NCBI GenBank assembly: GCA_028293125.1
Contig: JAQGPJ010000051.1
Coordinates: 1-64,000, forward strand
DNA: 64,000 bases
Source: Verrucomicrobiales bacterium
GTDB lineage: Bacteria > Verrucomicrobiota > Verrucomicrobiia > Verrucomicrobiales > V1-33
Direction of reading: 5' to 3'
Under the pieces are notes generated by a model. It was not told where the DNA came from. It saw only the letters and a list, made by a program, of their open reading frames with translations, and did not search any database. Below, in pieces: positions 1 through 64,000 of the stretch (position 1 is its first letter; every line of letters starts with the position of its first letter). The position numbers were made by a program, and so were the translations under genes.

Positions 1-270
1 TGCCAGCTTTCGGCATCCCCGTTCGGCTTGGAATTTGAAACTAAGGATGATCCCGACGGCAGCAGTCCGAACTACTCGGCCGATTACCGCCTCTCCTCCT
101 TTGAGGCCGGGAGTGTCGGCATCCGTCTGCGCTGCGAGCTGGGGGAGAACGTCGTTTTCACCGCAGCCTATGAGCGCTACGCCATGAACGGCACGGGCAG
201 TGATACCGCGCCCAGCGACTCCTATCCCAGCGCCAACATGATCACTCTGGGGCTGCACCTGAATTTTTAG
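1..270 (+). CDS. C-terminal end of DUF3570-like outer-membrane beta-barrel protein (partial)
   Basis: The gene is cut by the left edge of the window; the frame is open from base 1, so about 89 C-terminal residues are visible. The sequence has alternating polar and hydrophobic strands (DYRLSSFEAGSVGIRL, ENVVFTAAYERYAMNG) and ends in a phenylalanine (LGLHLNF), the usual terminal signature of an outer-membrane barrel. The YERYAMNG and A-x-MITLG pattern resembles the end of DUF3570 proteins, which I know to accompany DUF4266 and ApbE genes, and both follow directly here. The spacing to ApbE is 20 bp, suggesting one transcript. The family call rests on a short tail and on context. Another barrel family is possible. 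Confidence 0.6.
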   Translation, partial: CQLSASPFGLEFETKDDPDGSSPNYSADYRLSSFEAGSVGIRLRCELGENVVFTAAYERYAMNGTGSDTAPSDSYPSANMITLGLHLNF

Positions 271-290
271 TCCGTTTCGGCCTCCGGCTT

Positions 291-1262
291 ATGATCACTC
301 TGACTCCCCAAGCGGTTCTGCCCCCCGATGCCTTCGGGCTGCGGCGGCTGGAATTCCGCGCGCTGGGAACAGACTGCCAGATCAAATTCCGGGAACCGCG
401 CGAGCGCCGGGCGCTTCAGTTTGCCGCCGATGCCTTGGACTGGCTGGGAAAATTCGAGGCCAAATTCTCGCGTTTCCGTCCAGAATCCATGGTGTCCCGC
501 ATCAATGCCGCCGCGGGACACGACTGGGTGGAGACGGATGCGGAAACGGAGCAGATGCTTGATATCGCCGATGACCTCTTCCGTCTGACGGAGGGCATTC
601 TTGATCCCACGGTTTTGCCGCTGCTGCGGGTCTGGGACTGGAAAACGGTTCATGAAAAACTGCCCGAAACCGCCGTTGTGGAACAGGCGCGGGCGCTCTG
701 CGGATGGGGGAAAATCCAGCGTCGTTCCGGTTGGGTGTTTTTGCCAAAGGAAGGCATGGGTCTCGACTTCGGCGGATTTGGCAAAGAACTGGCGGTGGAC
801 GCCGTGGCCAGAATCGCGCGGAATGCCGGGATCAAAGATGCGCTCATCGACCTCGGCCGCGATGTATTCGCCATGGGTGGCAACGGAACGCATCCATTCT
901 GGCATGTCGGCATTGAGGATGGCAATGAACCCGGCAAGTGCTGGGGCGGGCTGGCCGTCAGCGGCCGGGCGGTTTGCGCGTCCGGCGACCACGCGCGCGG
1001 TTTCACCCACAAAGGAATCACTTACGGCCATATTCTGGATCCCCGCACAGGCTGGCCGGTCCGCAATGGCATGAGGGCTGTGACCGTGGTCGCCCCCACC
1101 TGTCTGGAAGCCGGCATCCACAGCACCGCCGTGTTTGTCCTGGGGACCCAAAAAGGTCTGGAGCTGGCATCCCGCTCGCCGGGGGTGGCGGTCTGCACCC
1201 AAAACGAGGACGGCATCGACGGCACCCTCAACTTCGGCCAATGGCTGGTCCAGAGCGGTTAG
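291..1262 (+). CDS. apbE: FAD:protein FMN transferase (ApbE family)
   Basis: ApbE enzymes transfer FMN from FAD onto a Thr/Ser of target proteins, using Mg2+. At 323 aa the length fits the family. Landmarks in order: the opening ALGTDCQIKF block near residue 24, GILDPTVLPLL near residue 102, DFGGFGKELAVD near 160 (the family D-x-GG-x-x-K-x-x-x-x-D block, with E after the lysine), LIDLGRDVFAMGG near 185, HILDPRTGWPV near 246 and STAVFVLG near 278. The ATG at 291 is 20 bp after the barrel gene. No signal peptide or lipobox is visible, unlike many ApbE proteins that act outside the membrane, so flavinylation may happen before export or the protein may be exported another way. It is followed by a TlpA-like thioredoxin, a DUF4266 lipoprotein and a candidate target protein. 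Confidence 0.9.
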   Translation: MITLTPQAVLPPDAFGLRRLEFRALGTDCQIKFREPRERRALQFAADALDWLGKFEAKFSRFRPESMVSRINAAAGHDWVETDAETEQMLDIADDLFRLTEGILDPTVLPLLRVWDWKTVHEKLPETAVVEQARALCGWGKIQRRSGWVFLPKEGMGLDFGGFGKELAVDAVARIARNAGIKDALIDLGRDVFAMGGNGTHPFWHVGIEDGNEPGKCWGGLAVSGRAVCASGDHARGFTHKGITYGHILDPRTGWPVRNGMRAVTVVAPTCLEAGIHSTAVFVLGTQKGLELASRSPGVAVCTQNEDGIDGTLNFGQWLVQSG

Positions 1263-1296
1263 TATTTTTCACACCCGGCCCGCACCCCCAAAACCT

Positions 1297-1794
1297 ATGA
1301 AACTCATCCTGACCGCCCTCCTGCTTTTCTCATGCCTCCCGCAAAGTCTGGTGGCCGCCGAGGGCGTCGCTGTTGGACAGCCGATTCCCAAACTGGCCCC
1401 TTTGCTGCCCGGAGCGAAGATTCCTGACACTGCGGGCAAAGTGGTGCTGGTGGACTTCTGGGCCTCCTGGTGCGCTCCCTGCAAAGCCTCCTTTCCCTGT
1501 CTCAACCGGCTTCAGGCCAAATATGCCGCCAAGGGCTTGGTGATCATCGGCATCGGGGTGGATGACGAGGCCGCTGACTTCACGAAATTCGCCACCGCCA
1601 TGGACGCCGCCTTCCCTCTGGTGCATGACAGCGCGCACAAAAGCGCGGCCGCCTTCAGTCCCGGCACCATGCCCAGCAGTTACCTCATCGACCGCAAGGG
1701 GGTGGTCCGGCATATCCACAACGGATTCAAAGGCGCGAAAACCGAAAAGGAATATATCGCCGAAATCGAGGCCCTGCTTGCCGAAAAGCCCTGA
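1297..1794 (+). CDS. TlpA/ResA-like secreted thioredoxin-fold protein
   Basis: A 165-aa protein from the ATG at 1297. This start gives a clean signal peptide (MKLILTALLLFSCLPQS...VAAEG); upstream in-frame codons overlap the ApbE gene and were rejected. The mature part has a thioredoxin fold of the TlpA/ResA kind: VVLVDFWASWCAPCKASFP holds the redox pair C59-x-x-C62, followed by a strand (LVIIGIGVDDEAADF) and the cis-Pro region GTMPSSYLIDRKGVV. Such proteins reduce disulfides or assist cofactor attachment on the outer face of the membrane. Position between ApbE and the Cys-rich DUF4266 lipoprotein suggests it keeps the cysteines of the cassette reduced. That link is inference. Confidence 0.88.
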   Translation: MKLILTALLLFSCLPQSLVAAEGVAVGQPIPKLAPLLPGAKIPDTAGKVVLVDFWASWCAPCKASFPCLNRLQAKYAAKGLVIIGIGVDDEAADFTKFATAMDAAFPLVHDSAHKSAAAFSPGTMPSSYLIDRKGVVRHIHNGFKGAKTEKEYIAEIEALLAEKP

Positions 1795-1813
1795 ATCCCT
1801 CCTGCTTTCCCCG

Positions 1814-2044
1814 ATGAAAAAGCTCCTTCTTCCTCTGCTGCCTCTTATTCTCCTGCTGCCTCTCGGCGGCTGCTCCCATGCTCTCGTCCGGGTAAAACCC
1901 TACGAGCGCGGCAATCTGGCCAAGCCCGTTATGCTGGAAAGCATGGATCCATTGCAGACGGCGATGACGGAACACGCCTATTTCTCCCGCGAGGCTGGCT
2001 TCGGCGGCGGCGGCGTGGGCGGCGGCGGCTGTGGCTGCAATTGA
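1814..2044 (+). CDS. DUF4266 small lipoprotein with Gly-rich GCGCN tail
   Basis: A 76-aa protein. It has a hydrophobic leader ending in a lipobox (LLPLGGC, Cys21), so it should be a lipoprotein. The body contains RVKPYERGNLAKP, MDPLQTAMTEH and SREAGFGGG, which match the DUF4266 pattern as I know it, and the protein ends in a glycine-rich run closing with G-C-G-C-N. The function of DUF4266 is not known to me; its conserved Cys tail and co-occurrence with DUF3570, ApbE and thioredoxin genes suggest an extracytoplasmic redox or metal role. It starts 19 bp after the thioredoxin gene and is likely cotranscribed. Confidence 0.85.
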   Translation: MKKLLLPLLPLILLLPLGGCSHALVRVKPYERGNLAKPVMLESMDPLQTAMTEHAYFSREAGFGGGGVGGGGCGCN

Positions 2045-2073
2045 ATCCTCCCTCGAAATCCCCCCTCCCCTCA

Positions 2074-3774
2074 ATGAAACGCAGACTCCCACTCACTGTC
2101 AAAGCCCGTCGGATTTTCTCCCGCTGCGGCCCCCTCATGTTCATTTGTCAACGGGCTCCCATCGGGCAGGTCATCGCCCAGGAGGCCCGGCAGCTGGGAG
2201 CTTCCGCCTTCGGTCAAGTCGCAAAATGGAGCGTCGCCGTGGTCTCCGGTCTCGGTGCTTTTGACTGTGTTTCCGGGGCCACTCTGGTTAAGCAGATCGC
2301 TCCCTCCGCCGGTTCCTCGACAGTGTCGGCGACCAATGGAAACGCTTTGAATTTTGTCGTGCAGGTGACTGGAGCCCCTTCCACCGCCAAAAGCTGGAGA
2401 CTCACCGGCACCCTTCCGACCGGCCTGACCCATGCCAACGCGACCAACAGCAACACCGACTCCGTGACCGGCGTTCCCAGACAGAATGGCAGTTTCCCGG
2501 TCACCATCACCGCTTACGAAAAATCGGGCTTTTCGGGAGGCTCCAAGGCCGCCTCCTTCACGATCAATGTTACCGGGGGTGTCAGCCCACCGACCATTGC
2601 CGCCCAGCCGGGTTCAATCTCCATCGCCGAGGGAGGCACGGCAACCCTCAGCGTCAGTTCGCCAGGAGCCACCGCCTTTCAATGGTATTCCGGGGCCTCG
2701 GGGGACACCAGCAATCCCATTGGCGGCGCGGTCGGCGCCACTTTCACCACTCCCGCGCTTAGCGTCAGCACGAGCTTTTGGGTAAGAACCTCCAATGCCG
2801 GAGGAGCGGTCAATTCCAGTGCCGCCCTGGTGACCGTGATCAATCCCCCGGTCATCAGCGCTCAGCCGGAGTCCGTGTCCATCCATGCGGGTGGGTCCGC
2901 CACGCTCTCAGTGACCGCCACCGGAAGCTCTCCGGCTTTTCAATGGTATACCGGGGCGGCAGGCGATATCACCAATCCCGTGGCCGGCGCAGTAGCTGCC
3001 ACCTTCACCACTCCCCCGCTGGCGGCGACGGCGAGCTACTGGGTGAGGGTCACCAATTCCGTTGGCAGCGTGGACTCCGGCACGGCGGTGGTCACGGTCA
3101 TTGAGCCGCCCATCATTTCCAGCCAGCCGCAGTCAAGAACAGTCAATGCCGGATCCTCCGTCACGCTGACGGTGGGCATCTCCGGAAGTTCTCCGGAATT
3201 TCAATGGTACGCGGGATCCGCGGGGGACACCGCCAATCCGGTGCCAGGCGCGGTCGGCGCGGCCTTCACCACTCCCGCCCTGAACGTCACCACCAGCTAT
3301 TGGGTAAGGGTCTCAAATTCCGTCGGGGCCGTGGATTCCGCCACGGTGGTGATTTCCGTGACCGACACCTTTTCCAGTTGGGCCGCCAGCCATTTCAGTG
3401 AATCCCAGGCGGCGGATGCCGCCATCTCCGGCCCGGCGGCGGACCCGGACGGTGATGGACTGAGCAATGAACAGGAATTTGTCTGGGGTGCACAGCCCCT
3501 GGTTGCTGATCAGCCGGGCTCACTGTTGATTGCCGTGGACGGCGGGCAACTGAGCCTGAAATTCACCGCGGCGGCCGCTGCCGGGCCCGGATATTCCGGG
3601 CTCATCCGCCACTATGCCATGGAATCCTCCTCAGCTCCGGGCGGGAGCGTCGCCTGGGAGGCTCTTCCCGGCTTCTCAGACATCACCGGCCAAGGGCAGG
3701 AAGTGACCTTCACGGCCAGTGTGGGTTCCGGATCCGGTTTCGATCGTTTGAAGGTCTGGCTGACTCCGCAATAA
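2074..3774 (+). CDS. Secreted Ig-like repeat protein with N-terminal D-x-x-SGAT motif
   Basis: 566 aa from the ATG at 2074 (an upstream TTG at 2041 overlaps the DUF4266 stop). The N-terminus is basic ([19 protein letters not shown]), with weak hydrophobic segments, and residues 64-70 read D-C-V-S-G-A-T, which matches the sequence ApbE enzymes flavinylate in NqrC/RnfG-type proteins. A putative-Ig domain follows ([15 protein letters not shown], about 85-180), then three near-identical Ig-like repeats of about 88 residues (each with QPxSxSI...ATLSV...FQWY...TTPAL...WVR), and a C-terminal segment with the acidic Asp-rich loop [13 protein letters not shown]. It sits 29 bp after DUF4266 in the ApbE cassette. 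It could be the flavoprotein of the cassette or merely a secreted adhesin-like protein. Confidence 0.75.
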
Positions 3775-3805
3775 AGTGACCTCCCGGGACGTTCAACATC
3801 AAGCC

Positions 3806-5731
3806 ATGGCCCACTCATCCGACCCCTCCCGCAATTTGCCTTTATCAGGTCCGTCAGGCGCCCCCCGGATGAATTGGCCGGCATGGCTCCGGCGGTGGAA
3901 GAACGGGATCATCGTGGGCATTGCGGTGGCGGGAATCACCGCCCATCTGGTGCTGCGCTTTGGGGTTAACGCCAGTCCGGCGCTCAGCCGTCTGCCCCTT
4001 TTGATCATCCTTGTGGCCGGGGGCGTTCCGCTGGTCCTCGAACTTCTCCGGAAAGTCTGGCGGCGGGAATTCGGATCCGACCTGCTGGCGGGGATCTCCA
4101 TCGTCACCTCCGTGCTGCTGGGGGAATACCTGGCGGGAAGTATTGTGGTGCTGATGCTTTCCGGCGGGGAGGCTTTGGAAAGCTACGCCCTGGGCAGCGC
4201 CTCGTCCGTGCTGCGCGCCCTGGCAAAGAGGATGCCTTCCACCGCCCACCGGAAAAAGTGGTCGGAACTGGAGGATGTGGGGGTGGAGGAGATCGCGGTG
4301 GGGGATGTGCTGGTGATTTATCCGCACGAAATCTGTCCGGTGGACGGCACCGTTCTGGAGGGCAATGGCCTCATGAACGAGGCCTTTCTGACGGGTGAAC
4401 CCTTTGAGATCAAGAAAGCTCCGGGCTCAACGGTCATTTCCGGCGCGGTGAACGGCGGCACCGCCCTGACCTTCACCGCCACTCGTCAGGCCGTGGACTC
4501 GCGGTACGCGAAAATCATGGAGGTGATGCGGGAATCCGAGCAGAACCAGCCCCGGATGCGGCGGCTAGGGGATCAGCTGGGGGCTTTTTACACTCCGGTG
4601 GCGGGCGGCATCGCCATTCTCGCCTGGATCATCAGCGGGGACCCCATCCGTTTTCTGGCGGTTTTGGTCATTGCCACTCCCTGTCCCCTGCTCATTGCCA
4701 TCCCCATCGCGGTGATCGGATCCATCTCCCTGGCGGCCCGCCGGTCCATCATCATCCGGAATCCCGGCGCGCTTGAGCAGGTGGGTGGCTGCCGGACCGC
4801 CATCTTCGACAAAACCGGCACTCTGACCTATGGGGAGCCCAAATTGACGGATCAGGTGATCGCTCCCGGATTCAAAAGAAAAGAGGTGCTGACTCTCACC
4901 GCCGCTCTGGAGCTTTACTCCAAGCACCCGCTGGCCACCGCCATCCTCCGGCAGGCCAAAGCGGATAATTTGACACTGCCCCCGGCCTCGGAGGTGAGTG
5001 AGCCTCCCGGCCAGGGACTGGTGGGCATAGTCTCAGGACGGCGGGTGAGGGTCACCGGCCGGAACAAAATCGCGGGACAGAACCTTCCGGGCGCGGAGCA
5101 CCTGCCGCCCGTGACCGGAGGACTGGAATGCGTGATCGTGATCGACGGGCGTTTCGCCGCCACCTACCGGCTGCACGATGCTCCCCGCGCGGAGGGCGCC
5201 ACCTTCATCCGGCATCTCGGGCCCAGGCATCAGTTTGAGAAAATCATGATTCTTTCCGGGGACCGGGAGTCCGAGGTTAGGCACCTGGCCGGTCAGCTCG
5301 GCATCCGGGAGGTCCACGCCGAGCAAAGTCCAGAGCAGAAACTGGCCATGGTGCGCCAGGAGACCGGACGCGGCGGAACCCTGTATGTCGGCGACGGGAT
5401 CAACGACGCGCCCGCCATGCTGGCGGCCACGGTCGGCGTGGCCGTGGGCGGGAACAGCGACATCACGGCGGAGGCCGCCGATGCGGTGGTCATGGATGGC
5501 AATCTTGAGAAGGTGGATGAGTTCCTGCACATCAGCCGCCGCATGAGAACCATCGCCCTGCAAAGCGCCATCGGCGGCATGGCGCTCAGTCTGGGAGGAA
5601 TGATTTTCGCCGCCGCCGGCTATCTGAGCCCGGTGGCCGGAGCCGTCAGCCAGGAGATCATTGATGTCCTGGCGGTGCTCAATGCCCTCCGCGCGGCCTG
5701 GCCCCCCCGGGTCATTTCGGACATGCGGTAG
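3806..5731 (+). CDS. P1B-type heavy-metal translocating ATPase
   Basis: 641 aa from ATG 3806 (a GTG at 3776 is also in frame). It pumps a soft or transition metal ion out of the cytoplasm at the cost of ATP. Visible parts: TM helices from about residue 30; actuator loop with FLTGEP near 195; metal-site helix with T-P-C-P at 291-294; phosphorylation motif DKTGT near 335; HP dipeptide region ([10 protein letters not shown]) near 372; GDGINDAP near 529; two C-terminal helices. There is no N-terminal HMA or CxxC domain, so it is a short form. The single-Cys TPCP site differs from the CPC of Cu pumps; the substrate is uncertain (Zn, Cd or Mn-like). It follows the Ig protein by 31 bp and may share its transcript. 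Confidence 0.92.
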
Positions 5732-5863
5732 GCCGGTTGAAAGTCCGCGCGGGCCCAAGGGCTGGAATGACCTGAATCCCCCTGAAAAGGGTATGACAAC
5801 TCAAAAGGGGACAGGACAGGAAACACCCATGGAGCATAAAGTCCAAATCAGCACCAAGGGGCT
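5732..5863. other. Convergent intergenic region, no feature recognised
   Basis: The ATPase gene (rightward) and the response regulator (leftward) converge here. A weak C/G-rich inverted patch (cccctgaaaagggt near 5779) is visible but I do not see a convincing terminator hairpin with a T-run. Confidence 0.4.
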
Positions 5864-6499
5864 TCAAACCGGCTGCCGCAGTCCCTTGGCCACGGCGGCG
5901 GCGCGGGTGTGGACGCCGAGTTTCTGGTAGATGCGGCGCAGATGGGCATCCACGGTGTGGGTGCTCATGCCGAGACGATCGCCGAGCTCCTTGTTGGCCA
6001 GGCCCTTGGCGGCTCCCTGAAGGATCTCCGTCTCCCTTGGCGTCAGGCCGTAATCCTGCTGCGGACCGGCGAGGCGGGCGAACATTTTCCACATGGTTCC
6101 GGCCACATTCCGGTGCATGGGCGAGCCTCCCTGCGCCGCCAGGCGGACGGCTTCGGCGATTTCCTCCTCGGATGAGGTTTTGAGCAGATAGCCGGAAGCC
6201 CCGGCCATCACCGCCTGCTGGATTTTCTCCTGCTCGTCAAAGACGGTCAGCATCACCACATTGACCGCCGGGGCGCGCGATTTGATCTCGCGGATGGCGC
6301 TGATGCCGTTCATGCCGGGCAGCTGCACGTCCAGCAGAATGACATCCGGCACGGAATGCCGCAGGGTTTTGAGAGCGCTCTCCGAGGAGGAGAAGGCGGG
6401 CGCGCAGGTGAAATCCGGCACATCGTTCAGCAGCCGCACCACAATGCCGCTGAACGCGGCGTTGTCCTCAATCAGCCAGATGGAAATGGGGGCGCTCAC
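5864..6499 (-). CDS. NarL/FixJ-type two-component response regulator
   Basis: 211 aa starting with GTG (6499). The N-terminal receiver has the acidic pair in LIEDN, the phospho-acceptor in VILLDVQLPGMNG, and the T/K switch residues in MLTVFD and YLLKTSSE. The C-terminal LuxR-type helix-turn-helix is at about residues 145-205 (LTPRETEILQGAAKGLANKELGDRL, then STHTVDAHLRRIYQKLGV). It lies 33 bp downstream of the propeller histidine kinase on the same strand, so it is very likely the cognate output regulator. The target genes are unknown; the divergent PEP-CTERM gene beyond the kinase is one possibility. Confidence 0.95.
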   Translation of the reverse strand: MSAPISIWLIEDNAAFSGIVVRLLNDVPDFTCAPAFSSSESALKTLRHSVPDVILLDVQLPGMNGISAIREIKSRAPAVNVVMLTVFDEQEKIQQAVMAGASGYLLKTSSEEEIAEAVRLAAQGGSPMHRNVAGTMWKMFARLAGPQQDYGLTPRETEILQGAAKGLANKELGDRLGMSTHTVDAHLRRIYQKLGVHTRAAAVAKGLRQPV

Positions 6500-6532
6500 A
6501 GGCGGGCAATGAAGAGGAGGAAGGATTGAAAG

Positions 6533-9502
6533 CTAGGACAGCGGAGCGGAAAATTCGATCAGGCTGCCCCCGCCGGGCCGGCTGCGGACATGCAACTCCC
6601 CGTGAAGGCGCTTCAGGCGGAGCTGAGCATTTTTCAAACCGCCGCTGTGCTGAATTGTTTCTGGATCAAAACCCACCCCGTTGTCACGCACGGAAATACT
6701 GAATACCCGGTTGATGGAGTGAACCGCGATCTCCACCCGCGTGGCACCGGAGTGGCGCACCACGTTGTGCAGCAGTTCCTTGAAAGCCAGAAACAGGTGG
6801 CGGCGGAACTCCGGCGGCAGGCTTTCCTGATCCGTGGCTTCCGGAGCCTGAAAGTCATAAGGAATATCTGTGAGCAGGATGGCGGCGGTTTCCCTCATGC
6901 GCAGGATCATTTCCCGGGGGGTGTCGCAGGAGGGATTGATAAACCACACAATGTCCCGCGCGGCCTGGGTGGTCTGGACCGCGATGCGGCTGATCTCGCC
7001 CAGCTCCCCGCGCTCCCGTTCACTGATCGCGGATTGACGGCCCACCCGGCGGCTGAGCAGGACGATGCCTGCGAGATTGCTCCCCAGCTCATCGTGCAGA
7101 TCCCCTGCGATGCGCAGCCGCACCTGCTCCAATTCCCGGCGGCGCTGGCTCCGCAGCCCCAGCAATCCGGCTGCGGCCAGGACCACGGCCACCCCGATCC
7201 CGGCTTTGAATAGAGTGGTCTCCCAGTAATGCGGCCGCACCACGACCGCCACTCCCGGAGATCCCGCCCATCGGCCCTCCTCGCCGGAGGCTTCAACCTG
7301 AAACTCATAAGTCCCGAACGGCAGACGGAAATACATCGCGTTCCGCCCGGTGCCGCTGTAAGTCCAGTCGGCGTCCAACCCCTTCATGCGGTGCCGGAAG
7401 AGGATTTTCTCCGGGGAGCGCAGACTGGGCGCGGTGAATTGAAACTCAAGCCGGCGGAGGCCCGGCGGGACCGTCAGACCTCCGGGAAAGGTGACCCCCT
7501 GCCCGAAAATCAGCGGGTCCGCCAGCGCCGTGCCGTCATCGAGCGCCACCTGCTCCACCATCGCCGACGGAGCGGGCGGCGGAGTGGTTTCCGGAGCGGG
7601 GCGGTCCATGGCCACCAGGCCCCGGATGGTGGTGAACCACAGTCTGCCCGCGGGGTCCATCAGGGTGGCGTTCTGCCGCCCGCCGGGGCATTCCGGGCTG
7701 GGCATGCCGTCGCCACTGCCGAAGGGAACCGCCGTGACCCTCGCCCGCACACCCTCCGCCACCTCCAGCAACTCCCCGCGCGGCACCCGCAGCAGCCCCC
7801 GGTTTGACCCCAGCCAGAAATGTCCGGCGTTGTCCCCGCCGATCTGCGACACCATCCCGTGCGTCAATCCTTGGCGGGCCGTGAAGGAGAAAAACCGCCC
7901 GTTCCGGTACAGTGACAGCCCGTCCGTGGTTCCCACCCACAGCAGCCCCGCGCGGTCCACCAGCAGAGCGCGCACGGAATCACTGCCCAGGCCATCCGCC
8001 GTCCGGAAAGTCCGCACTCCCCCATTCCGCAGGCAGTTGATCCCGCCGTCCGCGGTGCCGAACCACAGCGTTCCGTCCGGCTGCTGCGCGATGCAGTTGG
8101 CCTGATCCCGGGAAAAACCGTCCCGTCGGGTGAACCGCGTGAATTTGCCCCCGTGATAGTTCAGGATCCCCTCGGCCTCGGTCCCGATCCACAGCTGGCC
8201 GGATTGGTCCTCAAACAGCGCTGTGACCACCGCCGCGATGGATTTGCCTCCGGCATCGGGGACGCTCACATTTCCCTGGTCCCAGCGGTAAAGCCCGCCG
8301 CCGCGCTTGCCGATCCAAAGCGATCCCCCGCTGCCCGCGCACAGGGTGAGTATGGGACCTTTGGCACCGAAACCCGGCCCGGCATCCACCGCATGGAAGC
8401 GGTCCTTCTGAAAAAGCATCAGCTCCCCGGAGGCTCCACCGGCCCAGAGACGGCCCTCCCGGTCCCCGGCGAGGGCGATCACCGCATCGGTGCCGGTGCC
8501 GCCGCCGGGGGCGGGAACGGGAATCAGCTGCCGCTCCTTCAGTCTTGCCAGGCCACCGCCATTCAGTCCGGCCCACACATTCCGCTCGTCATCCTGATAC
8601 AGGCTGCGGATGCCGCCCGGCGGCAGGGCGGCGCCAACGGCTGTTTTTCCGCCGCTCTCAAACCTCCATAGAGCCCCGTCCTCCATGGCCGCCCAGGCCG
8701 CTCCGCCGGGGCAGGCACTCAGCGCCGTGACCCGCCCCAGCGGCAGCATCTGTCTCATTTTCCGGACACTGCTGATCTGTCCCCGCAGCAGTCCGAAGGA
8801 TTTGCCGCTCACCCACATCTCCCCGTTTCCGGCATCAGCCAGACCGTCCACGGGCATCAGCCAGTGGTGGGGGGTGAGCATTCCCTTTTCCCAATGCGCC
8901 GGCCCCAGGTTGGTCCCGATCCAGATGCCGCCCGCGCCATCCGTGGCCAATGCCAGGATTTCCGTGCCCGGCAATCCGTCGCGCGTGCGGAAAGTGGTGA
9001 ACCGCTCCCCGTGGAAACAGCTCAATCCATACACCGTTCCCACCCACACCGCGCCGTTCGCGCCCGCCGTCAGGCAGGTGGTCATGTCCGAGGCCAAGCC
9101 CTGGGCGACGGAGAAATGGGTGAAGGCCCCGGCTCCGGCTCCGGCCGCCGCCGCGTCCCCGCCTCCGCCCCGCAGGCGCACCACCCCCCCGCCCTGCGTG
9201 CCGATCCACAGATTCCCCGTCGTGTCCTGCGCCAGCGCGGATATCCGGTCGGATTTGAAAGCGGGGGTGTTGGAGCTGTTGAACACCACAAACCGCAGCC
9301 CGTCAAAACGCGCCAGGCCGTGCAGCGTCCCGATCCAGCAATACCCGTCGCGCGTGCGGGTCACCGCCGTCACTGTATTCTGGGGCAGCCCCTGCTCCGT
9401 CTGCCAGACCCGGACCAAGGGAGACGGGGGCTGAAGCTCCTGACTGCGGACGGGAGCGGCGGCCGTCAGCCAGACCAGAGCGCACAGGAGAGCCCGTGCC
9501 AT
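6533..9502 (-). CDS. Hybrid propeller sensor histidine kinase (Reg_prop, Y_Y_Y, HisKA_3, HATPase)
   Basis: 989 aa from the ATG at 9502, which starts a signal peptide (MARALLCALVWLTAAAPVRS); a start 17 codons further up gives a poorer leader. The periplasmic part is a long two-component propeller of repeats of the W-x-G-T-x-x-G-L type (LWIGTQGGGVVRL, IWIGTNLGPAHW, LWVGTTDGLSLY), about residues 25-630, then a Y_Y_Y domain (LRRLEFQFTAPSLRSPEK) and one TM helix near 780. The cytoplasmic part has the HisKA_3 phospho-acceptor in GDLHDELGSNLAG and an HATPase with HNVVRHS, DNGVGFDP and GGLKNAQLRLK. It pairs with the NarL regulator downstream. The ligand is unknown; in Bacteroidetes such propellers often sense glycans. 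Confidence 0.95.
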   Translation of the reverse strand: MARALLCALVWLTAAAPVRSQELQPPSPLVRVWQTEQGLPQNTVTAVTRTRDGYCWIGTLHGLARFDGLRFVVFNSSNTPAFKSDRISALAQDTTGNLWIGTQGGGVVRLRGGGGDAAAAGAGAGAFTHFSVAQGLASDMTTCLTAGANGAVWVGTVYGLSCFHGERFTTFRTRDGLPGTEILALATDGAGGIWIGTNLGPAHWEKGMLTPHHWLMPVDGLADAGNGEMWVSGKSFGLLRGQISSVRKMRQMLPLGRVTALSACPGGAAWAAMEDGALWRFESGGKTAVGAALPPGGIRSLYQDDERNVWAGLNGGGLARLKERQLIPVPAPGGGTGTDAVIALAGDREGRLWAGGASGELMLFQKDRFHAVDAGPGFGAKGPILTLCAGSGGSLWIGKRGGGLYRWDQGNVSVPDAGGKSIAAVVTALFEDQSGQLWIGTEAEGILNYHGGKFTRFTRRDGFSRDQANCIAQQPDGTLWFGTADGGINCLRNGGVRTFRTADGLGSDSVRALLVDRAGLLWVGTTDGLSLYRNGRFFSFTARQGLTHGMVSQIGGDNAGHFWLGSNRGLLRVPRGELLEVAEGVRARVTAVPFGSGDGMPSPECPGGRQNATLMDPAGRLWFTTIRGLVAMDRPAPETTPPPAPSAMVEQVALDDGTALADPLIFGQGVTFPGGLTVPPGLRRLEFQFTAPSLRSPEKILFRHRMKGLDADWTYSGTGRNAMYFRLPFGTYEFQVEASGEEGRWAGSPGVAVVVRPHYWETTLFKAGIGVAVVLAAAGLLGLRSQRRRELEQVRLRIAGDLHDELGSNLAGIVLLSRRVGRQSAISERERGELGEISRIAVQTTQAARDIVWFINPSCDTPREMILRMRETAAILLTDIPYDFQAPEATDQESLPPEFRRHLFLAFKELLHNVVRHSGATRVEIAVHSINRVFSISVRDNGVGFDPETIQHSGGLKNAQLRLKRLHGELHVRSRPGGGSLIEFSAPLS

Positions 9503-9744
9503 CGATGGCTGCCGCCCTGTGGTCCTGTCGTTATTTTCTGAATATAAAAGCATCGCGAAACCTGTTTGCCCGGGAAAGCCGCCGGGCTGGAAGTTTCATC
9601 ATGTACGAGATCCCGTGACTGTCACGATCCCGTCACACGTGGCATGGAAGGAATACCCTGCCGGTTCAGGACTCCCGTTAAAGCAGGAGGGAGGCCTGTC
9701 CGCGCCGGATTCCCGCTCCACGGACCAACGAAGCACCAAAATCC
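9503..9744. promoter_or_regulatory. Divergent promoter region between kinase and PEP-CTERM genes, with repeats
   Basis: The two genes diverge from this 242-bp gap. It contains a direct repeat GATCCCGT at 9609-9616 and 9626-9633, and between them an inverted pair GTGAC-t-GTCAC at 9615-9625. An AT-rich stretch lies near 9530-9555 by the kinase start. The paired repeats could bind a regulator such as the neighbouring NarL protein. No protein-coding signal was seen. Assignment is inference from symmetry only. Confidence 0.4.
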
Positions 9745-10470
9745 ATGAAACACTCTCCTTTTCACCCCGGTTCCCGGTTTCTTCAAAAGCTGTCCCCCGC
9801 ACTCCTCGCGCTGCTGATCAGCACTCCCGCAGCCCTGCGGGCCGCCGCCATTGCCGGTCTGGACGGGGTCTCCAATTCCAGCACCCTCAGCGGTCAGGGT
9901 ATCACACCTCTGGGCGGGGGCGGTCTGCTGGGCTGGACCAATGTCACCGGGGAAGCCCGGTTTTTTGAGGCCGGAGGCGACGGCTCGATCATCCACAACA
10001 GCGCGCCCTATGACAATTACAGCGTGCGCTACAGCCCGTCCACGCCGGAGCCTTTTCTGCCGAACACCCAGTATTCCCTGACATTCAACATGGGTTACGT
10101 GGCCGGGAATGTCGGCGGACTGTCGCAGTACAGCTTCTCTTTGGGCAGCCTCGCCGGCGGAACCTACACCGCTCTGGAGTCCGTTTCCGGCACTGCGGCC
10201 TACGCGGGAAACATGCATTCGGCGGCGGAAAATGTGGTTCCAGTGACCTTGGTTTTCACCACCGGAGACACTGCCCCCACAGGGGATCTGGCCTTGGAGT
10301 GGGCGCAGACCTTCAGCACCGCGGCGGCGGATTCCTCGGACTTTTTCGGATTCAACAAAGTCACCCTGGATGCCAGCCCGGTGCCCGAACCCGCCGCCAG
10401 TCTGTTTGCCGCCGCCGGTTTGGCGCTGGTTGCCGGTCGGCGGAAACGTGCCGCCACGGGATCCCGCTGA
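9745..10470 (+). CDS. PEP-CTERM sorting domain protein
   Basis: 241 aa with an N-terminal signal (about residues 10-34, FLQKLSPALLALLIS) and a C-terminal PEP-CTERM tail: V-P-E-P at 213-216, a hydrophobic helix (SLFAAAGLALVAG) and a basic end (RRKRAA). PEP-CTERM tails are recognised by exosortase for cell-surface or exopolysaccharide-linked export; no exosortase gene is in this window. The central domain (about 35-205) starts AGLDGVSNSS and is repeated at the start of the next gene, so the two are related by duplication. The function of the central domain is not recognised; its length and lack of motifs suit a surface beta-sandwich. Confidence 0.85.
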   Translation: MKHSPFHPGSRFLQKLSPALLALLISTPAALRAAAIAGLDGVSNSSTLSGQGITPLGGGGLLGWTNVTGEARFFEAGGDGSIIHNSAPYDNYSVRYSPSTPEPFLPNTQYSLTFNMGYVAGNVGGLSQYSFSLGSLAGGTYTALESVSGTAAYAGNMHSAAENVVPVTLVFTTGDTAPTGDLALEWAQTFSTAAADSSDFFGFNKVTLDASPVPEPAASLFAAAGLALVAGRRKRAATGSR

Positions 10471-10549
10471 GACCCCGTCCCCATTGCTGACACCAGGATT
10501 GGAACCGGAGCCCCGTCCGGTTCCAATCCTTCCCGCCCCTCCTTTCCCC

Positions 10550-13426
10550 ATGAAACCAGGTTCCCCACCCGCTCTCCGCCATCCTGCCAGGAAGCGGATG
10601 TCCGCCGCCGTATCCCTGGCGCTTCTTTCTGGTCTGGCGGTCTCCGCGAAAGCGGAGTTTACCGCCGGGCTGGACGGAGCCTCCAACTCCTCCACCTTTG
10701 AAACCAGTGCCATCGCCGCCCTTCCCCAGGCGGGCTGGACGGATGTCAATGGGACAGCCCGCATTTTTGACGCCGCCGCCGCCAATGGCTCTATTATCGG
10801 CACCGGAGCCTTTGATCTCTTCACCGTGCAGTACACACCGGCGCAGAGCGTGGCCCTCCTGCCGGAAACCCGCTACATCCTGCATTTCGACATGGGATTT
10901 GTGGCTGGAAATGCGGGCGGCACCGCGGATTACAGCTTTCAGCTGGGAACGGTGACCGGCGGCGTTTTCACCGGGTTGGGCGAGGCAGCGGCGGGAACGA
11001 TCGCTCATGCCGGCAACCTTTACAGCGGCACGGTTTCGGGTTCCGCCGAGCAGATATTCGTCACTGGAGCCACGGTTCCCGCCGGCTCCCTCGCGGTGCA
11101 GTGGAGTGTGACTGCCTACAGTGGGCAGACGGATTTTTTCGGGTTCGACAATGTGACCCTGCGGACTGGACCTGCAGTGGAAGTGCCTGACACCACCCCG
11201 CCGCAGCTGCTTTCCGCAGGGAGTCTGAACGGGGCCACCATCGGGCTGGCCTTCAATGAAGCCCTGGATGCCGCCAGCGCCGGGAATCCCGCCAGCTATA
11301 CCGTGCCAGCGGGCGTGAGCGTGGTTTCCGCCGAGCTTCTGGCCGACGGCAAAACGGTGCTGCTCACCGTCACCGGGCTGAACGGCACCACGTTCTCCGT
11401 GGCCCCCGGCGGTGTGAAGGATGCTGCGGGCAACGCGGCCCCGGCCACACAGATGACCGGCACGGTGCTGACGCAGAATGTGGCCGATGTGGGCCTGCCC
11501 GTGGAGCCGGGTTCGGCGTACTCCACAGCGGAGGGAGGCCTCACGCTTCATGCGGGTGGTTATGATGTCTGGTTCAACGCGGACTCCTTCCTCTTCGCTC
11601 CGGTGGAGAAAACGGGTGATTTCGATGTCCGGGTGCAGGTCACGGACTTCAGTCCCGCCGCCACCGCCAATCCCAATGCCAAAGCCCTGCTGATGGTCCG
11701 CGAAGGCCCGGAGGCGGAGAGCCGCCACGTCTCAGTCACCGTTTACCCCCGTGACCGGAACTGGACCGCCTTCCGCCGTGAAATCAACTCCGGCGCCTCC
11801 TCCGTGCTGGGAGGAAACTGGAGAATCAGCTGGCCGGAGGGCGTCAACTTCCCCAACGCCTGGCTGCGGCTGCGGCGCAGCGGCGAAACCTTCACCACCT
11901 ATGGTAGTCCTGACGGCGAAGTCTGGACGCAGGTCGGTGATTCATGGACTCCGGAGGAGGCTTTTCCCGCCACCGTGCTGGTGGGCATGGGGGCCACTTC
12001 CTTCGGTGACCAAGCGGTAGGAGCCCCAATGGTGGACGCGACTTTCCAGAATTTCGGAAACTTCGGCCTGCCGGGCAGCGTCATCACGTTTGTCCAGCAA
12101 CCGGTCTCCCTCAGCGTGCTGGAGAACACCAAAGCCACCTTCCTGGCCGGGGTCACCGTCACCGGCACTGCGGTGGAGAATGTGGACTATCAATGGCTGC
12201 GCGACGGCGTGGCCATTCCCGGAGCCAATGCCGCCACCTACACCACCGGAGACCTGGCCCGGACGGACAGCGGAGCGAAATTTCAACTGCGGGCCTCGGT
12301 TTCCGGCGGCGACAGCAAGCTCAGCGATGAGGTGATCCTGACAGTTATCCCGGACACCGCTCCTCCTGTAATTGTTTCCGCCATCAGCCTTGGAGGGGCG
12401 TCCATCCTGATCCGCTTCGATGAAGTCCTGGACCCGGTCAGTGCCGTGGACAGCTCCCACTACACTCTTGCCGGCGGCGGCGTGGTGCATGAGGCGCAGC
12501 TTCAGGAGGATGCGCAATCCGTGCTGCTGCTGGTTTCCGCGCTCAGCGGCTCCGCCTTCCAAGGAACCATCAACGGCGTGAGCGATCTGGCGCTCAATGT
12601 GTTGAACACCGCGCTCAGCGGTCAGATTCTGCCTTGGATCAGCGAGGACATCGGTTTGGTGGATCCTCCCTCCAGCGCCAGCGCCACGGGAGCGGATGCC
12701 TTCGATGTGAAAACCGCCGGGGCCGACATCTGGCTCACCCAGGATTCCTTCCACTTTGTGCATCAGGACCGCACCGGCGATTTCGATGTCCGGGTCCAGA
12801 TGGCCCGCCTGGATCCGGTCAATGGCTCCACCCGCGGCGGCCTGATGGTGCGTGAGGATCTGGGAGCCGGAAGCCGGAATTTCTTTGTGGGCACTTATCC
12901 GGCCGCAGGGGACAATCACTGGGTCAGCACCGCCCGTCAGGAAACGGATGGCGACACCACCCTCGCGCCGGGCGATTCCTATGTCATCCGCGAGGCCGGT
13001 TTCGCCTACCCGAATGTGTGGTTCCGGCTCATGCGCGCCGGCAACACCTTCACTGCTTTTTACGGCACCAACGGCAGCGACTGGACGCGCATCGGCGATC
13101 AGTTCACCCCGGAAATTCCTTATCCGGACACCGTTTCCCTGGGCTTGGCCACCGCGAGCATCAACGCCGCCGCCCAGACCGTGGCGCATTACCGGAATTT
13201 CGGAAACACCGTGACGGAAACCGCCGAACTGGCCATCACCCGCAACGGTGACGGCATCCTGCTCTCCTGGCCGGAAAGCGCGGCCGGGTTCACGCTTCAC
13301 ACCACGGCGGACCTCATCGCCGGCCCTTGGACCGCTGTGACCACCGCGCCCGTCCTGACCGCCGGCCGGTATCAGGTGATGCTGCCCGTTACAATGGCAC
13401 GGCAGTTTTTCCGCCTGCAAAAATAA
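10550..13426 (+). CDS. Large secreted multi-domain beta-sandwich protein, relative of the PEP-CTERM gene
   Basis: 958 aa from ATG 10550 (earlier in-frame codons overlap the previous gene). After a signal peptide (about 16-35) the first ~200 residues match the central domain of the preceding PEP-CTERM protein (AGLDGASNSSTFE..., GWTDVNGTARIF). Then comes an SbsA/Big-like Ig domain (DTTPPQLLSAGSLNG), a DUF1349-like lectin-type domain (GDFDVRVQVTDF ... WLRLRRSGETFTTYGS), an Ig-like domain, a second SbsA-like and a second DUF1349-like domain (GDFDVRVQMARL ... WFRLMRAGNTFTAFYG). The end (FFRLQK) has no PEP motif, so the anchor seen in its neighbour is missing. Probably a secreted glycan-binding or structural protein. 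Confidence 0.8.
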   Translation: MKPGSPPALRHPARKRMSAAVSLALLSGLAVSAKAEFTAGLDGASNSSTFETSAIAALPQAGWTDVNGTARIFDAAAANGSIIGTGAFDLFTVQYTPAQSVALLPETRYILHFDMGFVAGNAGGTADYSFQLGTVTGGVFTGLGEAAAGTIAHAGNLYSGTVSGSAEQIFVTGATVPAGSLAVQWSVTAYSGQTDFFGFDNVTLRTGPAVEVPDTTPPQLLSAGSLNGATIGLAFNEALDAASAGNPASYTVPAGVSVVSAELLADGKTVLLTVTGLNGTTFSVAPGGVKDAAGNAAPATQMTGTVLTQNVADVGLPVEPGSAYSTAEGGLTLHAGGYDVWFNADSFLFAPVEKTGDFDVRVQVTDFSPAATANPNAKALLMVREGPEAESRHVSVTVYPRDRNWTAFRREINSGASSVLGGNWRISWPEGVNFPNAWLRLRRSGETFTTYGSPDGEVWTQVGDSWTPEEAFPATVLVGMGATSFGDQAVGAPMVDATFQNFGNFGLPGSVITFVQQPVSLSVLENTKATFLAGVTVTGTAVENVDYQWLRDGVAIPGANAATYTTGDLARTDSGAKFQLRASVSGGDSKLSDEVILTVIPDTAPPVIVSAISLGGASILIRFDEVLDPVSAVDSSHYTLAGGGVVHEAQLQEDAQSVLLLVSALSGSAFQGTINGVSDLALNVLNTALSGQILPWISEDIGLVDPPSSASATGADAFDVKTAGADIWLTQDSFHFVHQDRTGDFDVRVQMARLDPVNGSTRGGLMVREDLGAGSRNFFVGTYPAAGDNHWVSTARQETDGDTTLAPGDSYVIREAGFAYPNVWFRLMRAGNTFTAFYGTNGSDWTRIGDQFTPEIPYPDTVSLGLATASINAAAQTVAHYRNFGNTVTETAELAITRNGDGILLSWPESAAGFTLHTTADLIAGPWTAVTTAPVLTAGRYQVMLPVTMARQFFRLQK

Positions 13427-13852
13427 TACGATTTCCAGTTAGTATCATGAGAATTCAATCACCGAATTCCGATCAATTCATCAGGAGGATTTTACCCATG
13501 GGTTTCAGCAGCCGGGTAGAACAGGCGTCCCGCCTGTCCCGGCGGGCATCCTGCCCGGTGCCGGAGAATCGGTTTTTCCAGCATTCCGTTCCCCCGCGAT
13601 GCCACGGATATAATATCACAGACCACCTTTCTGTTTATGCACTGGAGTCCCGGTTGCCGGAAGTTGTTCGGAACCGGCTCCTCCGGCTTTGCTGGGCGGG
13701 TCCGGAGGCCGTTTCGGTTTTCCGGGCTCCGGAGACTGCCAAGGCATCGGCACCGGGCAGGATGCCCGGCGGGACAGGCGGGACGCCTGTTCTACCCGTT
13801 ATCCAGCCGGATTCCGCCGGAATTTCTATAAATGCCTAATGGAAATAGTATA
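13426..13852. repeat. MITE/REP-like inverted-repeat element
   Basis: A 427-bp noncoding element right after the stop of the previous gene. Two internal arms of 50 bp, 13513-13562 and 13749-13798, are inverted copies with one mismatch. Each arm holds the core ACAGGCGTCCCGCCTGT, itself a palindrome. Short outer ends are also inverted: ATACGATTTCC at 13426-13436 against the complement of 13841-13851 with one mismatch. The 186-bp centre is not recognised. Such palindromic cores are typical of interspersed repeats moved by REP-associated transposases; no transposase lies in the window. Short open frames across it look like a by-product of the repeat. Confidence 0.75.
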
Positions 13853-13964
13853 AAACAGTCCACGTCCCTTTGACCTGCATGGCCGCCCGGTGTGACGGGC
13901 GGCCTCCCCCACTGTCCCTCCGCCGTGCCCGGTCCGCGCGTGCCCGGCAACCGCAACCTTTCTT
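13853..13964. promoter_or_regulatory. Upstream region of the ceramidase-like gene, nothing recognised
   Basis: A 112-bp C-rich gap between the repeat element and the next start. No clear -10/-35 pair or Shine-Dalgarno site was seen. The promoter may lie inside the repeat element, whose right end is AT-rich (TTTCTATAAATG near 13823). Confidence 0.3.
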
Positions 13965-16900
13965 ATGGCCCAGTCCCCTCTGTTCAAAAACCCCAGCCCC
14001 GTCCCGTCCACATCCCCGTCCGCGGCCGTCCCCGTCCGGCGCCCTTTTCACCGCCTGACCCTGCTTTCACCGCTGCTGGCCTTTGCCGGAATCCTGATGG
14101 CTGTGCGGGCGGAGAAACCCGCCGGGGAGCCGGCGGCCCCCACAGCCCCGGTGTTTGCCGGAGCCGCCAAAGTGGATATCACCCCGGAATACGCCATCCG
14201 GCTCAGCGGTTACGGAGGCCGGACCAAGGAATCCGAGGGCATCGGCCAGCGGCTGTGGGCCAAGGCTCTGGCCTTTGGAGAAAATCAGGACAACACAGCG
14301 GTGCTGGTTACGGTGGACAATGTGGGCGTGCCCGGAACCGTGACCGAGGAGGTGTATAAGCGGGTGTCGGCCAGGCAGCCGTTTTCCCGCGCCAATTTCA
14401 CACTCTGCTCCAGCCACACCCACAACGGCCCCATGCTGACCGGGGTGCTGCCGTTTCTGTTCAGCAAGGACATCGAGCCCGCCGAGCAGGCCACGATCGA
14501 CCGCTACACAGCGGAGCTGACGGACAAGCTGGAGCAGGTGGTGCTGAACGCTCTCCAGGACCGCAAACCCGCGCTGCTGGCCACTGGAGAGGGACAGGCC
14601 GGCTTCGCCCGCAACCGCCGGCCCCAAAGCGGACCTGTGGACCAGTCCCTGCCTGTGCTGGCGGTGCGTTCCCCGGATGGCGCGCTGCGCGCGGTGCTGG
14701 CCAACTATGCGTGCCACTGCACCACCCTCGCCTCCAATCTCCACGGCGGCGACTGGGCGGGGTTTGCCCAAGAGGACATGGAACGCGATCATTCGGGCTG
14801 CATCGCCATGGTCTCCATCGGCTGCGGCGCGGACGCCAATCCCAATCCCATGGGATCGCTTCAGGCCGCCCAGGATCACGGTCAGGAAATCGCGGATGAG
14901 GTTTCCCGGCTGCTGGCCGGCTCCCTGAAACCGCTGCCCCGGACCCCGGCGGGAGCGCTGAGCCGGTTTGAGCTTCCTTTCGAAACCCTGCCGGGCCGCG
15001 CGCAGTGGGAGGCCATGGCCCTGAAGCCCGGCATCACCGGCTACCACGCCCGCAAAAATCTGGAGCGTCTGGACCGGGGGGAAACGCTGCCCGCCGTTCT
15101 GCCCTACAGCGCTCAGACGTGGACCTTCGGGAATGACCTGGCGATGGTTTTTCTGCCCGGCGAGGTGGTCGTCGATTATGCGCTGGGTCTGAAACGGGAA
15201 TACAGCAACCTGTGGGTCACCGCCTATGCCAACGACGTTCCCTGCTATATTCCCTCCAGCCGGATTCTGAGTGAGGGAGGTTATGAGGGCGGCTCGGCCA
15301 TGCCCTATTACGACCGCCCGGCACGCCTGGGACCGGGCACGGAGGAAAAGATTTTCACCGAAGTCCGCAAGCTTTTGCCGGACTCCCTCCGCGTCAAAAA
15401 AATGGAGGGCGTGGCTCCTCCGGTGGCGGCGGACGAATCGCTGAAGCGGATCACAGTCAAACCCGGATTCACCGTCTCGCTGGTGGCGGCGGAGCCGGAG
15501 ATTGTCGATCCCGTGGCCCTTGATTTCGGAGCCGATGGCAAACTGTGGGTGGTGGAAATGCGCGACTATCCGAGCGGCATGGACGGCAATGGAAAACCCG
15601 GTGGACGCGTGAAATTCCTGGAGGACACGGACGGCGACGGACGTTATGAAAAGGCCAGCGTCTTCGTGGACGGCCTGCCGTTTCCCACCGGCCTTCTAAC
15701 TTGGCGGAAGGGAGTGCTGATCACGGCCGCCCCCGATATTCTCTACGCCGAGGACACGGACGGTGATGGCAGGGCGGACAAGGTGGATAAGCTTTTCACC
15801 GGCTTCGCGACCGAGAATTTCCAAGCCCGCGTCAACGGGCTGCGGCGCGGTCTGGACGGCTGGGTTTACGGGGCCAACGGGTTGCTGGGCGGCTCCATCA
15901 AAAGCAGCGCCACCGGCAAAACGGTGGATATCCGGGGCCGGGATTTCCGCCTGAACCCGGACACCGGGGACTTCGAGCCGGCTGCCGGCCTGACCCAGCA
16001 GGGGCGGGTGCGCGATGACTGGGACCATTGGTTCGGCACCGACAATGGCACCTTCGCCTGGCATTATCCGCTGCCGGAGCACTATCTGAAGCGGAATGCG
16101 GTGGTGATTCCCAGGGAGCAGCGCCTGCGGGTGGAGCTCAGCCGCCGCGTGTTCCCCACCAGCCCCACTCTGAAGCGTTTCAATGATCCGGGGGACGCCA
16201 ACAGCGCGACCAGCGCCTGCGGAGGGGATTTTTACCGCGACAATCTGCTGGGTGATGATTCTTACGGTGACTATTTTGTCAATGAACCGGTCCACAACCT
16301 GACCACCCATCTGAAATTCAGCACGGACGGCATCAGCTTCCGGGGCCAGCGCGCAGAGGATGAGAAACAGTCGGAATTCTTCTCCTCCTCCGACAACTGG
16401 TCGCGACCGGTGCAGGTGCGGACCGGACCGGACGGCGCGCTGTGGATCGTGGATATGTACCGTTATGTCATCGAGCATCCCAAGTGGATCGCGGCGGAGC
16501 AGCTGGCCAAACTGGATGTGCGTGCCGGCGATGACAAAGGCCGCATCTACCGGGTATTCCCCAGTGGCCAAACCCTGCGCCCGGTGCGCGACCTGACCAA
16601 ACTTCCGCTGCCGGAGCTGGTGGCCGCTCTGGACACGCCCAATGGTCCGGTGCGCGATCTGGTGCAGGACCAGCTGGTGCGGCGCGGTGATCCCTCCGTC
16701 ACAGCGCCCCTGACGGAACTGGCCCCCAAAAGCGCCCTGCCCCAGGTCCGGCTGCAGGCCCTGGCCACGCTGGAGGGTCTGCGCGCGCTGACCCCGCAGG
16801 CTCTGGAGCCGGCGCTTTCAGACACCCATCCCGGTGTCCGCGCCAACGCCCTGCGCATGAGCGAGCCCTTTTTCAGCACCGCGCCCGCGCTGGCCGCGAA

Positions 16901-19616
16901 AGCCGCCGCCATGGCGGCGGATCCGGATGCCCCGGTTCGCTATCAGCTGGCTCTGAGCCTTGGCGAATGGAATGATCCCCGCGCGGGTCAGGCTTTGGGA
17001 AAACTGGCTCTCGAGGATATGGACAGCGTTTGGACGCGCACCGCCATTCTGAGTTCCAGCATTCCCCAGGCGGCGGAAATCCTTGCCGCCGTGCTGGCCT
17101 CGCCTCCCGGAACGGAGGGCCGCAGCGAGCTCATCGGCGGACTCATCTCCACCGCCATCGCCTCCGGCAACAAAGCCGCCGCCGCCCGGGTGCTGGAGGC
17201 TCTGGCCTCCGCGGGCAACGGCAGCGGCGCGGGGGATGCCTGGCTGTTCACAGCCTGGGCGAATCTGATCGATGCCCTCGATCGCCGCCGCCTGAAGCTG
17301 GAGGATCTGATCGCCGACAGCGTCTCCGGTGATTCCACCCTGACCGCGAAACTGGAGGGTGTTTTCCGGCAGGCGGGCGTGCTGGCCTTTGAGGGAAAAA
17401 CGGAACCCGAACTCCGTCAGGCCGCGCTGCGGCTTTACGGCTTCAGCCCCTCCCTGACGGCGGACGATCTGAAGCGTCTGCTCGGGTTTTTCGACTCCGG
17501 GGCCGGACCTGAACTCCGGGACACCGCTCTCCAGGCTCTGCGCCGGAATGCCAGTCCCGCCCTCGCCCCGCTGGCGCTTCAGGACTGGTCCCTGCGGTCC
17601 CCCGCCACCCGCTCCACTTTTGTGGACTTGCTGCTGAGCCGGGAAAGCTGGACGGCGGAACTGCTCGCCGCTTTGGAGAAAGGCACCGTCTCGGGCGCGG
17701 AGATCGCCGTGCCCAACCGCGCCCGCTTCCTGAAGAACACGGATCCCGCCATCCGGGACCGGGCCGAAAAAATCTTTGCAGCCTTCCAGCCCCAGGGACG
17801 CGCCGAGGTCCTCGCCGCTTATAAGGAGACCGCCGGCCTGACGGGCAATGCGGCCCGGGGAGCGGAGATTTTCCAGACCAACTGCGGCATCTGCCACTCC
17901 CTTCGCGGCATTGGACAGGCGGTCGGGCCGGACATTTCCCTGTTCCGCGACAAAGCGGTGCCGGAATTCCTGGAGGCCATCCTCAACCCCAACGCTGTCA
18001 TCGAACCGCGTTTTCTGAACTACGTGGTCGAGTTGAAGGACGGGCGTTTCGCCGCCGGGATCATCTCCAGCGAAACCGCCAACAGCCTCACGCTCTCCAT
18101 GGCCGCCGGGCAGCGGCAGGTCCTGCTGCGGCCCGAGATCAAGGAAATCAAACCCTCGCCGGTCTCCCTGATGCCGGAAGGATTCGAGCAGAGCATCACC
18201 CCGGCTCAAATGGCGGATCTCATTGCTTTTCTGAAGGGCGGCAAGCCCCGCGAATTCGGCAGTTCCACCCCAGAATCCGCTGCGGCGGCACGGGCGGCTT
18301 TCGGTCCGGCGCAGGCCAATGGAGCCGTCAGAATAACCGCCGCCGCCACGCTGTTCGACTACACCAGCTGGCTGGGCATGCTGCCTTTCGCGCACTGCCA
18401 CCAGACGGACGGGAACGAGAAAGTAATCTGGGAAACCGCTCCCGCGCCGCAGGAACTCAAAGCCGGCGAAAGCCAGACTTTCCGTTTTGCCGGAGGCCTG
18501 GGTCACCGCAGCCAGCCTGCCGGGGTTTTTGAACTGAAGGTGAACGGCGCCAAGAGTCTGGAATTCAGCGTGGAGCTGAACGACCACACTTGGACCAACG
18601 CCGACGGCACCGTGCGCCTGACCTATGAGGTCAAGGAGGCGGGCCCCGAGGACAGCAATGGCATCCTCTCCCTTACGGTTGCCAATGCCCTGCTGCAGCC
18701 CGGAAAGGCGGTTGTCCTGGAGGTCACGGCTTCCGCCGCCGGCAGCAACCGCTGGTTTGGCGTTTATGCCCTCACCGGCGGAACGCTGGCGCTGAAGGCC
18801 GCGGAAAGCAGCCCGCCGACGGACGGCAAGCTGATGGACTCCGCCGTCACCGACGCCCAGCGCATGGCCCTGATCCGCCAGTATCCCAAGCGCTCCGCGG
18901 AGTTTCTCCGCGAAATGACTGCCGGCCTCACGCCGGGAACCCCGGAGGAATACCGCCTCATTCCCTGGATCTGGAACGTCGCCGTCGCCGCCGGCCGCCG
19001 CAATCAGGCGGAGGAAATCCGGGAGCTGCTGGATATTTCCCTGCCCAAACCGGGTGAGACGCTGCGCGACTGGCAATCGGTCGTCCTTGGCGGCGGCATT
19101 ATCAATGGAATCAGTCAGGCCGGCCCGTGGCCCGGTGCGCGTATTGAGGCGGTCATCGGTCAGGATGAGGCGCTGCGGGCCCGCTGGAACCGTTCCCTGG
19201 AACTGGCCGTGCTGATGGCCGACGATGAAAAAGTCCCGCACGGCACCCGCTACGACGCGCTGCGCATGACGCCTTTGCTGCCCTGGGAGAAATGCGGGGC
19301 GCAGCTGAAGCGGTATCTGGCCAGGGATCAGAACGCCGAGCTGCAGCAGGGAGCCGTGAGCGGACTGGCCGACGTGAATCATCCGGAGGCGGGACAGCTA
19401 TTGGTGGAGGCTTTTGACGGCCTGACGGATTCCAATAAAAACTTCGCGCTGGATGCCCTCCTGCGCGGTCCGGAGCGAATCGACTTCCTGCTGGAGGCCG
19501 TGGCCGCCAAAAAAATCACCCGTCAGGACTTGGGCGAAGCGCGCGCTGGCAAGTTATTCTCCTTGGAGGACAGGATCCGCCGGGAAAAGGCCCGCGCTTT
19601 GCTGATGCCCCTTTGA
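13965..19616 (+). CDS. Giant ceramidase-like / PVC-type heme-binding CxxCH fusion protein
   Basis: 1883 aa. A signal-anchor sits at about residues 28-48. Residues about 65-480 resemble the N-terminal domain of neutral/alkaline non-lysosomal ceramidases (AAKVDITPEYAIRLSGYGGR, SSHTHNGPM with metal-ligand histidines, NYACHCTTLASNLHGGDW). Next is the PVC-type membrane-bound dehydrogenase propeller (ALDFGADGKLWVVEMRDYP, EDTDGDGRYEKA), then HEAT-like helical repeats, then a c-type heme domain with C-G-I-C-H at about 1307-1311 (ETNCGICHSLRGIGQ-like region) and PDISLFRD. The tail holds a beta domain and more helices. It is predicted periplasmic, with a covalently bound heme. The catalytic activity is unproven; the ceramidase fold alone also occurs in other hydrolases. 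Confidence 0.85.
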   Translation: MAQSPLFKNPSPVPSTSPSAAVPVRRPFHRLTLLSPLLAFAGILMAVRAEKPAGEPAAPTAPVFAGAAKVDITPEYAIRLSGYGGRTKESEGIGQRLWAKALAFGENQDNTAVLVTVDNVGVPGTVTEEVYKRVSARQPFSRANFTLCSSHTHNGPMLTGVLPFLFSKDIEPAEQATIDRYTAELTDKLEQVVLNALQDRKPALLATGEGQAGFARNRRPQSGPVDQSLPVLAVRSPDGALRAVLANYACHCTTLASNLHGGDWAGFAQEDMERDHSGCIAMVSIGCGADANPNPMGSLQAAQDHGQEIADEVSRLLAGSLKPLPRTPAGALSRFELPFETLPGRAQWEAMALKPGITGYHARKNLERLDRGETLPAVLPYSAQTWTFGNDLAMVFLPGEVVVDYALGLKREYSNLWVTAYANDVPCYIPSSRILSEGGYEGGSAMPYYDRPARLGPGTEEKIFTEVRKLLPDSLRVKKMEGVAPPVAADESLKRITVKPGFTVSLVAAEPEIVDPVALDFGADGKLWVVEMRDYPSGMDGNGKPGGRVKFLEDTDGDGRYEKASVFVDGLPFPTGLLTWRKGVLITAAPDILYAEDTDGDGRADKVDKLFTGFATENFQARVNGLRRGLDGWVYGANGLLGGSIKSSATGKTVDIRGRDFRLNPDTGDFEPAAGLTQQGRVRDDWDHWFGTDNGTFAWHYPLPEHYLKRNAVVIPREQRLRVELSRRVFPTSPTLKRFNDPGDANSATSACGGDFYRDNLLGDDSYGDYFVNEPVHNLTTHLKFSTDGISFRGQRAEDEKQSEFFSSSDNWSRPVQVRTGPDGALWIVDMYRYVIEHPKWIAAEQLAKLDVRAGDDKGRIYRVFPSGQTLRPVRDLTKLPLPELVAALDTPNGPVRDLVQDQLVRRGDPSVTAPLTELAPKSALPQVRLQALATLEGLRALTPQALEPALSDTHPGVRANALRMSEPFFSTAPALAAKAAAMAADPDAPVRYQLALSLGEWNDPRAGQALGKLALEDMDSVWTRTAILSSSIPQAAEILAAVLASPPGTEGRSELIGGLISTAIASGNKAAAARVLEALASAGNGSGAGDAWLFTAWANLIDALDRRRLKLEDLIADSVSGDSTLTAKLEGVFRQAGVLAFEGKTEPELRQAALRLYGFSPSLTADDLKRLLGFFDSGAGPELRDTALQALRRNASPALAPLALQDWSLRSPATRSTFVDLLLSRESWTAELLAALEKGTVSGAEIAVPNRARFLKNTDPAIRDRAEKIFAAFQPQGRAEVLAAYKETAGLTGNAARGAEIFQTNCGICHSLRGIGQAVGPDISLFRDKAVPEFLEAILNPNAVIEPRFLNYVVELKDGRFAAGIISSETANSLTLSMAAGQRQVLLRPEIKEIKPSPVSLMPEGFEQSITPAQMADLIAFLKGGKPREFGSSTPESAAAARAAFGPAQANGAVRITAAATLFDYTSWLGMLPFAHCHQTDGNEKVIWETAPAPQELKAGESQTFRFAGGLGHRSQPAGVFELKVNGAKSLEFSVELNDHTWTNADGTVRLTYEVKEAGPEDSNGILSLTVANALLQPGKAVVLEVTASAAGSNRWFGVYALTGGTLALKAAESSPPTDGKLMDSAVTDAQRMALIRQYPKRSAEFLREMTAGLTPGTPEEYRLIPWIWNVAVAAGRRNQAEEIRELLDISLPKPGETLRDWQSVVLGGGIINGISQAGPWPGARIEAVIGQDEALRARWNRSLELAVLMADDEKVPHGTRYDALRMTPLLPWEKCGAQLKRYLARDQNAELQQGAVSGLADVNHPEAGQLLVEAFDGLTDSNKNFALDALLRGPERIDFLLEAVAAKKITRQDLGEARAGKLFSLEDRIRREKARALLMPL

Positions 19617-19656
19617 GGCCTTCCGCATCACTGACCGGGAAACGACGCCAACGCTT

Positions 19657-22600
19657 ATGAAACCTCCCCGCCTGCCGCTCCTTCCCGCCGTCCTGCTGCT
19701 GGCCGCCCTGACGGCTCCAGCCGGTGCCCAGGTGCGCCTGACGGAACTGCTGGCGGTCAACAGTGGTGGCCTGCGGGATCAGGCGGGACTCCCGCAGCCT
19801 TGGATTGAAGTCTGGAATGCCGGTCAGGTCAGTCCGGTAAGCCTGGCCAATTACCGTCTGATTCATGGCGGGGTCACCTGGCTGTTTCCGTCGGTGCGGC
19901 TCATGCCGGATGAACGCATGGTGGTGTTCGCCTCGGGACTCGACAAAAAGGAGGTCATCGCACCGCTGCACACCGGCTTCCGACTGGCGGCGGAGGGCGG
20001 CACGCTGGTGCTGCAGAATGCCTCGGGCAGCATGATTTCCACGTTGCCGTATCCCGCCCTGCCTGCGGACAGCTCATGGGGACGCGATGAGTGGGACACT
20101 GCACCCGTGCCCCTGCAGACCGGCAGCTACACGGTTCCCTCGCCGGGGGAGCGGAACAATTTTGAAGGTCCGGGCGTGGCGGGAGCCGTGGTTTTCGACA
20201 CTCCGTCCAAGGCTTTCAGCGCCCCCCTTACAGTCACCCTGTCAATCGCCACCCCCGATCCCGCCGCCGAGATCCGCTACACCACCAATCGCACCGTCCC
20301 CACGGCGGCCTCCACACCCTACACCGGCCCCATCAGCGTCAGCTCCACGCAGATGATCCGGGCGCGGGTTTTCAAGGCCGGTCTTCTGCCCGGCGCGACG
20401 GGGAGCCGCGCCTGGCTGGCGCTGCACAACACGACCCTGAATTTCTCCTCGGCGCTTCCCATCGCCGTCATCACGCCATTCAGCACCACGCCGCCCCCGG
20501 ATGACGGGGACCAGATTTCCTGGCTCTGGCTCTGGGAGCCCGGCGCTGACGGACGCGCCCGGATGACGGATCCGCCCACGCTGACGGCCCGCACCGTCAT
20601 TGACAAACGCGGCTCCAGCACGCTGGGCAATCCCAAGTTCAACCTCAATCTGGAAACCCGCAACGACGCGGACGACGATGAGCGGGATGTGCCCCTGCTG
20701 GGCATGGCCGCCCATTCGGACTGGGTGTTTCACGCGCCCTACGACTTCGACCGCTCCCTGCTCCACAATCCGCTGATGTACACGCTGAGCCGGTCCATCG
20801 ACCGTTATGCGCCGGACACCCGGATGGCGGAGGTTTTTATCGACGTCACCGGCGGCACCCTCAACTTCACGGGCACCTCCAGCAGCACCAGCGATTACTA
20901 CGGGGTTTACAATGTGATGGAGAAAATCCGGCGCGGCGGGAAGCGGGTGGATATCCAAAAGCTCGGCCCCTATGACAACAGCCCGGAGGCCAGAACCGGG
21001 GGGTATATCTGGAAAGTGGACCGCCAGGACAGCATGGACACCGGCTTCACCGCCGGCGGGCAGCTGCTGGCGTATTATTATCCCAAGGAGCGCGAGCTGA
21101 AATCCCCCCAGCGGGCACCGCAGCAGCAATACCTCACGGATTACCTCAACTCCTTCAACACCGCTCTGAACAGCGCGGACTGGAAAAATCCGGAAACCGG
21201 TTATGCCGTTTGGCTGGATGTGCCCTCGGCTATCGACAACCATCTGCTCAACCTCTGGCCCTACAATGTGGACGCTTTCCGCCTGAGCACCTATTGGTAT
21301 AAAGATGCCGGAGGGAAAATCATGGCCGGACCCGTCTGGGACTTCGACCGCTCCCTTTCCTCCACGGACGGCCGCGACGTGAATCCCTCCGCCTGGGGCA
21401 ATGGCAACTGGCCGGAGGGCGGGTTTTTTGCCGCCCACTGGTGGAAGCGGCTGTTTGAGGACATCGACTTCTACCAGAAATACATCGACCGCTGGCAGGA
21501 GCTGCGCCGCACCCGGTTTTCCCCGTCCACGGTCAATGCGTTGATCGACTCCCTGAATCAGGCCATCAGCCCCGAGGCCATCACCCGCGACACCGCCCGG
21601 TGGCAGCGAGGCAAACGCGCTTGGACCAGTCCTTTCACCCGCATCGTCCATCCGGCCAGCCAGGCGGCGGAGGTCCAGCGGCTGAAGGATTATCTGCAGC
21701 AGCGGGCCAACTATTTCGACAGCCAGTGGGTCGGTCCCGTCACCGTTTCCCCGCCCGGCGGTTTTGTGCCGGAGGACACTGCGGTCACCCTCACCGGTCC
21801 CGCCGGAGTGCCGGTTTATTACACCCTCAACGGCCAGGATCCCCGCCCTTCCGGGGGCGGCCCGCCCATGGCGGAGGCGCAGCGCTGGAATGGCAGCCCC
21901 ATTTCGGTTCCTAGCGGAGCCCGGCTGCTGGCGCGGGCTTACAAAGCCAACCACACCGCCGTCAGCGGCGGCACCCTGAATCCCCCGCTGGTCAGCAAAT
22001 GGGGCGGATTGAGCAATCATCAATACCTCACCGACGCTCCCGCCGCCGCCGGGAACCTGGCCATCACCGAAATCCATTTCAACCCGCCCGATCCTACGGA
22101 GGTGGAAACGGCGGCCCATCCCGCATGGACGAACAACAGCTTTGAATTCCTCGAACTGCGCAACACCGGCTCCCGCCGCGTCAACCTCAGCGGAGCGCAG
22201 TTCACCACCGGCATCACCTATCCTTTTCCCACCGATGGCACCGCCGTGCTGGAGCACGGAGCGTACCTCATCGTGAGCTCCGATCCCGCCGCCTTTACCG
22301 CCCGTTACGGCGCGGTCGGCACGCCGGCCTTCGGCCCTTGGAGCGGGAATTTGTCGAACAGCGGCGAAACCCTGACCCTCCATGCCGCGGATGGCTCCGT
22401 GATTCAGACCCTCACCTATGGAGACCAGTGGTTTCCGTCAGCGGACAAAGGCGGGTTCTCGCTGGTGGTCCACGATCCCGCCGCCCCTGCGGAGAATTAT
22501 GGCGCTCAATCCAACTGGCGGGCCAGCGCCCTGCCGGGAGGATCCCCCGGCAGCCATGACGCCGCCAGCTTGCCGCCCGCTCCGCTTGGGAACAGTGAAA

Positions 22601-22824
22601 TCATCAGCTGCGTGTATCTGCCCGCAACCCGCACGGTGAGGCTGACATGGCGCGCGGTGGCCGGGGCGAAATACAGCGTTCTGACCTCCGGGGATCTGAA
22701 ATCCTGGTCCACCGTCGCCAGCGCGCTGACCGCTGACGGGCCGACCGCCGAATTTGATTACATCCCGCCTGAGGGTGCCCTGAAACAGTTTTTAAGAGTT
22801 CAACAAATAGACAATCCTTTGTGA
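19657..22824 (+). CDS. CotH kinase family protein with lamin-tail and chitobiase-like domains
   Basis: 1055 aa with a signal peptide (PLLPAVLLLAALTAPAGAQ). An N-terminal lamin-tail domain (VRLTELLAVNSGGL, WIEVWNAG) is followed by a chitobiase C-terminal-like segment (SIATPDPAAEIRYTTNRTVPT). The central CotH domain, about residues 300-620, has NPKFNLNLE and the acidic motif MAGPVWDFDRSLSS typical of the kinase active site. A second chitobiase-like piece (YYTLNGQDPRPSGGG) and a second lamin-tail domain (LAITEIHFNPPDP) close the protein. CotH domains phosphorylate proteins in Bacillus spore coats; here the protein is probably secreted or surface bound and its substrate is unknown. It begins 40 bp after the preceding giant gene. 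Confidence 0.9.
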   Translation: MKPPRLPLLPAVLLLAALTAPAGAQVRLTELLAVNSGGLRDQAGLPQPWIEVWNAGQVSPVSLANYRLIHGGVTWLFPSVRLMPDERMVVFASGLDKKEVIAPLHTGFRLAAEGGTLVLQNASGSMISTLPYPALPADSSWGRDEWDTAPVPLQTGSYTVPSPGERNNFEGPGVAGAVVFDTPSKAFSAPLTVTLSIATPDPAAEIRYTTNRTVPTAASTPYTGPISVSSTQMIRARVFKAGLLPGATGSRAWLALHNTTLNFSSALPIAVITPFSTTPPPDDGDQISWLWLWEPGADGRARMTDPPTLTARTVIDKRGSSTLGNPKFNLNLETRNDADDDERDVPLLGMAAHSDWVFHAPYDFDRSLLHNPLMYTLSRSIDRYAPDTRMAEVFIDVTGGTLNFTGTSSSTSDYYGVYNVMEKIRRGGKRVDIQKLGPYDNSPEARTGGYIWKVDRQDSMDTGFTAGGQLLAYYYPKERELKSPQRAPQQQYLTDYLNSFNTALNSADWKNPETGYAVWLDVPSAIDNHLLNLWPYNVDAFRLSTYWYKDAGGKIMAGPVWDFDRSLSSTDGRDVNPSAWGNGNWPEGGFFAAHWWKRLFEDIDFYQKYIDRWQELRRTRFSPSTVNALIDSLNQAISPEAITRDTARWQRGKRAWTSPFTRIVHPASQAAEVQRLKDYLQQRANYFDSQWVGPVTVSPPGGFVPEDTAVTLTGPAGVPVYYTLNGQDPRPSGGGPPMAEAQRWNGSPISVPSGARLLARAYKANHTAVSGGTLNPPLVSKWGGLSNHQYLTDAPAAAGNLAITEIHFNPPDPTEVETAAHPAWTNNSFEFLELRNTGSRRVNLSGAQFTTGITYPFPTDGTAVLEHGAYLIVSSDPAAFTARYGAVGTPAFGPWSGNLSNSGETLTLHAADGSVIQTLTYGDQWFPSADKGGFSLVVHDPAAPAENYGAQSNWRASALPGGSPGSHDAASLPPAPLGNSEIISCVYLPATRTVRLTWRAVAGAKYSVLTSGDLKSWSTVASALTADGPTAEFDYIPPEGALKQFLRVQQIDNPL

Positions 22825-22833
22825 ATGAAGTGA

Positions 22834-23067
22834 TTAAGTAGAAACTGGCACGTCTGCTTCACTGACGGGCGCCGGCGGCGGCGTAAGGTGTCCACCAAGG
22901 TCACGGACTGGCGCAGGGCCATGCGAATCGCCGTGGATCCAGTGCGGGCCTTCCGGGAGATGAAGGCGGCCGAGCAATTGGAAAGCCTGATCCGCCAGAC
23001 AAGGGATAACTTGGCAGGAATGAAGTCCGCGGCGCTTTCCGCGGAGGGAAGGAATCCGGTTGAATGA
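22834..23067 (+). pseudogene. N-terminal fragment of a tyrosine-type site-specific integrase
   Basis: A stretch with no start codon encodes WHVCFTDGRRRRKVSTKV followed by TDWRRAMRIA, then a helical region ending at a stop at 23065. The pattern W-x-V-x-F-x-D-x-x-G-R-R-x-R-x-S-T-x-x-T-D-x-x-x-A is that of the arm-binding N-terminal part of phage-type integrases. The core and catalytic domain (R-H-R-Y) are absent. It marks the left border of the accessory region that also holds a phage-like replication module. The identification rests on a short stretch, so it is not certain. Confidence 0.6.
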
Positions 23068-23145
23068 TGGAAGCTCGGCTTCCGCTGCGGCGGGGCATCC
23101 GGCCGGCCCGCTTGATTTTGCCCCGGCTTCCCTTTTCCTCAACCC

Positions 23146-24588
23146 ATGAACCGCTCTGCTCTGAAATTGCCATGCGCTGTGCTTTTGGGTATGGCGCTGG
23201 GGTGCGCCATCGGACGGCCCTCATGGTGGGGCGGCGGGAATGGATGGCTTCAGGGGACAACGATGCAAAGCAGGACCGGAACCGGATATGGGGACCGGCC
23301 AGCGGTTTCAGGAGGTGGAGGCGGCGGCGGGGAGGCCGACGGGAAGTCCAGACAGGAACGGATGAAAAAGCTGGTGGCCACTCTCCTTGATGAGGGATGG
23401 AGCAGAAATGACAACATGGCGGCAGTGACCATGATGACGGAGGCCGCTGGGCTGTCCGCAGAGGACCTGGCCCCCTTGATGACGTTTTTGCTGAAGAGGG
23501 AAACGGAGATCAAGGCTTCCGCGGAGAACGGCACTTTTCAGGGCGACATGACACTTCTGACTCTGCAGGGGTACACGAATCTTCTGACTCTGCGCTGGGC
23601 CACGCTGGACCCAAAGGCGGCGCTGGTCTTCGCCATGGGCAGGCCGGAATTCAAGGATACGGATACTTATGATGAATTGCTGCCCTCAATTATATACGAA
23701 ATGGCGAAAACGGATTTGCCGGCGGCGAAGGCGGAGGTGTCACAGCTGAAAAGTATGCAGCGTCAGGAGGCCGGCAGGGCGGTGGTTCAGATACTTCAGC
23801 AGAGAGATCCCCAGGCAGCCATCGCCTATGCCCGTGAACTGGAGGACAGTAAAGCCGAGGCGGGAGTGATAATGCACCTCGCGGCAAAGGATCCCATGGC
23901 GGCCGCGGCGGAGCTGACACCGGAAATGGAGGGGCACCTGGAGGTGGTGGAGAGTATCGCCGGCACTTTGCTTCATAAGGACAGGGCGGCCTTTGAGACA
24001 TGGGCAGGAAGCCTGAGTGATCCTGCCCAGCAGGCTGAGGCGCGCTGCGCCGCCTTGAAACAGGATGCAGCCCTTGATCCGGCAAAGACAGCTGTGGAAG
24101 CGGCGGCATGGGTTGCCAAGGAGCTGGCGACTCCGGAGCAGGCCAGGCAATTGTCAGCGGCTATCGTCCGGAAATGGCTGGAGACTGAAGGCCAGCCCGC
24201 CACCGTGGCGGCATGGACTGAAGGCCTGCCGGAAGGGCCGGGGAGGGATGCGGCAGTCAAGGAGACCGCCTCCGCGTGGCTTGAGAAGGACACGCTGGCG
24301 GCGTCAGCCTGGCTGCGCTCATTGGCTCCAAGCGAGGCGAAGGACAACATTGTGCGCCAGCTGGTGATTAACATCTGTGCCGACACCCCGGCTGACGCAT
24401 TTGAATGGGCCCGCACGATTGGAACCCCATCTCTGCGAGGCGACTCCCTCAGGGAGGCTGTGCAGAGCTGGGCCAGACAGGATCCTGCCGCCGCCGGACA
24501 GGCATTGGAAAAACTGCCGGCGCGCGATAGAGACCGGCTGCTGGACATAGTGGAGGCGGCAAAGGAGAAGGCCGCAGAACAGAAATAG
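23146..24588 (+). CDS. Alpha-helical repeat protein, WWGGG family, intact copy
   Basis: 480 aa. The N-terminus is a signal-anchor (MNRSALKLPCAVLLGMALG) ending in GRPSWWGGG, then a Gly-rich linker (about 60-70), then only alpha helices to the end. The helices repeat a unit built around D-P-x-A-A-x-x-x-A (LDPKAALVF, RDPQAAIAYAREL, KDPMAAAAEL, QDPAAAGQAL) and W-x-x-x-L-P-x-x-x-x-R-D (WTEGLPEGPGRDAAV). This TPR-like pattern belongs to a large paralogous family in Verrucomicrobiota whose function is not known to me. Two further copies lie at 26.8-27.3 and 31.0-32.4 kb, all sharing about 60 bp before the ATG. It probably faces the periplasm as a scaffold. Confidence 0.75.
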   Translation: MNRSALKLPCAVLLGMALGCAIGRPSWWGGGNGWLQGTTMQSRTGTGYGDRPAVSGGGGGGGEADGKSRQERMKKLVATLLDEGWSRNDNMAAVTMMTEAAGLSAEDLAPLMTFLLKRETEIKASAENGTFQGDMTLLTLQGYTNLLTLRWATLDPKAALVFAMGRPEFKDTDTYDELLPSIIYEMAKTDLPAAKAEVSQLKSMQRQEAGRAVVQILQQRDPQAAIAYARELEDSKAEAGVIMHLAAKDPMAAAAELTPEMEGHLEVVESIAGTLLHKDRAAFETWAGSLSDPAQQAEARCAALKQDAALDPAKTAVEAAAWVAKELATPEQARQLSAAIVRKWLETEGQPATVAAWTEGLPEGPGRDAAVKETASAWLEKDTLAASAWLRSLAPSEAKDNIVRQLVINICADTPADAFEWARTIGTPSLRGDSLREAVQSWARQDPAAAGQALEKLPARDRDRLLDIVEAAKEKAAEQK

Positions 24589-24850
24589 CCCGCCCGCCCG
24601 ATCTTCGAAAGCCGGCACCGCCAGCGCCGGCGCCTGCAAAGCCTGTCCGAAGAATGGCGGGACGTGCGGCGTCCGCCGGTGAACCGGTCAATTATCCACG
24701 AAAACGCCATTAGGCGCAAACTCCTGATTCCGCGAAAGCTTTTTCTCCAGTCGGTCCCTCCGGATCCGTAAAGCGGGTTGCGGCCAGCTTGGACTGTTCC
24801 GCGATCAGGCGGAAACCTCGAGTGCTGCCGGCGGCTTTGCCGGTTGGTTG
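24589..24850. other. Intergenic region, possible coding remnant
   Basis: The gap between convergent genes holds no clear gene. One frame from about 24601 to 24771 stays open and encodes a basic helical stretch (EEWRDVRRPPVNRSIIHENA), which might be a gene fragment in keeping with the decayed surroundings. No similarity is recognised. No terminator hairpin with a T-run was found. Confidence 0.3.
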
Positions 24851-26758
24851 TCACTGCGGAGCGGAGATCCTGAACCGGGCAAAAATCCGCTGACGGCCAC
24901 TCAAGGGTATTTTGAAGGACCTCGTGGTTCCGTCAGCCTGACCCTCCACGGTCTGCCAGGAGGATGAGGCGGGATGGGTGGCCCATTCGGCGGTGATTCC
25001 GAGCGGGGAACGCCCCGGCGCAAGGTTGAAGTGGCACTCCAAGGAGTCATCGGAAACGGTCCATGCCGGCAGGGGCGGGCCCGAGGGCGACTGCGGATCG
25101 GAGCCGAAGACATACTCGGTCAGGTTGGGAAGGCCGTCCCCGTCGGGATCCGCTCCATCCGCGCCGCCGCCGGCGTTGTCCGGGGAGCCAAAATGAAGGG
25201 TGCGCCATTGATCCAGCGTCAGGGCGGGCGCGGCGGTGGTCAGCGTGGCCTCCACCCAGCCCGTGCGGCGGTTGTCCCCCAGAATCCAGCCCTTGGCGGA
25301 GAATTCACCACCTTCCGGCAGGGATTCATCGTTCAACTCCCAGCCGCCGGCGATGCGCCGGGCTTTTCCCAGACTGCGCCATTCATCCGTGGAGGAGGGG
25401 CGGAAATCGACAGTGACCACCTGCACCTCCGGTGCGGATCCACCCCTCAGCCACCGGACCGTGGACCGGTCGGGCCGTTGCAGGATGCTGACTGCCGGAT
25501 CGTTGAAATGACGGGAAATGGCGGCGGTGCCGGCGCTTTCCGGTGTGTCCGGGGGTGCCGTCGCCGCAAACACCTTTCCGTTCGCCTGCAGGCTCACGTA
25601 ATTGACAGGCTGGTCCAAGGGGGCGGCAAAGGATGTGTCCAGGGCGCCGTCCGCATTCAGCCGTGCGAGATACCGGCGCTCCACTCCGCCAACGGCGGAA
25701 AATCGCCCGCCCACCAGAATTTTACCATCGGACTGAAGAATGACGGAGGAGACAGGCCCATTCAGATTCGGAGCGAATCCATCATCCACTGAGCCGTCGG
25801 CTTTCAGTCTGACGAGATATTCCGCAGGTTTTCCGGCAAAAAGGGTGAAGCTGCCGGGCACCAGAATTTGGCCATCGGGCTGGACTGCCGGAGCGCCTAT
25901 AAAGCTGTCCGCTTCATATGAAACAGCAAGCTCCCCATTCCCATGCACGCGGTGAAGGACAAATTTGGGCCCCCCATCCGATTCGGAAGCGGGATACGTC
26001 ACGATCTGAAGCAGGAAGTCCCCATTCCGCAGAGCGGTGAGGCCGAAGCCATAGCCCTGTCTTATCCTCGTGTCCAAAGTGAAGGGGTGATCAGCCCATG
26101 GAAAACCGATAACCGATGGCGTAAACCATGGCGGCGCGGAACTGGGAGCCGGTTTATTAAAAAACCCGCGGACCATTATGTCCCCATTGTAATCAACGGC
26201 AAAATCCTCAATGCTTCCCGATTCAATTTGGGAAACCCCTCCCGGGTATCCTGCCCCTGACGGGGTCACATCATAGGCCTTTGCAGGATAATAATGGGTC
26301 TGGGTGGTGTCGAAATGGCCCAGCACGCGGTATCCGGCGTCCGCCGGGCGCGCATTGAAATAAGCCGTGGAAACAACTGCGGAAGGAGCGACCCTCACGA
26401 AGATTGGCAATCCCGGCAACCATGGTGGCGGAGGCACGACCTCACCCCAAAGCCGGGCGGCGGTGAATTCCGAATCGCGGCTTCCATCCTCATGATGGCG
26501 GGTGAAAAAGCCGCTGGGAATGACAGTCGTGGCGGATAATGCCTCAAAGACTAAAAATTTCTCCCCCACTGGAGCAACGCTGATGGCATATGCGGATCCG
26601 AACGCCAGCGAACGGGAAAAGGAGGGGTCAAGATCGCCCGGCGCGGCCCGCAGCGCGGGGACCGCCGCCAAAAGAGCGGCAGCCACGGGGAAAAACGGGA
26701 TTTTCCACAGCGGGGCGGGGAAACCCGACGGGGATGAAATGGAGGCGGTATGGCGCAT
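24851..26758 (-). CDS. Secreted delta-60 repeat beta-propeller protein
   Basis: 635 aa with an N-terminal hydrophobic leader (IPFFPVAAALLAAVPALRA). The mature protein begins PGDLDPSFS, the classic delta-60 opening, and includes repeats of the kind L-x-x-D-G-S-x-D-x-x-F with V-x-x-V-x-L-Q-x-D-G-K-I-L-V-G-G-x-F (VSSVILQSDGKILVGGRFS at about 345, LDTSFAAPLDQPVNYVSLQ at about 375). The C-terminal third has an Asp-rich linker (DPDGDGLPNLTEYVFG) seen in many secreted proteins of this phylum, followed by a beta domain. It is convergent with the intact WWGGG gene. The role is unknown; similar propellers are surface proteins. Confidence 0.85.
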   Translation of the reverse strand: MRHTASISSPSGFPAPLWKIPFFPVAAALLAAVPALRAAPGDLDPSFSRSLAFGSAYAISVAPVGEKFLVFEALSATTVIPSGFFTRHHEDGSRDSEFTAARLWGEVVPPPPWLPGLPIFVRVAPSAVVSTAYFNARPADAGYRVLGHFDTTQTHYYPAKAYDVTPSGAGYPGGVSQIESGSIEDFAVDYNGDIMVRGFFNKPAPSSAPPWFTPSVIGFPWADHPFTLDTRIRQGYGFGLTALRNGDFLLQIVTYPASESDGGPKFVLHRVHGNGELAVSYEADSFIGAPAVQPDGQILVPGSFTLFAGKPAEYLVRLKADGSVDDGFAPNLNGPVSSVILQSDGKILVGGRFSAVGGVERRYLARLNADGALDTSFAAPLDQPVNYVSLQANGKVFAATAPPDTPESAGTAAISRHFNDPAVSILQRPDRSTVRWLRGGSAPEVQVVTVDFRPSSTDEWRSLGKARRIAGGWELNDESLPEGGEFSAKGWILGDNRRTGWVEATLTTAAPALTLDQWRTLHFGSPDNAGGGADGADPDGDGLPNLTEYVFGSDPQSPSGPPLPAWTVSDDSLECHFNLAPGRSPLGITAEWATHPASSSWQTVEGQADGTTRSFKIPLSGRQRIFARFRISAPQ

Positions 26759-26767
26759 ATCTGACAG

Positions 26768-27316
26768 TCAGAGACGATATACATCCTGCACGGTTACCCG
26801 CAGCGGCTCAATAGGATCATGATAGGGGAAAACCCTGCCCCGCCGCCCGTCCGGAACAGTCACGCCTTCATTGTTCGACTGTTCCGTCTTCCCGAATTTC
26901 CGCCCTCGCTCAGGGACCGGAACGGGCTCCGAAAGGCTTTGCGGGACCGTTGCTGGCAGCGCCGGCTCGCCCCGGTGGTCCGCCTTCACCACCTCCCTGA
27001 ATGCCCGGCGGCGCTCATCCGCCCGCTCCCGTCGATCGAGAGAGTCCTCCAGCCAACCGTTCCGGAATTTGCCCGCCAGCACTTCCAGTCTTTCCAAGCT
27101 GGACTTTGCCCCCGTTTGAGCGATGCCGGCTTCGCTTCCTGAACCCGCTGGCCTGGGGCCATGCCCACCTTCAGGCGCGTTTTGCACCGCGATCCCTGTT
27201 AACCAGTCACTGCCTGCTCCCGACCCGCCGCCCCACCACGGCGGGCGTCCGACAGCCGAACCGAGCACTACACCCAAAAGCAGAATGCACGCGGATTTCA
27301 GAGCAGCCCGATTCAT
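26768..27316 (-). pseudogene. Truncated or chimeric WWGGG-family copy
   Basis: 182 codons from the ATG at 27316. The first ~90 residues match the family (MNRAALKSACILLLGVVLG, GRPPWWGGG, SSLERLEVLAGKF), and the DNA before the ATG also matches the other copies. After that the sequence leaves the family: no D-P-x-A-A helical repeats, but an Arg/Glu-rich stretch and a proline-rich end (VFPYHDPIEPLRVTV...). It therefore looks like a family N-terminus joined to unrelated sequence by a deletion or recombination. It may still be expressed as a short anchored protein. It is upstream of the delta-60 gene on the same strand, only 9 bp from its start. Confidence 0.6.
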
Positions 27317-27420
27317 GAACTGAAGGAACGGGAAGCCGGAACGAAAGCAAGCGGGCCAGCCGGACGCTCCCCGCCGCAGGGGGAATACGGCTTCGCGGAG
27401 AGTCCGGTTGGCGCCTGTCA

Positions 27421-27534
27421 CTAACCATCAGCTGAGCGATGCGGCGGCGGCGGCGGGTTGGCGCACAGCTCCGCCAGAGTGCCGGGGCTGAACGCTTTCC
27501 CACGGATGTTGAAATGATAGACTGACGCCTTCAT
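27421..27534 (-). pseudogene. Possible small ORF or gene remnant (37 codons)
   Basis: An ATG at 27534 opens a short frame, MKASVYHFNIRGKAFSPGT, then LAELCANPPPPPHRS and a stop. The beginning looks like a real protein start (balanced composition), while the proline-rich end looks like a broken junction. It lies just upstream of the conserved leader of the chimeric WWGGG copy. No family is recognised. It may be the truncated head of a gene cut by the same event that made the chimera. Confidence 0.35.
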
Positions 27535-27854
27535 GGGGTCGGTCCTTATGCATTTTTAAACCGGCTTTCAATACTGACTCTCACGCGCCTTTTTGCACCT
27601 TGCCCCGGCGGGCCCACGATCCCCCCGCGCGCCCCCGCCATCCCTCGCTCCAACGGAGGAGCCCAAAGCCGGCGGAGCCCGGTTTACGGCTGATTCCGGC
27701 TCGTTCCTCCACGGTTCCGGGGCTGCTCCCGGAGGCATGCCCCCATGCCGGAAAACGCCTCATTTTTCCGCGAAACTCCTTGCTTCGGACACCGTACACT
27801 GCTCCATTAAGAATCAGTGTTTCACTGGAATCTAACGCAATTACTGTTCACGTT
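27535..27854. promoter_or_regulatory. Regulatory gap before the replication module, with small palindromes
   Basis: About 320 bp without a supported gene. Close to the next start are two symmetric sites: CAGTG-ttt-CACTG at 27815-27827, and TAACG at 27833-27837 with CGTTA at 27851-27855, the latter touching the ATG at 27855. AT content rises here compared with the surrounding GC-rich DNA. The arrangement fits a repressor-controlled early promoter of a phage-like module, but no repressor gene is adjacent. Confidence 0.35.
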
Positions 27855-28004
27855 ATGAATACCCATTTTTCCGGCTGGCCGGACCCCTCCCGTCCGCCCT
27901 CCGCCCGTGAATCCAGCGCGCTTTCCGTGGCTCCCGCCCCGCCCCGCCCGTCGATGACGCGGGGCGTCGGAAGCCGGCCCGCGGGTGCCTGTCGGGGAGT
28001 CTGA
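27855..28004 (+). CDS. Possible small protein at the head of the replication module
   Basis: 49 codons from ATG 27855, encoding MNTHFSGWPDPSRPPSARE and a Pro/Ser/Arg-rich remainder. Composition is low-complexity and no family is recognised. It is listed because it starts immediately after the palindromic sites described at 27815-27855 and precedes two better-supported genes on the same strand. It may equally be noncoding leader. Confidence 0.3.
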   Translation: MNTHFSGWPDPSRPPSARESSALSVAPAPPRPSMTRGVGSRPAGACRGV

Positions 28005-28135
28005 AAAGGCGCGCCCTTCCGACCGCGCCGTGGACTGCGACGCCGATGAACCAGCGCGCGCCGGCAAGGCGCCCGCACCACCGCCCAGCCCGTCAACCCA
28101 GCCACCCCCGCCAGCTTTCCCTCCGGCCCCACGCC

Positions 28136-28363
28136 ATGAAGCCCGATCCCTACCCCGATTCCGATCCCCACGTTCATTCCATCAAGGAGCTGGCGGAGCT
28201 GATGCTCCGCCGTCTGCTGGCCGTCAACACCGCCGCCCGCGCCAGCCGGCCGACGGGACGCCTGACGCTCCGGAGAAGCGCTCTCGCCGCCGCCGCAAAG
28301 CGCCTGTTTTCCCGACCCCGGCACAAACGCCCAAAGAGGAAAGGAGAAGCTGCATGGCGATGA
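28136..28363 (+). CDS. Small basic helical protein of the replication module
   Basis: 75 aa from ATG 28136. The first half (HSIKELAELMLRRLLAVN) is a plausible amphipathic helix and the second half is rich in Arg and Lys (RPRHKRPKRKGEAAWR), which suggests nucleic-acid binding. Its stop overlaps the start of the winged-helix gene by 10 bp, so translation of the two could be coupled. No known family is recognised. Confidence 0.5.
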   Translation: MKPDPYPDSDPHVHSIKELAELMLRRLLAVNTAARASRPTGRLTLRRSALAAAAKRLFSRPRHKRPKRKGEAAWR

Positions 28364-29286
28364 TCGATGTGCTGGAAGTGCTCCAGCGTTCAGGGCTGCC
28401 GCCCACTCAGCGCCTCGTGGCGGTGGCTCTGGCCAGCCGGCGGAATCCGGAGGATGGCCGCTGTGATCCATCGTTGAAAACGTTGGTTGAGGACACCGGT
28501 CTTTGTGAGCGGACGGTCCGCCTGTCCCTCCGGAGCCTGGAGGCCAGTGGCTGCCTGACCTCCCGCCCGTCGCCATTCAGCAGGGAGGGGACGCGGCAAT
28601 ACAACCTCAAATTCATGGCCGCGGGATCCGGTGCCTCCCCCGCCGGGCAGCGCGGGGGGGCGCGTCCCGCCGGGGGACGGGGGCATTTGCTGCCGGGGGA
28701 GGCGGCGGATACCGGGGCACCGGATGCCGGAGGGGGCACGTCCCGCCGGGGGGGAGGGGGGCATTTGCCGCCGGACAGGGGGGCAGCGGATGCCCCCGAA
28801 AGGAAAGGAAAGGAAAATACTTCTCAGCAGGAGCTGCCGGCTTTGGGAAAGCCGGCGGGGGAGGAGGCCTTCGGCGGCAAGGTGTTCCAACCAAAGCCGG
28901 CGGTAGCCGCCACAGCCGCCGATCCCCGGCACCGCGAAATCACCTCCCGGATCGGAGACCGCCACCAGGCCGCCACCGGCCAGCCGCTGCCCCTCACCGG
29001 GCGGGACGTCAAAGCCCTCCGGACCTTTCTAACCGCATGGAGGGGCACCGCCGAGGAGTTCCTGACCACCGCCGAGCGGGCATGGATGCGGGGCCGCAGG
29101 GACCCCTTCGCCCGCAACTGCCTGGAGGGCAGCTCCCTAGCCGGCCTCTGCGCCCGCTGGCCGCAGATTCAGGGCGAGCTGGCGCGGAAGCCCGGCACCG
29201 CCGGATTCAAGCCAACCGCCGCCGCCGCCGTCGCCAGCTCCTCCCCCGACCTCGCCCGGTTCGGCATCCGCCGGGGAGCTGTCTGA
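28354..29286 (+). CDS. Winged-helix replication initiator-like protein (phage O-like)
   Basis: 310 aa. The start at 28354 is fixed by a strong ribosome site, AAAGGAG at 28340-28346. Residues 1-90 form a helix-turn-helix domain of the HTH_36 kind (LPPTQRLVAVALASR, CDPSLKTLVEDTGLCERTV, SLEASGCL). The middle, about 95-155, is Gly/Pro-rich and encoded by the repeat block described separately. The C-terminal part (about 185-300) is helical with TGRDVKALRTFLTAWRG and CARWPQIQGEL. A winged-helix protein directly before a DnaB-type helicase is the standard phage replication pair, in which the first protein binds the origin and loads the helicase. The origin-binding role is inference. Confidence 0.75.
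   Translation: MAMIDVLEVLQRSGLPPTQRLVAVALASRRNPEDGRCDPSLKTLVEDTGLCERTVRLSLRSLEASGCLTSRPSPFSREGTRQYNLKFMAAGSGASPAGQRGGARPAGGRGHLLPGEAADTGAPDAGGGTSRRGGGGHLPPDRGAADAPERKGKENTSQQELPALGKPAGEEAFGGKVFQPKPAVAATAADPRHREITSRIGDRHQAATGQPLPLTGRDVKALRTFLTAWRGTAEEFLTTAERAWMRGRRDPFARNCLEGSSLAGLCARWPQIQGELARKPGTAGFKPTAAAAVASSSPDLARFGIRRGAV
28655..28820 (+). other. Origin-like repeat block inside the initiator gene
   Basis: Two degenerate direct copies of about 65-78 bp lie in tandem. Shared blocks are CGTCCCGCCGGGGG at 28663-28676 and 28739-28752, GGGGGCATTTG at 28679-28689 and 28756-28766, and CGGATGCC at 28721-28728 and 28787-28794. Directly after them comes an A-rich all-purine tract of GAAAG units, 28798-28817 (three GAAAG, one GAAAA), then TAC. 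Repeated sites inside the initiator gene, followed by an easily melted purine tract, is the plan of the lambda origin. The G-runs could also form quadruplexes. Function not shown. Confidence 0.45.
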
Positions 29287-29290
29287 AGTC

Positions 29291-29380
29291 CGTCGGCCCT
29301 ATCCCGCCCCTATCCCGCCCCTTTCCCGAACACACCCAAACACATCCCAAACACACCACCCCGATTCCGGCCCCAGGCGG
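29291..29380 (+). repeat. Short C-rich tandem repeats before the helicase gene
   Basis: Between initiator stop and helicase start are three near-copies of CCTATCCCGCC (about 29297-29328, the third as CCTTTCCCG) and then CCCAAACACA-type repeats (about 29335-29360). The strand is almost free of G in this interval. They might be an unstructured leader for translation, or additional binding sites for the initiator. Confidence 0.45.
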
Positions 29381-29394
29381 CCATCCCATCCCTT

Positions 29395-30720
29395 ATGAGC
29401 GCCAGAACCGAAACCCTCCAAGCCATGCCCTGCTCCCCCGAAATGGAGCGCGGCGTCCTCAGCTGCATGATGCAGGCGCCCGAGTGGGCGCTGGCCAAAG
29501 CGCAGGAGACCGTCCAGGCTGACCACTTCCACTCCCCGGCCCACCGGCTGCTTTTCCGGCTGATGGCGGAGATGAGCCGCGATGGCCTCCCCGTGGAGCC
29601 CACCGCCATCCAGCAGCTGCTGATGGACCGCCGGCAGATGGAGGCCGTGGGCGGCCCGGCCACCGTGGCCGAAATCTACACCTTCTCGCCGACTCCGGTC
29701 AATGTGACCCACTACGCCTCGCAGGTGCGGGAGAAGGCGATGCTGCGCCGGGTGGTGCTGGCCGCCTATGACGCTTTGAGCGATGTCCAGTGCTCCCAGG
29801 ATGATCCGGAGGGGGTGCTTTCCCGGTTCGAGGCCAGCGCCCTTTCCCTGCGGGGTGAGCGGGCGGCCGATGAGCTGACCATGGACGGCAGGGCGGCGCT
29901 TCTGGCCACCATCGATAAACTCGAAAACCAGATGCTGCGTCAGGAGCCCGACGGCGTTCCGTGGGGGCTTCCCCAGCTCGACACCCGCACCGGCGGCATT
30001 TCCCCCGGCCTGACGATCATCGGCGCGGAGACCAGCGGCGGGAAGTCGGTGCTGGCCACCCAAGCGGCGGTGGCGCTGCTACGGGCCGGAAAGCAGGTCG
30101 ATTTCTACAGTTTGGAAATGCCGATCGATCTTTGCATCCGGCGCATGCTGGCCCATATCGGGAACCTCCCCTTTGGCCGGCTGCGCAATCCGGTGCCGGC
30201 TCTTACGGACGGCGAACTCACCGATTTCCACCGGGCGCTGCGGGAGTTCCTGACCTTCGCCGACCTTCTCCGGATCTGCGCCGATGGAGGAAAGACCGCC
30301 GAGGGCATCCACGACGAGACGCGCCGCAGGCACAGCAGCGGGAAGCCGGTCGGGGCCGTGATCGTGGATTATGTGCAGCGGCTGCAGCCCATGGACACCC
30401 GCGCCTCCTCGGAGCAGCAGCTGACGGACGCCAGCCGGATGCTAAAGCGCCTCGCCGACGCCCTCACCATCCCCGTGATTTCCCCCGTGCAGCTCAATGA
30501 CGCCGGCCAGGTGCGCGGATCCCGCATGCTGGGCATGGACTGCGACCTCTTCGTGAAGATCGGTCATCAAAAGGATGAGGACACCAACGAGCCGGCGCCG
30601 GGGGATGAGCAGGGGCGGCGGTCCTGCACCCTGTGGGTGGAGAAGAACCACAACGGCGAGCGGTGGTTCGGCATCCCGGCGCTGCTGGACGGGGCGCGGA
30701 TGCGGTTCACGGAGGACTGA
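29395..30720 (+). CDS. Replicative DNA helicase, DnaB-like (phage type)
   Basis: 441 aa. It has the DnaB layout: N-terminal helical domain (about 1-130, SPEMERGVLSCMMQAPEW, HFHSPAHRLLFRLM, RQMEAVGGPATVAEIY), linker, and RecA-like motor. Walker A is GAETSGGKS at 210-218, with Ser in place of the usual Thr; Walker B is VIVDYVQRLQP around D325; the following conserved blocks read IPVISPVQLND and GSRMLGMDCDLFV. It should be a hexameric 5'-3' helicase. It is shorter and more divergent than a chromosomal DnaB, and it lies next to the winged-helix protein, so it is best read as the helicase of an integrated element, not the cell's own. Confidence 0.9.
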   Translation: MSARTETLQAMPCSPEMERGVLSCMMQAPEWALAKAQETVQADHFHSPAHRLLFRLMAEMSRDGLPVEPTAIQQLLMDRRQMEAVGGPATVAEIYTFSPTPVNVTHYASQVREKAMLRRVVLAAYDALSDVQCSQDDPEGVLSRFEASALSLRGERAADELTMDGRAALLATIDKLENQMLRQEPDGVPWGLPQLDTRTGGISPGLTIIGAETSGGKSVLATQAAVALLRAGKQVDFYSLEMPIDLCIRRMLAHIGNLPFGRLRNPVPALTDGELTDFHRALREFLTFADLLRICADGGKTAEGIHDETRRRHSSGKPVGAVIVDYVQRLQPMDTRASSEQQLTDASRMLKRLADALTIPVISPVQLNDAGQVRGSRMLGMDCDLFVKIGHQKDEDTNEPAPGDEQGRRSCTLWVEKNHNGERWFGIPALLDGARMRFTED

Positions 30721-31004
30721 GGAAAGCCGGTGCGGCGAAAGGGATGGCGCCAAATCTGGATGCGGCGCGGGTGAGTTGCCTTCGGTCGACCGGCAGCCAA
30801 GCATTTGCATGGAGGTGGGACTTCAGCTCAAATTTGAACGCATCTTATCAGTGCCGGCTTTAGCAGCCTTGAAGCACCTTAAGAGACCGGCTCAGATTAG
30901 AGAGCGCCTCCGGGCTCCGGTCCCACCTTGATCAGCTTCCATTGAGACAGGAAGCATCCGCCTGCCCCGCTTGCTTTTACTCCGGCCCGCCTTTTCATCC
31001 GGAC
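30721..31004. promoter_or_regulatory. Conserved leader of the third WWGGG copy
   Basis: The last ~60 bp before the ATG at 31005 match the DNA before the other two family copies: GCATCCG, then CCCGCTTG at 30966-30973, TTTTA/C-TCCGGC and CTTTTCATCC. Because the matches lie outside the coding part, the copies were duplicated together with their promoter or leader. The 5' part of the gap (30721-30940) holds nothing recognised. Confidence 0.5.
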
Positions 31005-32396
31005 ATGAACCGGCCCGCTCTGAAATCCGCAGGCTTTGTGCTTTTGGGATTGGTGGCGGGCTGCGTAATTGGACGTCCGCCGTGGTGGGGCGGCGGAGCG
31101 GAAGCGGGGAGTGGCCGGCTTCAAGGAACAGTGGAGCAAAGAGGGGCCGGTGGTGGACACGGTGCAGGGCTGGCAGGCTCGGGAGGTGAAGGCAGCCTCC
31201 GGAGGGCCGGCGGAAAGCCTAGCCAGGAACGCGTAGAAATGCTGGCGGCCAAGTTCCTGCACAGAGGCAACGATCAGGGGGAGGCTGCGCGGATGAGCCT
31301 GATGATGGACATTGCGGAGCTGTCCGCGGAGGAGTTGGGCCCCGTAATGGAGGCGCTGCTGGCGGCGGAGAATGTGAATTGGGAAGTCGCAAACTCCCTA
31401 ATGGTCCGTTGGGCCATGCTGGACCCGAAGGCGGCGCTGACCTTCACCCGCGTGCGTAAAGTGCTCCGCAATCATTCAGGGGTGATGTCCGCGATTGTGC
31501 TGGAGCTTGCTAAATTGGATCTGCCGGCGGCCAAAGAGGCTGTGCTGAAGCTGGAGGGCTAGGCAGGCCAGGAAACGGCGCGGAAGCTCATTTTGATGAT
31601 GCAGGAGAAGGATGCGCGGGCGGCATTGGCCTATGCCCGTGAACTGGGGGATGAGGAGTCCGCCGTGTTGATCCTGAAGCGCATGGCGGAAAACGACCCC
31701 ATGGCGGCGGCGGCGGAACTGACACCCGGGAAGGAGAACCAGACGCAGGTGGTGGAAATAATCGCGCACCGGCTTCTGGAACGGGAGCCGGCGGCGTTTG
31801 AATCCTGGGCTGACAGCCTGAAGGATCCTGTGCAGCGGGCGGCGGCGCGTTCCAGCGCCTTGGTGGTGAAGGCCGGGACCGATCCGAAAGGAGCCGCTCT
31901 GGCGGCGACGGCATGGCTTGCACGGGAAACGGAGGCCGCCGCACACGGCGGTTTCGCGGCAAGCCGGATTGTGCAGCGCTGGATGGCCGATGAGTCGTCT
32001 CCATCCCAAGTGGCGGCATGGACTGCGGCGTTGCCTCCGGGGCTGTTTCGGGAAGTGGCGGTCACGGAGTTGGGCAGACTCTGGGTTGAGCAGGACACTG
32101 TGGCGGCATTCGCATGGGTGGCCACATTGCCCGGCGGAGCGGGAAGGGACAACGTGGTGCGGAACCTTGTGTACAGAATCCGTGATGTAAGCCCGGCTGA
32201 CGCCATCGAATGGGCGCGCACGCTGGGAAATCCATCCATGCGGTATGAGGCCCTGACATCCACCCTGCTGGGCTGGGCCGAAAAGGATCTCTCCGCCACC
32301 CAGGCGGCGGTGGAGACATTGCCTGCCGGGGACCGGGGGTATCTGCAGGAGGTCCTGCAGGAGCAGGAGAGAGAGAAGGCCAAGGGACAGAAATAG
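31005..32396 (+). pseudogene. WWGGG-family helical repeat gene interrupted by an in-frame amber
   Basis: The frame from ATG 31005 encodes a full family member: anchor (MNRPALKSAGFVLLGLVAG), GRPPWWGGG, helical repeats (LDPKAALTF, KDARAALAYAREL, NDPMAAAAEL, WTAALPPGLFREVAV) to a stop at 32396. A single TAG at 31560-31562 (codon 186) breaks it. The frame on both sides is the same and 277 codons after it are intact and closely match the copy at 23146. This fits a recent nonsense mutation, a sequencing error, or readthrough. Without readthrough only the N-terminal third is made. It lies downstream of the helicase gene on the same strand. Confidence 0.75.
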
Positions 32397-32572
32397 GCGG
32401 TCCGCCCTGCTGGCCGAAGCCGGCGAAAGGCTTTGCCTCAGCTCCGCGGACGGGGGCTCGGAAACCTGCGGAGCCCATTTGAATGCGGAGGACGAGCCCT
32501 CTCCGTCCTTCAAGTCCATAAAACCCATTCGATACCCGCTCTGAGCCTTATATTCCCTCCGACGGGCAAGGC

Positions 32573-34072
32573 TTACAGGGACAGGAACTGGAAAGCGTAA
32601 AGCTTGGCCCGCGTGAGTTTGAGATACAGCCGGATCGGACGGCCGGCGAGGGAGGAGACATCCGTTTTGCCTTTCCAGTAAACCCGCTGGTCGATGAAGT
32701 TGCCGCCAATTTCCTCGCAGTCGGCCAAGGTGAAGCCGGGGATGGGTTTGCCTTCCGCATCGCGCAGCTCCACAAAGACGGTGCCGGTGGCGCCGGTGTC
32801 GATATTCAGCCGCAGTTCCCCGCCCTGAAAAGTGACCGGAGGGGTCTCCAGCCAGCCGCCCTGATAATCGGCATCGGCGGAGATAAACCCGTCCAGCCGC
32901 TGCCGGACCACGCCGATACCACCCAGGCGGGGGGCGGAATTTTCATACTCGGGGCGCAGAATGGCGGAGTCGTGAGTGCGGCCGGTGGAGCAGTAATATT
33001 GATACAGGTAATGGCCACGCCGCACCAGGCCGGGGGCCATCACTGCATACCAGCGGTCCCACTCGTCAGCCAGACCGGTGGGGAAATAGGGCTCGCGGCT
33101 CAGGCGCTCCCAGCGGATGCCGTCGCGGCTGACCGCCAGCTGGATTTCCAGCAGGCCGAAATCCTCCCATTGTCCTTTGGGAGGGCGCAGGGCGGGATTG
33201 CGCTGCGGGGAGAAGTGCCGGAACGGGGCGGTGAACATCAGGTAAACGTCCTGCGCCCATGGATAAAGGGTGGCGGCGTTGTAATAGAGATCGGAGTGGG
33301 GATTGTCCGCACTGTCCGCCGACAGCACCGGCGGCGCGTTTTTCAGACTCAGGCGCTCCTTTCCGGGATCACCGGGGAGATACGGCCAAGGCTTAAGTGG
33401 ATCGTCGGTCTCCAGCCGGGTGATCCGGCGCTGGTTTTCGGAATCGTAGTCGAAGGTGCGGGTGAAGATGACGTATTTGCCCACCCGTGCGTCCCAGTCC
33501 ACGACCACGGGATTATCGATCAGAAATGGCAGCACCCGGACACCCTCCGGGAACTGCCGGCCATCGGCGGAGGCGGCGGCAAAAATGCCGTCGGTTTCGG
33601 GGTTGAAGGGATCGCCCGTCCGGAGCCAGAACAGCTTGTAGCGGCGGGCGGGATCGGGGTCGTGCGGGTCCAGGAAAATGGTCGGCAGCTCCCCGCGCCC
33701 GATGGTGATGCCCGTGCGCCGGAACCGGATGCCGTCCTCGCTTTCCAGCGCCGTCAAATCCCCGGCCCCGATATAAAGCCGGATTTTCCCCTGATCCTCG
33801 ATCACCCGGCTGGTGTGTCCGGATTCGGAGGAGGGATTGCCGTTCCCGTCCTGGATCAGCCCCAGTTTTTGAGCCTGATTCAGGCGCAGCTCCACTCCTT
33901 CACTGGAGGCGATGAACCGTTTGTCGATGAAGAGCTGTTTACGGTTCCCAATATCGATGGGAGCCTGAGCATGCGTGTTGACGGTGTGGTCCGGAACCAG
34001 TGGACCATCAACCGCCAAAGCGCTGGAACCGGACAGAGCAAACCAAAGAGCGCAGAGGAAAAACCACTTCAT
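32573..34072 (-). CDS. Secreted five-bladed propeller, glycosidase-like protein
   Basis: 499 aa with a signal peptide (MKWFFLCALWFALSGSSALA). The body reads as a GH32/GH43-type beta-propeller: IGNRKQLFIDKRFI, the blade GELPTIFLDPHDPDPARRYKLFW, VVDWDARVGKYVIFTR, ISRDGIRWERLSREPYFP and YQYYCSTGRTHD. The C-terminus (about 410-499) is a beta-sandwich (GGELRLNIDTGATGTVFVELR). Proteins of this shape are common in planctomycetes and verrucomicrobia and are usually left as hypothetical or glycosyl hydrolase. Catalytic acids cannot be assigned from the sequence alone. It probably acts on polysaccharide outside the cell. It is alone in its transcription unit. Confidence 0.7.
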   Translation of the reverse strand: MKWFFLCALWFALSGSSALAVDGPLVPDHTVNTHAQAPIDIGNRKQLFIDKRFIASSEGVELRLNQAQKLGLIQDGNGNPSSESGHTSRVIEDQGKIRLYIGAGDLTALESEDGIRFRRTGITIGRGELPTIFLDPHDPDPARRYKLFWLRTGDPFNPETDGIFAAASADGRQFPEGVRVLPFLIDNPVVVDWDARVGKYVIFTRTFDYDSENQRRITRLETDDPLKPWPYLPGDPGKERLSLKNAPPVLSADSADNPHSDLYYNAATLYPWAQDVYLMFTAPFRHFSPQRNPALRPPKGQWEDFGLLEIQLAVSRDGIRWERLSREPYFPTGLADEWDRWYAVMAPGLVRRGHYLYQYYCSTGRTHDSAILRPEYENSAPRLGGIGVVRQRLDGFISADADYQGGWLETPPVTFQGGELRLNIDTGATGTVFVELRDAEGKPIPGFTLADCEEIGGNFIDQRVYWKGKTDVSSLAGRPIRLYLKLTRAKLYAFQFLSL

Positions 34073-34206
34073 TGAAGTTTAAGGCTTCACGGAAGCGGAG
34101 ACTGTGCAAGCGGAAGGCACGGCTTCCAAAGCAGCTTCAGCACCGGCATGCAATCCCGGAGGACTTGCCACTTCCGTGCCGCCATGCGCAAACCGCTGTC
34201 CTGCTG

Positions 34207-34362
34207 CTACGTGTGGGAGGAAACCTGTTTGGGCGGGATCTGCATATCCCCATGAGGCTGCGTGGGATCGTGCAGGATTCCTGTCCGCTGGGTCACAAGC
34301 CAAGTGTTGTAAACCCCCGAGCAGATCACGAGAAACGCGATGATTGCCAAGAGAATTTTCAT
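34207..34362 (-). CDS. Small single-pass membrane protein (51 aa)
   Basis: ATG at 34362 opens MKILLAIIAFLVICSGVYN, one clear membrane helix, followed by a short polar tail with TQRTGILHDPTQPHGDM and a stop at 34207. The composition and the clean helix argue for a real gene, although no ribosome site is seen. No family is recognised. It could be a small membrane regulator or a stress peptide. Confidence 0.5.
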   Translation of the reverse strand: MKILLAIIAFLVICSGVYNTWLVTQRTGILHDPTQPHGDMQIPPKQVSSHT

Positions 34363-34632
34363 AAGGATGAATACCGCTGAAAATATGCCGGGAAATGGGC
34401 TGGAGGAAACTTTTTTGTCACTGCCGGAGGCATTTCCGGGGGAAGGGGATAAGAGCGGAGGGCAGTTCCCAAGTATTTTAAAATTTCCGCCTGTGTGCTG
34501 TCTCCAAAATTTTGCGCCCTTTTTGCGGAACAGAGCAGATGAACTTTACTCTTTGACAGGGCGCAGGGGTGACCGCGGCGGCTGAAAAAGCCGGGTGCCG
34601 GAATGCGGCAGCAGTCTCCTGAACGAAACTGC
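34363..34632. other. Intergenic region, nothing recognised
   Basis: About 270 bp between two small leftward genes. It contains A/T-rich patches (AAATTTTAAAATAC on the minus strand near 34475) that could carry a promoter for the 51-aa gene, but no clear -10/-35 pair was found. Confidence 0.3.
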
Positions 34633-34881
34633 TCAAGTTGCGGCTGTTTCCACGCGGTCCTCCAAGCCAATCACTCCATCATGACTGGCACAGTGGGCAC
34701 AGCAGTACATGGTGCCTCCAGCCTCCACCCCATGGCCGATGATGCGGCAACTGCAGTGGGCGCAGACAGGAGCCAGCTTCTGAATGGCGCACTCGAAGCT
34801 GTCGAAATGGTAATGACCGTCCATGGTGGTCACCGCAAAGGTTTTATCGTAGGAATTGCCGCAGGTGTCGCAGGTTTTCAT
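34633..34881 (-). CDS. Small Cys-rich zinc-binding protein (metallothionein-like)
   Basis: 82 aa with ten cysteines and several histidines. The N-terminal half carries CDTCGNSYDKTF and GHYHFDSFECAIQKLAP; the second half carries C-A-H-C-S-C-R-I-I-G-H-G and M-Y-C-C-A-H-C-A. The spacing of the second half resembles bacterial metallothioneins (C-x-x-C-x-C-x-I ... Y-C-x-x-x-C-A), and the first half looks like a zinc ribbon knuckle. It most likely stores or buffers zinc in the cytoplasm. It is a single gene upstream of the SDR-type gene, pointing away from it at its 5' side. The family name is inferred by pattern. Confidence 0.7.
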   Translation of the reverse strand: MKTCDTCGNSYDKTFAVTTMDGHYHFDSFECAIQKLAPVCAHCSCRIIGHGVEAGGTMYCCAHCASHDGVIGLEDRVETAAT

Positions 34882-34952
34882 GGTGGAGTGGAGGGTGGGA
34901 GTGAGGAGGCAGGAGGAAAAATTTCCGGGATGGCTGCGGATGGCGGGAGCAT

Positions 34953-35702
34953 CTATTCTTTCCCCCGGGCGGGCAGCACCGTCACTCTGGCGATATTGCA
35001 GCGTTTGGGTTGGGTGAGGATGTATTCCACACAGACGGCAATGTCCTCGGCCTTCAGCATCTCCAGATTTTTCTCGCTTTCCCGCTCCTCCTCCGGGGTG
35101 GCCTCCACCATGTCGGAACCCGTTTTGCCTGGCTGAATCAGTGACACCCGGATGCCCTGCTCCATGGCCTCCTGCCGGAAGGACTCCGCAAATCCCTGCA
35201 GCGCCGCTTTGGTGGCCACATAAATGGACCCGCCGGGATCGCGGTTGTCGGCGGTCACGGAGCCCACGATCAGAATCTGGGAATGCTCCGGCATGCGGTC
35301 CATCGCCAGTTTGCAGCAGGTCAGCGTTCCGGACACGTTGGTGGAGATGACATAATCACGCTCGTCATCCGGTGTGGTTTTGAGATCGTCGGCTGCCAGC
35401 CCCGCATTGGCCACCAGAACATCCAAGCCGCCCAGCTCCTTGTCCGCCAACTCAAAAACCCGGACCAGATCCTCCCGCCTGGCCGCATCGGCGACGGTGC
35501 CCAGTGCCTGCGGATCGTTTTGGCGGATATCCTGCAAAGCGTCATCCAGCTGCTCCTGATGACGACCGAAAATCAGCACCTTGGCCCCTTCCGCCGACAA
35601 ACGCAGCGCGATGGCGCGTCCCAACCCGGTTGTGCCTCCGGTAATAAGAACCTTTTTACCTTTGAGACTTTCGTACTGAGTATGGGCGGAGGTGGATTTC
35701 AT
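34953..35702 (-). CDS. Short-chain dehydrogenase/reductase (SDR)
   Basis: 249 aa from ATG 35702; a longer frame upstream has an atypical composition and was not used. Classical SDR landmarks: cofactor motif TGGTTGLG near residue 19, the NADP(H)-type Arg in FGRHQEQL, NAG in VLVANAGLAADD, and the catalytic S/Y/K set in IVGSVTADNRDPGGSIYVATKAAL. The end (ARVTVLPARGKE) is typical of YdfG-like enzymes that oxidise hydroxy acids or reduce carbonyls. The substrate is not clear. It stands alone between the zinc protein and the GH130-type gene. Confidence 0.92.
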   Translation of the reverse strand: MKSTSAHTQYESLKGKKVLITGGTTGLGRAIALRLSAEGAKVLIFGRHQEQLDDALQDIRQNDPQALGTVADAARREDLVRVFELADKELGGLDVLVANAGLAADDLKTTPDDERDYVISTNVSGTLTCCKLAMDRMPEHSQILIVGSVTADNRDPGGSIYVATKAALQGFAESFRQEAMEQGIRVSLIQPGKTGSDMVEATPEEERESEKNLEMLKAEDIAVCVEYILTQPKRCNIARVTVLPARGKE

Positions 35703-35992
35703 GGGAGGAACAACAGGTCCTTTGCAATGATGATGCCAGCGTTCCGGACAGGCTTTTGCCCGTGGAGCCGGCATTGGGCAGATGAGGAATGCCGCAAGGT
35801 GCCGAAAAACCGCCTCTGACTCTTGCAGCGTGCAATCACCCATTCCCGCTCCTGCCTTTGTCCGTTTTGCAGTGTGCGCTCCGAAGTAATCCTCAGCACC
35901 GGCTGCAGGTCCAGTGCTGAGCCGGCAGAGCTGCCCACTTGAAGGGGCTGCCCTGCCCTGCCGGGTCTATGTGCACTCCGTTTACCGTTTGT
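35703..35992. other. Intergenic region, nothing recognised
   Basis: 290 bp between the SDR start and the stop of the GH130-type gene. It should contain the SDR promoter. No repeats, hairpins with T-runs or plausible small genes were seen. Confidence 0.3.
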
Positions 35993-37129
35993 TTAGGAAG
36001 CTGCCGCTCCGCCAAAAACTGATTTGGGAATATGCGTGATACGGCAGGCCAGATCGTTCTCCCCGGAGGCCACAATGTAAAAGTCATCCTGCTCCACGAT
36101 GCCGGTGGTGAACACAACGTCTGTCAAATAAAGCAGTTCCTTTATACCGGACACCAGCTCTGGTTTCGCCTCCAGCAGAGGTGTATCATCATGGATCTCC
36201 AGCACCTTGGCGGGATTCTCCAGATCCAGCAGCGCCCAGAAGGTGCGGTAAAAACCCACGAGCGTGCCGGGCTGCACCCCATGGTAAAGCATCAGCCAGC
36301 CGCGGGGAGTGGCGATGGGCGGGGTGCCTCCGCCTATTTTCATCACGGAGGTACTGCCCCGGCGGGGCCGGACGAGTGGTGTGTCCACCGGCTTCCAATG
36401 CAGGGCATCCGGGGACTCCGCCAGATTGATGGATGGCCCCGGTGCAAATTCACTCCCGGGCGGGTAGGCGAAATAGAGGTCCCCCAAGGGCCGCGTCAGA
36501 GCGAAATATTTGCCGCCGGGGGTGCCCTCGAAGATGAGCATGTCCTTGTTCTGATGGTCGAGGATGATGCCTCTCAGTTCATAATTCAGACCATCACCGG
36601 AGGTGTAAAGCGTGGTGGAGTGCCGCTCCGCGCTGACCGAGCAGGTGGTCATGAACCAAGTGTCCCCAACGCGGGAAATGCGGGCATCCTCGACCCCGTA
36701 CTGCTGATACGTGGCCTGCGGGGCGACCGCTTTGTCATAATGCACCTGCACAACCTCCGTGCCCAATGCATTCAGCTCCACCGGCAGCAGCCAGGAGAGC
36801 GAGGTCAGGGCCATGATTTTCGACTGGTGCCCCAGCACCATGAACTTGCGCGGATCGCTGGCATCGACAGCGGCCACATCATAGGCATCCGTGACATAAC
36901 CCTGATCCGGATCCCAGCGGATGGCGTGAATTTTGGAGTCCTCAATCGGAGTCCTCAGCGCCTCGGCCACCCGCACCATGATGAGCAGGTTGCCGTTGGA
37001 AAGCCGGGTCAGCCCCGGATTGAAGGCGCCCATTACATATGTTTCCCTGTCCAGGGAGCCCCGCAGCGGCGACCGGGTCAGATCGACATCGGCGGCGGCA
37101 AAAATGAGATGGTCCGTTTCGAAGTTCAT
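35993..37129 (-). CDS. GH130-type glycoside phosphorylase/hydrolase
   Basis: 378 aa, no signal peptide, so cytoplasmic. The five-bladed propeller marks of GH130 (beta-mannoside phosphorylase family) are visible: AFNPGLTRLSNGNLLIMVRV near residue 35, the block YGVEDARISRVGDTWFMT near 143 (conserved E-D-x-R), PLVRPRRGSTSVMKIGGGTPPI near 255, and GWLMLYHGV near 280. Such enzymes break beta-mannosidic bonds in imported oligosaccharides, usually with phosphate. A secreted propeller glycosidase-like gene is nearby at 32.6 kb, but the two are not contiguous. Whether this member is a phosphorylase or a hydrolase cannot be decided here. Confidence 0.88.
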   Translation of the reverse strand: MNFETDHLIFAAADVDLTRSPLRGSLDRETYVMGAFNPGLTRLSNGNLLIMVRVAEALRTPIEDSKIHAIRWDPDQGYVTDAYDVAAVDASDPRKFMVLGHQSKIMALTSLSWLLPVELNALGTEVVQVHYDKAVAPQATYQQYGVEDARISRVGDTWFMTTCSVSAERHSTTLYTSGDGLNYELRGIILDHQNKDMLIFEGTPGGKYFALTRPLGDLYFAYPPGSEFAPGPSINLAESPDALHWKPVDTPLVRPRRGSTSVMKIGGGTPPIATPRGWLMLYHGVQPGTLVGFYRTFWALLDLENPAKVLEIHDDTPLLEAKPELVSGIKELLYLTDVVFTTGIVEQDDFYIVASGENDLACRITHIPKSVFGGAAAS

Positions 37130-37209
37130 AAGGGGGGCGCCACCCGGAAAGCGGAAGGCGGTTTCCCTGCTTTACGGGAAAGGCCTTTGTCAGGGATGCG
37201 GGTTACTGG

Positions 37210-38637
37210 CTACCGGCCTTCAGCCGGAGCCTCCGCGGGCGCGGCTCCATCCTCCGGAGCCGGAGCCGGAGCCGGAGCCGGCACCTCCCCGTCCGCTGGC
37301 TGGCCTTCGGCGGGCGGCGGGTTCTGCGCCCCGCTTATTTTGTCCATCAGTTCCTGGCGTTTGGGACTTTCGGGCAGGGACTCCAGCCAGCGCTGGGCGG
37401 CCTCCGGCTCGTGGGGCAACAGGGTCTCCGCAAAGCTCAGCACGGCCTGCTCCCTGGCTTTGCTGACCGGTTGACCGTTCAGCCAGGCCCCCACGGCGTT
37501 GAAGTCCTGATTGGTCCAACTGGGAATGATCTGCTGGAGCTTTTCCGACATTTTGTCCGCCGGCAGATTGGCTGTCATCCACTCCAGCCACGGCGCCGGG
37601 TCTTTGGAGTAAAGGGATCCGGCAATACCCTCGATCACTTTGGCCTTCTCCTCCGCATTGATGGCTGCCGATTCCAGCCATGCTTTGGCCTGTTCGAAGG
37701 AGCCCTCGGTGAGGCGCGAGCCGATGCCCCGGAGGATGCCGTCCTGGAGCAGGCTGACGGGATTGGAGGCGGCGTCGCTCCCCGCGGCATCTGCCGGCGC
37801 TGACGCCTTGCTGACCTTTCTCATGGTGGCGATCAGGGACTCGCGGCCTGCCTGGTCGGTGACCGCCGACGCCATGCTGGAGGCGAACATCAGGATGTTT
37901 TGCCGCCCATCCCCGTCCTTCTGATTCAGCACCCTTTTCATCGCCATCTCAGGATCTTTCTGGGCCACCCCCTGCAGTGCCTGCCGCATGGCCTGGTCAT
38001 CCACCAGATCCTTGTGGCTGTCCACCCAGGCCAGCGCCGCGGCGGGATCCTTCTGGGCCAGCCCCTGGAGGCACATGCCCACCATGAAGCCGGCGCGTCC
38101 GCCCTGCAGCAGATCCTCCCGGCTCTCCGCCAGCAGGTCCAGCGCCGAGCGCGGATTCTGCCTCCCGAGCATTATCACCGCCATTCCGATCAGCTCCTGA
38201 CGTGAGTTGGCGCTCAGGCCGGTGTCGGTTCTGAAGGCCTCCAGCAGGACCCGGAAATCCTCCCCCTCCAACTCCAGCAGACCCTCCATGATCCGCATGA
38301 TTTTCGCTTGGGCGACGGTATCGGGGCGGCCCCGGCGCGCCAGCTTTTTCTGCTCCTCCGCAAAGTCGGCGATCTCCCGGGCGAATCCGCGGGTGCGGAC
38401 ATCGCGGGCGGTTTTGGCGTCGATGGCCTCTATCCTGGTGATGACCTGCTTCAGGCTCATCTGGGAAAGCACGCCATTCTCACCGGTCAGATCCCGGGTG
38501 TCCACCCCCAGTCTCTCCACCTCCGAGAGCAGCGTCTCGTATTCGGCGTTCAGACCGCCAGCCTCACTTTTCTGCCACGAGGCCACCATGATGGTGCCGA
38601 TCACAATGAAAAAAGTCAGAATCAGGGAAATTTTCAT
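37210..38637 (-). CDS. Membrane-anchored alpha-helical repeat protein with Pro/Ala tail
   Basis: 475 aa. The N-terminal anchor is MKISLILTFFIVIGTIMVA. A helical region follows, with repeats of the D-P-x-x-A-L type (QNPRSALDLL, KDPAAALAW, KDPEMAMKRVL, NDFNAVGAWLNGQP). It ends in a low-complexity tail of alternating Pro-Ala (about 450-475), encoded by a GGAGCC-type tandem repeat at 37255-37281. The general plan matches the WWGGG proteins, but the anchor motif and linker differ, so it is a distant relative. It is the second gene of a pair with the next entry, 30 bp apart, and probably cotranscribed. Function unknown; a periplasmic scaffold role is inference. Confidence 0.7.
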   Translation of the reverse strand: MKISLILTFFIVIGTIMVASWQKSEAGGLNAEYETLLSEVERLGVDTRDLTGENGVLSQMSLKQVITRIEAIDAKTARDVRTRGFAREIADFAEEQKKLARRGRPDTVAQAKIMRIMEGLLELEGEDFRVLLEAFRTDTGLSANSRQELIGMAVIMLGRQNPRSALDLLAESREDLLQGGRAGFMVGMCLQGLAQKDPAAALAWVDSHKDLVDDQAMRQALQGVAQKDPEMAMKRVLNQKDGDGRQNILMFASSMASAVTDQAGRESLIATMRKVSKASAPADAAGSDAASNPVSLLQDGILRGIGSRLTEGSFEQAKAWLESAAINAEEKAKVIEGIAGSLYSKDPAPWLEWMTANLPADKMSEKLQQIIPSWTNQDFNAVGAWLNGQPVSKAREQAVLSFAETLLPHEPEAAQRWLESLPESPKRQELMDKISGAQNPPPAEGQPADGEVPAPAPAPAPEDGAAPAEAPAEGR

Positions 38638-38667
38638 GACAGGGGTACAGTCCGCAAAACAGGGAAA

Positions 38668-39996
38668 TCATGGCTTTGGGCTCAGGATGTCGAGCACCTT
38701 CGCGCGCTGGGAGGGATCCTGGATTTTTTCCGCCAGCGGGCGGTAAAGACCGGGATTTTCCTGGGCGCGGGAACCGGCGATGAAGGTGGACACCAACTCG
38801 TCGGAGGGACTGGAGTCATACAGCGCGGTGACCAGCGCCACCGCCTTGGCCTGATCGAATTTTCCCGAGCCCGCGACCGAAGCGAGACTCTCCCCCAGGC
38901 TTTTGGCGGAACTGCCGCGCTGCTCCTGCTCCATCCAGTCCCGCAGCGGGGCGATGCCTTTGACGGTCAGCGGCTCATCCGATTCCCACACCAGACTTCT
39001 GAGCCGGAAGCCGGCCACTTCGGGCAGGATGCGGGTCTTCTCCTCCGGAGTGGCGCTGACGTTGGTCAGAAATTCACTTACATCCTTCAATTCCCGCCCG
39101 TGCTGGATACCGGCGGCCATATTGGCCAAAGCCCGCGTTTTCTGATCGTCCTTGAGCGTTCCCCGTGCGAGGGAGGCAAACAGCTTCTGCGAAGCCGCAT
39201 CCTCGCCAAAGTCCCGGCTGTTGGAGAGAACCTCCAGCCGCTGCGGCTCCGGCATGGCCAGCAGCCGGTCCTTGGCCGCGGTGGGATTTTTGACCGCCAG
39301 TCCCGGCAGCAGGGCGGCCTCGAACACCGTGCGCAGCGGATCGGTGCTGTCCAGCCGGCGGTTCTCAAAACGCCCGGCGGCCAGCTCGGCATCATACCAT
39401 TGCCGCGCGGCATCAGGATCCTGATCCGCCCACTGGGAAAACGCTGTCTGCATGCCGCCCATCCGCATCTGCCGCTGCTCGGGGCTGGCCTCCTGAAGCA
39501 GGGACTGTCCGACCAGGACCGCCGCCTTGGGATTCTTCTGCGCCAGTCCCTGCATCAGCATCATGATCAGACTGTTCTTCTGGTTTTCGGGAACATCCAG
39601 CCGCGCGGCGTCGGCGACCAGCGCCGACAGATCCTCCGGCGGCAAGTCGAGAATGGATTTCTGAATCTTGAAAAGGGCCTGCATATCCGGGACCCCTCCC
39701 TTGTCCATGGCCGCCAGCGACTTGGCCAATCCCTTCAGATCAATGCTGGTTCTGTTCACCGGTTCGGCAGTTTCAGTGCCGGGGGCTTTGGCATTGTCTT
39801 TTGCAGCTTTGGCCGCCACCGCCTGCATTTCCGTGCGGTGCTGGTGGACCGTCCGGATAGTGTCTTGGAAAATGGCCATGCGGTTCCGCTTCTCGGTGGC
39901 GGCGAACTGCCGCTTGGCCAGAAATATTCCCGATCCCGCCAGTACGGCGATGGGGAGCAGCGCGTGTTTGAGTTGCATGACAGGGTTTATAAACAA
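38668..39996 (-). CDS. Membrane-anchored alpha-helical repeat protein
   Basis: 442 aa. The N-terminus MQLKHALLPIAVLAGSGIFLA is an anchor (the ATG at 39978, seven codons in, gives the better start than 39996). The rest is helical, with repeats such as KNPKAAVLVGQSLL, QDPDAARQWYDAELAAGRF and KNPTAAKDRLLAMP, ending in SQRAKVLDILSPKP. It is the first gene of a two-gene unit with the longer relative downstream. Both are paralogs of the broad helical family seen in the accessory region. An AT-rich block with a 16-bp palindrome lies about 155 bp upstream. Confidence 0.7.
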   Translation of the reverse strand: MFINPVMQLKHALLPIAVLAGSGIFLAKRQFAATEKRNRMAIFQDTIRTVHQHRTEMQAVAAKAAKDNAKAPGTETAEPVNRTSIDLKGLAKSLAAMDKGGVPDMQALFKIQKSILDLPPEDLSALVADAARLDVPENQKNSLIMMLMQGLAQKNPKAAVLVGQSLLQEASPEQRQMRMGGMQTAFSQWADQDPDAARQWYDAELAAGRFENRRLDSTDPLRTVFEAALLPGLAVKNPTAAKDRLLAMPEPQRLEVLSNSRDFGEDAASQKLFASLARGTLKDDQKTRALANMAAGIQHGRELKDVSEFLTNVSATPEEKTRILPEVAGFRLRSLVWESDEPLTVKGIAPLRDWMEQEQRGSSAKSLGESLASVAGSGKFDQAKAVALVTALYDSSPSDELVSTFIAGSRAQENPGLYRPLAEKIQDPSQRAKVLDILSPKP

Positions 39997-40109
39997 CGGC
40001 CCGGAGCCTTCTCTTGCGAATCTTTTGGCACCCTTCCCGTCCCTTCAAAACCTTTGAAAAAAGGGCTTTGGAGACGGTATTGGCCAAGGGGTTTCAGCAT
40101 GGATGAGGG

Positions 40110-40225
40110 GCACCAATGAGGAATTGAAAGCAAGGCGGTTTTGGAATTTTATTTGGAATTCCAAATTTTCAAAAATTAACAGCATTTAAGTTTTACGAAA
40201 AAAATGCTAATCCATAATTTCCAGT
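40110..40225. promoter_or_regulatory. AT-rich island with a 16-bp palindrome
   Basis: The DNA turns clearly AT-rich between the two leftward genes. ATTTGGAATTCCAAAT at 40151-40166 is a perfect palindrome, a usual operator shape. A second inverted pair, AGCATTT at 40181-40187 and AAATGCT at 40202-40208, can form a hairpin. The island could be the promoter for the helical-repeat pair starting at 39978 or the end signal of the hydrolase gene at 40272. Confidence 0.45.
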
Positions 40226-40271
40226 AGATCCACAATGTCCACTGTGGAGGAAGGTCATGGTGCCAGCTGCC

Positions 40272-41186
40272 TCAGAGCAGTTCCAATTGACGCCATACCA
40301 CTGGACCGGAGCCCGTGCTGGCGGAGGAATCGGCCGCGGCCAACCCCTTCCGGGGGGAGTCATCACCGGGGGCGGAGGTGTTTCCAGTCGCCGTTGGCGG
40401 CCGGGAACGGACCGGGTGCCATGAAGTGGGTACAGCGGCAGGGGCGCAGACGATCTCCACATCATGCCGAAACCGCTGATGGAGGGCGGTCCGGACCGCG
40501 CCGGTGGCCAGATCAGTTGTATTGCAGTCCCGGCTCAGGTGTCCCAGGATGACGCGCTCCAGCCTGGCCGTGGCCAGTTCGACGATGAGCTCCGCTGCCT
40601 GTTCATTGGAAAGGTGCCCATGGCGGCCCGAAATGCGCTGCTTGGTGGACCAGGGACGCTTGGTGTCGTTGGACAGCAGCTGGGTGTCGTAATTGGCCTC
40701 GATAAAAAGAGTGTCCAGATTTTTCAGCCGCTGGCGCATGACCGGGGTGGCGTGGCCGGCATCCGTCAGAATCCCCAGAGCGCTGTCCCCGTGGCGGAGG
40801 ACAAACCCCATGGGGTCGGCGGCATCATGGGGCACGGAAAAGGTGTCAATCCCCAGCCCGGCGTATTCAAAGGAGGACCCGTTGGGAATGATATTCCAGT
40901 GGCGGGTGGCCGGCAGGCAATCCCGCAGCACCTCCCGGGTCAGGGCGTTGCAGAGCAGCGGCAGCGGATGCTTCCGCAGCAGCACCGGCAGCCCGCGGCA
41001 GTGGTCGCCGTGTTCATGGGTGATCAGAATTCCGGACACGGTGTCCATGCCCACGCCCACGGACGCCAGCCGGCTGATGATTTGACCCGCGCTGAGGCCG
41101 GCATCAATGAGCAGCCGGGTTTTGCCGGTGCACACGAGGGCGCAGTTGCCCGAACTTCCACTGCCTAGAATAAGAACTTGTAGCAT
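40272..41186 (-). CDS. MBL-fold metal-dependent hydrolase (YycJ/WalJ-like)
   Basis: 304 aa. The start LQVLILGSGSSGN and the metal-ligand motif THEHGDHCRGLPVLL match the YycJ/WalJ group. Further ligand blocks are FSVPHDAADPMGF, ILTDAGHAT, and VILGHLSRDCNT near the end of the domain. These proteins are linked to DNA repair exonuclease activity or cell-wall regulation in Gram-positives. The last ~65 residues (RSRPPTATGNTSAPGDD onward) are low-complexity and probably disordered, longer than usual for the group. It stands as a single gene. Confidence 0.88.
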   Translation of the reverse strand: MLQVLILGSGSSGNCALVCTGKTRLLIDAGLSAGQIISRLASVGVGMDTVSGILITHEHGDHCRGLPVLLRKHPLPLLCNALTREVLRDCLPATRHWNIIPNGSSFEYAGLGIDTFSVPHDAADPMGFVLRHGDSALGILTDAGHATPVMRQRLKNLDTLFIEANYDTQLLSNDTKRPWSTKQRISGRHGHLSNEQAAELIVELATARLERVILGHLSRDCNTTDLATGAVRTALHQRFRHDVEIVCAPAAVPTSWHPVRSRPPTATGNTSAPGDDSPRKGLAAADSSASTGSGPVVWRQLELL

Positions 41187-41311
41187 ACCGCGCGTCCCAG
41201 TCCTCCGGCATAGCTTGCCGGCCCGGCGGTGTCAACCCGGCTGTCCCCGGAAGCGCGGCGGGGCGCCGGACACAGGCGGGGTTTCCATGGGCGGGGGGCT
41301 TAAAAATGACA

Positions 41312-41343
41312 TCCCATAGCGGGGAAACTCCCCCGCTATGGGA
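41312..41343 (-). terminator. Rho-independent terminator after the periplasmic metal-binding gene
   Basis: CCCATAGCGGGG at 41313-41324 and its complement at 41331-41342 form a 12-bp stem (13 with the outer T-A pair) around a six-base loop. On the minus strand it is followed by TGTCATTTTTAAG, a T-run. It lies about 70 bp after the stop of the leftward gene at 41415 and closes the metal-efflux cluster. Confidence 0.7.
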
Positions 41344-41414
41344 ATGGGATGGCCAGAATTTTTAATCTTCAGTGCCTTCTGGCCGGGGCACGCATGGAAC
41401 AGCGGCGTTGCGCC

Positions 41415-41924
41415 TTACTTTTTGCCCTTTTTGGCCTCGTCCTTTTTGGCGTGGTCACCATGTTCGCAGGTGCAGGCGTACTCCGGGTGGGCACAGGTGG
41501 GACACTGCGTGAGGTTGAGATTGAATCTGGAGCGCACTGGCTTGGCCTTGGCGTCGGCTTTGATCTCCACCACGGTCGGGTAGTCGTTGCCCTCCAGCAC
41601 CGTCTTGTCGGAGACCAGTTTGTCCCCGTCCTTGGTGAAAGTGAGCTTCGTGGGCTTGCTGCGCTCGCCGAGCGTCACCGTCACCACCTGGGCGGCGGGG
41701 GCCACCACTTTATTATCCTCGCCCACGAAACGGATCTCAACCTTCTTGTCCTTGGTCACCAGGAATTCAGCATGGGGCTCCACTTCGGTGAGCAGCTTGC
41801 CACCGGTGGGGCCGGCCTTGGCGGCATGATCATGGTCATGCTCGTCCGCGGCGGTGAGTGGGGATGCCGGGACGAGCCCCAGGATGGCAGCCGCCGCAAG
41901 AGTCAGGATTGATTTCAGTTTCAT
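41415..41924 (-). CDS. Periplasmic His/Cys-rich metal-binding protein
   Basis: 169 aa with a signal peptide (SILTLAAAAILGLVPASPLTAA). The mature N-terminus has D-E-H-D-H-D-H and then GGKLLTEVEPHAEFLV, a block also found at the N-terminus of heavy-metal efflux adaptors. The C-terminus carries CPTCAHPEYACTCEHGDH and a Lys-rich tail, both likely metal ligands. It should bind a soft metal in the periplasm and hand it to the efflux pump encoded upstream. It is the last gene of the leftward cluster, 34 bp after the NHL gene, and followed by a terminator. Metal identity is not known. Confidence 0.75.
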   Translation of the reverse strand: MKLKSILTLAAAAILGLVPASPLTAADEHDHDHAAKAGPTGGKLLTEVEPHAEFLVTKDKKVEIRFVGEDNKVVAPAAQVVTVTLGERSKPTKLTFTKDGDKLVSDKTVLEGNDYPTVVEIKADAKAKPVRSRFNLNLTQCPTCAHPEYACTCEHGDHAKKDEAKKGKK

Positions 41925-41958
41925 GGGAGGTCGGGTTGTTTTGGTTTTGGGTATGGCG

Positions 41959-42927
41959 CTATTTGGTCAGCGCAAATTTATGCAGCCGCCCGAAGGCGCT
42001 CCACTCGCAGATGATCAGGTTGCCGTCCTTGTCGATGGAGGCTCCGTGCGGGGAGTTGGTGATGCCCTCGGTCCACTCGGCGGGCGGCAGGCCGAAGTTG
42101 GCCCGCTGTTTGCCATTCAGGTTGTCGCCCACCTGGGCAGCGATTTCCCCGTTTTTGTCCAGCACCGTCACCCGGCCCTGGAGCTCGGGGAAGATGGCGT
42201 AGTCACCCCGGATATGGACGGCGGCGGGCATGCGCAGGCCAGCCTTGATGACCTTTACAAAGTTGCCGTCCAGATCCCAGTGTTCCACGCGGTCGTTGTT
42301 GCGGTCGCAGACGAGGAGGAGCGGTTTTTCCTGACGGGTGTCAAGGGCGATGCCGTGGCAGGTGTTGAATTTCCCCTCCTCCTTGCCGGGACCCCCGAAA
42401 GCCTTCACGAACTTCCGGTCCTTGTCGAACTTCAGCACATAGTTGGAACCATAGCCGTCAGCAATGAAGATGGCACCGTCGGGCCCCACGGTCACGGCGC
42501 AGGGGTTGAAGCCCTTGCCATCCTTATAGAGGCCGGATTCCTCCGGGGTTTTGATGGACCATTCCTGGTCGCCGTTCAGCCGGATCTTGATGACCTCGTG
42601 ATCCGCGGGACGGGCCGCATAGATGAATTCGGTGCCGTCCTCCTCGCGCAGTTCCAGCGCGTGGATCCGGGTGGGGCCGAAGGCGCGCACGAACTTGCCC
42701 TCGGGCGAGAAGACTACAATGCCGCGCGGGGTGTCCGTGGTCACATAGAACTGGCCGGCCTTGTCGATGGCCACGCCGCCGTGGCAGGGCCCGAGTTGCT
42801 GACTGTCAGGCTGCTCCACGAAAAAATGGGGCGCGTAGGTGAACTTCAGCTCCGCTGCCAGAGTGGCAGCAGCAGTGATGGCCAACGAGACGGCGGTAGT
42901 GAGAAGGCTGGTGAGGATTCGATTCAT
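41959..42927 (-). CDS. Periplasmic NHL-repeat six-bladed propeller protein
   Basis: 322 aa with a signal peptide (LTSLLTTAVSLAITAAATLAA). NHL-type blades are clear: GGVAIDKAGQFYVTTDTPRG, VTVGPDGAIFIADGYGSNYV, HGIALDTRQEKPLLLVCDRNNDRVEHW, HGASIDKDGNLIICEW. Several histidines and Cys at the blade starts (PCHGG, NPCAV, TCHG) recur at like positions and could bind metal, as in peptidylglycine-lyase-like propellers. It is embedded in the metal-efflux cluster between the RND pump and the metal-binding protein. Its exact role is unknown. Confidence 0.85.
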   Translation of the reverse strand: MNRILTSLLTTAVSLAITAAATLAAELKFTYAPHFFVEQPDSQQLGPCHGGVAIDKAGQFYVTTDTPRGIVVFSPEGKFVRAFGPTRIHALELREEDGTEFIYAARPADHEVIKIRLNGDQEWSIKTPEESGLYKDGKGFNPCAVTVGPDGAIFIADGYGSNYVLKFDKDRKFVKAFGGPGKEEGKFNTCHGIALDTRQEKPLLLVCDRNNDRVEHWDLDGNFVKVIKAGLRMPAAVHIRGDYAIFPELQGRVTVLDKNGEIAAQVGDNLNGKQRANFGLPPAEWTEGITNSPHGASIDKDGNLIICEWSAFGRLHKFALTK

Positions 42928-43113
42928 GAATTCTGTGGATGGGATATCTGCGTTATCGGGGGATCGGGTTGAAAAATCACCCCCTCATCAGGCATTAACG
43001 GATTTCATGGGCCTTGGTTTCCGGGAAATTTGCTGACGTGATGGTCCCGGTGGACAAAGGCTGGGACGCTTTCGATTCGGTGAAAATTCAATAACGTTTT
43101 CATGGCGTCAGTG

Positions 43114-46100
43114 TCAGTGGGAGGCGGCGGCATCGAGCCGGATGGACTGGAGAGCGGCTTTCCGGCCCAGCAGCCAGAACATCGCGGGGGTGATGGCCAT
43201 ATCCAGGAGGGTGGAGGAAATCAGCCCTCCCACGATGACCACGGCGACAGGGTGCAGGATCTCCTTCCCCGGCTGGTCCGCCGCCAGCACCAGCGGGATG
43301 AGCCCAATGCCGGCACTGAGGGCAGTCATCAGCACCGGCACCAGCCGCTCCAGGGTGCCGCGGATGATCATGCGGCGGGTGAAGCCCTCCCCCTCATGCT
43401 TCATGAGGTGCAGGTAATGGCTGATCATCATGATGCCGTTGCGGGCCGCCACCCCGCCGACGGCGATGAAGCCCACCAGCGTGGCGATGCTGATGTTGTT
43501 CAGTTTGAGCCAGGTGAACGCCAGCCCGCCCATCAGGGCCAGCGGGATATTCACCAGCACCTGCAGCGCCAGCGAGGCACTGCGGAAGTAGCCGTAAAGC
43601 ATGAGAAACACCGCCCCGAAGACCACGGCGGAGAAAAGGGCGATGCGCTGCGTGGCCTCCTTCTGCGCTTGGAACTCGCCCTCGAAGGTGATGAAGTAGC
43701 CCTCCGGCAGTTTCACTTTGTTTTTCACCTCCTCCCGCAGGCGCTCCACCAGGTTCGTCACGTCCTGCACGGTGGGCTTGATGGCGAGGGCGAAACGGCG
43801 CTGGCTGGCCTCGCGGAAGATGACGTTCGGCCCCTTGGCCTCGCGCACATCCGCCACCAGGGACACGGGAATGCGCTGGCCGCTCTCCGTCTCCACCGGC
43901 AGGGAGGCGATTTTCTCCGGCGAGTCCCGCCACTCCGGCGGCAGCCGCATCACCAGATTCACCGCCCGCTGACCGTCGCGCAGCTCGGCCACCTCCTTGC
44001 CGCCGATGAGCGCGGAGAGCGTGTCATTGAGACTGCCCGGCGTGACCCCATAGGCTTTGGCGCGGTCGCGGTCGGCCTCGATGCGGAGCTGCGGGATGGT
44101 GGAGGTCTGGTCGAGCTTGCAGTCCTCAAAGCCGGGGATGGTTTTGGCGATGGTCTGAATCTCCACCCCAATCCGGCGCAGCGCGTCCAGATCCGGTCCG
44201 AAAATCTTCACCGCCACCGGCGCGGAGACCCCGCTCATCATATGACCGATGCGGTCCGCCAGGGGACCGCCCACCACGGCGAAAATACCGGGCACGGAGC
44301 GCACTTTTTTCGAGATGTCGTCCAGAATCTCCTTCCGGCCGCGTTGCGATAAACCATGCTCCGGGTCGCGGAAATCAACATCGAACTCCGCCGTGCTGAC
44401 CGGCACCACGTGGTCGCCGCGCTCCGCCCGGCCCAGGCGGCGGCCCACCTTGCGCACCTCCGGCACCCTGAGGATCTGCTGCTCGATCATGTCCGAAATC
44501 CGGTTCATCTCGTCCAGCGAGGTGCCGGGCGCGGCGGTGGCGGCCACCAGCGCCGTCTCCTCCTGGAATTTGGGCAGGAAGTCCTTGCCCATGACGGGAT
44601 ACAGCGAAAATGCCGCCGCCAGCAGCACTCCCGCCACCGCCAGGACCACCAGCGGCTGGCTGAGCGCGGCCCGCAGCAGGGTGCGCTCCAGGAGGTTCTT
44701 CATGGCCCGCGTCAGTGGACCGTCCCGGTGCTCATGACCCTCCTTTGGTCTGAGAAGCAGGGAGCACAGCACCGGAATGGCGGTCAGGGAGACCACGAAC
44801 GACGCCACCATGGAGATGATGGTGGCGATGGCGATGGGCGCGAAAAGCCGGCCCTCCACCCCGGTCAGCCCCAGCAACGGCAGGAAGACCAGAATGATGA
44901 GCACGGTGGCGTAGAGGATCGAGTTCCGCACCTCTCCGGAGGCCTTGGCGATGATCTCCAGCCGCGGCCTCGGCACCGCCAGTCCGGCGTTCTCACGCAG
45001 GCGGCGGAAGACATTCTCCACATCCACAATGGCGTCGTCCACCACCATGCCGATGGCCACGGCCAGACCGCCCAGGGTCATGCTGTTGACGCTGATGCCC
45101 AACCATTGGAACACCAGCATGGTGATGCCGAACGACAGCGGCATGGCCATGAGGGTGATGAAGGTCGTGCGGAAGTTCAGCAGGAAGAGGAACAGCACGA
45201 TGGTCACCATGACCGCCCCCTCCACGATGGCGTTCCGCAGGTTTCCGATGGCGTTGTCGATGAAATCCTTCTGCTGGAACAACAGCGTGGTCTCCACTCC
45301 TTTGGGCAGCGTGGCTTTGAGTTCCTCCAGCGCACCGCTGATGGCGGCGGTGAGCTGCCGGGTGTCAAACCCCGGCGCCTTGGTGATGCTCATGATCACA
45401 CCGTAAGTGGAAGTCTTCTCCGGGGCCTGGCTGACCGCCGCATCCCCGCGCATGGGCTCGATGCCCCACTCCACCTTGGCCACGTCGCTGATGGAGACCG
45501 GACGGTCGCCGGCCTTTTTGATGACGGTTTTGGCGATGTCATCCAGATGCACGGTCATGGCCAGATTCCGCACCATGATCTCGGTGGGCCCGGTGCTGAT
45601 GAAGCCGCCGGTGGTGGTCCCCGCCGCTTCGCTCACCGCCTCCTCCAGCTGCGCGAATGTGATGCCGTTGGCCTGCATCCGCCATGGATCCGGCTGGACC
45701 TCGATGCGCTTCACCCCTCCGCCCATGTTGAGGATCTCCGCGATGCCGCCGATGCTCTGCAGCCGGCGCTTGATGGTCCAGTCCGCGATAGTGCGCACCT
45801 CCCGCGGTGGCAGGTAACCGGGCTGACCCTCCTTCAGGGTGCTGCGCACACCCACCAGCAGAATCTCCCCCATCAGCGAAGCCACCGGCGTCATGAAGGG
45901 CTGCACGCCCTCCGGCAGCTCCGCGCTCCGCAGCTTCTCCTGCACCATGGTGCGGGCCCGGTAAATGTCCGTGTCCCAACCGAACTCCGCATACACCAGC
46001 GAGAGCGCCACATCGGAGTTCGAGCGCAGCCGTGTCAGGCCCGTCACCCCCATCAGCGCGCTCTCGATAGGCTGTGTCACCCGGGCCTCCACCTCCTCCG

Positions 46101-46272
46101 GCGCCAGTCCCGGAGATTCCGTCAGGATGATAACCGTGGGTTTTGTCAGGTCCGGCAGCACCTCCACCGGCAGCCGCGTGGCGGTCCGCAGCCCCATGGC
46201 CATCAGAATCAGGGAAAGTCCGATAATGAAGGCGCGGTTCCGCAGCGCCCATTGGATCATTTTATTGAGCAT
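43114..46272 (-). CDS. Heavy-metal efflux RND pump, CusA/CzcA family
   Basis: 1052 aa from ATG 46272, which gives the usual start (MLNKMIQWALRNRAFI); a start 15 codons further up is less like the family. Features: TM1 near residue 12-32, first porter domain opening VEVLPDLTKPTVIILTESPG, APEEVEARVTQPIESAL, TM4 with GMVVDDAIVDVENVFRRL bearing the acidic proton-relay residues, and a second TM bundle with IATLVGFIAVGGVAARNGIM. It exports a divalent or monovalent soft metal across the envelope with the adaptor and TolC proteins encoded upstream. The adaptor gene is separated from it by an antisense MNT gene. Confidence 0.95.
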   Translation of the reverse strand: MLNKMIQWALRNRAFIIGLSLILMAMGLRTATRLPVEVLPDLTKPTVIILTESPGLAPEEVEARVTQPIESALMGVTGLTRLRSNSDVALSLVYAEFGWDTDIYRARTMVQEKLRSAELPEGVQPFMTPVASLMGEILLVGVRSTLKEGQPGYLPPREVRTIADWTIKRRLQSIGGIAEILNMGGGVKRIEVQPDPWRMQANGITFAQLEEAVSEAAGTTTGGFISTGPTEIMVRNLAMTVHLDDIAKTVIKKAGDRPVSISDVAKVEWGIEPMRGDAAVSQAPEKTSTYGVIMSITKAPGFDTRQLTAAISGALEELKATLPKGVETTLLFQQKDFIDNAIGNLRNAIVEGAVMVTIVLFLFLLNFRTTFITLMAMPLSFGITMLVFQWLGISVNSMTLGGLAVAIGMVVDDAIVDVENVFRRLRENAGLAVPRPRLEIIAKASGEVRNSILYATVLIILVFLPLLGLTGVEGRLFAPIAIATIISMVASFVVSLTAIPVLCSLLLRPKEGHEHRDGPLTRAMKNLLERTLLRAALSQPLVVLAVAGVLLAAAFSLYPVMGKDFLPKFQEETALVAATAAPGTSLDEMNRISDMIEQQILRVPEVRKVGRRLGRAERGDHVVPVSTAEFDVDFRDPEHGLSQRGRKEILDDISKKVRSVPGIFAVVGGPLADRIGHMMSGVSAPVAVKIFGPDLDALRRIGVEIQTIAKTIPGFEDCKLDQTSTIPQLRIEADRDRAKAYGVTPGSLNDTLSALIGGKEVAELRDGQRAVNLVMRLPPEWRDSPEKIASLPVETESGQRIPVSLVADVREAKGPNVIFREASQRRFALAIKPTVQDVTNLVERLREEVKNKVKLPEGYFITFEGEFQAQKEATQRIALFSAVVFGAVFLMLYGYFRSASLALQVLVNIPLALMGGLAFTWLKLNNISIATLVGFIAVGGVAARNGIMMISHYLHLMKHEGEGFTRRMIIRGTLERLVPVLMTALSAGIGLIPLVLAADQPGKEILHPVAVVIVGGLISSTLLDMAITPAMFWLLGRKAALQSIRLDAAASH

Positions 46273-46325
46273 GTCAGGCAAAAATGGTGAATTGACGGGC
46301 TTGGCTGCGGCCCGCACTGTGGAGC

Positions 46326-46619
46326 ATGTCCAAACGCGGACTTGTCGCCCTCAACCGCATGGCCATTCTGGCTCTCGCGGCACGGCATGGTCTCGAGGAC
46401 GTCCGGCTCTTCGGGTCCGCCGCCCGCGGTGATGAGCATGCGGCGAGCGATGTGGATCTTTTTGTGAAACGGAAGCCCGGAAGTGATCCCTGGCTGCTGT
46501 ATGATTTCGGGGATGCCGTGAAGGCGCTGCTTGGATGCACGGTGGATGTCATCCCCGACACACCCCTGCTCCGACCCACGCTGCGGGATGATATTCTGAA
46601 GGAGGCTGTGCCTGTATAA
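46326..46619 (+). CDS. Solitary minimal nucleotidyltransferase (MNT) protein
   Basis: 97 aa. The nucleotidyltransferase signature is FGSAARGDEHAASDVDLFV (G-S-x-A-R-G, then D-x-D). Such MNT proteins are usually the antitoxin partner of a HEPN toxin and work by AMP transfer onto the toxin. No HEPN gene follows; the only frames downstream are low quality. It is on the opposite strand from the genes on both sides and lies between the RND pump and its adaptor, so it is antisense to the efflux transcript. It may be a lone accessory insertion, or an orphan whose partner is elsewhere. Confidence 0.85.
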   Translation: MSKRGLVALNRMAILALAARHGLEDVRLFGSAARGDEHAASDVDLFVKRKPGSDPWLLYDFGDAVKALLGCTVDVIPDTPLLRPTLRDDILKEAVPV

Positions 46620-46631
46620 ACCTCAAATGCA

Positions 46632-46677
46632 GCAATGGTTTCCAACCGGGAAACACTGCCTTCGGCACCTTCATTGC
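46632..46677. other. Compact three-stem structure between MNT gene and adaptor gene
   Basis: GCAATG at 46632-46637 pairs with CATTGC at 46672-46677. Inside are two hairpins: GTTTCC at 46638-46643 with GGAAAC at 46649-46654, and TGCC at 46657-46660 with GGCA at 46664-46667. The pieces leave almost no unpaired bases, giving a three-way junction. It could be a terminator for the MNT gene, or an element in the efflux mRNA between adaptor and pump. Confidence 0.4.
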
Positions 46678-46707
46678 AGAGCACCAGCGCTGAAAAAGCG
46701 GCATTGT

Positions 46708-47886
46708 TCATTCCGCGCCCTCCTTTCCCGCCAAAGCCTTGTGCGGTTCCTCCTCAACCGGCCCCTTCCCCCTTTTCACGATCAGTGAAATCAGCAGCAG
46801 CACGAACAGAACCGCCGAGGCATGCCGCCACAGCGGGCTGACACCGCCGCCTCCTCCGGTTTCCGGCGGCAGCCCTGCTTCGGCACGTTTTTTAGCGGCC
46901 TGCTCCGCGAGCTTCGCGGGCGTCAGCTCGCTGCCGTCCTCCGCGTGCTCGTGACCGTGGGCGGCATCCAGCGCCGCCTTCAGGGAAACGGTGCCCCCGC
47001 CGGCAAAGGCCAGAGAATAGGCCCCCTTTGTCACCACCTTGTCGCCGGGCAGCAGGCCGCCGGTGATCTCCACGAACCGGTCGTTGATCTCCCCCACCTC
47101 CACTGGTGTTTTCACAAAAGCGTTTTTCAGACCGAAATCCTCCACATACATAAAGCGCTGCGCGGCATCGCCCTGGAGGGCGGAGCGCGGCACGCTCACC
47201 ACCCCCTCCCGCTCGCTGAGCACCAGAGAGAACTCCGCTCTCATGCCGGGACGCAGAATATGATCAGGATTGCCCACGTGGAAAGCGGCCTCGATGGTGC
47301 CGTTGTCCGCATCCGCGCGCACGCCCAGATGGGCGAGCGTGGCCTCGAATACCTTGTCAGGATGCCCTGTGGCCCGGATATGCGCCTTCTGGCCGGGCTT
47401 CAGGCGGCCCGCCAGATGCTCCGGCACGGCGGCGCTGGCCTCGACCACGCTCAGGTCGTAGATCTCCATGAGGGAATCCTCCGGACTGACCGGCTGGCCG
47501 GGGGCGATTTTCACTTCGGCGATAAAACCGGAAATCGGGGCCTCGATGCGCACCGTGGGTGGTGGATCCCCGGGCTGGCGGCTTTCCACCCACAGCAGTT
47601 CATCCCCGGCCTGGCAGAGAGTGTCCGGCAGGGCCTGCACCGACAAAGCCCGTCCCGGAATACGGCTGCTGACCACCGCCCTGCGGCCCGGCAGCACCTC
47701 AATGCGGCCCAGGGCGAAGGCCGTCTCCTCAAAGGTGGTCTCCTCGGCCTCAATGGTTTCAATGCGGAGGTTTTTGACGCCGGTTTCGTCCAGCACCACG
47801 GTGCTGGCCTGGCGCGCGGCATCCAGAGCCACCGCCCGCAGGGTCCAGACGGCGGTCAGGGTCAGCAGAATAACAGGAATCTTCAT
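46708..47886 (-). CDS. Efflux RND periplasmic adaptor (membrane fusion protein), CzcB/CusB type
   Basis: 392 aa from ATG 47886, with a signal sequence (MKIPVILLTLTAVWTLRAV). Domain order: barrel-sandwich (GRIEVLPGRRAVVSSRIPGR, VRIEAPISGFIAEVKIAPGQ), beta-barrel (AAFHVGNPDHILRPGMRAEF), and membrane-proximal part (VVSVPRSALQGDAAQRFMYVE). It bridges the RND pump and TolC. Odd feature: the C-terminal ~60 residues add a His-rich stretch (HGHEHAEDG), a Glu/Ala helix and a membrane helix (SAVLFVLLLISLIV), so the protein may be anchored at its C-terminus. This lies upstream of the pump but interrupted by an antisense gene. Confidence 0.92.
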   Translation of the reverse strand: MKIPVILLTLTAVWTLRAVALDAARQASTVVLDETGVKNLRIETIEAEETTFEETAFALGRIEVLPGRRAVVSSRIPGRALSVQALPDTLCQAGDELLWVESRQPGDPPPTVRIEAPISGFIAEVKIAPGQPVSPEDSLMEIYDLSVVEASAAVPEHLAGRLKPGQKAHIRATGHPDKVFEATLAHLGVRADADNGTIEAAFHVGNPDHILRPGMRAEFSLVLSEREGVVSVPRSALQGDAAQRFMYVEDFGLKNAFVKTPVEVGEINDRFVEITGGLLPGDKVVTKGAYSLAFAGGGTVSLKAALDAAHGHEHAEDGSELTPAKLAEQAAKKRAEAGLPPETGGGGGVSPLWRHASAVLFVLLLISLIVKRGKGPVEEEPHKALAGKEGAE

Positions 47887-47953
47887 AAAAGGGGAAAACA
47901 GGATGGAAAGAGGATGGGTCAGTCCGTGCGGCGGCGCGGGGTCCTGATAACAG

Positions 47954-49183
47954 TCAGCGCACCCCGCCGAGGGAGCTCCGCAGCCGGGCTTTGGCCAGGT
48001 GGTAGTCACGCAGGGCATTGAGCCGGGCCATTTCAAGTCCCATGCGGCGTTCGCGGGCTCTCATCACGGTGGCGAGGTCGGCCCCGGGGCCCGCCTTCTG
48101 GTAAAGTTCGAGCAGTTTGACCTCCAAATCACGGGCGCGCGGCAGCAGGGTATTGGCCGCCTGATCGTAAATGCGGGCGGCGGCGGTCATCTCCGCGCGG
48201 GCGGTGGCGGCCTCCGCCCGGATCGTGGAGGCCAGGGCGGCGGCCTCCAGGTCAGCGCGGGCGGATGCCGCTTGGGCGGCCTCGATGCGGCCCTCGTTTT
48301 TGTTCCAGAACGGAAGCGGAAGGGAGAACTTGAAGCCCACAAAACCCTCCGTCCGCAGCCCCTCCGGTGCATCCTCGGCCCGCTCCAGCTCCGCCGAGAC
48401 ACCGAATGCGGGATCCTGCCAACGGCTCTTCCGTTCCAGTTCGAGATTCTGTCTGGCGGCCTCGCCGCGCGCCTGAGCGGCCTGATAGTCCGGCCGGTTT
48501 TGAGGATTGGGCCCATTTCCAGCCTCACCACCACCCGCGGGCGGCGGCAGGCTGCCGGCGATCTCCAGCGGCTCGTTGGGAGCCATGCCCAGCAAAGGGC
48601 GGAGTCCTGCGGTGAGAACCGCTTTCTCGCCCTCCAGTTGCTGAAGCCCGATGGCCCCCTGGTGCAGCTCCAACTCCAGCTGTGCGGCGTCCAGGGACGA
48701 TCCTTCGGCCGCCGCGGCGGCTTTGGCGGCGGCTTTGACCATGTCCGCGTTCTGGGCGGTCTGGGCTTTTTTCAGTTCCTGCGCTGCCCGCACCGCCAGC
48801 ACGTTGACGGCCACCGTGCGCACCTGGGCGGCAAGCTGCCGTTCGGCTTCCCGGACCTCCGCGGCGGCGACATCAACTTCGGCCCGCGAAACCGCCTTCT
48901 CCAGACGCAGGCGGTTGGTCAGAGGAAAGCGCTGCATGAAGCCGGCGCTGAACGTGAACTCCCGTCCCCTCACATTGGGCTTCAGTTCGGTTTCGATTTC
49001 AGGATTTGCGGGGCGGCCCGCCTGCAGCAGACGGCCATTGGCCTCCACCACGCTCCAGCGGGCGGCCAGAAGGCCGGGGTTGCGGGAAACCGCCTGCGTG
49101 ACGGCGGCTTCAACCGTGAGATTGGCGGCCTGAAGCACGCCGGCACCACCCAGAAGAAGGGCAGTCAGAAAAATACGGAGCAT
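47954..49183 (-). CDS. TolC-family outer-membrane efflux protein
   Basis: 409 aa from ATG 49183 (start of signal MLRIFLTALLLGGAGVLQA). It begins NLTVEAAVTQAVSRNPGLLAAR, the opening typical of TolC/OEP, and consists of two long helical repeats rich in Ala, Glu and Arg (AEVREAERQLAAQVR, RAEAATARAEMTAAARIYDQ). FKFSLPLPFWNKNEGRI is the usual strand-turn of the barrel part. It forms the outer-membrane channel of the metal-efflux complex and is encoded 67 bp before the adaptor. Confidence 0.9.
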   Translation of the reverse strand: MLRIFLTALLLGGAGVLQAANLTVEAAVTQAVSRNPGLLAARWSVVEANGRLLQAGRPANPEIETELKPNVRGREFTFSAGFMQRFPLTNRLRLEKAVSRAEVDVAAAEVREAERQLAAQVRTVAVNVLAVRAAQELKKAQTAQNADMVKAAAKAAAAAEGSSLDAAQLELELHQGAIGLQQLEGEKAVLTAGLRPLLGMAPNEPLEIAGSLPPPAGGGEAGNGPNPQNRPDYQAAQARGEAARQNLELERKSRWQDPAFGVSAELERAEDAPEGLRTEGFVGFKFSLPLPFWNKNEGRIEAAQAASARADLEAAALASTIRAEAATARAEMTAAARIYDQAANTLLPRARDLEVKLLELYQKAGPGADLATVMRARERRMGLEMARLNALRDYHLAKARLRSSLGGVR

Positions 49184-49304
49184 TGACGTTGAGTTGAGGA
49201 ACAGGATCACGGCGGTCTTTGACCGCACCATGAACCGGATTGATGAACAGCCGCACTGTCCTGACAGACATTTTCTGCGGCGGGGGCCAATCAACCGTCC
49301 CTGC

Positions 49305-49778
49305 TCAGATCAGCATTTCCTGAATGCGCAATTCCGTCACCGCCATCGGCGGCGGGCTGCTCCATCCATCCCGCCGCACCGGCGGAATATCCCGGCCCTC
49401 CAGCGGCACTTTCTCCAGCCAGATCAGCGGGGGCAGCAGGGCGTAGCTTTCCGCCACAAACAAGGGCAGCGGAGCCGCCATGGGCGTGAAAGCCTGGAAA
49501 TCCGCCTCCTGAGTCAGAAATTTATGCCCGTGCTGCTCCGGACAGCCGGACGGCCGGGGGGCGTGGCTTTGAGCATTTGACGCACCCTCACTCTCCGGGC
49601 AGCAGACCGTGTGCTCCATTCCCGCATGGCACTGCGCCGGCAGACAGACCGGCGAAGCCACCGGAGCCGGAGCTCCCACGCATTCACACCAGTAACCCCG
49701 TGAAAGCCCCATCACCTGTGCGGCCAGCAGTGCCATGAGCACAGCCAGGGAGCAGAGGGTTTTGATACGGCGGGACAT
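49305..49778 (-). CDS. Cys/His-rich exported protein at the head of the efflux cluster
   Basis: 157 aa with a signal peptide (IKTLCSLAVLMALLAAQVMG). The next 70 residues are rich in Cys and His (YWCECVGAP, VCLPAQCHAGMEHTVCCPE, GCPEQHGHKF), then a Pro-rich tail. The pattern suggests a periplasmic metal sensor or chaperone for the pump that follows. No family is recognised. It lies about 120 bp upstream of the TolC gene in the same orientation and may start the operon. Confidence 0.7.
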   Translation of the reverse strand: MSRRIKTLCSLAVLMALLAAQVMGLSRGYWCECVGAPAPVASPVCLPAQCHAGMEHTVCCPESEGASNAQSHAPRPSGCPEQHGHKFLTQEADFQAFTPMAAPLPLFVAESYALLPPLIWLEKVPLEGRDIPPVRRDGWSSPPPMAVTELRIQEMLI

Positions 49779-49948
49779 GCGGGGGAAGCAGTGGACGTCT
49801 ATTGCTCTATCTGATAATTTCAGAATTCAAGTGGTTTTTGGATTGAATTTGATTCCCTGACTAAATTTTTCAATCCCCGGATTTCACCGGAATTCAGGTG
49901 CTAAAAACTTTCCGCTGGACTGTTTTCTCCGCTAAACGTCCCTCCTGT
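49779..49948. promoter_or_regulatory. Divergent promoter region, AT-rich
   Basis: A 170-bp AT-rich gap lies between the leftward efflux cluster and the next rightward gene. Poly-purine/pyrimidine patches such as ATTTTTCAATCC are visible, and a run AATTCAAGTGGTTTTTGG near 49826 may hold promoter elements. No operator-like palindrome was identified with confidence. Confidence 0.4.
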
Positions 49949-51664
49949 ATGAAAAGCCGCCTGTTTTCCTTTGCTGCCGTCCCTGCTCTGCTGCTGCCAT
50001 TGACGGCCTCCGCCGCTCCGTATGCCTCCGCCGTGACTGACGGCGGGGTCAATATCAGCTTCGTCCTCAACGAACCGGCGGACTCCGTGAAGGTGGTCTT
50101 CAACGAGCCCCTGCCGGCGCTGGAGATGGGTGCCCTGGCGGCGGGTCCTCACACCTTTCCCAAAGGAGCGTCCACCAGCTTCCAGATTGTCGTGGAGAAA
50201 AACGCCGGCCCGGGCTGGAAATCGGGCGTGCTCCAACAAATCTCCGATGACACCTCGGAGCTGGTGAAATTTGCCAACGGCTTGGGCGTGGCTGTGAACC
50301 GGAAGCCGGACACCGGAAAGCTTTTTGGACGCGTTTATGTCTCCTGCTCCCAGAACGGCACCGCCGCTCCGGTCACCACTCCCGCCTCCGCCAGCCGGAC
50401 CATCCAGGAGGGCATTTATGTGCTGAATGCCAGTCTGGCCGCCACGGACTTGGGTTCAGGCGCCTTGCTGGGAGGGCTCACCTTCAGCAATCCCGCCACC
50501 GGCACCGACGGGGCCAGTCCCTACCGGCTCAGTGTGGGGGACAAGGGCGATCTATTTATCGCTGACTGGTCAGACGCCAGTGGCTCCGTTTACAAAACCG
50601 ACGGGGATGTGGCCAACGGCAAAAATGTGCTGGGCGGTCCCGCCATTGCCCTGAAGCCCCCCCTGACCGAGGGCACTCTGCACGGCAGCATTGCGGCCGT
50701 GGTGACCTCGGGATCGGAGCAGGGCGGGAATTTGAAGCTGTGGGTCGTGGATGAAGACCTGCAGGACGACCCCACATCCGCCTCTCTGGACATGCTCAAC
50801 AGCATCTGGGCCTGGGACAGCGGCGGGGCTCCCCTGCCCATCGAAACCCCGCCTGTCCGTTTCAACACCGCTGCAGACATCGGCATCAATTTCGTCAGCC
50901 AGACAGCGGATCTGGCCCGGGGGCCGGACGGAACCTTCTACAAAACACAGCGGCGCTCCGCGGGTAAGGAATCGGGGGTTTTCGCCATGGACGCCGACGG
51001 CAACACTTTGAGCAGTATGCCTCCCGATGAGGAGGGCAATCTGTTCATCGGATCGAAGGCATCATTCCAGCTTTACTCGGGAGTGTCCGATGCCGCCGAT
51101 CCTTTTCTGGAAACCCGCGGCTGCGATGTCTCCGCCGATGGCTGGCTGGCGCTGATCCGCAATGACAATGCCATCCATCTTGTCAAGGTGGACGCGGGCC
51201 TCATTGACTTCGGTTCCCACATTCTGCTCCATCCCAAACCCACCACCATCATCGGGCGGGATATCGCCTTTGATGCCGCCGGGAATCTTTACACCATCAG
51301 CTCCGGACAGTCGCTGCTGCGCGTGTTCGCGCCGGGCGGTCATACCCGCGCCACCACCTCCTCCAATGGTGCCTTCACCATCACCGACGTCACCCCCGCG
51401 GGGCCGGCTCCCCGCATGGAGCTGCAGCCGGTGGTGACCGGCCTGACATCCAGCGGCCCGGATTACACCCTGCAGGTCACCTCCCGCCTCGGCCTTGCCT
51501 CCACCCTGACTGTGCAGCGGTCGCCTGACTTGGAGGAGGAGACGTGGGAAACCCTTGCCACCGCTGAATTCACCATCACCGGCGATGCACCGGATTTCAC
51601 AGTGCTGATCAAAGGGGCGGCGCGGGGTGAGTCCCGGTATTTTTACCGTGTCCGCCGGCTGTGA
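49949..51664 (+). CDS. Secreted propeller-like protein with C-terminal beta domain
   Basis: 571 aa from ATG 49949 with a clear signal peptide (FSFAAVPALLLPLTASA). The start of the mature part (VTDGGVNISFVLNEPADSVKVVF) is a beta-sandwich of the kind that precedes propellers in this phylum. The middle blade-like repeats end in ADW/AWD features (LFIADWSDASGSVYKTDG, NLKLWVVDEDLQDD, IAFDAAGNLYTISSGQSLL). The C-terminal segment (about 500-571, VQRSPDLEEETWE, FYRVRRL) is the closing beta domain common to secreted proteins here. Similar proteins are called hypothetical. Function unknown, probably surface or extracellular. Confidence 0.7.
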   Translation: MKSRLFSFAAVPALLLPLTASAAPYASAVTDGGVNISFVLNEPADSVKVVFNEPLPALEMGALAAGPHTFPKGASTSFQIVVEKNAGPGWKSGVLQQISDDTSELVKFANGLGVAVNRKPDTGKLFGRVYVSCSQNGTAAPVTTPASASRTIQEGIYVLNASLAATDLGSGALLGGLTFSNPATGTDGASPYRLSVGDKGDLFIADWSDASGSVYKTDGDVANGKNVLGGPAIALKPPLTEGTLHGSIAAVVTSGSEQGGNLKLWVVDEDLQDDPTSASLDMLNSIWAWDSGGAPLPIETPPVRFNTAADIGINFVSQTADLARGPDGTFYKTQRRSAGKESGVFAMDADGNTLSSMPPDEEGNLFIGSKASFQLYSGVSDAADPFLETRGCDVSADGWLALIRNDNAIHLVKVDAGLIDFGSHILLHPKPTTIIGRDIAFDAAGNLYTISSGQSLLRVFAPGGHTRATTSSNGAFTITDVTPAGPAPRMELQPVVTGLTSSGPDYTLQVTSRLGLASTLTVQRSPDLEEETWETLATAEFTITGDAPDFTVLIKGAARGESRYFYRVRRL

Positions 51665-51691
51665 TTCACCGTGGCTGACACCAATGAAAAA

Positions 51692-51733
51692 CCGGGGACG
51701 GCGGCAATCAGGCCCTCCCCGGCTTTTCTTTTT
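51692..51733 (+). terminator. Rho-independent terminator of the secreted propeller-like gene
   Basis: CCGGGGA at 51692-51698 pairs with TCCCCGG at 51716-51722 around a 17-base loop, followed by CTTTTCTTTTTTG. It lies 27 bp after the stop at 51664 and ends the rightward transcript before the convergent gene at 51790. Confidence 0.7.
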
Positions 51734-51789
51734 TGCATGGCCCGGGGGACCGGAATCATGGGAGTGTCAATCCCTCCCCTTTTATTGCT

Positions 51790-53862
51790 CTACTGAGTGC
51801 GCACCACCCGATAAAAGCGCACCGTGGCGGCGGCGGGAACAGCGGTGTCGGTGTAGCTGGTGACAGCACCGGAGGCGGTGAGGGCTGTGGACACATCCGT
51901 CCACGCGTTCACTGCCAGCGTGGACGAGGTCTGCACCTTGTAAACGCCGCCCGCCACGGATTCCCAGCTGAGGGCCACATGTCCCTCCGCATTGCGGGTC
52001 ACGGTAGTGACGCTGAAAGCCGGCGCATCCACAGGGGGCAGGCTGAGATTCGCGGCTTGGGAAATCAGCTCCACCTGATCGAACTGGATCCACGCGGTGT
52101 CCGTGTTCAGACCACCGGTGCGCCTGAGAGTGATGACATTGGAACCCGGCAGCACCCGGGCTGGCGGGACCACTGCTGAAATATAAGTGTCCTTGGTGAT
52201 TGCCGTGCCGGTGTAGAACGGAGTTCCATTGATGCTGAACTCCAGATCATGTGAACTGTCCGGTCCCAAGCCAAAAAGCTTGGTGGTGAACATCAGGGCT
52301 TTGGCCTCGGCGGCGGATCCCGACTGGAAGTAGAGATCGATCACCGGACGTCCCCAGTCAGCCTTGATGAGTGCACGGGGAAAGCCGTCCTGGGTGGCTG
52401 ACCAGTCGGTGCTGGCGGGGCCATCCTGCCAAAGCTCCCCGCCGGGGCCATCCCAAACGGCACCGGCACCGGCACCGCCCTCGAGCGCCGTGTAGTCACC
52501 GGGTGCCAGATAAAACTGGGGATTGTTGTAAGTTCCGGACTCCTGCTCGAACTCATTGGCGTTGGAATTGAAATAACCGGCTGAGAACAGGGTGCGGTAA
52601 GCCTGCAGACCGGAGACGTCCGCCGGATCCTCCGCCGTGGTCAGGGAGACGGCGTCAAACTGGATCCAAGGACTGTCCTCCCCCTCCGGATTCACCGGGC
52701 CGCCGCCGGTGCGGACCAGGGAAAGCACGTTGCCTCCCTCGTAAAAAGGCGCTCCGTAACCCTGACTGACCGCTCCCAGCCGGGGGATGAGCACGTCCAC
52801 CTGAAGATCCTGGGTGATGCCGTTGCCAATGGCCACCGGCACTCCGTTCAGGTAGGCCCGCACGTCATGGGAACTGTTGGCCCCCTGGGCAAAAAGGACA
52901 GTGTGGAGAGCCAGAAATTTCCGCTGAGCCTGGGCAGCGGTCAGTTTGAAGTAAATATCGATGGCCGGACGTCCCGGCACCAGCGCGCGGGGGAATCCAT
53001 CCGGAGAGGCCTCGCCGGCACTGTCAGCATCTTTCCAGATCTCCGCATCCGGTCCCGCGAAATTTCCACCCTGTCCCGCCGCTCCCTTGAGGCCGGAGTA
53101 GTCACCGGGCATGACGTAAAACTGGGGATTGTTAAAATCATCCCGCTCCTGCTCAAAATCCGCCTGGCTGCTGTCGAAGGTTCCAACCTGCCAGATCAGT
53201 TCAGTGGGCGCGGTCACATTGGTCGTCAGCTTCAGGGCATCGAACTGGATCCAGGGATTGTCCCCGCCCTCCGGCACCACCGGACCGCCGCCGGTGCGGC
53301 GGATGGTCAGCACGTTTCCACCCTCATGGAAAGCCATGCCCGGAATGTTGGAGGGAATCCAAAGCTTCACCGGCGTGTCCCCGCGCACCCGGAGGATGCG
53401 GGAAATGGCCACGTTGTTCAGGTAAAAGGCGATGTCATGGGAGCTGTTGCCCCCCAGCCCGAAAAGCTTGGTCTCGAAAAGGAGGGCGCTGGAGGCCGCC
53501 TGCGCCGCCGTCAGCGGGAAAAATACATCCAGCACCGGACGGCCGGGCACCACCGCCCGGGGAAATCCATCCTGCGTGGCAGGCCACTCGGCGTTGGTCG
53601 GACCGTCCTGAAGAATTTCGGATCCCGGCCCTTCGAATAGGGTTCCAGGCCCGGATCCGCCGGTGACTTCGGAGTAATCGCCGGGAGCGAAGTAATACTG
53701 AGCATTGTTATAGGCGTCAGACTCTTGTTCAAAATCACCGTTGGCGTTGTCAAAAGCACCGATTTCAAAGACGGGGGTGTCTGCGGCGGCGGTAGCCAGG
53801 CAGAGGCCGGCAGCGGCGGCGGTGAGCGGTAAGGTCCGCAGGAAGGAAGGAATTGGATTCAT
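51790..53862 (-). CDS. Secreted protein with three ~190-residue repeats
   Basis: 690 aa with a signal peptide (RTLPLTAAAAGLCLATAAA). Three tandem repeats begin FEIGAFDNANGDFEQES, WQVGTFDSSQADFEQERD and SAGYFNSNANEFEQESG, each continuing with NNPQFY-like and PGDYS/T-like blocks, W/F-x-D-G-x-x-x-E-I-x-x-D and FPRAxVPGRPxxDxxFxL, then FGLG-x-x-S-S-H-D. This pattern resembles the carbohydrate-binding domain found at the C-terminus of rhamnogalacturonan lyases (galactose-binding fold). The last ~100 residues (FYRVVRTQ) are the common closing domain. It is likely a secreted pectin- or glycan-binding protein. No catalytic domain was recognised. Confidence 0.75.
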   Translation of the reverse strand: MNPIPSFLRTLPLTAAAAGLCLATAAADTPVFEIGAFDNANGDFEQESDAYNNAQYYFAPGDYSEVTGGSGPGTLFEGPGSEILQDGPTNAEWPATQDGFPRAVVPGRPVLDVFFPLTAAQAASSALLFETKLFGLGGNSSHDIAFYLNNVAISRILRVRGDTPVKLWIPSNIPGMAFHEGGNVLTIRRTGGGPVVPEGGDNPWIQFDALKLTTNVTAPTELIWQVGTFDSSQADFEQERDDFNNPQFYVMPGDYSGLKGAAGQGGNFAGPDAEIWKDADSAGEASPDGFPRALVPGRPAIDIYFKLTAAQAQRKFLALHTVLFAQGANSSHDVRAYLNGVPVAIGNGITQDLQVDVLIPRLGAVSQGYGAPFYEGGNVLSLVRTGGGPVNPEGEDSPWIQFDAVSLTTAEDPADVSGLQAYRTLFSAGYFNSNANEFEQESGTYNNPQFYLAPGDYTALEGGAGAGAVWDGPGGELWQDGPASTDWSATQDGFPRALIKADWGRPVIDLYFQSGSAAEAKALMFTTKLFGLGPDSSHDLEFSINGTPFYTGTAITKDTYISAVVPPARVLPGSNVITLRRTGGLNTDTAWIQFDQVELISQAANLSLPPVDAPAFSVTTVTRNAEGHVALSWESVAGGVYKVQTSSTLAVNAWTDVSTALTASGAVTSYTDTAVPAAATVRFYRVVRTQ

Positions 53863-54217
53863 GGAGGAATAGCCGGGAGGAATGGCCGCCTGGGGCAGCA
53901 GGCCGCAGCGGGCAATTTTTGTTTAACATTAACAAATCCCCCCCTGTCAAGATGAATCGGCACTGAATCAGCGATTCCCATTCATCAAAACCTCGGCTTT
54001 CCCACTGGTGATGGCCGGTCTTGCTTTTTCTTTCCCGACGATTGACCCCGGCTGCCTGGGAGCCCGCTTTTAATCCCTGGCTTCGAGACAGGATGCACCT
54101 GATTTCAATTTTCCGCTTTGGCATTCCAGTTCTTTCCATCATTTCATAAAATTTTATGAATTCACAGCAACCCTTCACTCCGGACCGCGTGGGAGAAGGA
54201 CGGAAACTTTTTTTGCC
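53863..54217. promoter_or_regulatory. Divergent regulatory region with an 18-bp palindrome
   Basis: 355 bp between a leftward and a rightward gene. TTCATAAAATTTTATGAA at 54143-54160 is a perfect 18-bp palindrome centred about 65 bp before the ATG at 54218, a typical place for a repressor or activator. Another AT-rich block (GTTTAACATTAACAAAT, 53921-53937) sits near the leftward start and has the TTAAC/GTTAA symmetry of a regulator site. No coding region was found. Confidence 0.5.
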
Positions 54218-56602
54218 ATGAACACCACCCGTTCCATCCGCCTGCTGATGCTTCTCCTCGCAGGCCTGCTTTTCAGTCCACCGAAGTCATGGGCGGTGCC
54301 CTGGGTGGAAAGGCATGGCATGACTGCCGCCATGCTTCAGAGTGAATTCCAAACTTGGACCGCCCCCCCGTGGAACTACCGCCTGACCCGCATCAGCGGC
54401 AGCGAGGTGTCCGGCGGGGCACGCTATACCGCCATTTTTGAGAAGCCGGCCAAGAAATCCGACTGGCAGGCGTGGACGGGCATGAACGCCGCCGATTTCC
54501 AAACCCGCCATCAGGCGCTGCATGCGGATGGCCACCGGCTGGTATGGCTGGACAGCTTCAGTGTAGGGGGCACCGCTCTCTACAGCGGCATATGGGAAGT
54601 CACCGGCGGGGCAGCTCAGCGGGTCCGGCTGGGGGAAAGTCTGGCAGCCCATGCGCTGGCCAACAACAGCAACAGCACTGCAGGCTATCACCTAACGGAT
54701 GTCAGCGCCTGCTCCGTACAGGGATCGCAGATTTACTCCGGCGTCTGGGCAGCCTCACGGGCGGCACCGGATATCCAGATGCGCTACGGCCAAGGCGGGC
54801 CGGACTATCAGACCGCGTTCAATGCGCTGAGCAGTGACGGCTACCAGCTGTGGCGGGTGAGCGGAGCGGACGCCGGCGGCTTCGGGCGCTATACCAGTGT
54901 CTGGAGGCGGACCAGCCTGGGCGAGGGCTGGGCCTATCACGGCATGTCCGCCCAGGCTTTTGAGGCGGAGAGTGTCAATGCCCGCCTTTGCGGCTATAGG
55001 CCCGTATTTATCGACGCCTTCAATGTGGGATCCGGCACTTACTATAATGCGCTCTGGATCCGGAATGGTGGCCTGCCCACCACCCGGCTGGGGACTATTT
55101 TCACTCTGGTGCAGGACTACATGACTGATCACAATCTTCCCGGCCTGTCTGTGGCCATCGCCCGGGAAGGCCGGCTTGTTTATGCGAGAGGCTTCGGGTA
55201 TGCGGACACCGCCTCCGGTGAACCGGCCCATGGGGAGCACCGCTGGCGCATCGCCAGCACCTCCAAGCCCGTGGCCGCGGTCTCCGCGCTCCGCGCGCTG
55301 GAGGACTCCGGTGCCTGGAGCCTGGACAGCAAGTGTTTTGGATCCGGCGCCCTGTTCGGCAACGATTTTGGCGACATCTCCGCCAATCCCTACAGCTCCG
55401 CCGAAAAAGCCATTACGGCCCGCCAGCTGATGAACATGACGGCGGGATGGAATTCGGAAGGAAGGCTCTGGTACGGCAGCTTTGCCTCCTACGGTGCCGA
55501 CCACAGCAAAATAATCGGTTATCAGCTCGACAGCGTAAGTCCTTTCTGGACACCGGGGACCCACTACCAGTACAACAATTTCAACTACCAGGCCGTGGCC
55601 CGCATTCCGGAGAAAATCTCCGGGCAGACCTTTTTCAACTACACCAACCAGCAGGTCTTCATTCCCTGCGGCATCACCGGCATGGACCTTGGCAACCGCA
55701 CCGCTGCCGGAAAGCTGAGCAGCGAGGTCACCTACTATGCGGGAGATGTTTACGGGGATCCGGAGACCGTCTGGCCGGCCCGGATGGATGGCAGCACCGG
55801 CTGGGTGACCGCGCCCTCCAATCTGCTCCTGCTCGCAAGACGCATTGATGGAAATACCCGCCAGAAGGACATCATCGGCTCCTATGCGCTGAGCCAGATG
55901 CAGACCGGCAGCGGACAGCCTGACAGCAATGGCAACCCCTCATCCTATGGCCTTGGGTGGTATGCCTCATCCTCCAACGGCCGGACCTGGTGGCAGCACA
56001 ACGGGTCCATGGCCGGCACCCAGGCCCTGCTCTGCGTCAGCGGTGACGGATCGCAGAGCTTTGCCTATGCGGCGAACTCCGTCAGCAACAGCGATGCCTT
56101 CTCATCCTCCCTCCGCGCCTTGGTGCTGAATCAGATGGCGGCCATCAACACCGCCGGGGAATGGCCCGCCATTGACCTTTCCGGAACTTGGAACCCGGCC
56201 TACGATGCTTGGGCCACCGCTGCATTCGGCTCTCTGGTCACCGGCCGCACGGGCATGGCAGAGGTCTGGGCTCCCACCGCCGATCCCGATGATGACGGAC
56301 GTCCCAATGCCATGGAGGCTTTTCTGGGCAGTGACCCGTTGAGTCGTGACGATTCGAATTGGGCCTCGCCCTCCATCACCGCTCAGGATCTGGTGCTCCG
56401 CTGGGCGCGGAAAAATGGCAACCGCGGCGCGGAGCCCGCCGCGGAATGGTCCACGGATCTCAAGGCGTGGAGCAACACCGGAGCCGTCATCGTGAACCGC
56501 CCTGACCTCGTGGCGCCTGTTGGCCACTCTCTGCAGGAGGTCCGGGTTCCCCGTCAGGGCAGCAAACGCAAATATGTCAGGCTCAGCCTTGATGTGCCCT
56601 GA
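54218..56602 (+). CDS. Serine hydrolase (beta-lactamase class C-like) with N-terminal repeats
   Basis: 794 aa with a signal peptide (RLLMLLLAGLLFSPPKSWA). Residues about 25-290 are tandem repeats of the 'bacterial tandem repeat domain 1' kind: W-x-x-x-H-G-M-x-x-x-x-F-x-x-x, then R-L-x-x-I-S-G-S-x-V ... R-Y-T-A-I-F/W-E. A beta-lactamase-like domain follows: LPGLSVAIAREGRLVYARGFGYAD, S-T-S-K in IASTSKPVAA as the nucleophile motif, Y-x-N in HYQYNNFNYQ, and H-N-G in WWQHNGSMAG. The C-terminal part has the Asp-rich linker DPDDDGRPNAMEAFLG and a beta domain. It could be an esterase, peptidase or penicillin-binding-type enzyme; substrate unknown. Confidence 0.9.
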   Translation: MNTTRSIRLLMLLLAGLLFSPPKSWAVPWVERHGMTAAMLQSEFQTWTAPPWNYRLTRISGSEVSGGARYTAIFEKPAKKSDWQAWTGMNAADFQTRHQALHADGHRLVWLDSFSVGGTALYSGIWEVTGGAAQRVRLGESLAAHALANNSNSTAGYHLTDVSACSVQGSQIYSGVWAASRAAPDIQMRYGQGGPDYQTAFNALSSDGYQLWRVSGADAGGFGRYTSVWRRTSLGEGWAYHGMSAQAFEAESVNARLCGYRPVFIDAFNVGSGTYYNALWIRNGGLPTTRLGTIFTLVQDYMTDHNLPGLSVAIAREGRLVYARGFGYADTASGEPAHGEHRWRIASTSKPVAAVSALRALEDSGAWSLDSKCFGSGALFGNDFGDISANPYSSAEKAITARQLMNMTAGWNSEGRLWYGSFASYGADHSKIIGYQLDSVSPFWTPGTHYQYNNFNYQAVARIPEKISGQTFFNYTNQQVFIPCGITGMDLGNRTAAGKLSSEVTYYAGDVYGDPETVWPARMDGSTGWVTAPSNLLLLARRIDGNTRQKDIIGSYALSQMQTGSGQPDSNGNPSSYGLGWYASSSNGRTWWQHNGSMAGTQALLCVSGDGSQSFAYAANSVSNSDAFSSSLRALVLNQMAAINTAGEWPAIDLSGTWNPAYDAWATAAFGSLVTGRTGMAEVWAPTADPDDDGRPNAMEAFLGSDPLSRDDSNWASPSITAQDLVLRWARKNGNRGAEPAAEWSTDLKAWSNTGAVIVNRPDLVAPVGHSLQEVRVPRQGSKRKYVRLSLDVP

Positions 56603-56628
56603 GCCGGCGGCGGATTCCCGGACGGTCA

Positions 56629-57990
56629 TCAGCCAACCGGCCCCGCCCCGTCCTGGACCGGCGCGGGGGCCGTGCACTGGTGGAGCCGGCGGGTGAGGAA
56701 CCGCCGTTCCGAGGCGGACTCCGTCAGGCCCAGCGCCTGCCGGAAATGGTCCGCGGCGGCGGCAGGGCCTCCCAGCCGCGCTTCGAACTCCCCCAGCACG
56801 GCATGGAGCAGATAATATCCCTCCAGTTGTTCCCGGTGCGGCATGGCGGTGATAGCATCCTTTCCCGCTTGGGGACCGTGGATCTGGGCCAGTGCCACAG
56901 CTCTGTTCAGGGCAATGACGGGGGAGTCATCAAGCCGGAGCCATTGGTCATAATGGGCAAGGATGGCCTGCCAGTCGGTGGATTTGAAATCCGGAGCCAG
57001 GCAGTGGCAGGCCGCGATGCCCGCCTGAAGGTGGTAGCCACTGAGCTCATCACCGGCGGCCGCCAGCCCCAGCTGCTGCATGCCCCGCATCATCAGGGGC
57101 CGGCTCCATTTGCTCCGGTCCTGCTCCTGCAGCCTCAGCAGCTGTCCCCCGCTGTCCGTGCGGGCGGGCAGCCGTGCGGCGTCCAGAAACATCAGGGCCA
57201 GCAGGGCGTGGGTGCGCGGCAGACGGGTGGCGGGATGCTCCGTTAAGAGGAGAACCAGGCGGATGGCCTCATGGCACAGTTCCTCACGGAGCAGGCTGTC
57301 CCCGCTGGAGGCTTTGTACCCCTCGTTGAAAAGCAGGTACAGCACTTGGAGCACCGCATCCAGACGCGGTGGCAGGTCGGGTCCGGAAGGAATTTCAAAA
57401 GGAATGCCCTGCTCCTGGATGCGCTGGCGGGCGCGGGTCAGCCGCTTGGCGATGGCCGCCTCCGTGGTCAGGAACGCGCTGGCGATCTCCGCTGGGCTCA
57501 GGCCGCAGAGGGTTTTCAGAGCCAGCGCCGTCCGCGCCTCCGGTGGAATCTGCGGATGGCAGCAGGCAAAGATCAGGCGCAGGCGCCGGTCTTGGATTTC
57601 ATCCTCAAACAGCGGCCCGTCACCGCCGTCGGAACCGGTGTCCACCGGTCCCCGCGATTCCAGATCAGCAATGATTTGAGTCTGTTTTCCCCGGAAGGTT
57701 TTTTCGCGCCGCAGAAAGTCGAGCGCCAGATTTTTCGCCGTGAGCATCAGCCACGCGGCGGGGTTTTTGGGAATGCCGTAGAACGGCCACACTTTCAGCG
57801 CCCGCACCAGCGCCTCCTGCACCACGTCCTCCGCCAGCTGCAGCCGGTCCAGGCCAAAAAGGCCGGTGATCACCGACACCATTTTCCCGGATTCCTGCCG
57901 GAAAAGATGACCGGCAAGGCCGGCGACCTCCTCCAGTTCCGGAGGAGCCGCCGGCATGGGCGCGGAATCAGGATCCACGGAGGCGCCCAT
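56629..57990 (-). CDS. ECF42-type RNA polymerase sigma factor with C-terminal DUF6596 domain
   Basis: 453 aa, far longer than a normal ECF factor. The sigma2 region is about residues 20-95 (AEDVVQEALVRALKVW, NPAAWLMLTAKNLALDFLRRE) and sigma4 about 130-190 (LRLIFACCHPQIPPEART, LCGLSPAEIASAFLTTEAAIAKRLTRAR). The C-terminal half, VLYLLFNEGYKASSGDSLLREEL and ALNRAVALAQIHGP, is the DUF6596 TPR-like part of the ECF42 group, where it is needed for activity. The gene lies 6 bp after the YCII/DGPF partner. In this group no anti-sigma factor is used; the C-terminal domain and the DGPF protein take that place. Confidence 0.93.
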   Translation of the reverse strand: MGASVDPDSAPMPAAPPELEEVAGLAGHLFRQESGKMVSVITGLFGLDRLQLAEDVVQEALVRALKVWPFYGIPKNPAAWLMLTAKNLALDFLRREKTFRGKQTQIIADLESRGPVDTGSDGGDGPLFEDEIQDRRLRLIFACCHPQIPPEARTALALKTLCGLSPAEIASAFLTTEAAIAKRLTRARQRIQEQGIPFEIPSGPDLPPRLDAVLQVLYLLFNEGYKASSGDSLLREELCHEAIRLVLLLTEHPATRLPRTHALLALMFLDAARLPARTDSGGQLLRLQEQDRSKWSRPLMMRGMQQLGLAAAGDELSGYHLQAGIAACHCLAPDFKSTDWQAILAHYDQWLRLDDSPVIALNRAVALAQIHGPQAGKDAITAMPHREQLEGYYLLHAVLGEFEARLGGPAAAADHFRQALGLTESASERRFLTRRLHQCTAPAPVQDGAGPVG

Positions 57991-57996
57991 TCAAAG

Positions 57997-58419
57997 TCAC
58001 GCGGTGGCGGCCAGGGCGGACTCCGGCTGACCGGAGGACGGCGCGGCCCGGTTGACGGCACAGTCGGCCAGCACCGGGCGCACCTCCACGGTGATGCCGT
58101 GGGGCAGCGCGGGGCATTGTCCGGCGATGGCCACCGCCTCGTCAAAATCCACCGACTGAAGGAAAAAGTAGCCGCAGATGGCCTCCTTCGACTCCGCGAA
58201 CGGACCGTCGGAAACCGAGCGCGCCTTGCCGGACACCACCCGGCCCCCGTCGCCAAGGGGGTGTCCTCCCCGGCACTTGCCGGCGGAGACCAGACCGTCA
58301 AACCAGTCTTTCCACTGGCTCATGGTCGCCTGGATCTGGCCGGGGGAGAGGTCCTGATGCCAGCCGGTGTTGTGAAACAGCAGGAGGAATTCGGAGGAGT
58401 TGGCGGAATCGGAGGCCAT
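57997..58419 (-). CDS. YCII-related (DGPF-domain) partner of the ECF42 sigma factor
   Basis: 140 aa from ATG 58419 (a longer upstream frame is low quality). It carries the DGPF motif in VSDGPFAESKEAICGYFFLQ, the opening FLLLFHNTGWHQDLSPGQIQ and WFDGLVSAGKC. This domain is almost always encoded next to ECF42 sigma factors and is probably part of a reporter or detoxification response controlled by the sigma factor. The sigma gene starts 6 bp downstream, so the two form an operon. The enzymatic role is unproven. Confidence 0.9.
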   Translation of the reverse strand: MASDSANSSEFLLLFHNTGWHQDLSPGQIQATMSQWKDWFDGLVSAGKCRGGHPLGDGGRVVSGKARSVSDGPFAESKEAICGYFFLQSVDFDEAVAIAGQCPALPHGITVEVRPVLADCAVNRAAPSSGQPESALAATA

Positions 58420-58496
58420 GACGGGGATGATGACGGGTTGAGGTTGGGATTCTGCCCATCCGGGCAAAGGCGCTGTGTGCCTGCCTCCTTCACGAA

Positions 58497-58525
58497 CGAA
58501 GGGACGTCCGGAGGACGTCCCTTCG
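58497..58525. terminator. Strong 13-bp hairpin between DGPF gene and acs
   Basis: CGAAGGGACGTCC at 58497-58509 and its exact complement at 58513-58525 with a three-base loop GGA, followed on the plus strand by CAACTTTTTT. As a terminator it would act on plus-strand transcription, yet both flanking genes are leftward. It may stop antisense reading, act as a minus-strand hairpin after acs (there preceded, not followed, by T/A-runs), or be a repeat. Its orientation is uncertain. Confidence 0.5.
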
Positions 58526-58631
58526 CAACTTTTTTGAATTTTTCTGTCCGGTCCCTCCTCCTTCCCGCCCGTTTGATCCTCCAGGGACAAAAGGGCTTGA
58601 AGGATTCACCGGATCAGTGCCGGATCGGATT

Positions 58632-60590
<1,959 letters not shown>

Positions 60591-60762
60591 GATTCGGGAA
60601 AAAGGACGAAATTATCAGAGCCACAGCACGCACCACAATCAATATCGCTTTCATCCGGCTTGGAATTGACGGCCCGCTTTTAGCAGCAAAATGCCCCGCC
60701 AGCCCCGGCAAACCTCCAGCCGCCACACCGGAAAACCATCACGGCTCAGGCCCCGGCCGCTT

Positions 60763-61587
60763 TCAAGTCTCCGCTTCTTTGGATATCTCCCAGACGCGCT
60801 GCACAAACTGCGCGTGCACGCGGGTCCGCAGGGCAAAATCAAACTCCGACGGGGTTTCGAAGGTCAGCGTGCTCCCTGCCCCGGCCCGGTAAAGGGCCAC
60901 CGCTTCCGGCAGATTTGCAATCATCGCAATGCGGCGGCGCTGAATGACCCCGTTGGCGGCACGGCGGCCTTCGATCACCTTCCGTGTATCCCGGGGGATC
61001 ATGCAGGAGCAGCGCTCCAGGAGCCCGTCCGCGAGCCGTATTTGGGGATCGCGGTTCAACTCATAGCAATAAAGCCCCTGGGCATCATAATCCTCATGCA
61101 GGCAAACGGCATAACGGGGCCGCAGCCCGCGCACCGCCTCCTGCCACGCCATCATATGCGGGTGCGTGACGCTGTCGAAAAGTCGGTTCAGATCATGTCC
61201 GCCCTCATCCCCCCGGGTGTTGAGAAGAATGCCCGCCGGATTGAAGAGGGGAAAAATGGCCAGATCCGCGTCCCGCAGCTCCTCGGCTCTTGCCTCCGCC
61301 CAGACCAGCAGTCCCTGCACCGCCGCCGGCTCATCGCCATGGACTCCGGCGCAGAAGTAGACCGGACGGTCCGTCATGCGTCGGGATTTCAGAAACAGCA
61401 CCGGACCGCCCGCGGTCGGGTGGATGGTCTCCACCCTCATCAGCGCCCTCCGGGCCACGGCTTTCCACCGCCGCGTGATCTCCACCACGTCATGCGCCCG
61501 GTGCCGCCGCAGCCAGGCGTTGTCCAGCTCCGGCATCCAAAGGAATGAGGGAGCGGATGACGCGGACTTGGCGGACACGGCGGTCAA
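60763..61587 (-). CDS. M14-family murein peptide amidase-like protein (MpaA-like)
   Basis: 274 aa, cytoplasmic (no signal). Zinc carboxypeptidase landmarks: H-x-x-E in VHGDEPAAVQG, NPAGILLNTRG, the substrate-binding NR in GHDLNRLF, the second zinc His in VCLHEDYDAQG and the catalytic Glu in TFETPSEFDF. MpaA cuts the gamma-D-Glu-DAP bond of murein tripeptide. The gene starts 10 bp after the Mpl stop, on the same strand, and Mpl uses the same tripeptide, which supports this over other M14 roles (succinylglutamate desuccinylase/aspartoacylase-like). The two genes appear to form a recycling operon. Confidence 0.8.
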   Translation of the reverse strand: MTAVSAKSASSAPSFLWMPELDNAWLRRHRAHDVVEITRRWKAVARRALMRVETIHPTAGGPVLFLKSRRMTDRPVYFCAGVHGDEPAAVQGLLVWAEARAEELRDADLAIFPLFNPAGILLNTRGDEGGHDLNRLFDSVTHPHMMAWQEAVRGLRPRYAVCLHEDYDAQGLYCYELNRDPQIRLADGLLERCSCMIPRDTRKVIEGRRAANGVIQRRRIAMIANLPEAVALYRAGAGSTLTFETPSEFDFALRTRVHAQFVQRVWEISKEAET

Positions 61588-61597
61588 GTGGAATCAA

Positions 61598-63010
61598 TCA
61601 GGCGGCGGCCTGCAGGCTTTTCAGAGCCTCCAGCAGCTTGTCGTGGATACCGCCAAAACCGCCATTGCTGAAGACCACAATGCAGTCTCCGGGCTGCACG
61701 AGGGAGATGGCGCGGGCCACGATTTTGTCCACGTCCTCCTCCAGCCACACGCTGCGGCCCATGGTGCGGACCGTGTCCAGCAGCTGGTCCATGTCCAGCC
61801 GGTCATCCTCCGGGATCTTGTGGGGATCCGCCACCGGAGCCAGAATCACCATCTCACTGGCTCCCAGAGCCAATGCCAGCTCATTCTGAAACACTTTCCG
61901 CCGAGTGGTGTTGGAGCGCGGCTCAAAGATCGCCAGCATTCTGCCGCCCTCACCCAGATACCGCCGCTTCAGAGCGATGGCGGTTTCCCGGATGGCGGTG
62001 GGGTGATGCCCGAAATCATCGACGACCTTCACGCCGTTCACCTCCCCGCGCAGATCCTGACGCCGGGCCACGCCTTTGAAGGCCGCCAGCGCCTCCGCTA
62101 TCCGATCCGGCGGCATGCCCGCGAACTCCGCATTGCACACCGCCATGGCGGCGTTGCGCACATTGTATTCCCCGTTCAGGGGCACGGTGTAATGGTGGGC
62201 ATTGAGAGTGAATTCCGTGCTGTCCTCCCCATAGACCACATCCGTGATCCGCCGGTCATTGTCCGGGCCGAAGCCCACCCGCACCACGGGGGCGGGCGCA
62301 TTGGCCACCACATCCAGACAGTTCGGATCGTCGCCGTTGGCAAAAATGACGCCGTTGCGCGGCACCAGCCGGAGCATGAGCCGGAAGCTCTTTTTGATGG
62401 CCTCCAGGTTTTCGAAAATATCAGCGTGGTCGAACTCGATGTTGTTGATGATGACCGCCTCCGGCAGGTAGTGCAGGAACTTCGAGCGCTTGTCGAAGAA
62501 CGCGGTGTCATACTCATCACCCTCCAGCACGAAGAACTCCCCGTCGGTGAATTTGGCACCGCCGTCGAAGTTCCGCGGCACGCCGCCGATCAGATAGCTG
62601 GGCTCCTTCCCGCCCTTGTGCAGGATCCAGGTAAGCAGCGAGGTCGTGGTCGTTTTGCCGTGGGTGCCGGTGACCACGAAGTTCCGCCGCCCGCGCAGGA
62701 AGTGCTCCTTGAGCACCTCCGGCATGGAGACGTAGCGCAGCTTGCGGTTCAGCACCTCCTCCACCTCCTCGTTGCCGCGGGAGATGGCGTTGCCCACCAC
62801 AATGACATCCGCCTCCTCCGGGATATTGCCTGCCCGGTAGCCGCGCTCCAGTCTGATGCCGCGGTTTTCCAGAAAGGTGGAGATGGGCGGATACACCGCA
62901 CTGTCACTGCCCGTGATTTTAAACCCCTTCTCCTTCATGGCCGCCGCCACGGCCCCCATGGCAGTGCCGCAGATGCCGATGAAATGAAAGTGGTTCTGTT
63001 TTTCTGACAT
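61598..63010 (-). CDS. mpl: UDP-N-acetylmuramate tripeptide ligase (Mpl)
   Basis: 470 aa from ATG 63010, which starts right before the Rossmann motif (HFHFIGICGTAMGAVAAAM); longer upstream frames lack family similarity. It joins L-Ala-gamma-D-Glu-meso-DAP recycled from the wall to UDP-MurNAc. Mur-ligase marks: ATP loop VTGTHGKTTTTSLL, metal and catalytic residues in FVLEGDEYDTAFFDKRSKF, IINNIEFDHADIF, and the ADP-binding VDDFGHHPTAIRETA, FEPRSNT and PGDCIVVFSNGGFGGIH. The EGDEYDTAFFDKRSKF and FGHHPTA forms separate Mpl from MurC. The MpaA-like gene is directly downstream. Confidence 0.95.
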   Translation of the reverse strand: MSEKQNHFHFIGICGTAMGAVAAAMKEKGFKITGSDSAVYPPISTFLENRGIRLERGYRAGNIPEEADVIVVGNAISRGNEEVEEVLNRKLRYVSMPEVLKEHFLRGRRNFVVTGTHGKTTTTSLLTWILHKGGKEPSYLIGGVPRNFDGGAKFTDGEFFVLEGDEYDTAFFDKRSKFLHYLPEAVIINNIEFDHADIFENLEAIKKSFRLMLRLVPRNGVIFANGDDPNCLDVVANAPAPVVRVGFGPDNDRRITDVVYGEDSTEFTLNAHHYTVPLNGEYNVRNAAMAVCNAEFAGMPPDRIAEALAAFKGVARRQDLRGEVNGVKVVDDFGHHPTAIRETAIALKRRYLGEGGRMLAIFEPRSNTTRRKVFQNELALALGASEMVILAPVADPHKIPEDDRLDMDQLLDTVRTMGRSVWLEEDVDKIVARAISLVQPGDCIVVFSNGGFGGIHDKLLEALKSLQAAA

Positions 63011-63152
63011 GATTTCGGGCTCCAAAAGACCGGTCGCATAATCCTGCCCTGCGGCGGAAGCAAGCTGAAGGATGGGCGAATCCGGAGGTTTGTGCATGGC
63101 GTTCATCGGTGAATGCAGCCTGCAACGACAAAAACCAGTTCCGGGAAACCGT

Positions 63153-63202
63153 TTTTCCATACTGGAAAAGAAGGTTGCGTGAAAAGGCCGCCACGCTAGA
63201 CT
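63153..63202 (+). promoter_or_regulatory. Sigma-70-like promoter with adjacent operator palindrome for the pyrophosphatase gene
   Basis: TTGCGT at 63175-63180 and TAGACT at 63197-63202 are spaced by 16 bp, close to a housekeeping promoter, about 52 bp before the ATG at 63254. Directly upstream, TTTTCCA-tac-TGGAAAA at 63153-63169 is a 17-bp interrupted palindrome, a likely binding site. Its location suggests control of the ion pump or of the divergent mpl gene. Confidence 0.5.
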
Positions 63203-63253
63203 CGCGCTCCCCGTCCGGGACCACTTTCTAATTAAAACCTGAGTCTCACACCC

Positions 63254-64000
63254 ATGTCCGCGTTCATCGCCACCTCTCCATTCCTGCTGGCAAACGGTAT
63301 CAATCTGGCCCTGATTCTGGGGGCCTTCGGACTGGTGGTGGCCATATGGCTGATGGTGCGGATCAAAAACACCGACGCCGGCAACGAGCGCATGGCGGAG
63401 GTCGCCGGTGCTATCCAGGAGGGGGCCAACGCCTATTTGAAACGCCAGTTGGTGGCCGTGGGCGGCATCGCCATCGTCATCACCATTCTGCTGGTGGTGT
63501 GGAAGCAGAGCGCGGCCGTTCCTGTGGGATTTGTCATTGGTGCGGTCTGCTCGCTGATTGCCGGCTTCATCGGCATGCGAGTGGCGGTGCTGGCCAATGT
63601 GCGCACCACCCAGGCGGCGGTGGAAAGCGAGCCCAAAGCCCTGCGGGTGGCCTTCAACGGCGGGGCGGTCACCGGTTTGCTGGTGGTGGGTCTGGCGCTG
63701 CTGAGCGTGGGCATTTTCTTCAACGTCATGCGCGGCCAGGGGACGGAGAAGGCGGTGGACTGCCTGATCGGCCTGGCGCTGGGCTCCAGCCTTATCTCCG
63801 TCTTCGCCCGTCTGGGCGGCGGCATCTACACCAAAGCCGCCGACGTGGGCGCGGACCTCGTGGGCAAGGTGGAGTCCAACCTCAACGAGGACGATCCCCG
63901 CAACCCCGCCACCATCGCCGACAATGTGGGTGACAATGTAGGCGACTGCGCGGGCATGGCCGCTGACGTGTTTGAAACCTATGCTGTCAGCCTCATCGGA
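63254..64000 (+). CDS. hppA: Membrane-bound proton/sodium-translocating pyrophosphatase (partial)
   Basis: The first 249 codons are in the window; the gene runs past the right edge. This pump couples pyrophosphate hydrolysis to H+ or Na+ export. The N-terminal helices ([20 protein letters not shown]) lead to the conserved block [17 protein letters not shown], then [13 protein letters not shown], and the pyrophosphate-binding acidic loop [20 protein letters not shown] with [25 protein letters not shown]. The K+-dependence residue lies beyond the window edge, so the ion and K+ class cannot be told. No ribosome site is seen before the ATG. Confidence 0.96.

Follow-up and report, generated by a model that had tools for sequence, protein, structure and literature searches.

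We describe an Ig-repeat protein that, judging from its sequence and gene neighborhood, probably joins DUF3570 as an ApbE substrate in the DUF3570/ApbE/TlpA/DUF4266 thiol-flavin electron-transfer system. Its N-terminal module ends in what we read as a conserved, operon-specific ApbE-type acceptor site; flavinylation of the final residue of this site, T70, is the best reading, and we assign it a probability of roughly 0.6. The gene lies in the window, a stretch of 64,000 nucleotides that forms the start of contig C113 in a genome of 6.48 Mb, and the first gene of the window is therefore cut. The features that bear on the argument are collected in Table 1.

Table 1. Positions in the window of the operon genes and of the parts of the Ig-repeat protein.
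Feature	Position	Strand	Basis or remark
DUF3570 outer-membrane barrel, C-terminus only	1..270	+	PF12094; front missing at contig start
ApbE, FAD:protein FMN transferase family	291..1262	+	PF02424; without signal peptide; Gly at canonical catalytic Asp
TlpA/ResA-like thioredoxin (AhpC-TSA), WCAPC active site	1297..1794	+	sequence, Pfam
DUF4266 small protein; lipobox-like start, C-terminal CGC (CXC)	1814..2044	+	PF14086; sequence
Ig-repeat protein, 566 aa, ATG at 2074	2074..3774	+	three Ig_7 repeats (PF19081)
Conserved N-terminal module, residues 1-70, including Q26-R27-x-P29	2074..2283	+	alignments A1, A3, A5; profile matches
Candidate ApbE acceptor motif D64-C-V-S-G-A-T70	2263..2283	+	sequence; family conservation; background count
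T70 codon (act), candidate FMN acceptor; alternatively +1 of a putative signal-peptidase cut	2281..2283	+	sequence; inference
First Ig-like domain, from residue 71	2284..2574	+	AlphaFold pLDDT >90 from residue 71; Ig-fold matches

ApbE, DUF3570, the thioredoxin, and DUF4266 lie together in one operon, which is the gene content of the DUF3570/DUF4266 flavinylation system. A previous sequence-only reading had placed the Ig-repeat gene in an operon with ApbE, a TlpA-like thioredoxin, DUF4266, and a barrel, and the same-strand Pfam assignments of these neighbors (PF02424, AhpC-TSA, PF14086, and PF12094) agree with it; that the barrel is a DUF3570 protein had been missed. Meheust et al. 2021 (PMC8238504) demonstrated by experiment that ApbE flavinylates DUF3570 at [ST]GA[ST], and described clusters in which ApbE and DUF3570 are joined by a thioredoxin-like protein and DUF4266, with DsbD also present in some. 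Because such clusters have already been reported, the window holds a known system plus an extra gene. The four genes are the same as in the published clusters, down to a DUF4266 with a C-terminal CXC, whereas the Ig-repeat fifth gene, the absence of a signal peptide from the operon ApbE, and the Gly at its catalytic Asp position set the present operon apart. The text of PMC8238504 has no match to "Verrucomicrob", and in open-access full texts we found no report of an Ig component of an ApbE/DUF3570/DUF4266 system, PMC8238504 being the only directly relevant source. The upstream neighbors of ten operons include no DsbD and vary from operon to operon; the conserved unit is therefore five genes.

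The N-terminal module, about 70 aa long, was found in 118 distinct Verrucomicrobiota homologs, and the N-terminal 76-80 residues of the Ig protein have no meaningful match in Pfam. With the first query 19 of 94 relatives were matched, the weakest of them only in the Ig part. A phylum-wide set of 388 genomes yielded the module in 25, two of these being doubtful, and within family f9, which we take to be Opitutaceae, 113 of 200 genomes have it. A profile search of genome contigs, made with the narrower alignment set A2, returned named records that were all Verrucomicrobiota (Prosthecobacter, Akkermansiaceae, Brevifollis, Pedosphaera, and others), and no relatives were found in viral contigs. Family proteins are about 316 to 2,571 aa long and carry the module N-terminally, GA[T/S] lying about 65 residues in. 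No CxxCH haem motifs occur in the Ig proteins.

Read from the ATG at 2074, residues 64-70 of the window protein are D-C-V-S-G-A-T, as had been claimed, with the D64 codon starting at 2263. The span 2074-2283 that had been assigned to the site fits the whole N-terminal module, but the motif itself occupies only 2263-2283. Among 43 aligned sequences, G68 and A69 are the only invariant N-terminal columns, while Q26, R27, P29, G61, and T70 are each conserved in at least 90%. The G-A-[T/S] acceptor core is kept in 116 of the 118 distinct homologs, at a fixed place. The prediction that the motif is conserved in operon-linked homologs therefore holds for this core but fails for the strict form D-x-x-[ST]-G-A-[TS], which is present in the window protein and in 19/118 homologs, so that the full motif does not characterize the family. 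The first motif position is D in 56 homologs, H in 42, N in 15, and Q in 4 (n=118), and the -3 position is A in 85, S in 25, V in 4, and T in 2 (n=118). The strict form occurs within Verrucomicrobiales as well as among the most divergent members (L098, L230, and L232); the loosened forms may therefore be derived.

Could the match be an accident of a low-complexity protein rich in G, A, S, and T? The Ig repeats do contain VGATFTTP by composition. However, strict D..[ST]GA[ST] has no match among the 1,171 other ORFs (436,157 aa) that surround operons of this type, a background in which the relaxed form [DNHQ]..[ASTV]GA[ST] occurs 15 times, and the near-invariant core sits at a fixed position in 118 homologs of a family that co-occurs with the operon. 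We regard chance as hardly credible.

The loosening at D and at -3 in the Ig family does not refute flavinylation, because the DUF3570 and FMN_bind proteins of the phylum are loosened at these positions too. The DUF3570 proteins of the operons vary mainly as [DN]-[AST]-I-[SATV]-G-[AS]-[ST], and in the phylum's FMN_bind domains the pattern is [DEHR]-x-x-[STPV]-G-A-T, with GAT kept. In fumarate reductase, changing D to A has a minor effect on flavinylation, changes of G and A reduce it to about half, and changing T to A abolishes it (review, PMC12052999); Asp is called essential for the V. cholerae enzyme (PMC10722498). A 7-residue motif is sufficient for ApbE. In the original mutant study the Ser at -3 was reportedly dispensable as well. 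Where the Ig protein has H at the D position, the DUF3570 of the same operon nearly always keeps D. Covariation of the -3 residue between the Ig protein and DUF3570 (48 of 97 pairs matching against 30 expected from a plain shuffle) was dropped as a line of evidence, with a partial Mantel r of -0.06 (p 0.95) when relatedness was controlled. One genus (L081, L271, and L277) carries two operons: in the first, Val occupies -3 of DUF3570 (DAIVGAT) and of the Ig protein (N[ST]VVGAT) alike, and in the second both proteins have Ala there. The V/V pair is a single event and is suggestive of a shared enzyme preference.

Like the FMN_bind proteins (PF04205: NqrC, RnfG, and others), the Ig family carries a short candidate acceptor motif of the form D-x-x-[ST]-G-A-T, and within the phylum both families depart from it at D and -3; unlike theirs, the site of the Ig family occupies a short segment ahead of an Ig fold, and PF04205 has no match in the Ig protein. 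The DUF2271, Flavodoxin_4, and FMN_red substrates are likewise ApbE-linked, with a short motif in another fold, but they were demonstrated by co-expression and Ser/Thr-to-Ala mutants (PMC8238504, PMC11334425), whereas the Ig family is a putative substrate.

An AlphaFold model of the Ig protein made with 43 sequences has low-confidence helices up to residue 66 and a confident Ig fold from residue 71, with T70 at the junction between them. This geometry, together with an AxA|T context like that of a signal-peptidase site, which the sequence-only reading had missed, suggests another explanation, in which residues 1-69 would form an unusually long conserved signal peptide with the motif as its c-region. 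Signal peptidase I would then cut at [A/S]-G-A|T70, the first Ig strand would become the N-terminus of the mature protein, and the likeness to ApbE sites would be convergent. The column profile has the n-, h-, and c-regions of a signal peptide, with K/R at -19 in 75% of sequences, a hydrophobic run spanning -18 to -7, a polar -6 position, and small residues at -3 (A/S/V) and -1 (A), and the start of the folded domain at residue 71 also fits. We consider this explanation a serious alternative, but clearly less likely than flavinylation. The G at -2 and the T/S at +1 are near-invariant, which a plain signal-peptidase site does not need, and the signal-peptidase sites predicted by a simple rule for DUF3570 in the same operons vary freely at -2 and +1. 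The upstream L-G-A at -10 to -8 is conserved as well, an earlier hydrophobic segment with preceding positive residues can act as the signal, as in L230, and a leader gives no reason for the tight tie to the ApbE operon. A single residue could scarcely be both the cleavage point and the flavin acceptor. Autotransporters have extended signal peptide regions, in which a long and conserved N-terminal leader precedes a repetitive surface protein. The arrangement in the Ig family resembles this, but the sequence is different, there is no autotransporter barrel, and conservation runs across the cleavage-like site. If T70 were a cleavage site, the family would define a conserved extended leader missed by current annotation.

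Alternatively, GAT could have a structural role or serve in sorting, for instance by ending a helix or by forming a surface that docks the Ig stalk to DUF3570/DUF4266, and be neither flavinylated nor cleaved. Such a role would suit the conservation of the whole LGA[YFV][DHN][ST][VL][AS]GAT block and of QRxP across the family as well as the tight co-occurrence with the operon, but it leaves both the hydroxyl residue (T, rarely S) and the match to the ApbE core unexplained, and we hold it to be quite improbable.

Linkage of the Ig family to the operon is strong. Ninety-nine of the 118 homologs are within 6 kb, on the same strand, of DUF3570, DUF4266, or ApbE, and 82 are near all three; the remaining 19 include some second copies and some genes at contig ends. 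In total, 92/118 homologs are near an apbE, the gene linkage expected of an ApbE substrate. Of 200 genomes, 109 have both module and DUF4266, 4 have only the module, 4 have only DUF4266, and 83 have neither (Fisher p 9e-46, a value not corrected for relatedness). In the phylum sample, 23 of the 25 module-positive genomes have DUF4266, the matches in the other two being weak, and the genomes with DUF4266 and no module are mostly in other classes. Thus some operons lack the module, but a module without the operon is hardly ever seen. Because this co-occurrence is almost perfect, the Ig-repeat protein is a lineage-specific fifth component of the DUF3570/ApbE/TlpA/DUF4266 system. The co-occurrence with the ApbE operon that had been proposed as a check, and that we ran, was thus borne out for the gene family. 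The flavinylation reading as originally put forward is partly supported: core conservation and operon co-occurrence speak for it, and the loosening of the strict motif speaks against it.

The operon ApbE enzymes (window 291-1262 and orthologs) form a subfamily with AGxxST in place of ADxxST that keeps the FmnB-type Arg. With respect to the V. cholerae catalytic triad (D285-S241-H257), the Ser and His are kept in 107/107 enzymes, while the Asp is replaced by Gly in 103/107, leaving the triad incomplete. An N-terminal hydrophobic stretch is absent in 80 of 83 operon ApbEs, as judged by hydropathy only, and these enzymes accordingly show neither signal peptide nor lipobox. Both peculiarities had been overlooked in the sequence-only reading. 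Because the Asp and the signal peptide are missing, the claim that the operon ApbE flavinylates anything is weakened; either the operon ApbEs work without the Asp, or another ApbE flavinylates. The window's genome has three ApbE genes, one of which encodes an N-terminal hydrophobic stretch. No FMN_bind was found in this genome, and its ApbE substrates must therefore be of other kinds. Plasmids contained no DUF3570 and only ordinary ApbEs.

The model of an orthologous full-length DUF3570 is an outer-membrane barrel with porin-like matches (pLDDT 92.6), and in it the DUF3570 motif ends strand 3. Strand counting would put the motif at a loop on the outer side. From the observed parts list we infer an FMN on T70, an export route, and an electron path with its order, direction, and acceptor. 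In the flavinylation reading, ApbE would move FMN from FAD onto T70, at the junction of an N-terminal hydrophobic helix, serving as targeting signal or anchor, and an Ig stalk of variable length. Electrons could then pass from a periplasmic reductant to the thiols of TlpA and the DUF4266 CXC, with DsbD feeding in in some bacteria by published analogy, from these thiols to the flavins of the DUF3570 barrel, on to the flavin at the base of the Ig stalk, and finally to an external acceptor at the cell surface. More tentatively, and with somewhat less than even expectation, we propose a new class of ApbE substrate in which Ig stalks with covalent FMN at their membrane-proximal base would, together with a flavinylated outer-membrane barrel, conduct electrons at the cell surface of Verrucomicrobiota without haem. 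An unusual ApbE subfamily lacking both signal peptide and catalytic Asp would serve these stalks, their flavinylation possibly preceding export. If T70 is flavinylated, ApbE biology gains a substrate family without a flavin-binding fold, the DUF3570 system gains a likely surface-exposed partner, and flavin-based surface electron transfer is predicted in many Verrucomicrobiota. It would also raise the question of how an ApbE without signal or Asp modifies exported proteins.

Several further observations were made on individual operons and on the genes around them. Two operons, L086 (G347) and L136 (G439), contain DUF3570, TlpA, and DUF4266 and are without apbE, which is found elsewhere in both genomes. 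Genome G005 encodes two copies of the Ig protein: the one in the operon (L043 8878-9132) is an 84-aa ORF with the degenerate motif DSVPGVT, and an intact second copy elsewhere (L038 10386-12350) has DSVAGAS. In the window, a heavy-metal P-type ATPase (TIGR01525/TIGR01512; 3806-5728) starts within 35 bases after the Ig gene; it was rejected as an operon member, as it was not found adjoining the operon elsewhere. Beyond it, on the minus strand, translations alone indicate a LuxR-type response regulator (5864-6499) and a long sensor kinase with propeller-like repeats (6533-9553), which together appear to be a two-component pair.
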